A program made the position numbers and the translations under genes. A stretch of DNA of 64,000 nucleotides from Ophiura sarsii. Its lineage: Eukaryota; Echinodermata; Ophiuroidea; Amphilepidida; Ophiuridae. How positions within the stretch are numbered: position 1 is the first letter of the stretch; each line of letters begins with the position of its first letter. The DNA lies in NCBI GenBank assembly GCA_035610835.1, contig CM069459.1, positions 59,985,817 through 60,049,816 on the forward strand. Reading direction: 5' to 3'. The notes under the pieces are model-generated. The model was given only the letters and a program-made list of their open reading frames with translations. It ran no database searches and was not told the DNA's origin. Of this stretch, positions 1-64,000 are shown piece by piece.

Positions 1-135
1 ATAAATAAACCATGTTTACATTTTTTGAAAATTTGGATGTAGGCCCTTTTGCAACAAAACTCCATCTGTTTGTACATAAAGAAAAAAATACCACACACAA
101 AAAATCATTTATTTTAATCATTTAAAATAAATAAG

Positions 136-407
136 TTTGATATTGAAATGTATAGGTCACAATCATATGTTTCAAGGAAATAAAGTCATTTTTTTCAAAA
201 ATACCTACATCTCATTGTAAACAGCCATTGAAGTTGTTGTTTTGTTGCAAAAGGGCCTGTATCCCGATTTAATTCTGGATACAGGCCCTTTTGCAACAAA
301 ACAACAATTTCAATGGCTGTTTACAATGAGATGTAGGTCTTTTTGTAAAAAATGACTTTGTTTCCTTGAAACATATGATTTTTCCCTATACATTTCTATA
401 TCAAACT
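136..407. repeat. long palindrome (MITE-like hairpin)
   Basis: Two arms of about 130 bp are near-perfect reverse complements around a short centre at about 265-276. The arms carry the block 'gcaaaagggcctgtatcc' and its complement. The outer sequences at about 21-60 and 409-446 repeat the same AT-rich text in direct orientation. There is no coding potential. It looks like a foldback MITE remnant. Confidence 0.8.
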
Positions 408-462
408 CATTTTTTGAAAAAATGCACCATAGCCCTTTTGCAAAATACCTCTTCATATGTAG

Positions 463-3400
463 GACTTAAGAGTGGCTTTTTTCTAGATTGACAAACTTTT
501 GGACACACATTTTTTAGATTTTGCCTAAAGTTTGGGAAGTGAAAGACATTTAGTAGTTATGTAAAAATATGGTATTAAAAAATTCAGCAACCGTCTGTTG
601 CCATGGTAACGAGCCTATCTTGTTTTAGGTCATTTTAGGGGGAAATTCTCCTAATTATACTGATTTCAGCAACAAAAAAAGTCAAAGTTTGGCAGAACTC
701 TACACCAAGGTGGTACATTTTTTGCCCAAACTAACTTCATGAATGAGTTGCCCTATCTCTGGTCTAACAACCAACTGATTTAAATAAGTCAGTGTTGCCA
801 TATTGATACCCAGTTGCCATGTTCAAATATCACATTTTGAGGAAGTTGAAAAAGTCAGATATTACTAACCGACTTCGGGTTGCTACAGTTCCCCTCGAGG
901 AGATTTGTTTTTCTTTGTACTTTGTTTTTATAACAAAGACCTAATACCCTTTGAGTTAATTCCAGAAAAAAAATGGGGAAACCCGGCACTTACGAATCAC
1001 GTGACATGAAGTCACATGATCCAATTTACGTGAAATTGCATAACCGGGTATATATGGGGGTAACCGTGCACCCCAGGACTCCCCCAAACAACTTTTTTTT
1101 ACTTCCTTCATTGTCCTAAAACATATTCAGTATGTTACCAACATGATTTTAGTATGCTAAGGGGTTATTCAACATGGCGTCAAAAATGGCCGCCAAAAGG
1201 TCAAATTTCCTAAAATGACATTGTATCAATCATAATCGGGATCAAAATGTATGGTGAAAGTATATTTTTAATAGTGGAACGTATGTATTAGACCACTAGG
1301 AACTCATATCGAGTACTTTTGCTTTGTTAACATACCTAAATCCAAGATGGCCGCCAACATGGCTGCCAAAAATGCTAAAATTCCATACATTTGGCATATA
1401 TCAGCCCAACATGTATGATCAGAGTATAGTTTTAACAATGGGATGTATGTGTTAGACCCCTAGAAGCTCACATGCGGCATTTTTGCTTTGTTTACAAATC
1501 TAAAAACCAAAATGGCCGCCAGAATGATGGCCAAAATTGGTCAAAAGTCCATAAAATGACATAATACTATCAAAATGAATGATGAAAATATAGTTTTTAA
1601 CAATGGGATGTATTGATTATAGCACTAGTAACTCATATTCAGTTCTTTTGCTTTGTTAACATACTTGAAATCCAAAATGGCTGCCAATGAGTCCCAAAAT
1701 GGCTTTTAAAATTGTCAAATTCCATATATTATAAGGATAATAACAACCAGAATGTATGATGAAAATATAGTTTTAACAATGGGATGTATGTATTGTATTA
1801 GACCACAAATAACTCATATCCAGTATTTTTGTTTTGTTAACATACTTAAATCCAAAATGGCTACCAAAATGGGTTACAAAATGGCTGCAAAAATTGTCAA
1901 ATTCAATAAGATAGGATACTATCAACTAGAATGTACGATGAAACTATAGTTTTAACAACGGGATGTATGTATAAGACCACTAGTAACTACTATCCAGTAT
2001 TTTTGCTTTGTAATAACATACTCTAAATCCAAAATGGCCGCCAGAATGATGGTCAAAATTTCCTAAATTGACATAATATTAACCAAGATGTATGATGAAG
2101 AAAAAAAATGGTTTTTAACAATGAGATGTATGTATTATTTCACTAGTAACTCATATTCAGTATTTATGCTTTGTTAACATAAAATTTGTTATTACAAAGT
2201 TATACTTAAAATACATAATGGTTGCCAAAATGGGTCCCAAAATGACTGCCAAAATGGGTCCCAAAATGGCTGCAAAAATTGTCAAATTCCATAAGATAGG
2301 ATACTATCAACCAGAAGGTACAATGAAAATATAACAACGGGATGTATGTATTAGACCACTAGTAACTACTATTCAGTATTTTTGCTTTGTAATAACATAC
2401 TTTAAATCCAAAATGGCCGCCAGAATGATGGCCAAAATTTGACAAAATTCCCTAGATTGACATAATATTAACCAAGATGTATGATGAAAATATGGTTTTT
2501 AACAATGAGATGTATGTATTATTTCACTAGTAACTGATATCCAGTATTTATGCTTTGTTAACAACATACTTAAAATGGGTCCCAGCATGACTGCAAAAAT
2601 TGTCAAATTTCATATAATAGGATGCACGAGGGACGATCGCCTATAGCTGCGTGCACTCTTTTTCCTGGTCAATGGACCGCGAACTCCCAAACGAATCACG
2701 TGAGGGCAGTATTTTATTTCAGGATGATCGCGTACCCAGTGACTTCATCAAGCTCTCTATGTTGGTTGATAAATGCATTTTATACCCGAGGATCGAGGTT
2801 ATCTGTGTTTTTATTTATAGTTTTAATTTGTTCTAATATTTAACCAATAAATATCGAAAAAAGTAACAAAATCGGATGTAATTTGGGGGAGATATACCTT
2901 TTCATAAATGATGAAATTTTACGGACAAAATACTAAATTTTCTTGATATTTCGAGCTCAAAATCATTTTATGCCCAAGAATGCCCAAAAATGTTATTGAT
3001 GGAATCGCGAGTTTCGATGTTGCTCTACAATAAAATAGTAACACTGGATGGGGCAAACACGGGGAAAATAGTGTAATTTGATCGACATTTCATGTCTCTC
3101 TGACGGAGAACTTTATGATTTCACAATTTAGCCCTCCAAATTCTATAGAGAATTGCATAGGCTTTTTATGTTAAGATCAAATTCAATCTCAAATCACTAA
3201 CAGCCCGATTTGTGTTTCAATAATTAAATGTCTTTTTCTTTTAGTTTCTTTTGGTTAATATAAGAAATATAACACATTATCATGATAGAAATTTACGAAA
3301 ATAATAATAAAGGTGAAGTTATTTAGACTCATTTAGCGTGGCATACTGTGTGTACACGGCCTATGCAGTTACACAGTAGTTGATTTTCATGCGTCAAGTA

Positions 3401-5456
3401 GTATCGATTTCCAATTGTATACAAAGGAAATGCATGTTCAAGTGATTGCGTAGGGCCTCAGAATCGATAGTTAATTTGGTAAATAAGTTGTTCAGTGTGA
3501 GTAATTTATTGATAATACAAAACTGTCAAATGAGGGCGTAGCGAACAAGATGCCCAATCAGTCCCTCGTGGATGATATCAACCAGAATGTACGATGAAAA
3601 TATAGTTTTAACAATAGGATGTATGTATTAGACCACTAGTTACTATTATCCAGTATTTTTGCTTTGTATTACTTCAAATCCAAACCTGCCGCCAAAATGG
3701 TCGTTGTAAATGTGTGTATTTTGTATTACATTCACCAAATGATATGTTCTATAATGACACTAACAATAAATTAATACTGCTTCTCAGGTATTTTGGCCGA
3801 CATCTTACAGCCCCTAGGCTTTATCATATATTATAGTGAATGTTGTACCATTAGGGATATTGGTATTACATATTATGGTCATTTACAATACAACACAATT
3901 TGTTTAGGTCATTTAACATCAACTTAACCATCTTGCAGCCATTTTGGAAACTGAAACAGAATAAAAATTGTCACAGAGGTGGGTCTTATATCTAAATGCA
4001 ATAGCTTAGCAGTTTAGAACATACTATTTGGCGAATGTGATGCAAAATACACACTCATTTTGGAAACCATTTTGGATTTTAAGTATGTTATCAAAGCATA
4101 AATACTGGATATGAGTTACTTGTGGTCTAATACATTCATATACATTCCATTGTTAAAACTATATTGTCGTCATACATTCTGGTCGTTATTATCCTTATTT
4201 TATGGAATTTGACAATTTTAGCAGCCATTCTGGGACTCATATTGGCAGCCATTTTGGATTTCAAGTATGTTAACAAAGCAAAGAAACTGGATATGAGTAG
4301 TGTTATAATAAATACATCCCATTGTTAAAAAACTATATTTTCAACATTTATTTTATTAAAATTATGTCATTTTACCAATTTTGGCCATCATTCTGGCGGC
4401 CATTTTGGATTTAAGATTTGTAAACAAAGCAAAAATGCAGCATATGAGCTTCTAGGGGTCTAACACATACATCCCATTGTTAAAACTATACTCTGATCAT
4501 ACATGCTGGGCTGATATATGCCAAATGTATGTAATTTTAGCATTTTTGGCAGCCATTTTGGCGGCCATCTTGGATTTAGATATGTTAACAAAGCAAATGT
4601 AATTGATATAAGTGTCTAGTGGTCTAATACATACGTCCCACTGTTAAAACTATACTTTTACCATATATTTTGCTCCCGATTTTGATTGATATGATGTCAT
4701 TTCAGGACTTTTGACCTTTTGGCGGCCATTTTCAACGCCATCTTGAATAACCCCTTAGCATACCCAAATCATTTTTGGTAACATACTGAATATGTTTTAG
4801 GACAATGAAAGAAAATTAAAAAAAGTTGTTTAGGGGAGTCCTGGGGATGCACGGTAACCCCCCATATATACCCGGCTATGCAATTTCACGTAAATTGGAT
4901 CATGTGACTTCAGGTCACGTGATACGCAAGTGCCGGGTTTCCCCATTTTTTTTCTTGAATTAACTCAAAGGGTATGAGGTCTTTGTTATAAAAACAAAGT
5001 ACAAAGAAAAACAAATCACCTCGAGGGGAACTGTAGCAACCCGAAGTCGGGTAGTAATATCTGACTTTTTCAACTTCCTCATAATGTGATATTTGAACAT
5101 GGCAACAGGGTATCAATATGGCAACACTGACTTATTTAAATCGGTTGGTTGTTAGACCAAAGATAGGGCAACTCATTCATGAAGTTAGTTTGGGCAAAAA
5201 ATGTATCACCTAAGTGTAGGGTTCTGCCAAACTTTGACTTTTTTTGTTGCTGAAATCAGTATAATTAGGAGAATTTCCCCCTAAAATGACCTAAAACAAG
5301 ATAGGCTCGTTACCATGGCAACAGAGGCTTGCTGAATTTTTTAATACCATATTTTTACATAACTACTAAATGTCTTTCACCTCCCAAACTTTAGGCAAAA
5401 TCTAAAAAATGTGTGTCCAAAAGTTTGTCAATCTAGAAAAAATTCACTCTTAATTA
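463..5456. mobile_element. foldback-type element with ~2 kb inverted arms
   Basis: The left arm (about 463-2620) and the right arm (about 3571-5456) are reverse complements over nearly their whole length, with scattered mismatches and small indels. Each arm has a unique outer part, with blocks such as 'ctagattgacaaacttttgg' and the complement. Its inner part is made of diverged tandem subrepeats of roughly 170 bp, each containing 'aacaatgggatgtatgta', a 'ttgctttgttaacata' block and an 'aaaatggc(t/c)gcc' block. Long arms built of internal subrepeats are the hallmark of foldback elements, including TU elements of sea urchins. No transposase ORF is visible, so it is non-autonomous. It ends about 230 bp before the duplicated SH3 exon cluster. 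Confidence 0.82.
2625..3570. mobile_element. nested 946-bp DNA transposon inside the foldback loop
   Basis: The unit starts with CACGAGGGAC (2625-2634) and ends with the exact complement GTCCCTCGTG (3561-3570). A 4-bp duplication, GATG, flanks it at 2621-2624 and 3571-3574. Outside these ends the sequence resumes the foldback subrepeat text, so this is an insertion into the foldback element. The interior has no long ORF and no recognisable transposase. The superfamily cannot be set from a 10-bp terminal repeat. Confidence 0.7.
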
Positions 5457-5524
5457 ATTTTGATATTTTACCATTGGCCAACATTTGTTCAGAGGGCTAT
5501 TTTGTAAAAACTGGGGGCTAATCG

Positions 5525-5622
5525 CCTTTCGGTCCCGTGTATTTTGAGCCCTGGATTAAATGCTATACCAGACATTCGGAAAATTCAATCATAATAATAC
5601 ACAACATGTAGTGGAGGGAGTA
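5525..5622 (+). pseudogene. probable decayed copy of the SH3-end exon (unit 0)
   Basis: Aligning by eye with the intact exon downstream, this stretch keeps an ordered series of matches: 'tggattaaatgctataccaga' against 'tggaagggtgctacagcaga', then 'atcataataatacacaaca' against 'atcgtagcaatacaacact', then an identical 'ggagggagtaatctcaaagatt' tail. The reading frame is lost. It would be the oldest of three tandem units. The tail match is certain; the body match is weaker and is an inference. Confidence 0.45.
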
Positions 5623-5692
5623 ATCTCAAAGATTAATACAGTGTTCATAGCATAAATAATATGATATTTTCTATTCCCATCTCCTTACACAG

Positions 5693-5790
5693 TGACGATA
5701 CGGGTGTATGGAAGGGTGCTACAGCAGATGGCCATATAGGATTGTTTCATCGTAGCAATACAACACTAGTGGGTAGCAGCGGCGGAGGGA
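5693..5790 (+). pseudogene. TNK2: duplicated SH3-end exon, truncated copy (unit 1)
   Basis: This is a near-identical copy of the exon that begins at 5843: the same acceptor context (polypyrimidine then 'ttacacag') and the same 32 codons, with two differences, both synonymous (GAT/GAC and AAT/AAC). It lacks the basic tail of the intact copy. After GGCGGAGGGAG the text switches to intron sequence and meets a stop within a few codons. A weak donor (A|GTAATC) follows at 5791. Splicing from it to unit 2 or to the linker exon at 8250 would shift the frame, so it is probably a dead or poison exon. Confidence 0.7.
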
Positions 5791-5842
5791 GTAATCTCAA
5801 AGATTAACACAGTGTATTTTCTATTCCCATCTCCTTACACAG

Positions 5843-6001
5843 TGACGATACGGGTGTATGGAAGGGTGCTACAGCAGACGGCCATATAGGATTGTTTCAT
5901 CGTAGCAACACAACACTAGTGGGTAGCAGCGGCGGAGGGAGTAAACTAAGGAGATGGAAGAGCGGGTCAAAAGGTAGCAACAAGGCTGAAAATAGGAAAA
6001 G
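5843..6001 (+). CDS. TNK2: ACK-like kinase: exon with end of SH3 domain and basic tail
   Basis: The acceptor 'ttacacag' is at 5835-5842 and the donor AG|GTAAAT is at 6002. The exon starts with the last base of a codon and ends with two spare bases. The peptide begins DDTGVWKGATADGHIGLF and continues HRSNTTLVG. It fits the second half of an SH3 fold: W(K/R)G, a short loop, (I/V)G(L/P)F, then an Arg and an Asn. Human ACK1 has the comparable VGPFPRN segment before its CRIB. The exon then runs into a strongly basic stretch (KLRRWKSGSKGSNKAENRKR), which could contact acidic membrane lipids; that is inference. The first half of SH3 must be on an upstream exon outside the window. A TTAA-flanked MITE begins about 35 bp after the donor. 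Confidence 0.8.
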
Positions 6002-6035
6002 GTAAATCCAAAAGGTTGAAATGTTGTGTAGTATC

Positions 6036-6253
6036 TTAACCCCCTGAGACTACCAGCCGATTGGTCAGAAAGATGGAAACATCATTTATTGCACCAATGA
6101 GAGACATCGTTAGAATAATTGTATCCCTGATAAAGATTGGAGTGAAGTATTTTAGAAGCAGTATTTCAATTGGCTATTCAAATGAGTATATCCTAAAATT
6201 AACCAATCATAAACATCGTTAAATAGGCTGGTAATGAGTGCCCAGGGGGTTAA
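6036..6253. mobile_element. MITE family C copy (TTAA target, piggyBac-like)
   Basis: TTAA stands at both ends, followed by the inverted terminal text CCCCCTGAG...CTACC and its decayed complement. Close relatives lie at 34661-34877, 44059-44296 and 56222-56425, sharing internal blocks such as 'ttggtcagaaagatgg'. TTAA target duplication is typical of piggyBac-group elements. No transposase is present. Confidence 0.72.
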
Positions 6254-6698
6254 GAGAATCAGGGATATGTTTCAGGGGTTAGTGTAAGGAAAACCTGCTC
6301 TAAGAAACTAGGATGTTGCAATGTCTAAAGATTTTTTTAAAATATAAATTTGTCCTTTAATAATCTACTCCAAAGACTGGGACTTCTATAAACTGAAAGG
6401 TAGTCTTGCTACAATTAGTTCAATAATGTCTCAATCAATTTGAACAATTCCCCCATGTCTTATGCATTATACTTGCATTGGTGCCTGACCGCTATGTAGT
6501 GCATGGAATGCATTGTGTCATCGCATTGAGCATTGCGCATTTAACATTCAAATGAATGTGAGCATGATGCGCAAATCAAGAAATTATTGAACTGCCGATT
6601 AAATTATTGAACTGATTATAGTGTTTTGATCACCTCAGAAATCAATCATCAGATTGGTGGAAAATATCAGCAGCTTTACCGTTAACCTTTTTTATATG

Positions 6699-7141
6699 AA
6701 GTTTATCAAGTGCTGTAACTTTTGAATTAGTAATGTGATGTATATAAAAGTATACATTATTAGAAAGGAAATGAGTCAAAGAGAAACCATTTTAGTATCA
6801 AATTGTACTAAAAATGCAGATTTTTTAAATTTGGATCAAAAAGTGTCAATAATTATTTTGTTTACCTCAGAATTTTAATGAAAATAAAAAAATGTTCCTA
6901 GAGAAGTGTCTTTAGATGATTTTGGTGCAATTTCAGCATTTTTTACAACAAAAATGATTTTGTTACGTTGTCCGAAAAATTTGGAGTCAAAAAAGTTATT
7001 TGTTGGTCAATTTTTTTTTTATCAGAATTTTAGTGAATTTGATACCAAAAATGGATTCTGTGACTGACTCATTTCCTTTCCAAAAATATATACTTTTATA
7101 TACATCACATTTGTAGGTCAAAAGTTACTTGATAAACTTCT
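6699..7141. mobile_element. inverted-repeat element, ~440 bp
   Basis: The left text 'gaagtttatcaagtgctgta' and 'gtgatgtatataaaagtata' are mirrored as the complement near 7080-7140 ('tatacttttatatacatcac', 'acttgataaacttc'). The arms are about 80-100 bp and flank an AT-rich interior without coding potential. It is a non-autonomous DNA transposon or MITE of unknown superfamily. Confidence 0.65.
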
Positions 7142-8249
7142 TTCGATTACTTCTTTCGGTGAAAACAGGGATTACAATTTAAGGAAGAGAAAATATTATG
7201 AACAGAGATGAGGGGCAATGCAACTTGAGTCATTTCTGATGTTATTGAATTTTTTTTTTGGCAGAGGAATCATTTTAAATCCTTACAAGGCAACAAATCG
7301 TAAATTGCTAATTGCAGCAGACTGTCACTGCATGTGTTGTTTTGAAACTAACAAAACATTTGGTTTAGTGTTTGGACTAGATCAGATGAAGATTTGTTAT
7401 GACTTGTTTTACAGTTATGCTGTAATTTATATTAATAGGTATAGATTGGTTTTTTTTGCTGTGACACATAAAAGCCAAATTAAATACAAAGGTACCAGAA
7501 AAAGCCATTGGATAAATTAACAGGTGTTTTACGGATGTGGAGGGACAATGGGTGCAATGATGATTGATATGGGATAATGTTTCAATAAAAAAGTAAACAG
7601 TATACATCAAATCCACTACATCTGAACATGGCTATAGGTTGAGAGGGGTGGTATTCTTGTGGTTTTAGCGTGAAGTGAACATATTACATTTTTTCAAAGT
7701 TCATGCATAACGTTGGTATGTGTTTTACGTCAGCATTGCTAAATGTTTCCCTTGTTGATTGTTAAATTTGTTTGTGCAATGTTGAGGAGGTCAGACAAGT
7801 GGGGTTGGGGCATGGGAGGGGGGATTATTATTTTAAGTTTATATCCTATATTGAGGCATGCTCTGATTCTGATAGTAAAACATACCAAAAACCATATCGA
7901 TTTAAACACGAATAACTTGCACTGTAAAAAAGTTATATAAACAGCAGCAAGAGTGCTCGATACCGGAGTAGAGCGAATAATATAATTGAAGTTTATACAA
8001 TTTTACCCAGGGTACCACTCCATGATGCTATAATTGTATAAACTTAAATTATCAACAAGAATAACCATAGGAATGGATAAGTTCAATCGCAAATTTTATC
8101 ATTTTACATTTTTTCCCCAAATGATACTAACCTTTCTAATGATTTCTGTATCAAACTTTAATTTGATGCTGTCATAAAGATCACGCCATGTTTTGTTTTT
8201 TCAAACCAAAATTAATGTTGTGAGGTACATTGCATCAATCTTCTCGTAG

Positions 8250-8294
8250 GTTTGGTGGTTCAGACTCGCCAAAATCTCCTCAGAGATCACCAAG
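8250..8294 (+). CDS. TNK2: ACK-like kinase: 45-nt linker exon between SH3 and CRIB
   Basis: A microexon of 45 nt with acceptor 'ttctcgtag' and donor AG|GTCAGT. It starts with one base completing a codon (AG+G = Arg) and ends with AG, which pairs with the first C of the CRIB exon (AGC = Ser). The peptide FGGSDSPKSPQRSP is Ser/Pro-rich with SP sites that could be proline-directed phosphorylation targets. Both phases agree with the exons before and after it, which is the main evidence. Because its length is a multiple of three, it could be skipped without frame loss. Confidence 0.72.
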
Positions 8295-8699
8295 GTCAGT
8301 TGACAAAACAATAAATTATCAACTAATTTCCGAGAAAGATATTCTCTCTCCACAAACATCCATATAAATCATGTATTTTATATTGCATCTCCCTTCTAAC
8401 ATTGCCTGACATTTAACATATAAATATATATATAATTGCAACATCACCACACCACACAACCCACGTTTATTTATCATGCATGTTGCCCAATAGATTTGGC
8501 GAGTTTGAAACAGGTTGAGTTTAAACTACTTAGTTGTTAAACATGATAAGAATTTGGTCTTTTCCTAGAGAGGTCCGTATCGGAGCGCTTAGCTCTCGAT
8601 GATGTGATGATGACATGCGCTAGACCAAATTCTAATCAAGGTCGAGTTGAGTTGTTGAGGAGTGAATATTCTTTGGATGTTTCCGAATGTATTCGCCAA

Positions 8700-9032
8700 T
8701 AAGGGACGCACCATTTGATTTCAGGGGGGGGCATGGAAGTTGGGGTCAGGCAGATTTTTTTTTTGGCCGCCAAAGTCGGCGACATTTAAAAATTATTTTA
8801 AGGCAAAGGCGGCAACATTTTTTTTAAAGGTTTTAATGTTCTTCTTTACATTGAGTTGGGCGAGTCAGATTTTTTTTTTTAACTCAGCAGTGGGTCAACT
8901 TTTCTTCTTTTTTTCCTGGTTGGTGGGTAATTTATTTTTCCTCCTGGATAGTGGGCAAAGTTTTTTTTTTAGAAAACTTCCATGCCCCCCCCCCCCCCCC
9001 CCCCCCCCTAAGTATCTAATGATGCATCCCTA
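8700..9032. mobile_element. MITE with G-run/C-run terminal inverted repeats
   Basis: The left end, TAAGGGACGCACCATTTGAT followed by a G run and 'gcatggaagtt', is mirrored by 'aacttccatgc', a C run of about 26 bases and 'gatgcatccctaa'. The interior is T-rich with 'tttttttt' runs. The 97-codon ORF within (Phe-rich, ending in a Pro run) is a by-product of the repeats. Confidence 0.72.
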
Positions 9033-9379
9033 ACTGAACTCGCCTATTGACATCTCATATTTTCAATTTAGACAAGCACAGAAAGTGTTTTTCAGTTTAG
9101 AAACATCATATGATTTTCAAGAACATAATACCACTGTCATGTGTCATTGTTGTCACGTTGGCAAATGAACTCTGCTACCATTATATTGGTTTCTGTCTCT
9201 CCATGTGGTCATGTGTGTAGTTTACAATCATCTCAGCTGTTCGAATTCTACAGTATGTCCGTGTAGGAAAAGTCTGTATTTCTGCCTTGCATGTATGGTA
9301 TTGAATAATTGTGTTTAGAGAAAGTGACACTTTTGTTTGGTATACACTGTAGAATATAAGCTACTTACAATATATACAA

Positions 9380-9592
9380 ATACTGTAAATGTGGACATTT
9401 TCGTGCTACATTTATTTTCGCGCGACATTTATTTTTGCGTTATTTGCGCGAAAATCAGCAAGCGTGAAAATAAAAATGTGCGAAGATATTCATTTTGTAT
9501 ATAGGTCTATGTGTAAGGAAGCTCAAAATTGCAAAAATAAGAAAAGAAAAAAAGTTGTTTACACTCGCGAATATTTCCACTTTTACAGTATA
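9380..9592. mobile_element. MITE with TACTGTAAATGTGG-type ends
   Basis: TACTGTAAATGTGGACATTT at the left faces 'ttccacttttacagta' at the right, with several inverted 'tttcgcg/cgcgaaa' words between. TA at the borders suggests a Tc1/mariner-type target. A diverged relative lies at about 55291-55470. Confidence 0.65.
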
Positions 9593-12036
9593 CAAGTCCC
9601 ATATTTATTGCATGATTACACAGCTTATTAGTTATGATGGTGATACATTCAATTAAAAAGACATTTTTGTACAGAAAACACTGTAAAATATTCAATATTC
9701 AGTAAATATACATTATACCATTCATACATACATTTATATACCATTCCCATGATATCATTCCCCCATGGTGGTAGTATATCCTCACATATAACTTGATACT
9801 GGCTACATACTGAGGATTTATATACAGTTATCCATCACTGCTCACAAGAATATATTTTTCCTATATCATGATATATCCACACATTTAATCTCATCTTACA
9901 TTTCTATACTTATACAAATGGTTAAATAACAAAAATTCCCCTATAATAATAACTTCATTCCCAAATATCTATACTAAATTTATCTAAAACAAATGTTCAG
10001 ATTCTGAATAATGACTATTTCTTTTCATATTTGAATATTTCCATTATATCTTCATTTCCCCTAAAACTTGCACTCACAATGCCTACACAGAATCCTACTT
10101 CATTAAAACTATTTATTTTCTGGCTAAATGTCAATGTTATTGATTACAGTCACACCAATATATATTTAATTGGTTTAATTATTTCAATTAATAAACGCAT
10201 CTCTAATTTCCACTCATCATCTTCCAAATAAATGGTGTAAATTGTTACTTTCAAATGTGTTGTCTCTTTTACAAAATTGTATTTTCTGTGTTTCATCAGT
10301 AACAAAAGTGATTGAAAGAGATTTCGGGTAATAACTTCACATTTTACCTTCAGCTCGATAAATATTGAAGTTCGATATGTACGGCATTGTTGATAAAACA
10401 AAATAGTCTCGCTACTAATTTTACTTCTCATGGGTGTACGCTTGTACGTAAACATAGTAAACATAGTAAACCATTAGGCGGACAACCAAGCTATGAATAC
10501 GATCAACCGTTGCGAAGAATGCACTGCCTTAGTCCACATAACCTGTTTTTCCCAAGTTTTCCGATCTCAATTTGAAATGGTTTATTAAAGGCATGTTATA
10601 GTTATCTCAGTATCATAATATACATATTATATAATGTTAGAGCATGTTTGTAATCTCAACTCATATCAATATGCATCATATGTACATGTATATCTTTTCC
10701 ATAGCAGGGGTTATGTCTATGTATATTTATAGGCATTGGTTTTGTAGGTCTCCTGCTTTATTCGTTTACTCAATACCAATTGTTTGTCCCAACTCACTTA
10801 AAGTTTTGCTACAACTCCAATCTTTGCATAGTCTTACATATGGCAGCAATCATTTTGCATTGTAAACATACACTGTAAATATACACTGTAAATTGATAGC
10901 TGCCTTGTACGTTATTCTACATGGATGACCTACCTATTTCAGGATACACCGTTGAGACTATTCTCAGCCTATCCTTGGTGTAAGACAGCACGATAATAAC
11001 CTAGCACCAAATCCACTATTGAGGGATTAGAGGATTATATAGCTTTAATCCGTAATAGGTCTGGACACTAGTCTAACTTATAAATTATATCTTACACCAA
11101 GGATACACCGAACAGCCTATTTCCAAGAAGGCAACTCTTCTTTTTGGGGGAGAAAAGTTGAAGCAAAACTTCTGTTGAAAACATAACAATTTCAGTGTTG
11201 ATTTTTACCGATACTTACGAATTCATTGCTTTGTGTATTACATTTTAGATATAATTTGATTCCATTCTTAATCTCGCTTTATGTGTTGTCTATTCCCCAT
11301 ATTGTAACCCTCCACTTCCTGTTTTATCGTAACCCTTGACCTGTGGCTTCTCTCATCTCTGCATCATGCTTTTGGTGTACTGGGCTTCTCTCCATCTTAT
11401 AACGCTTCCATTGTGGGGTGAACTCTTGCAGTTGGCATGGGTACGTAGAAGAGGTGGTGTTTTTATTGCATGTTTATGTCTTGCATGCCGTGAGAATGAC
11501 CTCTGACTTCACATAAATCGATCTTTGAACTGCAGTGCTATTGACCCTTAACACTTTCCATGCGGCAGTCGTCTGCAGACGACAGTTCCAAAATTTAAAA
11601 TAAAGTTTCAAAAATGCCAACATTATTGAATTTCATCACCATATTTGGAAGCGCCATGCGAAATGCATTGAAATAAGTACACACATGCCTAGTATTGCTT
11701 CAGCAATTCTTGAGATAAGACTTAGAAATCTGTTTTGTTGTCTCGCCTGAACTATGTTCAGAAAGAGACTTAGTTACCACTATTTTGTCTGTCTGTCTGT
11801 CTGTCCGACTTGCGAGACACGTTATCTGGAGATCCATAAGGCCTATCTTGATGGGAATTGGTGAACGGAAAGGGAGTGATGTATTCCTTTGCTGATTAAA
11901 TTTTCAATGACCAAAAATCACGAAAAATCACAAAAATCCATGAAAAACTGGCCGAAAATTTCACTCAATCACTCAATCCACGATCGCGATGTATAAAAAC
12001 TACTACGTGGCGCAAAGCATGATGGGAGAATATCTG

Positions 12037-12170
12037 TTTGCTTTATAAGTACGCTGGTTCCCTGCGCTTATGGTCTTCCACACACACGGCCCGACACTAG
12101 CCTAATGGTTAGCGGAGATTTTTCCGGATCGGAGCAAAGGGCTCAGGGAACCAGTGTACTTTATAAGTAA
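12037..12170. repeat. inverted repeat around a tRNA-like core
   Basis: 'ctttataagtacgctggttc' on the left faces 'gaaccagtgtactttataag' on the right. Between them is a short tRNA-like text with 'agcctaatggttagcgg'. It is probably a small foldback that captured a SINE-like core. Confidence 0.5.
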
Positions 12171-12188
12171 TATTGCACTCTCAAATTT

Positions 12189-12290
12189 TCGTGTGGCGTG
12201 GTGGCCTAGTGGACTAAGCGCTGGATTTAGAATAAATGGTTGTTATGGAAAGTTGTGAGTTCGCGCCCAGCTAGGAGCTTCAATTTTTCT
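12189..12290 (+). repeat. tRNA-derived SINE head
   Basis: A box-A-like word (TGGCCTAGTGGACTAAGC) is followed about 40 bases later by a box-B-like word (GTGAGTTCGCGCCC), the internal RNA polymerase III promoter pattern of tRNAs. The cloverleaf is imperfect. The A-rich, AAAAT-type tail that follows immediately grows into the 1.3 kb array, consistent with a SINE with an expanded tail rather than a tRNA gene. Confidence 0.6.
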
Positions 12291-12299
12291 TGATTTCAA

Positions 12300-13640
12300 A
12301 AGTTTAAAAAATAAAAAATAAAATAAAATAAAATAAAAATAATAATAATAAAAAAAATTATTTAATTTAAAAAAAAAAAAAAAAAAAATTAAATTAAAAA
12401 AAAAAAAAAAAAAAATTAAATACAAATTAAATTAAAATAAAATAAAATAAAATAAATTAAAATAAAATAAAATAAAATAATTTAAATTCAATTAAATTAA
12501 ATTAAATTAAATTAAAATAAATTAAAATAAAAATTAAATTAAATTAAATTAAATTAAAATAAAATAAAATAAAATAAAATAAAACAAATTAAATTAAATT
12601 AAATTAAATTAAATTAAATTAAATTAAATTGAATTGAAATGAAATGAAATGAAATGAAATGAAATGAAATGAAATGAAATGAAATGAATTAAATTAAATT
12701 AAATTAAATTAAATTAAATTAAATTAAATTAAATTAAATTAAATTAAATTAAATTAAATTAAATTAAATTAAATTAAATTAAATTAAATTAAAAATTAAA
12801 ATGAGAAATGAAATGAAATGAAATAAAATGAGAAATGAAATAAAATGAGAAATGAAATAAAATAAGAAATGAAATAAAATAAGAAATTAAATTAAATTAA
12901 ATTAAATTAAATTAAAATAAAATAAAAAATAAAATAAAATGAGAAATGAAATAAAATAAGAAATAAAATAAGAAATGAAATAAAATACAAAATAAAATAA
13001 AATAAAATAAAATAAAATAAAATAAAATACTGAAACATATCAAATCAATACAAAATAAAATAAAATGAAATAAGAAATTTTAAAAAAAATTAAAAATTAA
13101 ATTAAAATAAAATAAGTGAAAATCAAAAAATAAAATAAAATAAAATAAAATCAAAATAAATAAATAAATAAATACACTAATACATAAATAAATAAATAAA
13201 TAAATTAATTAATTAAGAAATTAATTAATAGGTTGCACACCACCAAAAAATAAATTTAAAAATAAAAAAATAAAATAAAAGTAAATTAAATTAAAAATAA
13301 AATAAAATAAATTAAAAAATAAAATAAAATAAAAAATAAAACAAAAAATAAGAAATAAAATGAAATAAAATAAGAAATAAAATAAAATAAAATAAAATAA
13401 AATAAAATAAAATACAATACTGAAACATCAAATCAATCAAAAATAAAATAAAATAAAATACAATGAAATAAGAAATAAAAAAATAAAATAATAATAAATA
13501 AATATAATTAAAAATTAAATTCAATTCAATTCAATTCAATTACATTCCATTAAATTAAATACTGAAAAATATCAAATCAAATTAAATTAAAATAAAAAAA
13601 TAAAATAAAAAACTGAAATGAAATGAAATAAAATATGAGC
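12300..13640. repeat. 1.3 kb AT-rich pentanucleotide microsatellite
   Basis: The array is built of interconverting 5-mers: AAAAT, AAATT and AAATG, with blocks of one variant then another. It includes a long pure AAATT run at about 12687-12790 and an AAATG block at about 12635-12687, plus short AAAT tracts. ORFs on both strands here are low-complexity artefacts. Confidence 0.95.
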
Positions 13641-14605
13641 AGTTCAGAATTAATTCCTACAATAGATCGCACAAGAAAGCGGTCGCGAAAGAAGGCGAGA
13701 CTAGTGGTTCGAGAACCGCCTTGTATAATATGTTAGAATTAATAGCTGCATGGAAAGTGTTAAACCACACAAACACTTAACACAACAAGTGTTTTCTTGT
13801 GCCAATTAATACCAGCTCAAACTAAGTAACAATAACAAAGCTAACTCTTATTCGTAGTAATAAACAAGTACAGATGTGTTTTTTACGATGTATAGCACCG
13901 AGCTAAACTCTTATTCGTTTGTTCTCTTTCGAGACCAAACACCAACTCTCTAATGTAGGAATGAATCACGGATTCAATGAGTGCCAGAATGGGTGGGCAA
14001 TGTTTGATCACAGAATGGGTCGCCCCTCCGAATGCAGTGATGATACTCTATACATCTATGTGATTTGGGTTGACTGTATAGATGGGGTGACAGCAATGTT
14101 TATCAGCAAACGCAACGGTCAAAATGACTGGACTGTCGATACATGCTTGAGGGAACAGCATATGACCGCAATACTGTCCACTATGCCTTATTGCCCTTTA
14201 TAATGCTTTGGCGCGAGTTTTACAAGCACAGGTCCTAAACAAAGAGGATGCCCGCGCAAACCGCCGGGCATAGAAAAATGGCAATTGCCGACCAAATGCA
14301 CGGTGTGACATCACCTGACGTCATCTATAGTAATATGTGTGATCAAACACTGTTCTCTTTGAGTCTCTTATATCTTTACTAAACTCTTTCACTAAATGAT
14401 ATTACTAAATGTGAGTAAAAGCACACTAGTATGAAGTGATTTTGCAGTGATTATTGTTCTTAATTCCTAGGAAACACATGAAAATATATGAGTAACAAGT
14501 TCTAAATTATTAATCAAAATAGCTATAAATGAGACCCATATTAAGAAGGGTGAAAACCCGACCCTGGGGGTTTAGCTGTGTGTCTAGTTAGACAAAATAT
14601 TTTGA

Positions 14606-14843
14606 TTAACACTTCCCATGTGGCATGCGTCTGCAGACCACAGTTCCAAAATTTCACTAAATGTTTAAAATATGTCAAATTTATTGGATTTTTATCACCA
14701 TATTTGGTATCACCATGAGAAATGCAGTAAGATAAGTACAAACATGTCTAGTATCGGTCCATCAGTAAGTTCTTGAGATAGACTGGTGTGGAAAGGTTTC
14801 TGAATGTTGGTGGTTAAACTAATATCCTTGTGGAAAGTGTTAA
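14606..14843. mobile_element. MITE family A copy (TTAA target)
   Basis: TTAACACTTCCCATGTGGC at the left and 'tgtggaaagtgttaa' at the right, with internal words 'gtctgcagac', 'accatatttggta' and 'acaaacatg'. It is about 238 bp. It is a piggyBac-like non-autonomous family with at least six members in this window, in both orientations. Confidence 0.78.
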
Positions 14844-14894
14844 CACAAACTCCCTTAAATTCTACAAATTACTACACAAGCGCATGCCTTTGAA

Positions 14895-15115
14895 TGACGT
14901 CATCGACCGTGCTGATATGTGGGCGCAAAATTGCTGCCCGGGCAAGCTCTCGTGTGTTAGCTCAATGGATAGGAGCGCGCATGTGGCGTGCGGAAGTTCT
15001 GCGGATTGAATCCCGGTCAAACCGCTGTGGTTTGCTTGTTCAAACTCCTTCAATTTTCCCTTCCCCCCGATCCACACCAAAATCTGTCTGCCGGGGTTAG
15101 GGTTAAGATAGTGCA
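14895..15115 (+). repeat. tRNA-derived SINE, family S1
   Basis: A GACGTCATCGACCG leader is followed by box A-like 'gttagctcaatggatagg' and box B-like 'ggattgaatcccgg', ending in 'ggggttagggttaag'. The same order (ACGT motif, GCGC box, tRNA-like part, 'ggttagggtta' end) recurs at about 22825-23035. The cloverleaf is incomplete, so this is a repeat and not a functional tRNA. Confidence 0.6.
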
Positions 15116-15203
15116 TTTGAAGTAGTTGTATGTCTTAACCCTAACCCACCCGGTGGATTTTCCAACGAATTTTTTTTCAAGCGAAAAAAGCACACACAAC
15201 AAG

Positions 15204-15285
15204 AGGTGCCACGCCCCGGGGTTTGAACCCACGACCTCTCGGTTGGCGGGCGAACGCTCTATCAACTGCGCCACGTGGGGAAGCT
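15204..15285 (-). repeat. tRNA-like SINE head on the minus strand
   Basis: Read on the minus strand it gives TGGCGCAGTTGATAGAGCG (box A) then GTGGGTTCAAACCCC (box B) with tRNA-like spacing. T-arm and acceptor pairing are imperfect, so I call it a SINE or tRNA pseudogene. It lies 100 bp from the S1 SINE in opposite orientation; short TTAGGG-like words sit between the two. Confidence 0.6.
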
Positions 15286-15530
15286 GTGCTGGGCGAGTGT
15301 ATTCGCCCAGCTATATAGCCCGGGGCCATTATTTCACACAAAAACCTCAGCGCCAGGTGGAACCAGGAGGCTGGGAAATGGGATTTCATGGGATCCGGGG
15401 CTGTAAGGGTTAAAGGAAGGTTATCGTGCCAATAAAGTGTCTGTTAACAGAAGTCATGATTCAGAAGCACACATTTGCACCATATGGTCTGAATAACCAA
15501 CCTATCACCTTGTGGTTTACTTGCATCATA

Positions 15531-16061
15531 TAGGGTGTATCAGAATGAACTGTACCGTGTTTCTAAAATACATACAAAATACAAAATGATTATTGTTTTA
15601 AATTTAAACACCTGCAATATACAGTCGGTCCCAGCGCGTAAACCCAAGAATTATCAGAATCCTCTGGTTCCCAAGAAAATCTTGGCAGGGGGCCCACTTT
15701 GTTGTCACATTTTCACCCACAAAAGTATGCAAATAATAAATAGTTATATACAAATGATGTGAAAAGTTGAGATGTGGCGACAAAAATAAACCCTCTCTAT
15801 GGACGGATTGATATCTCAGGTAGGGTTAGTAATTTCGCAGATTTTTAAAAATGATCATTTCGACCAAAATTGAAATCTACCATCTTTGCCCGAAAATTAG
15901 TATTTTCCATCAGAAATGTCCGATTTTAATTTTTTTTAAATTCTTATGAAAGCTGGGCGTTTGCGCAAGATATATGTGAAAACGGTTTGAACAATATCAA
16001 TCGAATTCATACCGTAATAAATCATATTGCCTCGGTACAGTTTATTCTGATATACCCTGTA
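15531..16061. mobile_element. Tc1/mariner-like MITE, 31-bp terminal repeats
   Basis: The left end TAGGGTGTATCAGAATGAAC is mirrored by 'ttattctgatataccctgta', both bordered by TA. The interior has no transposase. A flanking text of about 36 bp ('atggtctgaat(a/g)accaacc') is found on both sides in direct orientation, suggesting a local duplication around the insertion. Confidence 0.7.
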
Positions 16062-16391
16062 TGGTCTGAATGACCAACCAATCATCACCTTGTAGTTTAT
16101 ATATGTGAAGGATTCTTAACACAATTAGTCACTAAAATTAAGTTGTTATTGTCAACTAAGTTGTTATTAACAGAAATTGGTTGTGTATAAAAAAAAAGGT
16201 TCTGAATTTTATTTTGGTAGAAGTTTTCGGATGTTGGGTCCGGCACTGACAAGCAGAACATTTTGTTTTGGTCTTAGGAGGTGAGACGTGTTGACTATTT
16301 GGTGTGTCATTCCTGTTTGTGCACAAAGAAAGACAACTCAAAGCACATGTATTCACTGTATCCATGCACTGTAGATGTTGTGACCAAGTCC

Positions 16392-16828
16392 AGGGGTGTA
16401 CTTTCGGCGCGAATCCGCGAATCGATTCGCGTAAAGATTCGCGTAAAATCACTACCGCGCGAATCCAGGTGGATTCTCGCCAAAAAAACTTTTTTTCTTC
16501 TTTTTAAGTCCAAAACAGGACCTTAGATGACTGGTATTTGACCCTTAGTCAAAAAACTTTCCGAATTTGGAAGTTATGCAAGCTTATAGCCTTATTCTTG
16601 ATATTATTTTAATTAATTTTAAGAAGTGTTAGATTCAATTTGTGTACTATTATTTTCTAAGTATACAATAGTACAATAAATGTTTAAAATGCGGAATTTA
16701 AATTCAGTAAAAAGGATTCTCGCAAAAATATTCTGCGAGAATCCATTTGCGAGAATCCATGGATTCTCGCAAAATTCCTCTGCGAGAATCTATTTGGATT
16801 CTCGCAGGATGTTGCGAAAGTACACCCC
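16392..16828. mobile_element. inverted-repeat element with reiterated GCGAGAATCC hairpins
   Basis: The outer ends are CAGGGGTGTACTTTCG and its exact complement. Inside both ends, multiple copies of GCGAGAATCC and its complement GGATTCTCGC are arranged as small palindromes, with diverged 'gcgcgaatcc' versions at the left. No ORF is meaningful. The superfamily is unclear. Confidence 0.72.
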
Positions 16829-17074
16829 TGAAGTCAAGTCACACACAGATGTGACTCTGGAGTTAAATCGTTTTTATAATCGACTCGAGTCAATTGAATT
16901 CCTCATATGAACACTTTATGTTGGTGTATCTGCACCAATTGGTTTGTTTTGCTACATTACGCATGGAAAGAAATCCAAGTGAACACATGTTTCTATATGC
17001 AATTGTGTGCACCTTTAGTATACAGTAGATACCATGTGTAGAGGCACATCCATATCATGTACATGTATCTCGGT

Positions 17075-17078
17075 TGGT

Positions 17079-17111
<33 letters not shown>
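17075..17111. repeat. poly-C homopolymer run
   Basis: About 30 consecutive C residues, one of several C or G runs in the window (also about 8985-9008, 18978-18991, 19498-19513, 21372-21389, 48182-48197 and 56959-56977). Exact lengths may be unreliable. Confidence 0.9.
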
Positions 17112-17114
<3 letters not shown>

Positions 17115-17330
17115 TATTTGAGTGTTGGTTGAGACTGGTACTATTGGCTCATTTGACAAGGTACAAGGGAATCATGGAATATGGCTGTCGAATTAGTTGT
17201 CGGTTAAGTCTTGTTGGTTCACTTTTATTTCTCCCCCCAACCCCCATATGAAAAACCTAGCTAGCTACGCCACTGTACACCTCTTTTAATTAAAAAGTTG
17301 TACACTTTAATAGAAGTCCTTAACCTTTTG

Positions 17331-17732
17331 AACCCTAAGGCCAAAAAAAAATTTGTTATGTTGTCCTCGACAGCTTTCAGAGAGGGGCGGGCGGGCGGAT
17401 TTTTTTTTTTTTTAACAAATTTTAAGTTCAGCCAACAAGAAGTTAAAATCACTCTAAGAGCCGCACATATATGTTATAAACACTTAATTTAATATTAATG
17501 CCATTTAAACTGTTTAAAAAAAATCTGGAAAAAAAATCTGAAAAAAAAAAAATCTGAAAAAAAAAATCAGATTTTTTTAATACAAAAATGCGATTTTTTA
17601 AAAAAAAAAATAGAAAAACAACGATTTAAAAAAAGAAAAAAATCTGAAAAAAAAAGAAGAAGATCGGAGCGGCCCTAAAATGGCGAGCGGGCAGTCGAGG
17701 ACAACATAACATTTTTTTTTGTTGGCCTAACC
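17331..17732. mobile_element. inverted-repeat element with AGGCCAAAAAAAA ends
   Basis: 'aaggccaaaaaaaaatttgt' and 'atgttgtcctcgacagc' at the left face 'gtcgaggacaacataac' and 'tttttttttgttggcct' at the right. The interior holds A-rich 'aaaaaatctgaaaa' repeats. The same AGGCCAA end type recurs at 28836, 30922 (complement), 39838 (complement) and 59167, pointing to a broader family. Confidence 0.7.
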
Positions 17733-17877
17733 TTCCTGGAACCTACAAAACCTGACAGTGCTACAATCGTATACCGTGCGGCGGCCCCATCAATCTCGTA
17801 CCACGCTCAGCGGGCAGTTCAACGTGCAGTTCAACGTGCAGTTCAACTTTTGAAGAAACAAAGGTTTTTTAACCTCA

Positions 17878-17950
17878 CCCAGGGAGCTCAGTTGGTAGAC
17901 AGACTTGCTCACATGCGGCCCGGGTTCAATTCGCTGCGCATACAGAGACT
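17878..17950 (+). repeat. tRNA-like SINE head
   Basis: Box A-like GGGAGCTCAGTTGGTAGAC and box B-like CCGGGTTCAATTCGC have tRNA-like spacing. The acceptor stem is not convincing. Confidence 0.5.
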
Positions 17951-18592
17951 GATTTCCCCCTCAATTTTGACCTGTTTTTTTCCCGTGATAGTTTAATTCA
18001 CAATTCAGGGTTAATCCAGACATTTATTTATCATACATACTTTGAGTGCTAATCATAAGGTGTCATGAATATATCATACCCAGCAGGCAAATGTGGCCTA
18101 TTTTTTACACCTTATGCATTGGGTCATTGAACTTCACCTGTGGGATTGATACTCTAATCGTGTCAGCACTATTGACATAGTTACTGTCTGTGGTCAGATG
18201 CCCCACCTGTTAATTTACAGATTTGAGGAATTCCGCTAGTTTGACAAGAGTCAAATAAGCGTGATACTTTCCCTGTTAGCCGCTGAAAGACTTTCTTGAG
18301 AACTAAAATTAGCATATTTTCTAGGGGTGTTTGTTGATGAAAGACTTATTGGCCCAGTTGTAACCTCCCATATAGGATAGGAGTTCTTAATCTCAAATAA
18401 TTCTCGCTAATTGTAGGGTTGTTCTTGATTTTGCCAAAGGATTATTAGACTCGAATGACTAAGAGGCAACTGAGTTACATGTGCTTATAGACTGGGAATT
18501 ATCAAGATTGTGTTATTCGTTGTTTCAAGATATAGAAAGTACAGAAGATGTAGAGGGTTAATGAATTGATGATTTATATTTAGAAGCTTGTC

Positions 18593-18944
18593 TTAAAGGT
18601 AGATGTTCCGATTTTCAACTTGAAGTTTTCTATTCTACATGAAAGGTCATCCTTAAAAAGTCGTATTCCAAAGTTTGAGTTGCATAGCTCTAATGGTTCT
18701 TATTTTAGACGCACAAGATGCTGTGAACTGTACCCATTGAGTAGTACACAAACTATATCGGTGGTTACCACCATTCGCGGTAATTCGACGTTATTTCATC
18801 GATTTCTCCGTAATTATACCGATTTAGGCCGTCAAATTTCAGTATGATGATGAGAAAAATACGAGCTTTCATATGATATGAAATTCTCCGTATGTTTGAA
18901 ATAATTCTGTGTTACGAAAATGTGATCGGGCCATCTACCGTTAA
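18593..18944. mobile_element. MITE family D copy (TTAA target, piggyBac-like)
   Basis: It begins TTAAAGGTAGATG and ends with 'gatcgggccatctaccgttaa'. It is nearly identical over about 330 bp to 26022-26370. The ORFs of 60-75 codons inside the two copies translate the same MITE text and are not genes. Confidence 0.82.
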
Positions 18945-19120
18945 CAGATCATTAAACAGTTTAGATTGTTCAGGGTAGGGGGGGGGGGGGGGAGTGGTTT
19001 TGGGATGGAACATCAAAATGACATACAAGTGCCAAGGAGATAGTATTGTTGAGCTGAATTAATTAATTATCTATTTATTTAAGGTGAAATCAAAGCTACT
19101 CAGTTACCGAGTTGGAAGTG

Positions 19121-19450
19121 TTGATAATAATAATTAATCTTTCCCTAAAAAAATATTTTCCCTCGAAAAAAATAATCCCGGTCGAGAAATGAATTTGACA
19201 TTTTTCTCGACCATTAATATTTTTTCTTTCTCCATCATGCTGGTCAATAGAGAAGTGGGAGAAATATGGAAAGTTGAACCTTAGCCTTAAGATGTATTTC
19301 TAGTGCTTCGATACCAATTGTTCTCGATAGCTCAGTTGGTAGAGCACCTGTCTGGTGTTAAAGAGATCTCGGGTTCAAATCCTGGTCGTGAAATGAATTG
19401 TTCATTTCTCGACCACCTTGAGGGAAAGAGTAATTATTATCATTATTTTT
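19121..19450 (+). mobile_element. inverted-repeat element carrying a tRNA-like core
   Basis: The flanks 'gataataataattaatcttt' (left) and 'aaagagtaattattatcatt' (right) are inverted. At 19322-19392 the core shows a good tRNA-like order: TAGCTCAGTTGGTAGAGC (box A), a short arm, GGGTTCAAATCC (box B). 'ggtcgagaaatgaatt' repeats on both sides of the core. It is probably a SINE embedded in a palindromic MITE rather than a tRNA gene, because the acceptor stem is poor. Confidence 0.6.
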
Positions 19451-19752
19451 AGAAGGCTTTAAATCAAATTGAGCTTGTGAATTGTCCTCCCTTGTCCCCC
19501 CCCCCCCCCCCCAAGATATGATTTAGACTACTTTTTCACTATAAACGAAAAGCCAATCTTTTTTGCAAGACTGACTGGAATTGACCATAGAGGGTTAAAA
19601 GTTGTCACCGATCAGGAAGCCCTAACAGGAAAACCACAATATCCTTATTACAGTTGCATTGATTCTGATTAGGTAGGTCCCAGTTGTTTTAATGGTTAAT
19701 CTCAGTGATAGGTAGTTGCAAGTAGAATAAGCTGATAAGGAGACTTACGGAC

Positions 19753-19992
19753 TTAAGACTTTCCATGCGGCTGGCGTCTGCAGACATTCCAAAATTTTCA
19801 AAAAATGTCAAATTTATTGAATATCATTACCATATTTCGAATCACCATGAGAAATGCATTAAAATAAGTACAAACATGCCTGGTATTGGTTCAGTTATCC
19901 TTGAGATAGACTTTGAAAGTTGTGAAATGTTTCTGAAAATCTGTTTTGTACATTGTACATGGTAAAACCAATAGCAACGTCGAAAGTGTTAA
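19753..19992. mobile_element. MITE family A copy
   Basis: TTAA, then 'gactttccatgcggc', at the left and 'gtcgaaagtgttaa' at the right, with the shared internal 'gtctgcagac' and 'accatatttcgaatcaccatg' words. About 240 bp. Confidence 0.75.
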
Positions 19993-20249
19993 TAAAAAGT
20001 CTGACACTATGTATTACAGGTTGTGGTCGTAATGTCTGTTGTAATAATTCATGTGATTTCTCTGACACTACAATCATGTAGTAGTAAAATTGGAACGTTT
20101 TGTGCACTTATTGAAATTAAGAGTGTGCAAAGTTGATCAGTTTAGGTTTGATATGGACAGTCCAGTGTGCTGTTTATGTTTTTTTTAATTTTTAAAATTT
20201 TAAATCTGGACATAGGCCCTCAGCTATCACAAGACCTAGAAAAGCAGTT

Positions 20250-20405
20250 GTGGTTTAGAGAATAATGACTGCGTGACAACTGGTTTCATGAATTTGTTTT
20301 GAAATCAGAGGTTGTTGTTCTGGTCTAAAGAATTGACCAGAACAACAACCGAGGAGTTTAAAACAAATTCACGAAAACAGTTGTTAAGCAGTCATTATTC
20401 TCATT
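20250..20405. repeat. ~150-bp palindrome
   Basis: 'aataatgactgcgtgacaac' ... 'gttgttgttctggtc' is mirrored by 'gaccagaacaacaac' ... 'agcagtcattatt' around a centre at about 20327. It would form a long hairpin. There is no coding content. Confidence 0.7.
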
Positions 20406-21404
20406 CATTACTGAAAAAGATGCATTTATCCAGAACGTTGATTTGTACTGATACAATCGTGCTAATAATTAATTCATTTTCTGTTTATTTTGTCCACCCC
20501 TTCTTAGTTATTGAAACAGTCCAAGTCGGGTCATCCTCTCATTATAATGTGTATCATTCAACCAATCACAGATAACCTTTAATCTTGTTTCCTCATAACT
20601 CATAGAATATTCAGTTTAGGGGGCTCGAGGCTTTAATTTGATTGGTCGGTCAATGAGAAAAACAATCGAACACTTTGGCGCAGTACTTTCGGGGCAATTA
20701 TTAGTAACCTGCGTTCGGCGTGCACGTTCTAATCTACTATTCAGTTTATTGGAACGCACTTGGTACGCAGCTATCGCGATTATTCATGAAGTAATGAATA
20801 GGCTTTAAATGGTTTACGCTAAGTCTTAGGTTAGGGCAAGCGTTAAGAATGGCAGACTCTAGTCTAACCACTTTAGAAGATTTGTCTATCAGCCAAAGGT
20901 CTGACACATTGAATTAGCACGTAACCATCATTCTCAAGTCATTTATGTGCCTGTGATAGATCTAACCCATTTCTCTGAAAACTTTTCCAACAGCTGACAT
21001 ATGTCAATGAAGCACTTAAATATATTCTTTCTCTCCATGTTTAATGATTTAGTGAAATCTGAAAAAAGTTTTTGATATGAAAGTTACCTAGGGACAAGAA
21101 CCAATAATATGTAGTCCTATATATTTGGAGATACAGATAGATTTACTTAACTGGGTGCTTTATTTGAACCCAATTAAATGTTTTATGTTGCCCTATCTAA
21201 ATAAATAACAGTGAATCGGTGCGTAATTCATATAATTTGACTGACATTTGACCAGGATACCATCTCCAATTCTAACTCGTAAATCAGTTTACACATAGCA
21301 AAATATTTCTCTTAGTAATAAAACAAAAACACTTGCAACATTGGTTGGAAACAATTTATGCCACGGTTTGGAGGGGGGGGGGGGGGGGGTTACTCAGATA
21401 TTTA

Positions 21405-21635
21405 TATTTGGTAGGGATGTGCCGCCAACATTACCAATTTTCAGGAGGAAATGGACCCATATATTTACAGGAGACCCTTAATTTTCCTATATATTTGACA
21501 GATTTTGCTAACATTTCTGTGAAAAATAGCAAAATTAAGGCACATAAATTTACCAAAAATGGCTATGAAAAGGGGTCATTTATTTACCAGACAGGTGAAA
21601 AATGGTACCCTAATTGGCGGCACATCCCTGTTACC
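21405..21635. mobile_element. MITE with GTAGGGATGTGCCGCC ends
   Basis: 'ggtagggatgtgccgcc' faces 'ggcggcacatccctg'. The interior ('aaatggacccatatatttac') is shared with about 32330-32470, and similar ends bound 56653-56940. The 114-codon ORF spanning it is repeat-derived. Confidence 0.62.
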
Positions 21636-22824
21636 TCATCCACTAAGAACCCCACCCCCTCCCCGGTGTTTGGATAGCTGTTATGGAATTTCATGTCACT
21701 GATTTGTGGTGAACTCTACTATACTAATGTTTTGAAGAACCCCTGGGACTACACTCCATGTAGACATAACAATGTTTCTTTGTGGACTAAATTTGTATCA
21801 CAAAATATCTAACATGGAGTTGGGTTTATGAGTCGCTAATATTGGGACAGGAAATTCAAATGGAAAAATTTGAGTTCCATATTCATGTGAAAAGGACATA
21901 TTGTCGGTAAACATCGTTTTGAGATAGAGGCCAATATATTTGGTGAAATATAAAGAAAATAATAGAAACAAATATGCTTCTTCAAATCATATCTTTATGA
22001 TTACAAAGTCCGATTACCTTCAACATATGGTATCATTTCAAAGCTTAAAATGTGATTTTTTTTAAGTCATTGCATTAACGCAGAGTTGACTCGGGCCTCC
22101 AACATTTCCACTTTGATGTGACTGGTCAAATATTGGCATACACCCATTGCGACTCTGAATGTCAGTTAAGATAAGAGTACGCTATTGTCACTGTCATGCC
22201 TATTGTAAAAAGAAAATGACCGCACGTTCTGATTGGTCAATCACGAAATTGTTACACGCATGTATGCATAGTTGTTCGCGCATTTCATGCATTTGGACGC
22301 AGCTCAGTGAACAACAACAAAACACGCTCGCTGAGGGGAGGAGAGGGGGGTAATCGCTCTACCAACATTTGAGTTGTGTCGGTTGACATTGGCTCCGTCA
22401 GTTTATTTGACAAGGTATATCATGAAATTATGACGGTCAAAAGTACAAAGATGGCAATGTGTGCCCCTCACAATAGATTTTATTTCTTTAGAAGCATGTT
22501 TATAAAGCCGAAATGTACCTCAATCATCATCGTACAATGGCAAATCTTTGCACATTTTTATTTAGTCAGTACAGTATTTTCGGATCTCTTTTATTTTTTG
22601 CCCTACCAATATGAAAAACCTAGCTACACCACTGCTCGCGTGAAATGGCTTGAATTATGTCCATAGCATTATGACTGTGACTATTGTGTAATAGCAGAGG
22701 CCTGTTTTTAGTTGAAATAAGGTGCAAGTGGATAGTTGTGTCCACATTACTTAACCCTAACCCCCCTGAGTGCTAGAAAATGCTACTCCTAAGTCAATCT
22801 CCAAGCACCTGTGCCCCGGTTTTC

Positions 22825-23035
22825 GATGACGTAGTCAACCGAGCCTATATAGTGAGCGCGGTATACTGCGCGAACAAGTAGCTGACTGCCGTGGCTTAGT
22901 GGGTGGGAGATGGCTGGAGTCAGGAGGGTCCCCCGAGCGATTCCCGGCAGGTTCCCGGCCATTTGGTTGGTGTCTTTTCTTCGAAAATTGTGATCCCGGT
23001 TAAAAACCCTAAACCGAGGTTAGGGTTATTGTTAC
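22825..23035 (+). repeat. tRNA-derived SINE, family S1 (second copy)
   Basis: It repeats the layout of 14895-15115: 'gatgacgtagtcaaccg', a GCGC-containing box, 'cgtggcttagtgggtggga' (box A-like), 'gagcgattcccggcagg' (box B-like) and an end at 'gaggttagggttattg'. Confidence 0.55.
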
Positions 23036-23955
23036 GGAAAATAGGATGACCTGCACGTGTGAGGAAATTGTTGCATGCATAAGGGCGCCACCATGCATGG
23101 TTTACGATGCATCTTTAATCCCCCTTCAGATTCTCAACAATCCTCTGTCAAATTTGTAGTTGTTAATTTTCAACCAATGGTATGATCCAACTGTCTGCTT
23201 TTCATGCTATAGGCCTTATATATGCATGGAGATGAGGAAACCTATGTAGGTGAACTGTTTGGGGCATTCTTTATATACATTATTTTGGATTCTATTTATG
23301 AACCCACATCTAATTTGAGCTGGATGGAGGGAGATAAAGTCAAATTAAATCCCTGTTACAAAATAAGCTTAAGTTTAATCCTGGGATTTGTATAGTGCAC
23401 AGATTTATGCCACAGTGCAAATGTGGATAATGTTGGAGATCAGGCCCATAAAAATCCCATTTAATGGTTTTTTGAAGCAATTATTCTTTTTATCTGCTCT
23501 GAAATATATGATTACTGCAAATCTGTGTGTTCTGCTTACTCTGAAACATCGATCAAGAAACCTACATTTTGTCTAGTGAATGTCAGCCTGCATGATTTTA
23601 TTTCTATTATTTTACTGCAAATATCAGCCTGTTTCTATTTGACAGTGAATTTCTATACTTTTGTATAATTATTTTATTAGTAGTAATTTGAGCCTGCTGT
23701 GTATATTGTATCGTGATGTCAGCCTGCTTTTCATTCTTGATTTTATTTGCAATATCGGGTTGAGTTTCATAATGTGTCCCAAGTTTTGTATTCCGTCAAT
23801 ATCATCCAAGTTTTCATACAGAATAAAACACAAGGCAGCATTTGTTTCCTATAGATGGTTTACATTATAAATGATAGCTGCTTTGTGTTTTGTGCCATAT
23901 TTTCTTTATTTGATGATATTGATTGTTATTAATTTGTAAGGATCAATGTTGATTG

Positions 23956-24206
23956 TTAACACTTTACACGAGGCTATTGGATTTACCATAATTATACAAA
24001 ACATATTTTTTCAGAAATCTTTCCCAACTTTTTGGTCTATCTTAAGGATTTCTGAACCAATACTAGGCATGTTTGTACTTATTTCAATGCATTTCTCATG
24101 ATGATTCCTAATATGGTAATGAAATTCAATATGTCGACATTTTTTGAAACTTTTTTTGAAATTTTGGAATGTAGTCTGCAGATGCCTGCCGTGTGGAAAG
24201 TTTTAA
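23956..24206. mobile_element. MITE family A copy, inverted orientation
   Basis: TTAACACTTTACACGAGGC at the left and 'gtgtggaaagttttaa' at the right. The internal text ('ctaggcatgtttgtactta') is the complement of the copy at 19753. Confidence 0.75.
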
Positions 24207-25346
24207 TTTGATGGTGTAGTACCAACATTCACAATACAGTGTCTCATATTTGCTTTTAAATGCTGCCAGTTTAGTATTTAGGCCTTTAGGTGATAACAAA
24301 AACGAATCCAACATTCGGGAGGGGATTAATGTGGCGTCATAATGGCTGGCTCCTAATTTTCAATACAATTTATTCCGTCAAAATAAACAATCAGGTTCCA
24401 AGGCGTCGGCAATAATTATTTTCCTTCATCTTTACGCTCCCGAAAGAGAGATTCAACAAAAAACCCACCTGGTTCTACGGCCCCAACCGACCCAGATTTA
24501 AAAAAAATTAACTGACCTAGGAAGGTCTGTCCGCCGTACAGGGTCTATTTTTGTCACCGTGTGCTAATCGTTGACACGTTTTACCCCATGTCTCCCGTTT
24601 GCTTATTAAACCCTGTATTATGTTGCAATGTTGTTCTAATATGACTTTATAGTCGTCGTCGGCCTAAACGAAGTAGCAGTTATCATGGCAAGCGTACGCT
24701 CCCGATTTTTTCAAAATGCCTGTAAGTGGTAGCATGTTTGCCTGCGCACCCACGTACATGTACATGGCTTGTTAAGTAGCAGCGTTTAGTCTATTAAAGT
24801 GCTATTCTCCAGTACAAAGTCCAATGATCCCTATACAAAAGTGCAAGTTAACAGTTGACCCCATGTTTCTGGGTAAACCATATTTACTTCGTTAACCCCA
24901 TACAAATTAGATAGAACAAGGTACGTTAAAGTCACTTTTCTTAAAATATAACAAATTCGCTTGCAAAATTGGAGCTTCTTATCTATCTATGAGTTAATAC
25001 CTTTTTGCAAAACGTGATCGGAACATACACCTTTAATACCTTTTTGGTCAAAATATGATGCGAGATGCAACACAATTCACATTCAGGATCGACAACACAG
25101 CGGCGATACATAGCGAGTGATGCTCAAAACGACGTGGTATAGGAAAATATTATTTGAGCAACTTAATAGGAGTTTGGAGCAACTGGTTTCTTATTCCCTT
25201 GGCCTTCACGGCTGATTGTGGAAATGTGGAGTAGTGGGATGCGTCTATAACAACCAAATAACATTTTCATGGTACCCAGGATTCAAGGGGTCATAATGTT
25301 ATATCACATACTGTTAAGGTTATTGGATTTTGCTTTTGTAGAAGGA

Positions 25347-25910
25347 TACAGTCATCAAAAAAAGTAACTATACAGGTAATAAATGGGCTTCTAACTCTTA
25401 AAATATATATCCTACCTAAAAATATTAAATTATAAAGTTGTTGAGATATTCGTCTTCTTTAATATGAGATATTGCAAGTTAGGATCGTTTATTATTGAGG
25501 AAGTGGCACTCAAAATGTAAGGAGAAGTCCGATTTTCATTTTCACATTTTTATTTTCTACACGAGGACCAATCTACGGGTACCTTATCGATTACCAGTAG
25601 TGCAATTGGGGGATGCATGCGCCGGACAGTCGGCCGTATTGTTCCGATGGATCAATACGCCACACACACGCTACCTGTCATTCTCTCCCCCGTGTCGAAA
25701 TGTAAAATGTGAATTTGAAATTGTGACTTTACCTTACATTTTGGATTGTCGCTTCTTAAATATTCAACCGATCCTAGCTTGCAATATCTCATATTAAAGA
25801 AGATAAATTTCTCAACAACTTTATGATTTAATATTTCTAGGTAGGATATATATTTTTAGAGTTAAAAGTACATTTATTACCTGTATAGTTACTTTTTTTG
25901 ATGACTGTAT
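25347..25910. mobile_element. Tc1/mariner-like element remnant, ~150-bp inverted arms
   Basis: TACAGTCATCAAAAAAAGTA at the left is mirrored by 'tactttttttgatgactgta' at the right, continuing inwards for about 150 bp ('tatatatcctacctaaaaat' and its complement). TA borders. The central ORF (about 25495-25797) shows no transposase motif. Confidence 0.75.
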
Positions 25911-26021
25911 GTATGATTATAGTTAACTGCACTTTGTAGATAAATTGTGTAGATATGCGTATGCTTGTTCAAACTGTGTCCATGTTTTAACAGTAGCTTT
26001 GTTGTGTCGCATGATTACGCA

Positions 26022-26370
26022 TTAAAGGTAGATGACCCGATCACATTCCGATTTTCAACTTGAAGTTTTCTATTCTACATGAAAGGTCATGTTCCAAAGT
26101 TTGAGTTGCATAGCTCTTATGGTTCTTATTTTAGACGCACAAGATGCTGTGAACTGTACCCATTGAGTAGTACACAAACTATATCGGTGGTTACCACCAT
26201 TCGCGGTAATTCGACGCTATTTCATCGATTTCTCCGTAATTATACCGATTTAGGCTCTCAAATTTCAGTATGATGATGAGAAAAATACGAGCTTTCATAT
26301 GATATGAAAATCTCCGTATGTTTAAAATAATTCTGTGTTACGAAAATGTGATCGGGTCATCTACCTTTAA
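26022..26370. mobile_element. MITE family D copy
   Basis: TTAAAGGTAGATGACCCGAT at the left and the exact complement at the right end, bounded by TTAA. It is the most complete member; a third, partial one ends at about 63121. Confidence 0.85.
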
Positions 26371-28216
26371 TTGTATTTAATTTGCCTTTTAGTTTGTTGT
26401 TGTTGTTGTACTTTGGTATGTGTCAAGCTTGAAAGCACCACTGCCCATGTAGCATATTACAGTGTGTTCCTTACAAAATTGGTTGATTTTAATAATCAAT
26501 TTAAATTTGGAAAATGATAATGTTCAGTCACCACAATTTTCATTGCAAACATTGCATATCGATCTTTTATATAATTAGTTGGTCATGTAAAAACATAGAA
26601 TATGTTAATGGTAATATAAGCACATGGCAGCAACCATTTGACATTATTTGGGGGAAAATCCTTATGCAGGTGTCAATGTGCATCTTGAACCTTACCCCCC
26701 CCCCTCAAGGTTAGTCAAATATTAGACCACCTACTCTTTGCCTAGTTATATTTTTTGGAAGTGGTGAATCTTGAACTAATTTGTATTTTGGAAAGGTGAA
26801 GCTATTGCTAATCGTCACCTATATTTCAACTTCTCCCATACATTACTATAGAACGAACATACTGCACTGAGGTGAATCTTCACCCTAAACATTTTCTTCT
26901 CTTGCATGATGCTTGCATGCCTGTCTTTGATCTCAAATCTTCATGCTCTCTCACACACGCATTACGGGTTGTGCTTCTTGGACACAATATAAAGCTCACC
27001 AAAGCTTTCATCGATGCATGTCCCTGTCCAGAGGTAGATATGTATTTATAGAATGAAGGGGCCCTGAATGGGAAAATTATTGACTTGTCAAAATTTGTAT
27101 GGCCTTACATGTACATCCATAGTTTTTCGAAATATACGTTTGTCAAAGCCCGTACACGCACCTATTTTGCACAAGAATGTATTTTTGTTTGTTTATTTCT
27201 TTTCTACTTTATCCCTGATGAGAGGAGGTGGCATCCACCTTCTCGAAACAAATTTGTCGAAAGTTGGAAAACACTACAGAATGAAATAGTTCCAAATTAT
27301 TTCTTTAAAATAGCTCCTTAAAAAGTTAGGCACTCTTGAAAGGATTTTTGGTAACTACTACATGTATGTACATTTTTCAGAATATATTTTCTGGGCAAAA
27401 AGTCCACGTTCCTAGGGTTGCCAATCATTAATTGCTTAATTACTCTAACGTTGCTCATCCCTTTTTTCTAAAGGTTTGTTTTTATTTCTTTACACTGTAA
27501 GAAAAAAGTACATTTATGTCCTGACCCGTTAGGCATCTGCTTAAATATTTGCGAATCTGCTTACAGCAGCAAATGTTAGAAAAGCGTGTAGGCAATTAAA
27601 ATGCGCACATGATGCAACATTGCACATTGTGAATTTGATTTGTGACGCTTGCTTATGCCAAAATAGCGCATGTACGTGTGGATTTCTTTTACGTGTGGAG
27701 AGATAAAAACCCCTCTATTTCTCGCCAATCTGGAACTGTAACAATGTTGATGACAACAAGCAGACATGTCTCAATCAGCTGGTTTGCAAGCCTCCATCAT
27801 TTCAAAACGCACATCCCCTTTCTCTCCCCTAAGGTTAGCTATAATGCGCGGTTATTTTGGTAAAGCTAAAGTGTCGCGTTGCAGTTTCATGATTAAATTT
27901 GCAGTCAATCTAAACCATAGATACTGGTTGTTAAGCACTCATCCTTTATGTCCCCATGTGTAAGGTATATGTTGGCTTAGCTCAATTGTATGTGTAAGGT
28001 ATCTATTGGCTCAAATGTATCTACTTGACTGCTACTGCTACTTTAATTACTGTATGAGTGTTTTTTCACAAGGGGTTCATTTTCATGAATTTCTCAAAAT
28101 GGTAAAATGTTCTGCCAGATTTTGTTATACTTAAGAATGTTTTAACATTTGGAGTGCTAATAGGAAGACAACTACTCAAGGGGAAAATGAACAAAATGCT
28201 TAGTGACCGTTTGGCA

Positions 28217-28619
28217 CTATAGGTGATCACGGACCTTCAATTTGCCGTTGACTACAAAGCATCAAAATCAAGTCTACGCTCTACTCGACCATACAGAAGA
28301 ACGTTCCTAGTGACCATGTGTAGCTGTGTAAGCGACCGTTGTTTACATGAGCAATATTTCCGAAATTCGTAAAATGTTTCACTCGATTTTCAGACTTTGA
28401 CTTGTAAAAAACATGTGAAAACTTGCATTATGTGTAAATATGATAACATGAGTATGTAGAGGAATCACTTTGTCAAATATTCTGTTCGATGGTAATATTT
28501 CACGGGAGTACAAAAAGGGTTAAATTTTGGCCGTTTTGGTGATGGTGCAATCTGAATTTGTTTGAATTCTCGTAGTTTGTGGTCAACGGCATGTGACGTC
28601 ACTCCGTAATCACCTATAG
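28217..28619. mobile_element. MITE with CTATAGGTGATCACGGA ends
   Basis: The left text CTATAGGTGATCACGGA faces 'tccgtaatcacctatag'. Inner arms also pair ('ttgccgttgactacaaa' with 'ttgtggtcaacggc'). TA borders suggest a Tc1/mariner-type target. About 400 bp, non-coding. Confidence 0.72.
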
Positions 28620-30539
28620 GTAAATTTGTGAAAATATCTTACCTGAAAAGAATCCATATTTATAGTGAAGTATACATAAGGCACATTTTGTTATTGTTGA
28701 CATGTATAGTTTCCCTCCCACTTCTTATTTGGGATCTGCTGCAATTGTTGTTTTTTCTTCTTTATTTCAGTCAAAACATTTTTGTTGAGGTGTTTCAGAG
28801 CTTGAGATGTTTGTAACATCTTTGCCTCTCTTAGGCCAAAAAAAAAAAGTTGTTTGTTTGTCCACGTCCGACCGACCGTGTACCTAGGTGCCGACCGTAT
28901 TACTTTTTATTTTCGATATTTTTTTTAAAACAACTTTTTGAGCAATTTGAATGGCCAAACGGACCGTTTTTAGTCCTTATTTCGTACGATATCGTCATTC
29001 TGGTATTTGCAACAACATCCCCAATGCGCAATCCCGTGTAAACACGATGTTTAATGCATGAACTTACTTGGCACCCGCGGGACTATTAAAAGGACTAAAT
29101 GAAAATCAGTGATCGCACGTGCAAGTGATGTCATTTTTATACTAAAAACGCAGTGTGAGAAAATATGAAAAATCTAGTTACAGTTAATATTTGTTCCCAA
29201 AATGTTGCTCAACGGCATGAATATTAATTTCAACATAGTATAAAACAATCTTTGGGGTAGTTAGTGCGGGGAAAATAGGTTTAGCAATACTTTCACGTAT
29301 ATATTTCTAGCAAAACTTCAACACAACGTTATTTCACTTTGTGCAACATTCAATCACAATGGCGGCGTCCTACGGTATCTGCGCATTGCAAACTCAGTAC
29401 AAAAATAATATTTGATCGAGTTTGTAGTTTTGCAACCAATGCGACAATATTGGAACTTTAAATTGACAATCTGCCCCATCCCCAGCAGGAGAAAGAGATC
29501 AAAATCAGCAGTGTGAAGAGTAAAGCAACAATGTTGCAAGCTTATGAAAAGTGAGGTGTTTTGGTGTGTGTTTGGACTTTAATTCACAGTATTCATGCCG
29601 AATTTATATTCCCAAATACAATATCCGTATTAAAAAATATTTAAAATAAAAAAAAAATCCGACCTACCGACCCTACCTTTTGAGGACCCTCTATGTAAGC
29701 CCCGGAATTTGACGCGATTGCGTTATTTACACCGTGATTCTCGCTTTTAGGAACATTTCTCGGTTTATTGAAAATCGCCCGCGAATTCTCGGCATCATGG
29801 GTTTTATCAAAGAAAAATTCTGAAATCGCGGGTTTTTCAAAGAAAAATGTCAATCTTTTATTTCTTAATCTGAAACATTATAGATAGAGATCAAATCGAC
29901 CCGTGTATCAAGCATTTTAACAGTCGTCCGGGAATGAGATTAAATGTCAAGTGCCCAGGAAGTAGCTTCGATTTCCGAATCAATGCCGCGGTGAATACAA
30001 TTACATCATAGCGTGATTAGAAGGGCTTTTATACTAATTAGCATGCCGACCGATCGACTATAAAAAATGAAGATAACTTTCCATCCTCGATTATTTACAA
30101 TCGATTGCGGCAGCATACAATTAGATCATAGCATGATTCATACCAACAAAATGTGCCTCGCCTGGTCGATAAATCGTATTGCAAATACACGTGGACGATG
30201 GACGCCATTACGTAAACATGGTAAAGAAACTAGAAAGACCGACCGCGGGAAACCTTTTTTCTTTTTTCAACGCACGACAACAACAAACAAAATTCATTGA
30301 TAAATAAATCATGTGATGATGAATAAATTACAATAATAATGCTGTAAATAGATCGGGGTGGTGCGATTGGTTGAGATTTGGTTTGTACTCCTGGTACGTG
30401 CGTGCGACGAATGTTTACATGTGTTCAGGTCATGACCTCGCAAGGAAAAACAATGCAGAAAGGCCGGCTAAGCCGCCGGAAATTGGTACATTGTTACGGT
30501 AGCTTTTTCTAATGCCTAAAAATATGACCGCTCCGTGTC

Positions 30540-30752
30540 GTTCGCCATGATTAAAAATTACAATTTTCTTACGAAAAACATGCGATTCCGTGAAAACGCG
30601 GGAGGTTTTTAATAAACCAAATGCTCCTAGAAATAATTTCATTCGCCATGATTAAAAATTGCAATTTTCTTACGAAAAACGTGCGATTCCGTGAAAACGT
30701 GGGAGGTTTTTAATAAACCAAAATGCTCCCAGAAATAATTTTGCGGTATTCT
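30540..30752. repeat. two tandem ~108-bp units
   Basis: 'ttcgccatgattaaaaatt' through 'ccaaa(a)tgctcc(t/c)agaaataatt' occurs twice in a row with few differences. It may be the inside of a larger element whose ends are 'ttaggccaaaaaaaaaaa' (28833) and 'tttttttttttggcctta' (about 30928). Confidence 0.7.
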
Positions 30753-31135
30753 CTCGCTATCAACAGTTTTGAGTGCGTTTTTCTTTGGATTTGCGTGATC
30801 TGATGAAATCTCGGTTTATCTCGCTTTTGCTTAAAAGTGTGTGCGTTTTTTACCAAAATCAATTGCGTTTTTTTTCGGGGCTTACCTCTATGGACAAACA
30901 AACACCTTTTTTTTTTTTGGCCTTATTTAGCATTTTAAACAAGTTTTGTGGTAACTGACCCCTCAGAACAATGAAAATAAAAAAGAGCTGTCCCCCTCGC
31001 AAAGTTGCTGCTAACAAGGGCGGTTTTGCACTCAAAAGAAATAAGAGAGGGCCCTTCTTCCTTTTTTTGAAAATGTCCAGAAACTAAACATTTCCTTTTT
31101 CATTTCGCCTAACACCACATTCACCTAATCACGTA

Positions 31136-31344
31136 TGCACTTATCAATTGCAACCCTGGTCCCCGGGACCCAGGACTAGCGGGGATTTGGGGCCGGGACC
31201 TACAAATTGGCAATGTGACAACCCCGGTACAGTGATGTCCCCGCTATCCAGGATGTGTAGCGGGGACACTCTTTGTACATCCCCAATTCCTGCATGGTCC
31301 ATGCCATGTCCCAGGTGGGCTGGGGTTGCAATTGACAAGTGCAT
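31136..31344. mobile_element. GC-rich palindromic MITE
   Basis: 'gcacttatcaattgcaaccc' faces 'ggggttgcaattgacaagtgc'. The interior repeats 'agcggggac' and its complement. Its GC content is far above the surroundings. The ORFs on both strands (133 and 66 codons) are created by this palindrome. Confidence 0.72.
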
Positions 31345-31769
31345 TATTCCATCACTTCACTTCATACTATACTCACTTCTCTCTTTTATTCATATAAGGA
31401 CCACAATCCTCTGTTTTAAGTATAACACTACATGTATCACCATTCTGTTTACTTTCCTCTGTGCATTAATATTACTGGGTATTTCAGAGACCAGTAACCT
31501 CACTTTATTTCAGAAAATATATCGTCGCTGTTCTGTCAAAACCTTGTAGGCCTATATACATCTGGCCCTGCAGCATGCATAACGTAACTTCCCATGTATA
31601 ACCTTTGGGCAGACAGTCCGTTCTAAACATGTTCAAGGGCCAAAAGCACATCTATCAAAACCTTGTTTAAGTGCTCTTGACCCCGAACATAAAGCAACAC
31701 TTCTATGTATAACCGTTGGATAGTTTTACTTTATACATGCTGAAGGGCCAGGATTGACAGAGCTGCAAT

Positions 31770-32025
31770 CAGGGGCGGATCCAGGGGGGTGCTGCGGTGG
31801 CTGCAGCACCCCGGGGTATGAAGAAGAAAAAGAAGAAAAAAAGGGGGAGAAAGAAAAAGGAAAGGGGGGAAAAGGAAAGGAGACAAAAAAGGAAAGATAA
31901 GAGAGCATAGCTCGGAGGGCGGTGCTGCGCACCGCTTGGATGGTACCCGATCAATTTCATTTTTTTGGGATCGTCTTTTCACAGCACCCCGGGGTGCGAC
32001 CATCCTGTATCCGCCCCTGGCTGCA
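31770..32025. mobile_element. MITE with CAGGGGCGGATCCAGG ends
   Basis: 'caggggcggatccaggggggtg' at the left and 'tatccgcccctg' at the right; the inner word 'gcagcaccccggggt' also occurs in both arms. CAGGGGCGGATCCAG-type termini are widespread on animal DNA transposons. The interior is a purine-rich (A/G) tract. Confidence 0.65.
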
Positions 32026-32841
32026 ATGATATGACAAGAAACTATAAGGCATTCATTTTTTCTTCTTGTGCCTTTATTTCAAGGTCAATATAATCCACTG
32101 TGCATTAACAACACAGCTATAATCACCCTCCTCCATCACTTGTTCACTTTCCTCATTCTCTTTTTATGTAACACAGACCATAATCCATGATACGGTTTGG
32201 TAGTTTTGACATCATAGTGTTGCCAAATCTACAACTTTGTGACCCAAAATGTGTAGCTCCATATTAATCTTTTTGCTTACAGTAAGGGCCACATAAATAT
32301 TGTATCCGATATTTTTTTTGGTAGCCAGCAATATGAAAATTGACCCAAACATTTACCAATTCTTGCGGGAAAATGGACCCATATGTTCACCGGAAACCCA
32401 TAAAATTGTCCTATATATTTGATCAATTTTGCTCAAATTTCCGGGAAAACAGCAAACATGACACATTTAGACATTCTCTCACTAATAAATCTATTGCTAA
32501 TGTATCTATTTTAATATGGTTAGGTGATAGGGAAACAATTAGGGCTAATTGTGCCATTTGTATTTTACGCTATATGCCTAATGCTTCGCAATGTGTCACT
32601 AGTGTCATAATTTCCAATGAATTATGTCATCCATCATACCATTTATATCCCTGCATAAGAAATGGGTTCACAAAGTTGATTCAAACTGAAATTCTAATGT
32701 CCACTTTCATGAATAATAATGTAGATTTGTCAACAAATATTAGTTTCCAAGTCCTGCTTTTGATAACCAAGTGCACAACCACCCAACAAAATTATATGAT
32801 GTACATATAATTATTGATTGCCCAGTTTCTGCGCCACTGTA

Positions 32842-33092
32842 TTAACACTTTCCACGCGGCTATTAGTTTACCATACAAAACAGATTTTTCAGAAACCTTT
32901 CCCAACTTTCAAAATCTTTCTTAAGAATTACTAAACCAATACTAGGCATGTTTGTACTCATTTTAATGCATTCCTCATGATGATTCCAAATATGGTGGGT
33001 GATTAAAGTCAATAATGTTTATATGTTTGAAACATTTTGTGACATTTTGGAACTGTCGTCTGCAGACGACTGCCGTGTGGAAAGTGATAACT
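32842..33092. mobile_element. MITE family A copy, 90 bp upstream of the CRIB exon
   Basis: TTAACACTTTCCACGCGGC at the left and 'gccgtgtggaaagtgataa' at the right, with the CTGCAGACGAC core. It sits inside the last 340 bp of the 25 kb intron, close to the CRIB exon acceptor. Confidence 0.75.
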
Positions 33093-33180
33093 GATTTGTT
33101 TTGCCACTACACACTACACCTAAGCGATACCATTTTATAAATCTAACCCATGTTTGTTTTGATTTGTGTTGACCCCGTAG

Positions 33181-33285
33181 CAAACTGACAGCGTTGGATA
33201 TCAGTACACCCTCAGAATACAAGCATGTCTTCCATGTGGGTTATGATGGGAGAGTTAAAGGGGATCCAACATTTGGTGGTGATTA
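33181..33285 (+). CDS. TNK2: ACK-like kinase: CRIB exon, copy 1 (Cdc42/Rac-binding)
   Basis: A 105-nt exon with acceptor 'gaccccgtag' and donor TA|GTAAGTA. The peptide KLTALDISTPSEYKHVFHVG followed by YDGRVKGDPTFGGD contains the CRIB consensus ISxPx(2-4)FxHxxHVG, here I-S-T-P-S-E-Y-K-H-V-F-H-V-G with Tyr for Phe. CRIB motifs bind GTP-loaded Cdc42 or Rac; in ACK this follows SH3, as here. The match to the general consensus is better than in human ACK1. Entry and exit phases agree with the linker exon (AG+C) and with the exon at 35346 (TA+T), and the length is a multiple of three. A stop codon follows if the donor is not used. Confidence 0.86.
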
Positions 33286-33348
33286 GTAAGTATATAGGGA
33301 TACAGTTATGTAGATTTGATCATAGATGCTCCCCTCCCCTCCCTATAG

Positions 33349-33453
33349 CAAGCTGACAGCGTTGGATATCAGTACGCCCTCAGAATACAAGCATGTCTTC
33401 CATGTGGGTTATGATGGAAGAGTTAAAGGGGATCCAACATTTGGTGGTGATTA
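33349..33453 (+). CDS. TNK2: ACK-like kinase: CRIB exon, copy 2 (tandem duplicate)
   Basis: Same length, splice sites and protein as copy 1. The three coding differences are all synonymous (AAA/AAG, ACA/ACG, GGG/GGA). The intervening intron is only 63 bp. Because copy 1 ends in TA and copy 2 begins with C, joining both gives a Tyr and an open frame, so the protein could carry two CRIB motifs. Alternatively the very short spacer may make the copies mutually exclusive. Sequence alone cannot decide. Confidence 0.82.
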
Positions 33454-33509
33454 GTAAGTATAGGGATACAGTTATGTAGATTTGATCATAGATGCTCCCC
33501 TCCCAATAG

Positions 33510-33952
33510 CAAGCTGACAGCGTTGGATATCAGTACGGCCTCAGAAAACAAGGATGACTTCGTGGGTTATGATGGAAGAGTTAAAGGGGATTTTTTATTT
33601 TTTGGTATTATTTATTTGGGCCTTACAACCCTGGATAGCAACAAGAAAGCCTCAATTGAGGCTTATTTCCACTGGGGTCCGTTAGGTGTGTGAACAGGTA
33701 CAGACCGGGATGATCCCCTACTCTTTATGAAAGAGTCTGTAACCTTAAGCGTGCTCGGGTATTGCTCTTCCAAAGCATGGGTCCACCATTTCTACGTGAC
33801 TGCCGAACCACGAGGCAATTAAGACTAAGTACCTTGCCCAAGGATACAAACATGTTGGCGGGGCTAGAACTCACAACCTTTGTATTATGAGTCCTGCATG
33901 CTATCCACTAGACCATACATGCTCTCAACATCTCAACATTTGGTGGCGATTA
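33510..33952 (+). pseudogene. CRIB exon copy 3, mutated and split by a SINE
   Basis: The acceptor and first codons are kept (KLTALDIST), but the core has changed: P to A, Y to N and H to D substitutions, and loss of the HV pair, so it could not bind as a CRIB. At about 33590 it is cut by a ~340-bp insertion. The end of the exon ('caacatttggtgg', then a weakened donor GTAAAT) reappears at 33934-33952. Confidence 0.78.
33590..33933 (-). mobile_element. tRNA-derived SINE inserted in CRIB copy 3
   Basis: Read on the minus strand it starts near 33930 with a tRNA-like head: box A 'tggtctagtggatagc' and box B-like 'ggttgtgagttctagcccc'. A conserved-looking 'ccttgggcaaggtac' core word follows, and the A-rich tail lies at 33590-33604. 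The core word resembles that of V/Deu-type SINEs, from memory. No clear target duplication is left. Confidence 0.7.
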
Positions 33953-34008
33953 GTAAATATAGGGATACAGTTATGTAGATTTAACCACATATGCCCCCTC
34001 CCCAGTAG

Positions 34009-34085
34009 CAAGCTAGCAGTATTGGATTTAATACACCCTCATAATAAAAATCGCTTCGATGAGGGTTAAATGGGATTCAAGGAGA
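34009..34085 (+). pseudogene. CRIB exon copy 4, strongly decayed
   Basis: After a conserved intron end ('ccccagtag') come 'caagctagcagtattggat', 'acaccctca' and 'gatgagggttaaatgggatt', a degraded version of the CRIB exon with several substitutions and frameshifts. It is the fourth unit in the tandem series and has no usable donor. Confidence 0.7.
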
Positions 34086-34660
34086 TCAAACCATCATTGG
34101 ATAACAAAGAAGTTTTTAAAGACACCACCACAATGCATTGCGTTTTTGCAAAATGCCCTTATTCTGGTCTCTAATTTGTCTCAGTTCCCTTAGGCATATG
34201 CACACAATCATGGCTTCATAGCGCGTTCATCGTTGGAGCTCTTAGGTTCTAGTTTTCATCAATGAATAAATTAGTTATCAGTGTTCTTTTTTCTTATTTC
34301 TAAAAGCACAACAAATGCATCGTGTGGGAAAAGCTTTAGTTGGTTGGCGTTCGTGCAATGCATTGTGGGAATGCTTTAAAATCTCCTTTGATTGGATACA
34401 TATTTTGTGTTATGTTTGTGTCAAAATGTGTTCCTGTCTGGTTTTAATGAAAACTTCGCTGAATGCAAATCTCAGCAAATAATATATTATTTTTTGTGAC
34501 AGCCATTTACAAACTGGACATGCATGGTTGGAATTAGAAACATGCTTAATTGAAGCAATTTATATTTTTGACCCCTGTAGAGGGATAGTCATTTTGAATT
34601 TAGTGGGGTGCCCCCTTCTTGCCAAGTGTTTAAAACAACTCCATTATTGTAGCTCGGGAT

Positions 34661-34877
34661 TTAACCCTAGGCACTATCGGCCTATCTTACAGTGGTTCTG
34701 ATTGGTTTATTGCAAGATAATTATACTCATTTGAATAGCCAATTAAAATGCAGCTTGTAAAATATTTCACTCCAATCTTTATCAGGGATACAATTATTTT
34801 AACACTGTCTCTGATTGGTGCAATAAATGATGTATCCATCTTTCTGACCAATCGGCCGGTAGTTCTCAGGGGGTTAA
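34661..34877. mobile_element. MITE family C copy
   Basis: TTAACCCTAGGCACTATCGG at the left and 'ccggtagttctcagggggttaa' at the right, with a TTAA border. It shares 'accaatctttatcagggata'-type internal text with the copy at 6036. Confidence 0.72.
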
Positions 34878-35345
34878 GGAAGCTAAAATATGTTGTTTCC
34901 AAGAATATAGCAAAAAAGTTCACAAACCTAAATGCAACATTTATGCTTGAAGTGACAACATCTGTCATCTAACTGGGTACAAATGCCGCCGCTGAGGGCA
35001 GTATCTCATATTATGTCGTATTGCAGACGATGGCGGTCACAACAAAATCATAGTGGTCAAGACCCCTGGTCACCTGCTGGTGTTGTAAGAACACACCGGC
35101 AACACCCTAAAAAATGCGTCGGGATCTGCCGATGTGTTTCTTGAAATCTTGTCCCAGTGTCGCGTTTGTGCTCCACACTTAGCAGAATTTGCTATACAAT
35201 CAAAAACTGTATAGCAGTTTAAAATTATGCATTTCAATGTAAACGTTTATCATTTTTGACGAACGGTTGGAATTTGACAACAATTTACTACACACAAAAA
35301 TCGATCACTGTTTGTCATTGATCCATGTATTTGTTGTTTGTACAG

Positions 35346-35724
35346 TCGTTCCCTACCGCCAGAAGGCAGCCCTAGTAAGTCATCGGAACAGTGGAGCAGC
35401 GCATCATCAACTGACAGTCGTTCCAACTCCTCCACACCGCATCGATCACCTAGCACAACACCCAGCAAATCACCGACGTTCCCCTCCGTGTCGATACAAC
35501 CTCGAACTCACCCCATGCTCAGTAATGAACCGCCGTGCACCACGTCCAGTCAGCCAGAACTGAGGGCGGGCATACCGGTCGCCAGTCCCCGGGTACGACT
35601 GGCTGATGAGGAGAAGTGGGACTTGGAAGGCAGCTCTTGTAGCTTAGCTGAGGATGATTATAGCGAAGAAAGTGCCGCAAATGTAGAGGGCGCCACAGCA
35701 AAGTCTCCAGATGAAGAGTTATCG
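35346..35724 (+). CDS. TNK2: ACK-like kinase: Ser/Pro-rich exon after CRIB
   Basis: Acceptor 'ttgtttgtacag'; donor TCG|GTAAGA. The first T completes Tyr with the TA of the CRIB exon, and the exon ends on a codon boundary. It encodes 126 residues rich in Ser, Thr and Pro (RSLPPEGSPSKSSEQWSSAS onward) with many SP/TP sites, then an acidic stretch (DEEKWDLEGSSCSLAEDDYS). No folded domain is predicted by eye; it is a linker with likely phosphorylation sites. The antisense 79-codon ORF here is a shadow. Confidence 0.84.
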
Positions 35725-35889
35725 GTAAGAAGGTTGACAAGGATTGGTAAGATTTCATAATTTATTCCTTGACCCCAACTCCCCGGGCATGTTTTTGACA
35801 ATAATACTATTAGGGGAGGAAAACGGAGTCAAATTTTGGGGAAAAGATTACTCTTCACTAGCGCCAGGGATCAAAGATTACTCTTCACT

Positions 35890-35965
35890 AGCGCCAGGGA
35901 TCGAACCCAGGCCGCCAGCGTGGAAGGCTGCCGTCTAACTGATTGCGCCAACGGGTCAGCTAGAA
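35890..35965 (-). repeat. tRNA-like SINE head, minus strand
   Basis: On the minus strand: box A TGGCGCAATCAGTTAGACGG and box B GGGTTCGATCCCTGG with canonical spacing. It is the best tRNA-like sequence in the window, but pairing of the acceptor stem is poor, so SINE is preferred. Confidence 0.6.
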
Positions 35966-37296
35966 CTTTTCCGTTAACTTTTGCTAGACCATTTCGATGC
36001 CTGTAGTGATTTGTAGGTATGAGATGGGTTAACGGAACATGAAGAAAGGTGTTGTAGGGTTAAAACGAAAAGATGGTTGGTTGTCTGTGATAACTATGGC
36101 CACGGTATTATGCCAGCCTCCATATCACTTCACTTAGTACCAACCAAGGTATGAGCCAGAGGGCCGTCTGGGCGTCATATGGACGCCCTAAAAAATGCTA
36201 AAGCCGTTCAATGGACAACCCTTAATGTTAAATATTTAAAATTTAAAAAAATGTTTTTGAATATTTTTTAACAATTTGAACCCCAAAAGGTGGGTATTTA
36301 CTATTTTATGTCAAAAACATTGGTTTTGTGCGCAATATTTTAAATTTGGACCGATCTTATTTATAATAATTTGGAGCTCCTGGTACCAACTAATCACTGA
36401 TGTCATACTCTTTGCAGTATAAGGAACTAATGGTCACAAAAGGTTGACAAATGTTAGTTTGCATCACAGGGTCACACTAATAGAAATTGGAGTGATAGCT
36501 GAAAATATAACTTTATTTTGTGATCAAAATGTTTATATTTTTATAGTACCACCAATGCAGATGAATATATGTGTGGTGGTATGGGAAAACCCGTCGGAAG
36601 TCGCTAGTGTTAATATTGAGATATCTGGGTCATACCAAAATATTCCTAACAAATGAGTTCCAAGTCAATTTTTCAACTTTGGTCCCATGATAGAGATTAT
36701 ACCTTGAACTTCAGTCTCCAGGAGTTTTGTATGCAAAATTCCAGATGTTAAGTTTATTTTAGTACTTTTCTGAAGCTTGTTTATCAAATTTTATGTGTAA
36801 AATGCTATGTTTACGTAAAATAACATTGTTACCATGGTAACCACTTGTGAATTCCAGCAATGCATTGTAAAGATTTTGAAAGTGAAGAACTTACAATTGT
36901 TAATAATATCGCAAAAAACTAGGTTCATATCAAAAGTCCTTTTCATATGACAAGCTATTCTGTGTGATACGACAATGTAGTTTTATTATTATTAGAGCAT
37001 TTAAAAGATTTTGTGTACACCTTTGAATTGCCAGTTTCAATTTTAGTGTTGCGTTTAAACTTGCCGACTTTAAAATACTATAACTGTTAGTTCTAGATGG
37101 AATTTCTGAAAAAATTAAACAGTCCTATACTCAGTAGAGTATGAAGCTCTTTGCCAAAGAAAAAAACCAAGTTGCTAGAAAATGACCATGTGAAGGGTTT
37201 TCCCATGCCACCACACATATATTAAAACTGTGGTGTTGATATTTTTTCTAATTGGTGATTTGTATGCTTAATATTGTCACTTTAGCAATGGTATTG

Positions 37297-37362
37297 TAGT
37301 GGTTGTCTCATAGCCTGTCACCCCGGCGACCCGGGTTTAAGTCCTGGGGGCCGCAGACCTAT
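37297..37362 (+). repeat. tRNA-like SINE head
   Basis: 'gtagtggttgtctcatagcc' (box A-like) then 'cgacccgggtttaagtcctggg' (box B-like). No complete cloverleaf. Confidence 0.5.
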
Positions 37363-37500
37363 TTTGTTGGTCCCCCATTTTATCCCCTCCCCCTGTTCTT
37401 TGGTCCATCGTACTGTAATACTTCCAGGGTTATGGATTGAGATGTAGACCTCCCTAAGTGTTTTACCTTTCCATTGATAATATGAATATATCAAAAAATC

Positions 37501-38062
37501 AGGGTTGTCACCACGCCGGGCGGAGCTACCCGGCTATCAAAATCTCCGCCCGGTACTCACAGTAAATTTCAGCCTTTCTGCCCGCCACAAATTTCTTACC
37601 CCCACTGAATAAAATTCTTAGATTACTGTGTAATTCCTTGGGTTTTTTACCGCAGAACGGCGAAGTAAGCTTAAATATTTCCTCACTGGTCAAAACCAAA
37701 TATTATCATAATTTATTCAATATTCATAGTCAACAAGGACCTGTGGAAACCCCGCCTCTAGTATGTAGCCAAGTCTATATCGCATGAAGCACACTGTGAT
37801 ACTGCTGTTATACATGTAATGACTGCATTCAAGTCTAGTCAAGAAAAAATGAAAGCCAATATGTGACGTAGTCGACTGATCGTATCGTCTCTTACGCAAG
37901 AAGCACGCTAGTAATGCTGTTTGGGTATTCACTAGATTGACTGTGTGCAATTCTAACATGGGTTAAAGGTTAATTGATTGGCAAGATTTTGCACATGTAT
38001 TTTGACAGTGGCTACGCTTTGCAATTTTTACCCGGTTCTAAAATCACTCGGGTGACAACCCT
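37501..38062. mobile_element. MITE with AGGGTTGTCACC ends
   Basis: 'agggttgtcaccacgccggg' at the left faces 'cactcgggtgacaaccct' at the right, with CCCGG words just inside both ends. About 560 bp with no transposase. Confidence 0.6.
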
Positions 38063-38612
38063 GCACAAAATAACTAATAAATTGGTGAATGAAAACAACC
38101 TTTTGAGGAGTTAATATTTGATGCAATAGGTCAATAAATGCGTATGTATTGTTTCGAGAGAAATTTGACAAATCAATGCACGCGCGCTGATGTTGATGTG
38201 TGAATAATGGCACAACCTGCAAGGGGAGTGCTACTGTGAGCATATCAACATTTGCGTAAGTGCATTGATTTTTCAAAAAAAATAAACATACGCATGCATT
38301 GACCTAATTCATACACAACACTATACAAATCAAAATTCACAATTTGAGCATAATTTTGCAGTGAAAATTGGCGAACCCGCGATGCCTAAACAAAGCAAAG
38401 CGTGTCGTGTGCAGAGTGCATTATACACTTTCAATGCACTCTGCATATTTTAGTTTCTTGCTTTCTGATTGGTTCGACACTACTAAAAGTGTATGAATAA
38501 ATATTTATCACTAACATGGTATTATTGTCCATTTGTTTGTTTCATTATATCTCTGCTATCATGGGTTGCTTGATGCCGCTACATAGTTATCATTGGTAGG
38601 TATAGGATACCA

Positions 38613-39045
38613 CTATAGCTTAATCAGTTCCAAATTGGCAATAAATATGTTTTTTGTTATCTTTCTGCACACAAAAATAATCCATGTGTACATTTATATG
38701 CACACAATTTTTGCCACACACATGTTACGCATGATGCACAGTGTGCTTGTTGCCTTCATGTGCGCGTTATGCATGATGCACAGTGCGCTTATTGCCTTCA
38801 CGTGCACATGACACATGATGCACAATACGCTTGTTGTTTTCACGTGCATGTGACGCATGATGCGCAGTACGCTTGTTGCCTTCATGTGCGCGTTATGCAT
38901 GATGCACAGTGCGCTTATTGCCTTCACGTGCACATGACGCATGATGCACAATACGCTCGTTGCCTTCATGTGTGCCTGCGTCCTTCTGTATCCATTCACT
39001 GCAGTTGTTGTGGCTTTGCCAATTTGGAACTGATCAAACTACAGT
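38613..39045. mobile_element. MITE family B copy expanded by a 42-bp minisatellite
   Basis: The ends 'ctatagcttaatcagttcc' and 'ggaactgatcaaactacag' plus 'aaattggc/gccaattt' match the family B copies at 44504-44744 and 52582-52780. Inside, six 42-bp units containing 'gcatgatgcacag' run from about 38729 to 38975. Three-unit (126-bp) blocks repeat more closely than single units. Because 42 is a multiple of three, open frames appear on both strands; they are artefacts. Confidence 0.8.
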
Positions 39046-39890
39046 AACTTAGGCTTAGGCCTTGATGCACTAATCCTCTAACACAAAGGGTCCTTCTAAC
39101 ACAAAGGGTCCTATATGGTTTTCTAGTGATACTTGTGGTTCTAGTGTTATGTCATCAAGGGCGCAGGATACACGATAACAAATAAAAACTTGGAGGTAGC
39201 TTTCATAACAAGTTCCTATTTTTCGACAGAAATCAGATCATAAGCCTTACAGTAGCGTATATTTAAGCTTAAACAATTTGATATGTTTCTAGATTTGCAA
39301 TGTTTTGTTCCTTTAACAAACTGAAGAGCTGATAATAATTAATCTGCCTCATACTCTTGAGCTGCCATTTGTGTGGTAACTAATTTGCAAATGTTTCATC
39401 CCATAAATATGTATCACAGTTTTGGATATTTATGTGAAAATCAGTTGTCGCTGAAAGAAGAGACTACATATGCTCAACATTGATTTGCTCATTTCAGTCT
39501 CTAGACTAAATGAGACTAAGGAAAAGAAGAAAAAAAAGAAGGTTGTGTTGCCCTCAGCGACCGACCCTAAAATTGCCAAAATTAGGGTCGGTTTTTTTTT
39601 AAATTTTATTTTTAGATTTGAATTTGTCCTTAAAGTGTCTAAATGTTACTATTTCTTGCTTGAAATAATTAAGTTAGTTTTAATGACTATTATCACACTA
39701 GAAACATTAGTAAAATTGACATTTGGGCTTATACCAATTTTGTCTTAACATAAACCATATATTTTTTCAGCCAAAAAAATAAAGAAAAGATTACCGACCG
39801 ACCGACCGAATTTTAAATTTTTTGCAATTTTGTTGTTGTTGGCCTAAGTATGCTCAACATTGTAACTCAGTATTGATTTGCTCATTTCAG

Positions 39891-41342
39891 TCTCTAGACT
39901 TTGGGTCTCTTCTAGATGACGTAATGACAGCCTGGGATGCAACCAGGACTAGTGTTGGTATAGATCACCCCCAGACACCTGATGGAGATGATGAAAGTCC
40001 ACCTACAGAGGGCGCCGCTAATGGTACTTCGTCAGGACGATCAAGCCCATCCCTGAGCATTGGTGATGACTACTGTTATGGTGCTTCCAACTCAACGCTA
40101 GTTTCCAGCCAGCCACAAGGTATAACAGTAATGGTCGGTAAGGAAGACACGACGTTAGTATCGTCGTCGCCCGAGGGCGCCGGGTCCCTAGATTCCCTGC
40201 CACCGCTTCACAATGCCATCACAAAAGACATGCCATCCAATCCCGTCAAAACTTACAGGAAAGCGCCCTCTAGTGGGCTATCAGATACCAGCAGCGTGAG
40301 CAGTTTCCAGAGCTACCCGTCGATGGATACTACATCATCGATGACGAGAAAGGAGTCGGGGGATGCAGACAGGTTTGCGGGCTTGTCTTCAACAGCGTCC
40401 GATAGTGCTGATGATGCGCGGTCTTCAACTCCGGAGGTCAATGGTTTGAATGGTAATGGTCACATGACAGATCACATGACAGGTTATGTGTCCCCTGAAG
40501 ATAGAATGGATGAGATATTAGATGCTGGTGACTATACAGAATTGGCAGTATCGGACAAAGTGTTTCCTGCCGAGATAGATTCCACTTCGGCAGATATTAG
40601 TTTTAGTTCCGAAGCGCGCTCTCATGCCTCAAAACCCAGTGACGATAGCGATGTTGATGACGATAGGCCTAGGCTTAATACACGCAATAATGGGCAGCGA
40701 GACGAGGCTAATGAACGTTTAGCTGGCGGTGATAACACAAAACCTCGTAGCCCATCAACCACCAAAAGTCCACGTAGACCAAAGGGTCCCCCGCCAAAGA
40801 CTCCCCCTGTAAAACCCCTGGCAAAACCAAAGGGTCCCCCACCCCCTGTCCCACCAGCACCGTGGATGAAGAAACCCGACATTTCACCCAAACCTAAAAA
40901 ACGTGAATATGCTCGAAAAGCAGAGGAGGAAGACTTCAGCTTTTCTACACTTCGCCAAAAATTTCTAAGTGGAAATAAACCCTCCTCAGAGACCACCCCT
41001 CGTGCCACGGTGGCTCGTTCCGGTTCATACAAGGAATCAATCAATGTGACAGCCTCTGTGGGACGTTCCAATTCCACTGGCGGGTACGATTCTAGCTCAT
41101 CAGAGCAAGAAGTCAAACTTAGTGAACGGACTATTGAAAACTTGGAGCGAACCATGCCCAAGCGTACCCGAGGAAGAAATAGGCGCCGTAGCTCAGAAGA
41201 AGCTAGCGAATCGGATCACAGCAGCATGGTATCCTCAAGAGCCTCTGAAGGTGACAGCTCAGCCGATGAGGGCGCTGCTAGTAAAACGACATCTGCGTAT
41301 ACATCTGTTGCCTGTCCTCTACCAGACCTCCCTGAAGATCAG
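39891..41342 (+). CDS. TNK2: ACK-like kinase: main disordered tail exon, 484 codons
   Basis: Acceptor 'tttgctcatttcag'; donor CAG|GTGAGA; phase 0 at both ends. It begins SLDFGSLLDDVMTAWD, a hydrophobic/acidic segment that may correspond to the LIDFG clathrin-binding region of vertebrate ACK1 (inference). Then come long Ser/Asp-rich parts, a YxxM motif (YPSM at 40314-40325), a Pro-rich block (KGPPPKTPPVKPLAKP, then KGPPPPVPPAPW) of SH3-ligand type, DFSFSTLRQKFLSG, and a basic cluster (KRTRGRNRRRSS). No catalytic domain. It is a scaffold for SH3, SH2 or endocytic partners. The antisense 179-codon ORF is a shadow of its biased codons. Confidence 0.9.
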
Positions 41343-41478
41343 GTGAGAAATTAAGGTTAATTATTTACTGGTTCAGGTGGTGTGTTGCATTCCTCTGGTA
41401 CACTCCTATTCATTACACATTGAAAAGCTAATTGTCTAATTTAAGGATCGTAAAGCTAATCGGGAGGGGTAAAAATAG

Positions 41479-42016
41479 TTGAACTAAACTCCTCAAAAAA
41501 AGTTTTGGAAACTTTTTTCAATCACTAATTTTCCAGATATTTCGTAATGTATTCATTCTGTGCTTACTTTGTATGTAAAGCTAATGTGTTCCTCTTTCCA
41601 ACGATACCTCATTTGTAGCAATCACTTGTTTCAGTGCCCAGCAACTTGCTTTAGAACATGGGGAGGTCACAATCTAAATGTGCCAAAACCATCACTATTT
41701 TGTGCTCAAAAGTCAATAGAGCATCACTCTACACTGTAGTTGTCAATGTAACACTTCTGTGATCAGACGACACAGTTGTTCTTTTGAGCACAAAATAGTG
41801 GCAATTTTGGCACAATCAGATTGTGACCTCCCCATGTGGTCAATCAAGTTGCTGAGCACCGGAGCAAGGGATTGCTACAAATGGTGTATCGTTGGAAAGA
41901 TAACAAAACACATCAGCTTTTCATAGATAGAAAACACAATATGAATACATTACGAAATATCCGAGAAATTGGTGGTTGAAAAAAGTTTCCGAACTTATTT
42001 TGAGGAGTTTAGTTTG
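41479..42016. mobile_element. inverted-repeat element just after the tail-exon donor
   Basis: 'gaactaaactcctcaaaa' and 'gatatttcgtaatgtattca' at the left are mirrored at 41940-42015. The central arms also pair ('cacaatctaaatgtgccaaaa' region with 'ttttggcacaatcagattgtg'). About 540 bp, no ORF. Confidence 0.72.
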
Positions 42017-43093
42017 AGTGTATTGCATGCAGGGTGAGAAACATTCCAGCGTATGAAACCATTCCCTACCTCTCAAGATGGCAAAATGAAAACATTTTTC
42101 TAATGGCTCGATTGGCTCAGAATGTTCACTAATTAGCGATCCCTTTTTGGTAATTTTAAAAGTTTATGAATTTTGCAGATTTTGTTTTTTTAATATGTGA
42201 GAAATTGGTAACAATTTATGAAAATGTTAAAAAATATTATTTGATTATTTTTAAGATAAACAGATTGCTGGACTGAACAGGAAAAGGGTTATTTGTTCAC
42301 CCTTTGGCCTATTAATGATATAGCTTTGAAATGATGACATAATTAATCCCAGAAGAACAAAACATCATCTGAATCTTTGGGGTAACCTGCAAAAAACTGC
42401 AGTAGTGGAAAGAAGCCATTTTGTTTTCAAAACCAAATTGAATTTTAAAATTTCAAAAATATATGTCTTGATTATTTTAAAAACAAATTGATTTCTTTTT
42501 AACTACATTTGTCGTCACCAAACTACAAGGACATCTATCTAACCATTTTCAAATTTGACTGCTTTTAAAATATTACAACCAAACAGATTCATTGTATCTG
42601 GTTCTTAACGTTGGATAAATAATGACAATTAAATAAAACAAGGAGTTGTCATAGTCAAGCCAGTGAAACCTTATAGGTCTATCATGACCGGATATAAATA
42701 GGGTCCATATGCCACCAGTCACATCAAAACGGGTTTTTGTCGTTCAAAATGCAAATTTTGTTATATTTTTATGCAAGCTTTAAAATGACACCTTGCTTGA
42801 AGCATTGGTCGATGCATTTGCATGTAGATTGATGTGAAATATTCAGTGGAAATTCCTTTCTAGTGTTTTTTTCCTCATGGTGTACTTCCACAATATCTTA
42901 AAATGCAAACTGCTGACAAAAGCAGCCTCTTCTTGATGTGACTGGTCACATATTATTAAAGGTCATTGAACTATCCGTATGAAATCAGATAATGAGAAAT
43001 GAATAACCAGATCAAACTGTCATCAATGATTGAATTATAATGCACAATCGGCGCTTCATTATGTGGTGGTATAATCTAACAGGAAGGATTCGC

Positions 43094-43693
43094 TAATAAA
43101 AGAGCTCAACAAAAGAAAGTCATACACTTAAGTTATGCCCTATAGAGCTCCCTCAAATTATATTTTGACCAAACAGACAGTTGGATGACACTTTTTGGCA
43201 GAATTTGATACCAAATTTGCCAAAAAATAACACAGAAAGCTGTGATTAGCTCCATTTTCAACACAAATTCACATTTTCAACACAATATGTGGAGCGAAAA
43301 TGCTGTGTATGCACTGCATGCCGTGGATGCCTACTGGGGATATCGATCACACGTTGCAATCGTGCTATCACTACCCATGCACGAGAGTTTGTATTTGAAT
43401 TAGCCTGCATGGGGGAAATGTGCAGTGATCAATACGGGACAAATATGGGATATATGTTAGGTTTCTTCTGTTTTCTGTGTGTTGAATATGCAAATTTGGA
43501 AACGTCACTGATTTTCATTTGCTGGTGCTAATCATGCCATATCTTTGATGTTTTGTAGCCAATTTGATACCACATTGTGCCAAACAGATTCATCCAAATG
43601 TCTATCTAAGCCTGTTTGGTCAAATAATAATTGTAAGTCACTCTATAGGACATAAACAAAGTGTATGACTTTCTTTTGATGAGCTCTTTATTT
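43094..43693. mobile_element. inverted-repeat element, ~600 bp
   Basis: 'agagctcaacaaaagaaagt' and 'gaccaaacagacag' face 'ctgtttggtcaaa' and 'actttcttttgatgagctct'. The interior has a short non-homologous ORF. Non-autonomous DNA transposon. Confidence 0.72.
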
Positions 43694-43713
43694 GCTATTT
43701 TTCACTCTCAGGA

Positions 43714-43936
43714 TATAGGGTAAAGTTGCCTATTTTCGGTCAGCGCCTATTTTCGGTCACTGGTCAAAATCTTATAATTGCATCGGTCGTTGCCATTTTA
43801 AAAGCAATACCGGGCATCAACTATGCTGGGTTTTTTTAGTCGTCAGTTTATAACGACGAGGTCATTTTCATTACACGACTTGGGCGAAGTGACCGAAAAT
43901 AGGCGCTGACCGAAAATAGGCGCCTTTACCCTATAT
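43714..43936. mobile_element. MITE with doubled CGCCTATTTTCGGTCA ends
   Basis: TATAGGGTAAAGTTGCC then two copies of 'cctattttcggtca' at the left, exactly mirrored at the right ('tgaccgaaaatagg' twice, then 'tttaccctata'). About 220 bp with TA-type borders. Confidence 0.8.
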
Positions 43937-44058
43937 AGAAAAATACACATCGTCAATAAATTGGGTTCATTTTTATCAGAGCATTTCACATTTTTCATGT
44001 CATCGATTGCGACTACAACTTTTTCAAAATGTCATTTCCATTCATAGAGGATCAAAGG

Positions 44059-44296
44059 TTAACCCCCTGAGCACTACCTGCTTTCTTACGGTATCTATGA
44101 TTGGCTCATTACAGGATATAATGCGATATACCCCTGTGAGTAACCAATCAAAAAAGTGCTGTTCTATCTCTTTATCAACCATACCACAATTCTTACTGTA
44201 TCTCTGATTGGCTAAATGTATGGTATAACACTCTTTGTAACCAATCAAAATTGTTTTTAGATGCCGATATATAGGCAGGTAGTGCTTAGGGGTTAA
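44059..44296. mobile_element. MITE family C copy
   Basis: TTAACCCCCTGAGCACTACC at the left and 'ggtagtgcttaggggttaa' at the right. TTAA borders. Confidence 0.78.
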
Positions 44297-44503
44297 CCAT
44301 TCATGGTGAATTTTGCATTATAGATATAAGGCATTGTTGGATGTGGTTAGAAATGTGTGCAATTTGCATTATTTTCTCTTACACATGAATCTGTGTTGAT
44401 TCTATATGCTAAAATTGTAGCACTCTTTACATTTATGTATATGAAAAAAATCAGATAGTATGCCTTCTAAGGCACAACCATTTCAGGTGCCGAGATCAAA
44501 CTT

Positions 44504-44744
44504 CTATAGTTTGATTAGTTCCAAATTGGCGAAGCCTCTTTACAGCAAGCATCGAATGGATACAGAAGGACGCAGGCTCGCATGAAGACAACCAGAGCAC
44601 TGTGCATCATATGTGTGACGCGTGCATGCGACCAAACCATATGTTTGTGGCCATAATCGAACACATGTACGCTTGGCTTACTTTTGCATGCGAAGAGATA
44701 AAAGACAAACATTTCTCGCCAATTTGGAACCAATTAAACTATAG
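44504..44744. mobile_element. MITE family B copy
   Basis: 'ctatagtttgattagttcc' and 'ccaaattggcgaagcctc' at the left; 'gccaatttggaaccaatt' and 'aaactatag' at the right. Shares 'atacagaaggacgcaggc' with the copy at 38613 (inverted). Confidence 0.78.
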
Positions 44745-45000
44745 TTGGCTTGGTTTGCAATGGATAACATCGATGCAATAAGGTTCAAAAGGGACCAAAA
44801 CACGAATTAATGTATCAAATTTTGTTTGGCTTTGCTTTTTTGTTTCCATGACGATCATGTCACCATTGTAGCCTGTAAAACGGCTCATGGTGACTGATTT
44901 GTAAATGATCAGATTAGGTGGGTAAGTTTGGAGTGCAGTTCAGTAGAGTTCATGTGTATTATATTTACATCATACAGCCTTTAATGTACTTGTTCTTCAT

Positions 45001-45315
45001 TAAGGCCTAGAATTATTTGTTTGGCGTAATCAGATGGACATGAGACACAAACCATTTTTAATCAAATGTTAAAATGTTCTGGACACAATTTGAAAACAAA
45101 TTCCTGATTCCTTACACCTAGGTAGTGAGAAAAAAACAAACAACAACAACAACAAGCAAACAAACAAACAACAACAAAAACACACACAAAAAAATGAAGA
45201 AGAAAAAAACCCCAGAAACAAAACAAAGTCAAAACAAAACCATAACAAAACAAACAAGCAATTTGAACCTTTTTATTTCAGACGGTTACGCCAAACAAAT
45301 AATTCTTTATGCCAA
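45001..45315. mobile_element. MITE with an (AAC)-rich centre
   Basis: 'agaattatttgtttggcgta' faces 'tacgccaaacaaataattct'. The interior is a low-complexity A/C tract. ORFs on both strands here (62-89 codons) are low-complexity artefacts. Confidence 0.65.
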
Positions 45316-46335
45316 GTTGTTATTATTAACAAAGGCCAGAATCATATGTATGAGCTATAGTTTTGATGCCATGTCAACGATTGTTTTCGTTTGAACTGAG
45401 AAATAAATTAAACAAAAAGCATCTAAATATCCACAGACTTTCTGTAGTCCTCCTAACTGTACAAAGTGGGCCTCTGATTGGCTGGATAAATGATATAGGC
45501 CTCTTTTTAACCAATCATAATCTGTTTTAGAAGTTTGACATTTTCATGTTCATGTAGGCAATGGCATGGTCTCTGCCTCATAACAGATACGGAATAAACT
45601 GTGAAATGTGTGTGTTTATTCCTTTAACGGGGCAGAAAACATGATATTGCTGAACGCGTAAACAACTTGACAACCAATCTGGTGCCCTATCTTGCTATAG
45701 CTGCAAGTACTAAGGTAGAGTTTACTAAGTAGTGAAAGACACAGGGCACCAGCATTGTATATAGCATCAAAACTACAGTTACACTCTAGAGTTCATTCTG
45801 GTATCATTATATTACATAAGTGATTTGCTGAGTTTGACAAAAAAGTATTAAATTCATAATAATTGATACTAATAATTTTTCACACTTTTTCCCTCCTTTT
45901 TTCTCCTCTCCGTCCATCTCTACATTGTCTCTCTCCGTCACTTATCTTTATTTCTCCGTCGGCACTACTTTATCTTCATGATCATATTGCATGGCGTCGT
46001 GATATTATGCATTGTGATATGGCATTGTGTGCGGTGGTTTTACTCGTGAAAATAGTCCGAAATTGTGTTACTCTAATTCTATCTCCTACACTTTCCCATA
46101 TTATAATCATCTTTATGAATGTACCAACAAAAGTACATACAAATTATTTGATATAAAATTTAAAAAAAATAAAAACATCTGTTCCCTTAATTTCCCTGCA
46201 CCTCAAATAACGTGGTTCATTTTTGCGTACATGTGTGTGATTTTGATATCTCCTCATCAGAGAGAAACATCCTCCATTTGTTTGCACTCGAGTCTGTGAA
46301 TGTATTGTTTCTTCTTTCGTGTACATGCACTATAC

Positions 46336-46600
46336 TAGAGGCACAAGTTTTCCGTTTTCTAAAATGGCAAATTCCGTTTTTGTAAATGGAATACACACAC
46401 ATTGGGTTTTGATTTATATAATTGCAACCCTCAACAGTCAAACATAGGCAGGTCATGAAGCATCTCTTGTAGAGTTTTCATGACCAATGAAAGCCTAAAA
46501 ACTTAAATGATCTGTCTCATCAATGTATGAAAAGTTATGAACAAGAAAAGTTTGAATTCTGTTTTCTACACAGGCAAAACGGAAAACTTATGTCTCTATC
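46336..46600. mobile_element. MITE with CAAGTTTTCCGTTTT arms
   Basis: 'ctagaggcacaagttttccg' at the left faces 'cggaaaacttatgtctcta' at the right. About 265 bp, non-coding. Confidence 0.6.
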
Positions 46601-49319
46601 ATACACATACTGTATTCTCTTTAATGATGCTCTGGGGAGTGAAGGTTTTGAGGGGCATCTATTTTGCAGTGATTGTTCAGTATGAAACGAGACCTTATCA
46701 GTAATTGTCACTGTAGCAAATATATACACTCAGGTTGTTTTATCCCCAAAGAAATATAAACTGTAGTTTGACATGTTTTGATCATCCAATCCAATCTTAC
46801 TAAAAAAATTATGGCTGAAAAGCTGAAGTTTTACATGCATATCTGGAAAAAGTATGTTGGGAGGGATGTAGAGGGTGTGGGATGGGGCTCATGAAAGAGA
46901 ATATGGTTATTTGTGTTTTGCATTTTGTATCATGTTCCATGCTTACATCATGGGTTCCAAGTTGTTGACTTATTCATACATCACTATCAATACATTGTTT
47001 ATCAAGAAAAAAATGCATCCAAGATGGTTTTGTTCTAGCAATATCGTGTTACATCATTTAATAAAGTAATCCTACTTTCAAATGGAAATCCTCACAAAGG
47101 TTGGAGACAAAGAGATTGAATTTAACAAATGGTCAGCAAAACCATACAGGCCAAATTATCCTCACATGCATCAATTTAATACAATCCTTGTTTGGTTAAT
47201 TGTATATGCGGAACTAATTCTTGTACATTATGATGTAGGAGTAAAATGCAGTATTTGCAAAGGCAACAGCCAATATTGTTCAAATTCTGAGGAATCCATT
47301 AAAATTCTTACACAATTTTTGCTGTGATAAGATTTCTTTTTTGATGCGATATATTTTGAGACTGGACCCAGGTTCCTAAAAATGTTTTAATGTTTTAGAC
47401 GTTGAATTTATTGCATGGCATCAGCAAGTGTTCGTTGAAGTTGAGGCTTACTATTGACTCTTGTGTTTAGTTGCCGTAACATAAACCTTGTGCGTGAAAT
47501 TGTGCATGAATGAATCTGGCATAACAAGTATTAAAGGATCCTTCATAAATAGGAATTCCAATATTTCTCACCCAAATATTTATTTATAGCCTGATTTTGG
47601 TCCTATTTTTTGATAAGTCACCTTTTTTATAAATGGAATTTATTCTCATGTAGGACAAATGAAGATAATTTGTTTTCATTTGTCATCCAATCAAAACAAT
47701 TATAATTTCCATATTTGGGTCGCACACGCAATATGTACATTTTTGCGTCTAAATGACTATTTATTTGAAATCTTTACATGGAAATTATTCTGTGGTATTC
47801 TTGATCAGGAAATACTTGCAGTCTAATAATTTTAAGGATTTTTGGATCACCCATTTTAAATGTTTCCTATTACTTTATTTTCTCCTTATTATTTGTCACT
47901 TTCTGACTCTTTGAGATGTTGTATTATGATATTGATATATTATTTATCTTTTCTAATTTTATTTAACCTACTTTTCCCACCTCTACCACAAAATAATAAT
48001 TTATTATATAGCCCATTATTTATAAACCATCATAGTTCTAGATAGTATTATTTATTTATATGTTCACGTAGTAAATGCTGTCACACACACATCAGTATGG
48101 TATACTACTGTCTGCTTCCTGCTTGGTCTTTTGCAATGCATTGTGGGAATGATTTCAGTGTTATGGGGGGCATGGGGCATTTCCCCCCCCCCCCCCCACC
48201 CCAATAATTTCAAAAAGTATAACATTTGACCATTTTAGCATAAAATATCAAATTTTGGAGAGCTGCGCGCACATTTTATCACCATATAGGTTTAATTAGA
48301 CCAAATTTTGCAATTTGCTTACCAAATTAATTTAAATTAGACCAAATTTGACGGTTTTAGCGTAAAATGGCAACAAAATGTGCACTCTTCGCGCGCATTT
48401 TTTAATTCTTGCCCCCCCACCTAAATTGTGTCTTGCCCCCAAAAAATGTATGATGCTGGTGCCGCCACTGATGGTATATAATTAGGGATGGGATTAGGAG
48501 GTATAGAGGGTGGTGTCCAAAAAAGAATGGCACGCACACAATAAAGCTCGATAACTAGCAGTACACTGCCCAGGATATTATTCTGGTTAATTTTTCAAAA
48601 TATTTCAAACATTTTAAACAATTGCAAATATTTCTTTAAAGAAAGAGGATTTTGTAAAATTCCCTGAAAAATTGGTCAGTCGGGCCCTGGAGGGTTTTTT
48701 CCCCGTCGGCTTACCACTTTACATTAAAAAGTTATTTAATAAATCTTTCCAGAACATGTAGTCCCACAATGTAATTGCAAGTGACCCTGGTAGTAAGAAG
48801 TTGTATTTTACCATCCATGTATGTATGCATCATTAATTAGGTAGGCAGGGTATCAGCTTCATTAGATGTCATTCATTACCGATATATGCAAATACTTTCT
48901 TTCTCTATCCCCACTTTTACCAATCCCACAATCCAACTTGTGCATTTACACGGCCATATATAGGCATTTCGCATCCCTATATAGGCATTTCGCATACCTA
49001 TTCCTATTCTTATATTATTATAATCTGAGAAGAAGACAAAGAAAAAACAAGAAAAAATAATTACAAATTGTATGACCAAAAAGAATTCTTGAAGTGCATA
49101 ATTACAATCCAGAATTATGATGGTTTTTGATGTTTTGACTTAATTTGTATCAATTTATATGCATTGCATATTTATATTATAAACCATTTGTCATGAAGTT
49201 GGAACAAAGTCTTCTGGAAGGCAACAAGTTTTGCCAATCATTGTGAGAGTTAAAATAAAAGATGGTTAATTCAGTTTTTAAGCATAGTTTATATTTATTT
49301 TTCTAAGTCACATGCCAAA

Positions 49320-49814
49320 TATCGTATTATCTCTATTAAGCGCCCACCCTTTTTTCTCAATGACTACCAACAAACAATCCCTTATAAGCGCCCACCTTTT
49401 CAATTACCGTAGCACTCTACAACAACATTTTTCACCACGGCGTCCTTCAGTAAAGCAGTACCAGTTAGCCTGGTTCAGTCGCCACCACCGCCCGCTCTCC
49501 CCGATCCCACTAGGCACTTACTGCAATCTAGGATAAGTTTTTTTCTTTCTTACGCAGTTTTTGAACAAAACTGTAACCAATCGTTAGCGATTCGTGTTTC
49601 ACATCTATTCATGGAATGTGATTGAAAAATCATACTTTATTTTTTTTCTATAAGCTAAAATATTATTGGTATGTTTACCGAACAAAATGTCTTTGCAACC
49701 TTGCCGAATTCGACAGTCTCCACGATAAATGAGTTTAAAAACCGGTAACATAATAAGGGCCCACCCAAAATGACTTTGCTAACCGCCCTGGGCGTTTAAT
49801 AGGGATAATATTGT
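49320..49814. mobile_element. MITE with TATTAAGCGCCCACC ends, near the exon acceptor
   Basis: 'tattatctctattaagcgccc' at the left faces 'gggcgtttaatagggataata' at the right; inner 'gcgcccacct' and 'agggcccacc' words are related. It ends about 190 bp before the exon at 50003. Confidence 0.62.
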
Positions 49815-50002
49815 AGGTTAAACCATAATTAACTCAAACCACAACCCAGTTAATGTATGAAGACTTTGTTCCTTCATTGGACCCACAGTATCGTATCTTT
49901 TTACCGTTTTGTTTGTTGATATTTGATTGTGCACGATTGTTGTCGCATGTGCATGACATTATTGTCTTGTCTTCTTTCTCTTCCCCACACTCTGCTTAAT
50001 AG

Positions 50003-51059
50003 ACTAACTACTACCCATCAACACACAACCCCCTCCCCCTCCCGCCAAGACAGTCCCCTAAAGCCCCTCCACGACAAGCACAGATCAGCACCGAGTCGTC
50101 ACCAGAGTTGAAGCCTAGATTGGTCAGACAACACAATACACGAGTAGATGATGGCAACACTCCCCACCCACCCCACCTAAGTGTATCCAATGCACGCCAA
50201 CAACGACGGAGTTACTCGTTTGATTCGGGCATTCTGCACAGCACACCCACCCACCCTGAGACGAACTCATTCAGAAAACAAAAGCGGCATTCCATCGACA
50301 TCCTGGACAACGCAGGATCTCACATCACTGCTTCCCCAGAGCAGATACGTGAACTACTTGCTGTCAACAACGATAAATCAGACATGCCATCTAGAACGCC
50401 CCCACCCGTCCCTAAAAGACTCCCGAACCTATTGAAACATTCACAAAGTGAGGATATATCTATGACAACACAGATACCACTACATGGTAAGACCAGAACA
50501 AAGGTCAAAGGGCAAGACTATGAGTTCATGAGCCCTCAAGCAAATTCACATGGGCAACTATCCCCCCTTAATGAACAACAAAATCAAGACTCAGATTCTG
50601 GAGTTGACATGCCACAGTTGCAACATTCTGAACTAACAGTAAAGAACCAATTGGGTTCATCTGATAGTAGTTCAAGCGGCGCATTGAAGTATATGCGCAT
50701 GGGATCTGGATCGCCCGCACTGATCCTTCGAGACATGGATCTCGGCGATGGTAAATTCACCCGGAGCCAAAGTGCCCACAGTATCAATTGGACACGGCAG
50801 CATTCAGATCAGGCGTCGCCATCCCCACCACCACAGAAATACAAATGGGAAGATGTAACCACCGTGGCAAGGTCAAAGTTTAAGCGGGAAGGCGGGGAGA
50901 GGATCAAGGGAAGGCGGACATTGCTGAAGAACTCTCGGATGTCAAGGAGTGTGGATGATCTGTTGTCTGCTGGAAGTAGTGGTGACGATTTTGGAGGTTT
51001 GAAGGAAGCTGAGAGCCTTAGCGATATACTGGCCAGGACATACGCAGCACCAACCTCAG
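50003..51059 (+). CDS. TNK2: ACK-like kinase: proline-rich tail exon (352 codons)
   Basis: The pyrimidine-rich acceptor '...ttaatag' is at 50002; the donor TCAG|GTAAGCC is at 51060. It enters in phase 0 and leaves with one spare G. I extended it 35 codons upstream of the first start-like codon because the frame stays open back to the acceptor. It opens TNYYPSTHNPLPLPPRQSPK, with a classic SH3/WW-type ligand PLPLPPR, and has a second one (RTPPPVPKRLP). It carries two YxxM motifs, YEFM (50519-50530) and YMRM (50690-50701). The C-terminal part is basic (KFKREGGERIKGRRTLLK), then RSVDDLLSAGSSGDDFGGL. Function: docking tail. Confidence 0.88.
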
Positions 51060-51205
51060 GTAAGCCTATATACTGGCCAGGACATATGTAGCACCTCCTT
51101 CATGTAAGCCTATATACTGGCCAGGACATATGTAGCACCAACCTCAGGTAAACCTATATACTGGCCAAGACATAGGTAGCACCACCTTCAGTTAAGCCTA
51201 TAGAG
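51016..51205 (+). repeat. 44-bp tandem repeat made from the exon's donor end
   Basis: The last ~35 bp of the exon plus its donor and first intron bases ('tatactggccaggacata...gtaagcctata') are repeated four times with 44, 44 and 43-bp spacing. Donor positions are GT at 51060, 51104 and 51148; the fourth reads 'cagttaagcc'. Only the first donor is productive, because the intronic repeats bring an in-frame TAG. Confidence 0.88.
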
Positions 51206-51671
51206 GTGATAGAGAAGCTGAGAGCCTATTACACGGGCCAATTACAGAATAAAGCAGAACCATAACCCTGGGTTCTATTTTTATATATCTGTATGATAGG
51301 TATCCAAGATTTTTGGTTAAGGGGGGCTGGGTTGGAGCAGGGATTTCAGAATGTCACTGTACGAGGATCAAAGCAGGCCCAGTTTACGGGATATCCCGTG
51401 GAGTGTGAACCACCTTCTATTTGTGGTAGCAACCTTTACTGTATAATGCTTACCTTAAACTAGATGTTTCAAAATGACATTGAAACTCATTGAAATCTCC
51501 ATCATATGAACAATGGTACCATCTCGAATCCTAGCTAGGTTTTCAAAGAACGAGAAAAATACACATTTTAAGTTTTAGTTATGTATTTGGTCATATTATA
51601 GATGCAATATGATTTTTTGGTATTTGATATTTGCAGTTTTTATTCACTAGTTTTGGTTCTTGATATTTCAG

Positions 51672-52516
51672 GGCATTCTCCAACCTCCACTACGACAGAT
51701 CAATCCAGCATATACCTAACGCCTCGCAGTTGGAAAACCTACCAGTCTACTACACCATCAGGTGAATCCAATCTAACACACCCATCTGCTCCTCCAGCTG
51801 CATCCGTTGTAGTTCATCCATCTGCTCCTCCTCCCCCTCCCCACGCAGAGCCACTCCCTCCTGTCCCCCCTCAAAGGCATCATCTCATCATGACATCGCC
51901 AAACAAAGATCCGGGTTATATCGACATGAGGTCACCGGAGATTGGTCCTAGTGCTCCTTTCAGACAGGGGATGAATGTGGAGACTTCACAGAGACCTATC
52001 AGTGCAGCGTACATCTCGGCTGATGTGTATTCAGAGCCAAGAACTTACTCCAGGACAATTCCAGAGGAAGACGAACCACTAGCATCAGAGATCACTCCGA
52101 GTGGAGGGGATAAGCATATCTCTATTAGTTTGCAATCAAAACAGAGACAATCTTCTAAGACGAGTCTGTTTAAGGAAGAACATATTTTACCGAAGCAAGA
52201 AACGCACGTATACAGCACGCCACCTGTTGAGCTAGAGGGTTACAATACAGTACCTTTGAGACATAAGTCATCAAGGAGTTCCAACAAAGAACACCATGTC
52301 ATTCCTAACAGACCAGTGTCTCAGACTATACCAGTGCGCACAGAGAGAGCCGTCAGTCTAACCAAGAGCCTTAGCCAGGAGATTCCCCTGCCCAAAAGGA
52401 ATCAACATGTGAGGTTTAATACTGATGAGGGCGCTAGCACCTATGAATCAAGTGAGTCGGTGGAGATGTCAAGAAGCGTTGAAGCAAGGCGACTGAAAGA
52501 ACTACTACCAGATAAG
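51672..52516 (+). CDS. TNK2: ACK-like kinase: second Pro-rich tail exon (~282 codons)
   Basis: Acceptor 'ttgatatttcag' then GG CAT, which joins the spare G as GGG (Gly); donor AAG|GTAAAT in phase 0. It encodes HSPTSTTTDQSSIYLTPRSW, then two similar HPSAPP segments (THPSAPPAAS, VHPSAPPPPPH) and an SH3 ligand PLPPVPPQR. One YxxM motif, YIDM, is at 51917-51928, with further tyrosines in signalling-like contexts (DVYSEP, HVYSTPP, GYNTVP). The end (MSRSVEARRLKELLPDK) is charged and may be helical. No folded domain is seen. Confidence 0.9.
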
Positions 52517-53749
52517 GTAAATGTCTGAAGGGGGGATACTGCATAAAGAATGATTTGCTGGTGTAACATAAAGAAATACAGCTATAGTTTAATCAGTTTC
52601 TAATTGGCGAGAAATGTTCGGCTTTTAGCTCTCCGCGCGCAAAAGTAATCCAAGTGTGGCTGCGTCACGCATATGATGTGCAGTGCGTTTGTTGCCTTTA
52701 GTAATAGTATGCTCACGTCATTCTGTATTCATTCCCTGGTGTAATGAGGCCTCGACAATTTTGAACTGATCAAACTATAGTCTTATTTATTAAGCCTCAA
52801 ATAAGCAGAATACAAGTCTCAAATACCTTTTTTATGTATTTGCTAATGAATTACAAAGTTCAAAGCACAACAAAAACAAGGTGGGGGTGGGGGAATAAAA
52901 GAAAAATCTTTAGTAAGAAAATAAAAGTTGGTAAAGCAATAGGTTTTGTATTATTGGCAAAACTTGAAATTGGAAATGTCATTTGAGTAGGATTTACCCT
53001 GTTTGACCTGAGTTAACATCTTTAATGATTGGATTAAAATTTGTATTCTGTATCTACTTTTGATAAGTCAATCAAGCGGTTCAGGAGGCTGTCAACCCTA
53101 AAATCATGAAATTTATCAAAGGCTGGAACTTTTGAACTATTAATGGATCAAAGGTTTTCGGTCAAAATCAGTTTTTGATAAAAAATGCCGAAATTACACC
53201 AAAATGTTTTGACATAAAAATGTTTAGTTTTTAAAATTTTGACAAAAAAAATGACAAAAATGTGATTATTTTTTTTTTACCTCAAAAATGTTATTTTGGT
53301 CAAAATTTAAAAAAAACCCACAATTTTTATGATAAAACATTTTGGTGCAAATTAGGCATTTTTTGATAAGTCATCAAGCGGTTCAAGGTGTGAACAGTAA
53401 ATGAACACCTGTGTTATTTATACACATGGGGTAGTACAGAGTGTCCCAAAGTGTTCATACCTTTTAAAGATAAATAATGTATAGACTCGGAAAAACTGGT
53501 GGGAATTAAATTAAGAAAGACCTTCAAAATAAAAATATACTGTCTTGAACCCGGTCCCTCTCGCATTCGCAGCGTTGGATTACCCATTTGACCACAGGAG
53601 ACTTTGCACCAGATGAACGAGCACTTATACAAAGCCTCTGTTGAGATTTTCTAGCAGCTGAAATTGATGCAAACCTTTTTAAAGATTTATATCTCCATTG
53701 AAATAATTTGTCATGAAAATCTATTATATTATATTATCATTCTGTACAG
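52517..53749 (+). other. 1.2 kb intron before the terminal exon
   Basis: From GTAAAT to 'attctgtacag'. It holds the family B MITE (52582-52780), AT-rich text, and a minus-strand tRNA-like unit at about 53538-53615 near an 'agagtgtcccaaagt' word of mariner type. No other exon is apparent. Confidence 0.65.
52582..52780. mobile_element. MITE family B copy
   Basis: 'ctatagtttaatcagtttc' plus 'taattggcgag' at the left; 'gacaattttgaactgatcaa' and 'actatag' at the right. The internal 'gatgtgcagtgcg(t/c)ttgttgcctt' word is the same as the 42-bp unit amplified at 38.7 kb, showing the minisatellite grew from a normal family B interior. Confidence 0.75.
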
Positions 53750-53956
53750 ATCTCTATGAAGTCTTGCCTGGAAGCCTTGCAAAAAGCTGATTGGAACTCC
53801 ACCGTCGCTAAGCAACAGTTGTTGATCCGTCATCTTGCCACGACCCTCAACGTGGAACCCTCAACATGTGAAAGCGCCCTCAGGCAAAGCCGTTGGGATG
53901 TGCAGGAAGCAATCGAGGTCGTCAACTCTGCTACTGATATCAGTGTCTGTTTATAA
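53750..53956 (+). CDS. TNK2: ACK-like kinase: terminal exon with paired UBA-like segment
   Basis: Acceptor 'cattctgtacag'; phase 0; 68 codons and a TAA stop. Residues about 5-32 (SCLEALQKADWNSTVAKQQL) and 45-62 (TCESALRQSRWDVQEAIEVV) each show the UBA-type pattern Cys-x(2-3)-Ala/Leu-Leu, a Trp about 4-5 residues on, then an Ala-containing helix. This lines up by eye with the extreme C-terminus of human ACK1/TNK2, which has two such units with the same Cys and Trp spacing. UBA binds ubiquitin and controls ACK turnover. This exon is the strongest single clue to the family besides SH3-CRIB. Confidence 0.9.
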   Translation: MSMKSCLEALQKADWNSTVAKQQLLIRHLATTLNVEPSTCESALRQSRWDVQEAIEVVNSATDISVCL

Positions 53957-56221
53957 CCAAAAATTTTAATTTGATAAATTGAAATAGATGTTTCATTCTC
54001 AACACAAGATAATAATTACCTTGAATTTTCAGGTGTTTCTACCCCTTTCATCGGCAGACTAATGACTCGAACCAACAGTCTTGACCTTTCTGAAATGTGA
54101 CTTCAGAATCAGGTCATTTTTGTGCATTTCTTTGCTACTTTTACCTTCCCATTTGATACCTTTATAGCAACATCAGATTCAGTGGCTCATATTACAGAGT
54201 GTGTAAAAAAAAGGTGTCCCATGGTTTAGAAAATTAATTAAAAATACATGCCATGTCTTTTTGTTTTAAGAAAAAAGAATGTTGGTAAGCCCTATTAGTC
54301 CCCTATCAAATACACTTCGTCCCATTGAATTTCACCACCTAACTACTAAGATATGATCAATTCAGTAACAAGAGTGTGAATCCCACTTTGGCCACTTTTG
54401 ATAGATACATAACAACATCTTTCCCTGCCCAATACAGATTCAGTGTCAAATTCTCATATTAATTGTAATACTTTCACTGCCAAACCAAGCGAAAATGTGA
54501 CGTGTTCTACCGAAACCAGACACAATTGGGCAAGATATCAAAATTGAGTTAGTAATTGATTATTAAAGTAGAGATCTTCAGCTTTACAATGGTACTTTAT
54601 TTTTTAATCAGACTTCCCAAAGCGGAGTTAGATCATTTTCAAGTTCGTCTTTTTCAAAACTCCAAACTGAGATATCGTCCTTTAAAGATGTACTGACAAT
54701 GTACTTACAATGTACTTTAAAAAACCAATAATAATAGGTTTGATTTTTTAATCTGAAACTTTCACAATAATGTTATAAACACTCTGAAGATTAATTATTG
54801 ACAAGAAACTCAAATTTCCCAAAAATCACCCCCAATTAGGTTTTAGGCTATTTCTCAGTTTGGAGCTCTGCCCAATTCCGTCTGGTTTTGGTAGAACATG
54901 TCACAAATGCTGTAAATTGAAATACAGATTTGATCTGGAGAGTTTATAATAAACACCTTGCTAAAAATGGGAACATTTCAGGCGCACTGCAACATTTGTT
55001 GTATACAGCTGTAAAATTTGATGGAAAATGTTTAAATGTGCTGAATTCAGAAACACTTCCACCAAAATTTATCAATTTCTGATTTGAAGAAATTTAGTCC
55101 ATATAGCTTCTTCATTTCAGGAAAGTTTGTCCATTCGTTTAGGACATTTTGAAACTGCCCAGTTTTATGATCTGAAAATGTTTGAATAAAAATTTCCAAC
55201 ATTTTCTAGAAAAATTCTTGAGTTTCAGTAAAAAAATATCTAGATATATAATGTTGTTGTATTCTTATTCAAAATACTGGCAAGTACATGTTACTGTAAA
55301 CGTGGAAAGATAACAAGAATGCTCCAAGCAGCTACCGCTAAAATAAAAACACGCAAATATATTTATTTTGTGTATAAGAGCTTTCAAATCGCAAATTTAA
55401 AAACAAGCGAAATGGTTAAAAATCAGCAAAGCGCGAAAATTGAATTGCACAAAAGTTACCACAGTATATCATCTTCTTATGTACAAAAACAAATATTTAT
55501 GATATGTAGGGACTCTGATAATATTCTTGTTTTACCTGTATTTTAGGTAAGGCAAAAAAAAGGTCTGTCTCATATATATTTGGGAAAATAGCTATGCGAT
55601 TTAACGATTTTCACCCCTTTCAGAGCCAATTTTTTCCCAATTTTTTCAAACAACTAAAAAAACAAAAAATTGGGCTTATCACAGAGGGTTATGCAGGCAA
55701 AAGTGACTACACATACTAATGCGCGTGGATATGAGACAGATCTTTTTTCATGCATTCTTGTTATCATTAATTTTATAAAAGATGCCTTTTGCAACTTGTA
55801 AGTTCTTATTACCTCACACTATGCTCAAAATGTATACTAATTAACCATCATGTTGTGTTATTTAAAAAATCTGCCCATCCAACCCTCTGTTTTAAAGAGC
55901 GGTAGGGTCTAACCAAACTAAGGATTGACATGTGCATCACACATCAACATTATACTCAATTGCTCAATGCGAACATGTTGTGCATTTCTTGAGTTATACT
56001 GCACCTTTGCAATGTAATGTCGCTTGACTGTTTTATTCAGATTGGGGATTGAATGGAGGGGACTTGTGAAATCAGTACACTCTATTTACCTATTTAGAAT
56101 GTTCCCCTAAACAAAAATACTCATGTTTGATTATTGGTTGAAATTTGGCAGCCGATATACAGCGCACATTGAAGCGTTGTTTGTCAATTTCAAGTTGATA
56201 ATATTGATTTCAAATATATTT
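53957..56221 (+). other. probable 3' UTR and downstream AT-rich sequence
   Basis: No further ORF of interest. AATAAA hexamers occur at 54948-54953 and 55185-55190 and could serve as polyadenylation signals, but such words are common in AT-rich DNA. A MITE related to 9380-9592 lies at about 55291-55470, and an inverted pair ('aggtctgtctcatat' / 'atatgagacagatct') lies at about 55560-55745. Confidence 0.4.
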
Positions 56222-56425
56222 TTAACCCCTGAGCACTACCTGCCTAGTTTCTGATTGGTTAATAGCAAACTATATCAATTTGACTAACCAATTAAAATGC
56301 AGCTTCTAAAAAAGTTCACTCACAATCTAATCGCATATACAATCATTCTCACAATGTCTCTGATTGGTGCCATAAATGATATACCCATCTTTCTGACCAA
56401 TCTGCCGGTAGTTCTCAGGGGGTAA
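56222..56425. mobile_element. MITE family C copy
   Basis: TTAACCCCTGAGCACTACC at the left and 'ccggtagttctcagggggtaa' at the right. Its interior 'cattctcacaatgtctctg' resembles the copy at 34661. Confidence 0.75.
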
Positions 56426-56652
56426 GAATTAGAGATGAGTGTTGACTTTTGTTCTCAAAACTATCATCTCTGTAAATGAGCAGAACCATATTATTTATGA
56501 TTAAATATTTAAATTTCAATATGATATTATTTAATGTAATTACCCTATTACCTTACCTTGTGTTGTGGAATATTGGTGACGATATCATTACTAGTTCTCC
56601 TATGGAATAAAGCATATAATCCCCCTAGGGGAGGGGCACTGACATTGGAAAG

Positions 56653-56940
56653 GGATAGGTATGTGCCGCCCCGAAGACCCCTCCCCTTGTTCACCCTCTT
56701 CTGCTAGCTCTTAAGACCCCCTTTTGAGCCTGAATCAGTTCTTAAGACATTGAAAATTCAAAAAATCGTAAACATTTGGCTTCCTAAAACCAAAATTGTT
56801 CGCAAATCTTCGTTATCATTATCATATTTGAAAAACAAACCAGTTCTTAAGCCTTACTTTTTCGAGAAAAACAGTTCTTAAGACCCTAGTTCCGAAGCCT
56901 CCCCCCTTTTTGAGACTCTGGGCGGCACACCCCTACCAAA
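56653..56940. mobile_element. MITE with GGTATGTGCCGCC ends
   Basis: 'gggataggtatgtgccgccc' faces 'gggcggcacacccctacc'; 'ttcttaagac' words are reiterated inside. Related ends at 21405-21635. Confidence 0.62.
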
Positions 56941-58002
56941 AAAAGGTGAGTGCCCGTCGTCCCCCCCCCCCCCCCCCGGATAATACCCCTCTTTTTGCTT
57001 GATTTCAAATCTCAGACCTGTTTGGATGATATATTGCCAAATTACCTTGCGGGATATGTTTTCATTGTTCATATTTTGTATTAAGCCTACCGACCGTACA
57101 CAAAATGTATATGCAAATATTCCTGTATTTTTGTACATAAAATAAGTGTTTGTTCTCTTTTATTTAATCCTATTATTTCTCCGCATATATTGTTTCTCAA
57201 TTCTATGCATTTTATTTAACAGAGTTGTTATGTTTAACCCAATTGATTGAGTGTGACAAGTAGTAGGCTGCTCTTTTTTTCGGCATATTCTATAGTTTGA
57301 TCAGTTCCAAATTGGCAAAGCCTCCTTACAGCAGGGGATGAATACAGAAGGGTCCATTTACAATTTTTCATTCATACATTTTTCCCCGGATTGTTTCGAT
57401 TTTCCCGAAGCCCAAGAAAATGACGTCATGCTATTAATTCCATACCACATGTTTTGACTCGAGGTTTCCCGAGATCTTGCAAATCGTCACTCATAGGTAA
57501 AGGCTTAGTTCAAAACATGTGTATTAAGCCTTCGATCGCCGGAATTGCGGTCTCTGATAGCAAGGTTTTTGTTTTTATGAATGAAAAGCCACGAGCGACA
57601 TCATTTTATTTATTAATAATAACGGAAGGGAATCAAAGAAGGTATGGGTACATCTTAGTGTTTCATTATATTTACAAAGGTAAAAACTGACTACAAACTT
57701 ATGATATTATTGCCACATTGGCGACTTTATTATCCTTTGACTTAAATATTGCACATTATAGATGCTTTGTTAAGCTTATTTCTTTTTGAAAGCGGTTGCC
57801 CGATCAGACAGTATGCCCTGTGATTCAGCTTGCCCGAAAATAAATCTGGTTGCCCCGGGCAATCAAACAGGTGATTTATCGTAGCCTGCACATACGCTTG
57901 GATTACCGACCCTACCTGAGGGGTCAGTTTGCCCGTAGAACAGGGTTTTTTGTAAGCTTTTATACAGATATGGAATGATTTTCAAATGTGTATATGATTT
58001 TG

Positions 58003-58229
58003 TTAACACTTTCCATGCGGCTATTCGGGTTTTTTCAGAAACCTTTCCCAAATTTCAAAGTCTATCTCAAGAATTACTGAACCAAAACGAGGCATGTTTG
58101 TACTTATTTTAATGCATTTCTCATGGTGATTCCAAATAATAATGGTGGTGAAATTCGATAACATTTTGAGAAATGTTGAGAAATTTTGGGACTGTCGTCT
58201 GCAGACGACTGCCGCATGGAAATTGTTAA
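58003..58229. mobile_element. MITE family A copy
   Basis: TTAACACTTTCCATGCGGC at the left and 'gccgcatggaaattgttaa' at the right, with the CTGCAGACGAC core. About 227 bp, same orientation as 32842. Confidence 0.8.
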
Positions 58230-59166
58230 AGGCTACTTAGAATTAATCATGTCTTGCCAAAGAGTGAAAGGAATGGGGATTGAAGGAAGGAGCATATTTT
58301 TATAATTGTGATGATTTTTTTAAATAATTGCTCTTGTTTCAAATTGTTGTCATCCAATTTATGTTTATAAATGCAGAGATGTGACACTTCCGAAAATTTC
58401 TGGATTTCTGGAAATTAGGCCATAAAAATAAATTCCGGAAATGGAAAAAAAAAGTTTTGTTGTATTTTTTTAATATTTGTTTTATTTCCAGAATTTATGT
58501 AATTTCAGCATGAAAAGAGGAAAAAACCAAAACATTAGGGGGTGATACCCTGTAGCCTATTCTCCGTATAAGCCCCCATGAATGTTTGATACCATGCGCA
58601 AGCGCTCGGCCGTGGTCGTTGCGTAATGTTCGCATTTAGTCGATTGATTTTCAGGAAATTTTTCTTTACCTCTGTTACATCTCTATAAATGTTCATGTGT
58701 GTTATATAGAATTTACTGGTGACCTTTATGGGTACCTACAATTGTTTGAAAAATCCAGCATTGTAGGCATTTAAATCTTAAATCGTCCACGTTTGTTTGA
58801 TCACTCTGTTGAATTCTGGATTTTATAAATTCTTACTCGAGACTTAATTATATCTAAGAACAAGCTAGTATGGCAAAATAATGGCCTGGAAATATATATG
58901 GCAAAATAATGTCCTGAAAATATAAGCGAAGTTCTTGTGGGAATGAATGTGAAGTAAATATTCCATCTTGTTTATGGCTTACATCGATAAAACACTAGGT
59001 CTATTTTGTATTCAATCTTGTATAGAAATGTTGATATTGCTTATACATAGCAAAATGGACTCGAACCAAACATATAACATGCACAGAATAATGAATCAGC
59101 TTAGGGCCTGGTCATTATTTGATCTAACATGGTAACAAGACAAAATGTTTTTCTGTCACATTTTGT

Positions 59167-59552
59167 AAGGCCAAGTAACAAAAATTACGTGTTTCAGGTC
59201 CCCGTCCGCACCAATTTTTGATGCCGCTCCAATATTTTTGTTATTTGTTATTTTCCAAAAATTCCTTCAAAATTCCAAAAAAAGTTCGAAAAAACAAAAC
59301 AAAAATCATACCTGTCTTTGTTGTGTGTGAGTGTGTCCATCATTTTCAACTATATTTCGATGACAAAGACGCGAGAAACACTCGTTGGCATAGATAGTGA
59401 TACGAATATTGAAACAATTCTTGCAAAAAGCTTGTAATTTGGCTTCTGAAAAATAACAAAAAAATCCCAAAATAACAAATAGTAAGGGCCGCCCTCACTG
59501 ATTTAAAAAGAAATCCGGACGAGAAACACATTATTTTTGTTACTTGGCCTAA
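59167..59552. mobile_element. MITE with AGGCCAAGTAACAAAAAT ends
   Basis: 'aaggccaagtaacaaaaatt' and 'cgtgtttcaggtcc' at the left face 'acgagaaacacattattttt' and 'gttacttggcct' at the right. The antisense 94-codon ORF spanning it is repeat-derived. Confidence 0.72.
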
Positions 59553-59987
59553 TACAACGCTTACAGCCTCTCTCAGTGTGCAAACATGATAGTGTATTCT
59601 CCTCATTATTGGCTCTTCTCCCTCCTGCAATAACCACTGACCACTCCCTTATTATTTAATTCTAAATATGATTCAACAGTTTGTACATTTCAAGAAGTGT
59701 TGAAGAAAGCCTTGTAAAAATGTATCATATTTATGCTTCAACATTAACAGTCCTTGTTAACAAATTAAGATGGCGTCAGAGACAATTTCAGAGTTTTGAT
59801 GCATCAATGTAACTATTTGTCCTCTTTTCATTCATGTTTTTGTAAGAATTCCAAAAGATGTTGAAGGAATTGTTTGGTTTGGATGGGGCATTGTAAAAAA
59901 ATTGGGTGAGGTCACCTCCCTACAAAAAAATCAATTTCAGGTTCTTGCAGAGGCCATTCATGATTATCTTTTGAAAGAAAATGTGGG

Positions 59988-60335
59988 GAAAATGTACTTT
60001 AGGTCCCAGATCCTGGTATACCAGTATCGTTTAATACTGGAACATAACAGTTGACAGTATCGCTCGATACTGGTACGATAATACTGGAATGCCAAAATTG
60101 TGTTCCAGCATCGATCGATACTGGAATGTTTTTATGTGCCAGTATCGAGCGATACGGTTACACATGCTACCAGTAGTGATTTGTTCCAGTATTGAACGAT
60201 ATTGGTACATGGTGTTCCAGTATTGTATGTGCCAGCATCGTCCGATACTGGAACACTGACTTTGTACCTGTATCAAACTATAATGGGTGTTCCAGTACAG
60301 CCCAGAATCTGTGGATCTAAAGTACACTTTTCCGA
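59988..60335. mobile_element. element filled with 20-bp palindromes CCAGTATCGnnCGATACTGG
   Basis: The outer ends 'aatgtactttaggtcc' and 'ggatctaaagtacactt' are inverted. Inside are seven recognisable near-palindromes at about 60021, 60055, 60105, 60139, 60186, 60232 and 60267, with an additional half-site at 60075. Spacing alternates around 34-35 and 46-50 bp. Most carry a trailing GGAAC/GGTAC. The antisense 98-codon ORF is a by-product. Confidence 0.85.
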
Positions 60336-60663
60336 GAATTCTATTAATCTAAGAAGAGAGATGGGCTAGTTGTTCTCCACTATGCTGCCAATGACTACTA
60401 ATTCAAATATGTATGTTTTCTAAGCCATGTCTGATATTAGGGTAGTAGCTGTTAGGCTGAAACAGGCTGATATATTATTAGCCCATAAAGATTATTATGC
60501 GGGACAAAATATAAGCTGTACTCTTATTCTGTTTGTATAATGATATCAATAATGAAGGGCTATGCTGATTAACATTAATTAATAAAAGATATACATTGTA
60601 CATGTGCTGAAAATATGGAATTGTGTGTGGTGTGGTTTACTTTGTGCTGGTATTTGTGCGTTA

Positions 60664-60972
60664 TTAGGCTATATTAAAAAAATCATTTGTCTCAAAGCTA
60701 CCGCGCGCGTTAGTGCATTAGAAAAACAAAAATCTTTATTATTTTAATTTTAAAAAAAAAATTTGTCCAAAAAAATCCAAAAATTTCACCGATTTTTTTC
60801 TTCAGATTTTCATTGATCACATCATTTTAAATACAAAAGGTCACTTTTACAAGGATTTCAATATTTTATATTAAAAAAAATTAAAAAAAACTTGACAAAA
60901 ATCCGCATTCCACATTAGGCTTTGAAAAACTGAAGAGCTTTGAGACAAAAGATGTTTTTAATATAGCCTTAT
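60664..60972. mobile_element. MITE with TTAGGCTATATTAAAAA ends
   Basis: 'taggctatattaaaaaaatc' and 'tttgtctcaaagct' face 'agctttgagacaaaaga' and 'ttttaatatagcctta'. About 310 bp, AT-rich. Confidence 0.75.
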
Positions 60973-61175
60973 ACACCATTTCAAATGATATTGAAAAAAT
61001 TCTGAGAATTGGAAGTCATCAGAATTGTGCCCGATTGTAGTTTGGTTCTTACTGTATCACCATTTATGGTACGACCAATTGGAACCATCGAGTTGAAAAG
61101 TCATCAAACTAATTTTTGGAAAACTTCTATTTGAAATGGTCTGTAGATAAGATGTCATGTTGTTTACAATTATAC

Positions 61176-61685
61176 AAATATTGAATGCCTGAGCGTGTAA
61201 TAGTAAAAACTATGTCACAAGGTCAAATTTGGATTTTTCCATTGCACGAGGCGAAGCCGAGTGTAATGGAATAATCCAAATTGGACCGAGTGATATAGTT
61301 TTACTATTGCACAAACAAAAGGCATTCAATATTTGTTTTATATCATGATATCACATCATTCTTGTCCAGCCATAATGATAGTAAAAACTATCACATGGTT
61401 GAAATTAGGCCTATCATGATATAATATATAATGATAGGCCTGATTGCAGCCATGTGATAGTTTTTACCATCATTATGGCTAGATATTAAATTTGTGATAT
61501 CATTACATAAAACAAATATAATATTGAAAGCCTTTTGCTTGTGCAATAGTAAAACTATATCACTCGGTCCAATTTAGATTGTTCCATCACACTCAGCTGC
61601 GATTCGTGTAATTAAAAATCCAAATTTTACCTTGTGATATATATAGTTTTAACTATCACACTCTCTGGCATTCAATATTTTGAGG
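61176..61685. repeat. ~500-bp nested palindrome
   Basis: The sequence from 'atattgaatgcctgagcgtg' to 'cattcaatattttgag' is self-complementary around about 61430, with further palindromes within each arm ('tgatagtaaaaactatcacatgg', split by 'aggcctatcatgatataa'). It can fold into a long hairpin or cruciform. No coding content. Confidence 0.82.
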
Positions 61686-61724
61686 GTTTCGTGCAAGCGT
61701 GTGCAACCTGCGCCCCTGCCGGCC

Positions 61725-62102
61725 TTTAAATGTATGTGATCTTTTCCAGGGAACACCCTCAATCCTAAAAAAAAAATTGAAATCAGATTTTCTTGCAGAT
61801 TTAGTTTTCTGATCATAAATCGTACATACATTCCAAGTTACAGGGCAATACGATTCTTAATTACTTCAAGATCATGGTTTTAGAGTGAAAATAAACTGTT
61901 GGAGTCTGCGCCAACAACTTATTTTACTCTAAATTCAGTCTAAAACCATGATTTTGAGGTAATTAGGAATCGTATCGCTCTGTAACTTGGAATACATTCA
62001 TGATTTATGATCCGAAAAGTAAATCTGCAATAAAATCTGATTCCAAGTTATTTTCGAGGATTGAGGGCGTCCCCTGGAAAAGATCACATAATATACCTTT
62101 AA
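61725..62102. mobile_element. near-full-length palindromic MITE, ~375 bp
   Basis: 'gatcttttccaggg' to the centre near 61918 ('gttggagtctgcgccaac') and back to 'ccctggaaaagatc'. Arms of about 170 bp pair almost throughout. 'tttaa' borders both sides. Confidence 0.8.
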
Positions 62103-63049
62103 GCTAACTGCATGTTATTGTGTGTTATTTTTAAATGTAAACTATTCTCTCTTTTTCGAGTTAATATTGCCAAAACATTAATAATTTCCCAAACAGTATT
62201 TTCAACTATGGACATATTAATTGAAACTTGAAAATATGTTAAATAAAACCTTTGAGAATGAATTTGGTATTGACACCAAAAAAAACTTGGTTTACCAAAT
62301 TCCCACAATTGACCACTGTAAACAATTAGCATCCACGTTTCTGTCATTACATTTTGGTAGTGGAAACAGGAATCACAAAGGTTATCAAGATTCATGTATT
62401 AATAATTCCTGTAGGAAGAATAATCATGGGACACAAGTTCATGGAATAATAGATGGTCAGTAGGAATAGCAACTTTAAAGAATGAATTTAGTGCCATATT
62501 GCATGCAAGTTTTGAATCATTTAAGAAGTTTTGAACTCTTCTTTAATACTGAGGATTGTGTAAGGGGCACTAAGGGATAGGTATCGGAGTGTGCCCTCAA
62601 TTTTCCTGGAAATCTGGATTTTTGTTTGCGTATGCCGGGACGTAATTATGCTAAATCTTAATTTGCCATCTATCATGTAAAATTTCATGATTTGGTCATT
62701 TCGATGTAGATCACATCGAAATTACCAGCATCACTCATGCCACATATATTGCTTCAATTAATAGTACGGAATGCTTTTTTATGATGAAAATCTAAAAATA
62801 AATAAGTTGAAAATTTCTTTAATAATTGGAAGCAGATTTTCATTGTGATTTAGTTAAGAGATTTTTCTACTGAAAATACAGTAAAGATCGATTTATGAGT
62901 CCGGGAATGTCTTTTCTGATAGTCAAACTTCATTATCAGAGAGAAAAAAATGTGTTAAAGTTTGATAAAGATCACATAATATTCCTATAACCCTAACCCT
63001 GCTAAATTAAACTGAAACCAACTCAAACGTTGGAATGTGACAATTATAA

Positions 63050-63121
63050 GGATGACCTTTCATGTAAAATAGAAAACATCAAGTTGAAAATCGGGCCAGC
63101 AATCGGAACATCTACCTTTAA
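63050..63121. mobile_element. partial MITE family D end
   Basis: 'tttcatgtaaaatagaaaac' through 'cggaacatctacctttaa' is the complement of the family D left end (18593, 26022), with TTAA at 63118-63121. The rest is missing; the left boundary is not defined. Confidence 0.72.
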
Positions 63122-63129
63122 CTTGTCAT

Positions 63130-63432
63130 AATAGCATTTTGTATAGAGTGATGAATGCCTAGCTAGCTTTCTACTGTAGCATTTTGTTTAGCGTTAGGAA
63201 TGCCTAAGTTTACACCATAGCATTTTGGTAAGCGTTAGGAATGCCTAACTTTCTATAATAGCAATTGTATAGAGTGACGAATGCCTAACTTTACACCATA
63301 GCATTTTGTATAGAGTTACGACGAATGCCTAAATTTCCATAATAGCATTTTGTATAAAGTGATGAATGCTTCACTTTATACCATAGCATTTTGTATAGAG
63401 TTACGAATGCCTAACTTTACACCATAGCATTT
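63130..63432. repeat. 41-bp minisatellite, about 8 units
   Basis: Units of 40-45 bp with the pattern 'atagcattttgtatagagt', '(t)gacgaatgcctaac', 'tttacacca'. Start points at about 63132, 63177, 63218, 63259, 63299, 63343, 63384 and 63425. Adjacent to the partial family D MITE. Confidence 0.88.
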
Positions 63433-64000
63433 TACACCACATTTTTACACTCCAGATCACATAATTGTATAAACTTGATGCTATAAATATAAATAGAAAC
63501 AGAATTTTACACCACGGTTCTTTGAGTGGCTTTGTGATATATATTTATCTGAAGGCTTGAAACTTTTAACTGGCGTTGTTTCACATTTTCCCTTTCCCTT
63601 TGTATGGGTGTAGTCACAAATGATTACTAAACATTTCCCTTTTCTGATGTTTTTATGAATGCTTTTCCACGCGGCTATTATACCGGGTGGTTCAAAAAAA
63701 AGTTGACCCAAGTTCAAAGTAATTTTTCAACCACATTTAAAGTTTCAGATAATTTCTGTTTGCTTAGTCTTAATCATCAGTAAGTTTTAAAATTATCCTG
63801 ATAAGATGGTACATTTATCTTGGTTGGTTCTTCAGATATGGTTCATTACAGAAAGCATGCACAAAGCTGCCTTGGCCACGGGAGAGTCCTTTAGTAGAGA
63901 TGGAATGCACAAAGTGGACTTACACACGATTGGTCACAAATTGTAAAAATAGGAGAAAAAGAAACAAGGAGACATCTGAGACATCTGTCTGGTACTTGAC
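63433..64000. other. end of window, mostly unassigned
   Basis: A broken family A end ('ttttccacgcggctatta') at about 63662 is followed by a mariner-style 'taccgggtggttcaaaaaaa' word. The remainder has no recognisable gene. Confidence 0.4.

What the first reader, a model, noticed from the sequence alone, without database searches (positions are those of the whole stretch)
33181..34085. Four tandem copies of the Cdc42-binding (CRIB) exon of an ACK kinase
Two complete 105-nt CRIB exons, each with good acceptor and donor, are 63 bp apart and differ only at three synonymous positions. A third is mutated and split by a SINE, and a fourth is decayed. Both intact copies keep the same phase in and out, so the transcript could carry one CRIB, either CRIB, or two in series. 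Two CRIB motifs in one kinase would change Cdc42/Rac avidity and would be unusual for this family. All-synonymous divergence suggests either selection on both copies or recent duplication or conversion.
Basis: partly seen in the sequence, partly recalled or inferred. Interest (0 to 1): 0.9.

Follow-up and report, generated by a model that had tools for sequence, protein, structure and literature searches.

The report
Duplicated Cdc42-binding exon in ACK kinase
An animal gene for a signalling kinase carries two intact, near-identical copies of the small exon that grips the switch protein Cdc42, plus two damaged ones; it looks like one product of the short tandem duplications seen around this genome, and the protein probably still contains a single grip.

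Summary
Copies at 33181-33285 and 33349-33453 are intact 105-nt CRIB exons, 63 nt apart, differing at three synonymous sites; a third is mutated and split by a dispersed repeat, a fourth is decayed. The gene is an ACK-type kinase; the three related (sea urchin) proteins found have one CRIB each. "Two CRIBs in series" is possible (frame open, 1433 aa) but not the likeliest. Any usual branch point in the 63-nt intron lies under the ~50-nt steric limit reported for vertebrates, copy 2 has the stronger acceptor, and either copy alone gives the same protein. Single inclusion, silent at protein level, is the simplest expectation; no RNA was available. The duplication is not isolated: 5 of 13 mapped exons of this gene have a nearby direct copy, four of them partial and carrying a splice site, and 3 of 72 myosin exon matches elsewhere in the genome show the same. 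Tandem-array density at the locus is close to that of 19 random regions. Most likely a recent tandem exon duplication, a new member of a known kind. The splice-site-spanning arrays in several genes are the more interesting lead.

The parts
33181..33285 (+). CRIB exon copy 1 (105 nt, intact, weaker acceptor)
33286..33348 (+). 63-nt spacer/intron between copies 1 and 2; a 46-nt stretch of it is identical in the spacer after copy 2
33349..33453 (+). CRIB exon copy 2 (105 nt, intact, highest acceptor score of those computed)
33510..33590 (+). CRIB exon copy 3, 5' part, four substitutions and one 3-nt deletion against copy 2
33589..33932 (.). dispersed SINE-like insert splitting copy 3 (limits by eye; no tRNA called by ARAGORN)
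33933..33952 (+). end of copy 3 exon, one synonymous substitution, weakened donor (GTAAAT)
34009..34085 (+). CRIB exon copy 4, decayed
5693..5794 (+). partial upstream copy of the SH3-end exon (acceptor plus first ~102 nt); two differences from the full exon in that stretch, both synonymous
5843..6001 (+). full SH3-end exon (159 nt)
8250..8294 (+). 45-nt exon upstream of the CRIB exons
35346..35724 (+). exon downstream of the CRIB exons
39891..41342 (+). large exon
50054..51059 (+). large exon
51024..51202 (+). 44-nt array of exon 3' end plus donor, 4.1 copies
51672..52516 (+). large exon
53750..53956 (+). last coding exon, UBA-like domain, stop codon TAA at 53954-53956

Best explanation
A short tandem duplication (unit about 160-168 nt), of a kind found at many places in this genome, happened to contain a whole 105-nt CRIB exon with its acceptor and donor. 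Repeats of it made four copies, of which two stayed intact. Each intact copy has the same phase in and out and encodes the same 35 residues, and the 63-nt intron between them is probably too short to be spliced efficiently, so each mRNA most likely takes one copy (mostly copy 2, which has the better acceptor). The ACK protein then keeps one CRIB and the duplication is silent. Shown: the duplication, the identical peptides, open frames, splice-site strings, and tandem copies elsewhere in the gene and in myosin genes. Inferred: the splicing outcome and the silence.
For: Copies, phases and identical peptides. Array density at the locus is close to background: 14 arrays of period 40 or more in 124 kb against 23 in 189.7 kb of 19 random regions (11.3 and 12.1 per 100 kb; at 85% matches or more, 11 and 17, i.e. 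8.9 and 9.0). Other exons of the gene have partial tandem copies: two kinase exons (125 nt x2.7, 124 nt x3.7), the SH3-end exon (150 nt x1.9) and the exon ending at 51059 (44 nt x4.1); with CRIB, 5 of 13 mapped exons. Same in myosin genes: 5 of the 77 listed matches are partial copies lying next to 3 of the other 72 (65 of 228 candidates were scored), read as DNA with units of 90, 156 and 184 nt. The 63-nt intron puts branch points under the ~50-nt limit. Acceptor of copy 2 stronger. The three sea urchin ACK proteins found have one CRIB motif each.
Against: No RNA data were available. Minimal intron sizes of 61 (fly) and 48 (worm) are quoted, and that of the sea urchin as unknown (PMC2721852, passage), so a 63-nt intron may be spliced. 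The splice-site matrix was recalled, not trained on this genome, and C-rich tracts may be overvalued. Both CRIB donors score below the other donors, which would also fit partial skipping of the CRIB. All three differences being synonymous is somewhat unlikely (P 0.011-0.044) if one copy had long been unused; with the SH3 pair the joint value for 5 of 5 is 0.001-0.005. Exons of this gene are hit a little more often than random segments (5/13 against 75/600 and 84/600, P 0.016 and 0.026; without the CRIB case 4/12, P 0.05 and 0.07; array permutation P 0.014), so chance placement is not certain.
Confidence: 0.6

Rival explanations
1. Both copies are spliced in series and the animal makes an ACK kinase with two CRIB motifs, with higher apparent affinity for Cdc42-GTP or stronger membrane recruitment.
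For: Frame stays open through both copies (1433 aa); both donors GTAAGT and both acceptors end in TAG; no non-synonymous difference between the copies; a 63-nt intron is above the minimal size quoted for flies; two WASp CRIBs engineered in tandem pre-localised at the plasma membrane (PMC10234108, passages).
Against: Any usual branch point lies below the ~50-nt vertebrate limit. No protein with two CRIBs among the relatives found: three sea urchin ACKs, one each.
Confidence: 0.2
2. Only one copy is an exon; the other is a recent pseudo-exon not yet decayed.
For: Copy 1 acceptor scores 4.0, below the 10 others compared; copies 3 and 4 show the fate of unused copies.
Against: 0 of 3 differences between copies 1 and 2 are non-synonymous, whereas 4 of 5 substitutions in copy 3 against copy 2 are (read).
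Confidence: 0.12
3. Assembly artefact: two haplotypes of one exon placed in tandem.
For: Copy divergence of 3/105 is of the size of allelic differences in one brittle star (3.22% heterozygosity in Amphiura filiformis, PMC11310086, passages; not shown to be this species).
Against: Four copies with graded decay, one split by a dispersed repeat; a unit of 168 nt, well within one sequencing read; similar arrays with different periods in other genes. How this assembly was made is not known to me.
Confidence: 0.05
4. A regulated pair of mutually exclusive exons kept because the copies differ in regulation (tissue or stage), not in protein.
For: Different acceptors and upstream tracts.
Against: No expression data; identical peptides remove the usual reason for keeping such pairs.
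Confidence: 0.03

Closest known systems
Tandem exon duplication with mutually exclusive splicing (PMC9013439: abstract and passages; PMC9741552: abstract in listing)
   Same: Whole symmetric exon with both splice sites copied in tandem within one gene; phase kept.
   Different: Here the two intact copies encode identical residues, so exclusive choice would give no protein diversity; splicing not observed.
OGDH exons 4a/4b, mutual exclusion by a branch point too close to the 5' splice site (PMC7969005, passages)
   Same: A short distance between 5' splice site and branch point would block double inclusion.
   Different: There the intron is 118-131 nt in birds and mammals with mapped distant branch points; here the whole intron is 63 nt and no branch point was mapped.
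ACK1/TNK2 non-receptor tyrosine kinases (PMC10047419, passages)
   Same: Order kinase, SH3, CRIB, UBA.
   Different: Four CRIB exon copies in the gene; SAM exon and one kinase exon not located here; clathrin-binding and Mig6-homology regions not looked for.
Intron gain by tandem genomic duplication (PMC4974935, start of abstract in listing)
   Same: Short tandem duplications that copy splice sites.
   Different: Here the arrays sit on exon borders and mostly copy one splice site plus part of the exon; no new intron inside a coding exon is shown.
Coronin7, a protein with two CRIB motifs (PMC4585930, start of abstract in listing)
   Same: More than one CRIB in one protein.
   Different: Those lie in separate WD repeat domains; here a direct tandem of identical units, only if both exons are included.

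Membership tests
CRIB/PBD (PF00786) | match over the curated Pfam cut-off | tested here: met
   23.1 bits against cut-off 21.3 for one copy; 42.4 bits, two stretches for both
CRIB/PBD (PF00786) | consensus ISxPxxxxFxHxxHVG (as quoted in PMC10047419) | tested here: met
   ISTPSEYKHVFHVG: 7 of 8 fixed residues, Y in place of F as in the three sea urchin ACKs; two residues fewer after the P than quoted, but the same spacing as WASP, N-WASP and PAK chains in ungapped alignment
CRIB/PBD (PF00786) | binds Cdc42-GTP | not testable with these tools
   needs a binding assay
ACK kinase | kinase, then SH3, then CRIB in this order | tested here: met
   tblastn with S. purpuratus ACK: kinase exons upstream of the window, SH3, CRIB in order on one strand
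ACK kinase | C-terminal UBA | tested here: met
   UBA_4 22.4 bits over its cut-off 21.8 at the last exon; PF00627 UBA at 20 bits stays under its cut-off 22.4
ACK kinase | N-terminal SAM and complete kinase C-lobe | tested here: inconclusive
Tandem exon duplication | adjacent homologous exons with own splice sites and the same phase | tested here: met
Tandem exon duplication | both copies transcribed and spliced | not testable with these tools
   no RNA data held
Mutually exclusive exons | one and only one copy in each mRNA | not testable with these tools
   only indirect: 63-nt intron against the ~50-nt limit
Intron gain by tandem duplication | new intron within a formerly continuous coding sequence | not tested
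   no gene structure of a relative was available to compare intron positions

The most novel reading that the evidence does not exclude
This genome makes short tandem duplications across exon borders so often that a standing supply of extra splice sites and whole exon copies exists, and the CRIB pair is an exon duplication caught at its first, protein-silent stage, before the copies can diverge into a regulated pair or a two-CRIB kinase.
Probability: 0.3. Interest if true: 0.6.

Novelty: new member of a known kind. Interest (0 to 1): 0.36.

Why it matters
If the two copies are spliced either-or, they show how an exon duplication can persist unseen before the copies differ. If both are included, it would be an ACK kinase with doubled Cdc42 binding. 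The wider pattern, arrays of exon ends with splice sites in ACK and at three myosin exons, would let one test how often tandem duplication feeds new alternative splicing in a large animal genome, and it warns that automatic annotation may misplace exon ends there.

Tried and rejected
Selection on both copies as an established fact: rejected as unproven; three synonymous changes give only P 0.011-0.044 and allelic exchange would give the same. ACK-specific hot spot: array density is close to that of 19 random regions; 4 of 14 TRF arrays overlap the 13 mapped exons (TRF missed the CRIB array itself), permutation P 0.014, with some exon limits set by tblastn only; I treat this as weak. Identification as the published Amphiura filiformis assembly: size fits (1.57 Gb), but that assembly has 20 scaffolds over 60 Mb, while here contig 19 has 63 Mb and contig 20 has 60 kb, so the species is left open. 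A search for proteins with two CRIBs in tandem found only two of the single-CRIB sea urchin proteins (query shortened to 1084 aa). A first exon model with one exon end off by one base gave 14 stops and was corrected. Not used: the copy 4 acceptor (wrong coordinate), the acceptors of the third and fourth kinase exons and the donors of the first, third and fourth kinase exons and of the stop-codon exon (exon ends not settled there). Searches of the own genome with the sea urchin ACK protein, the CRIB family and, as a second exon control, the kinesin family did not complete.

Full report
What is there. The + strand of the window holds the 3' part of an ACK-type kinase gene. The exons from the SH3 end onwards join into one open frame of 1398 aa with one CRIB exon and a UBA-like C-terminus, followed by a stop codon. 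Kinase exons lie up to about 49 kb upstream of the window. The only relatives found by protein search were sea urchin ACK proteins: Lytechinus, Diadema and Strongylocentrotus; each has one CRIB motif. The species is not known; the genome has 1.57 Gb in 748 contigs.

The CRIB copies. Copies 1 and 2 (33181-33285 and 33349-33453) are 105 nt each, 63 nt apart, with three third-position differences and identical peptides. The spacers that follow them share 46 identical nucleotides. Copy 3 carries four substitutions, all non-synonymous, and a 3-nt deletion against copy 2 before a roughly 344-nt insert, and one synonymous substitution after it. The insert has partial relatives in 2 of 19 random regions. 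Copy 4 is decayed. A search of the whole genome with copies 1-2 as DNA found three matches, all in this locus (that tool scores only the best candidates and skips very common words). One CRIB exceeds the Pfam cut-off, and two in series give two stretches. The PDB matches of weight are WASP, N-WASP and PAK CRIBs.

What transcripts are possible. Skipping, copy 1, copy 2 and both copies all stay in frame: 1363, 1398, 1398 and 1433 aa. The copy 1 and copy 2 proteins are identical. Donors are the same and score below the other donors of the gene; the acceptor of copy 2 is much more pyrimidine-rich than that of copy 1 (matrix from recall). The 63-nt intron leaves at most about 48 nt between the 5' splice site and any branch point 15 nt or more from the 3' splice site; a plausible one (TTGAT, my reading) lies 34 nt in. 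In vertebrates a limit near 50 nt is reported to block simultaneous assembly (PMC7969005, passages). Minimal introns of 92, 61 and 48 are quoted for human, fly and worm, and that of the sea urchin as unknown (PMC2721852, passage). So single inclusion is the likelier outcome, but this is inference.

How it arose. The duplication is one of many. Within 124 kb of this locus TRF finds 14 arrays of period 40 or more, 11.3 per 100 kb, against 23 in 189.7 kb of random sequence, 12.1 per 100 kb. Five of 13 mapped exons of the gene have a direct copy of at least 30 nt within 1.2 kb: two kinase exons, SH3-end, CRIB, and the exon ending at 51059. Random segments of the same lengths have one in 75 of 600 (random regions) and 84 of 600 (this locus); P is 0.016 and 0.026, and 0.05 and 0.07 when the CRIB exon, which was chosen for being duplicated, is left out. 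The copies are partial except at the CRIB: acceptor plus exon start (second kinase exon, SH3-end), or exon end plus donor (first kinase exon, whose second extra copy is cut before the donor; exon ending at 51059). The SH3-end copy differs at two sites, both synonymous, over the roughly 102 nt that it shares with the exon.

Other genes. A search with the myosin head family listed 77 matches (65 of 228 candidates scored); five of them are partial copies next to 3 of the other 72. Read as DNA, these are arrays of exon end plus following intron with units of 90 nt (6.4 copies within the fetched stretch, 99% matches, each with GTAAGT), 156 nt (2.4) and 184 nt (3.2). So tandem duplications across exon borders occur in unrelated genes of this genome. 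This is a sample of one family with a search that misses short copies; it is not a genome-wide rate.

Selection or recency. By chance three of three changes would be synonymous with P 0.011-0.044, two of two in the SH3 pair with 0.07-0.11, all five with 0.001-0.005. This fits constraint on both copies, but equally an unequal exchange between alleles already filtered by selection. I cannot separate these.

Verdict. A real, recent tandem duplication of a whole CRIB exon, most likely silent in the protein; a new member of the known kind 'tandem exon duplication'. I saw no report of this case in the listings of the paper searches for ACK1/TNK2 with CRIB, echinoderm and exon (8 of 8 papers listed), exon duplication with CRIB domain terms (20 of 76), exon duplication with echinoderm terms (10 of 1,078) and ACK with duplicated exon (10 of 90). 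These cover open-licence papers and mostly the top of each list, so absence from print is not shown.

Noticed in passing
L005 617-1020 and 1555-2134 (upstream of the window): Two kinase exons of the same gene have partial tandem copies: exon end plus donor, period 125 nt x2.7 at 95%; acceptor plus exon start, period 124 nt x3.7 at 97%.
   Followed up: partly
window 5665-5944: The SH3-end exon has a partial upstream copy (150-nt unit, 98%), with two synonymous differences over about 102 shared exon nucleotides.
   Followed up: partly
window 51024-51202: 44-nt array, 4.1 copies, of an exon 3' end with its donor site.
   Followed up: partly
L029, L030, L031 (contigs C16, C15, C4): Myosin-head exons with tandem copies of the exon end and following intron start; in L029 6.4 copies of 90 nt at 99% run to the end of the fetched stretch, in one open frame.
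   Followed up: partly
between the fourth kinase exon (about -35570 in window coordinates) and the SH3 start exon (-7549): The exon for the end of the kinase C-lobe (sea urchin residues about 327-376) was not found by low-stringency tblastn, though the stretch holds no N.
   Followed up: partly
G000 contig C4 and others: All but 6 of the 150 listed PF07714 matches run over nearly the whole kinase profile (one starts at position 46) in one frame, many clustered on C4: a large set of apparently intronless kinase genes or retrocopies (147 of 2198 candidates scored).
   Followed up: no
window 33538-33557: The four substitutions of copy 3 against copy 2 before the insert are all C to G or T to A, i.e. 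to the complementary base; may be chance.
   Followed up: no
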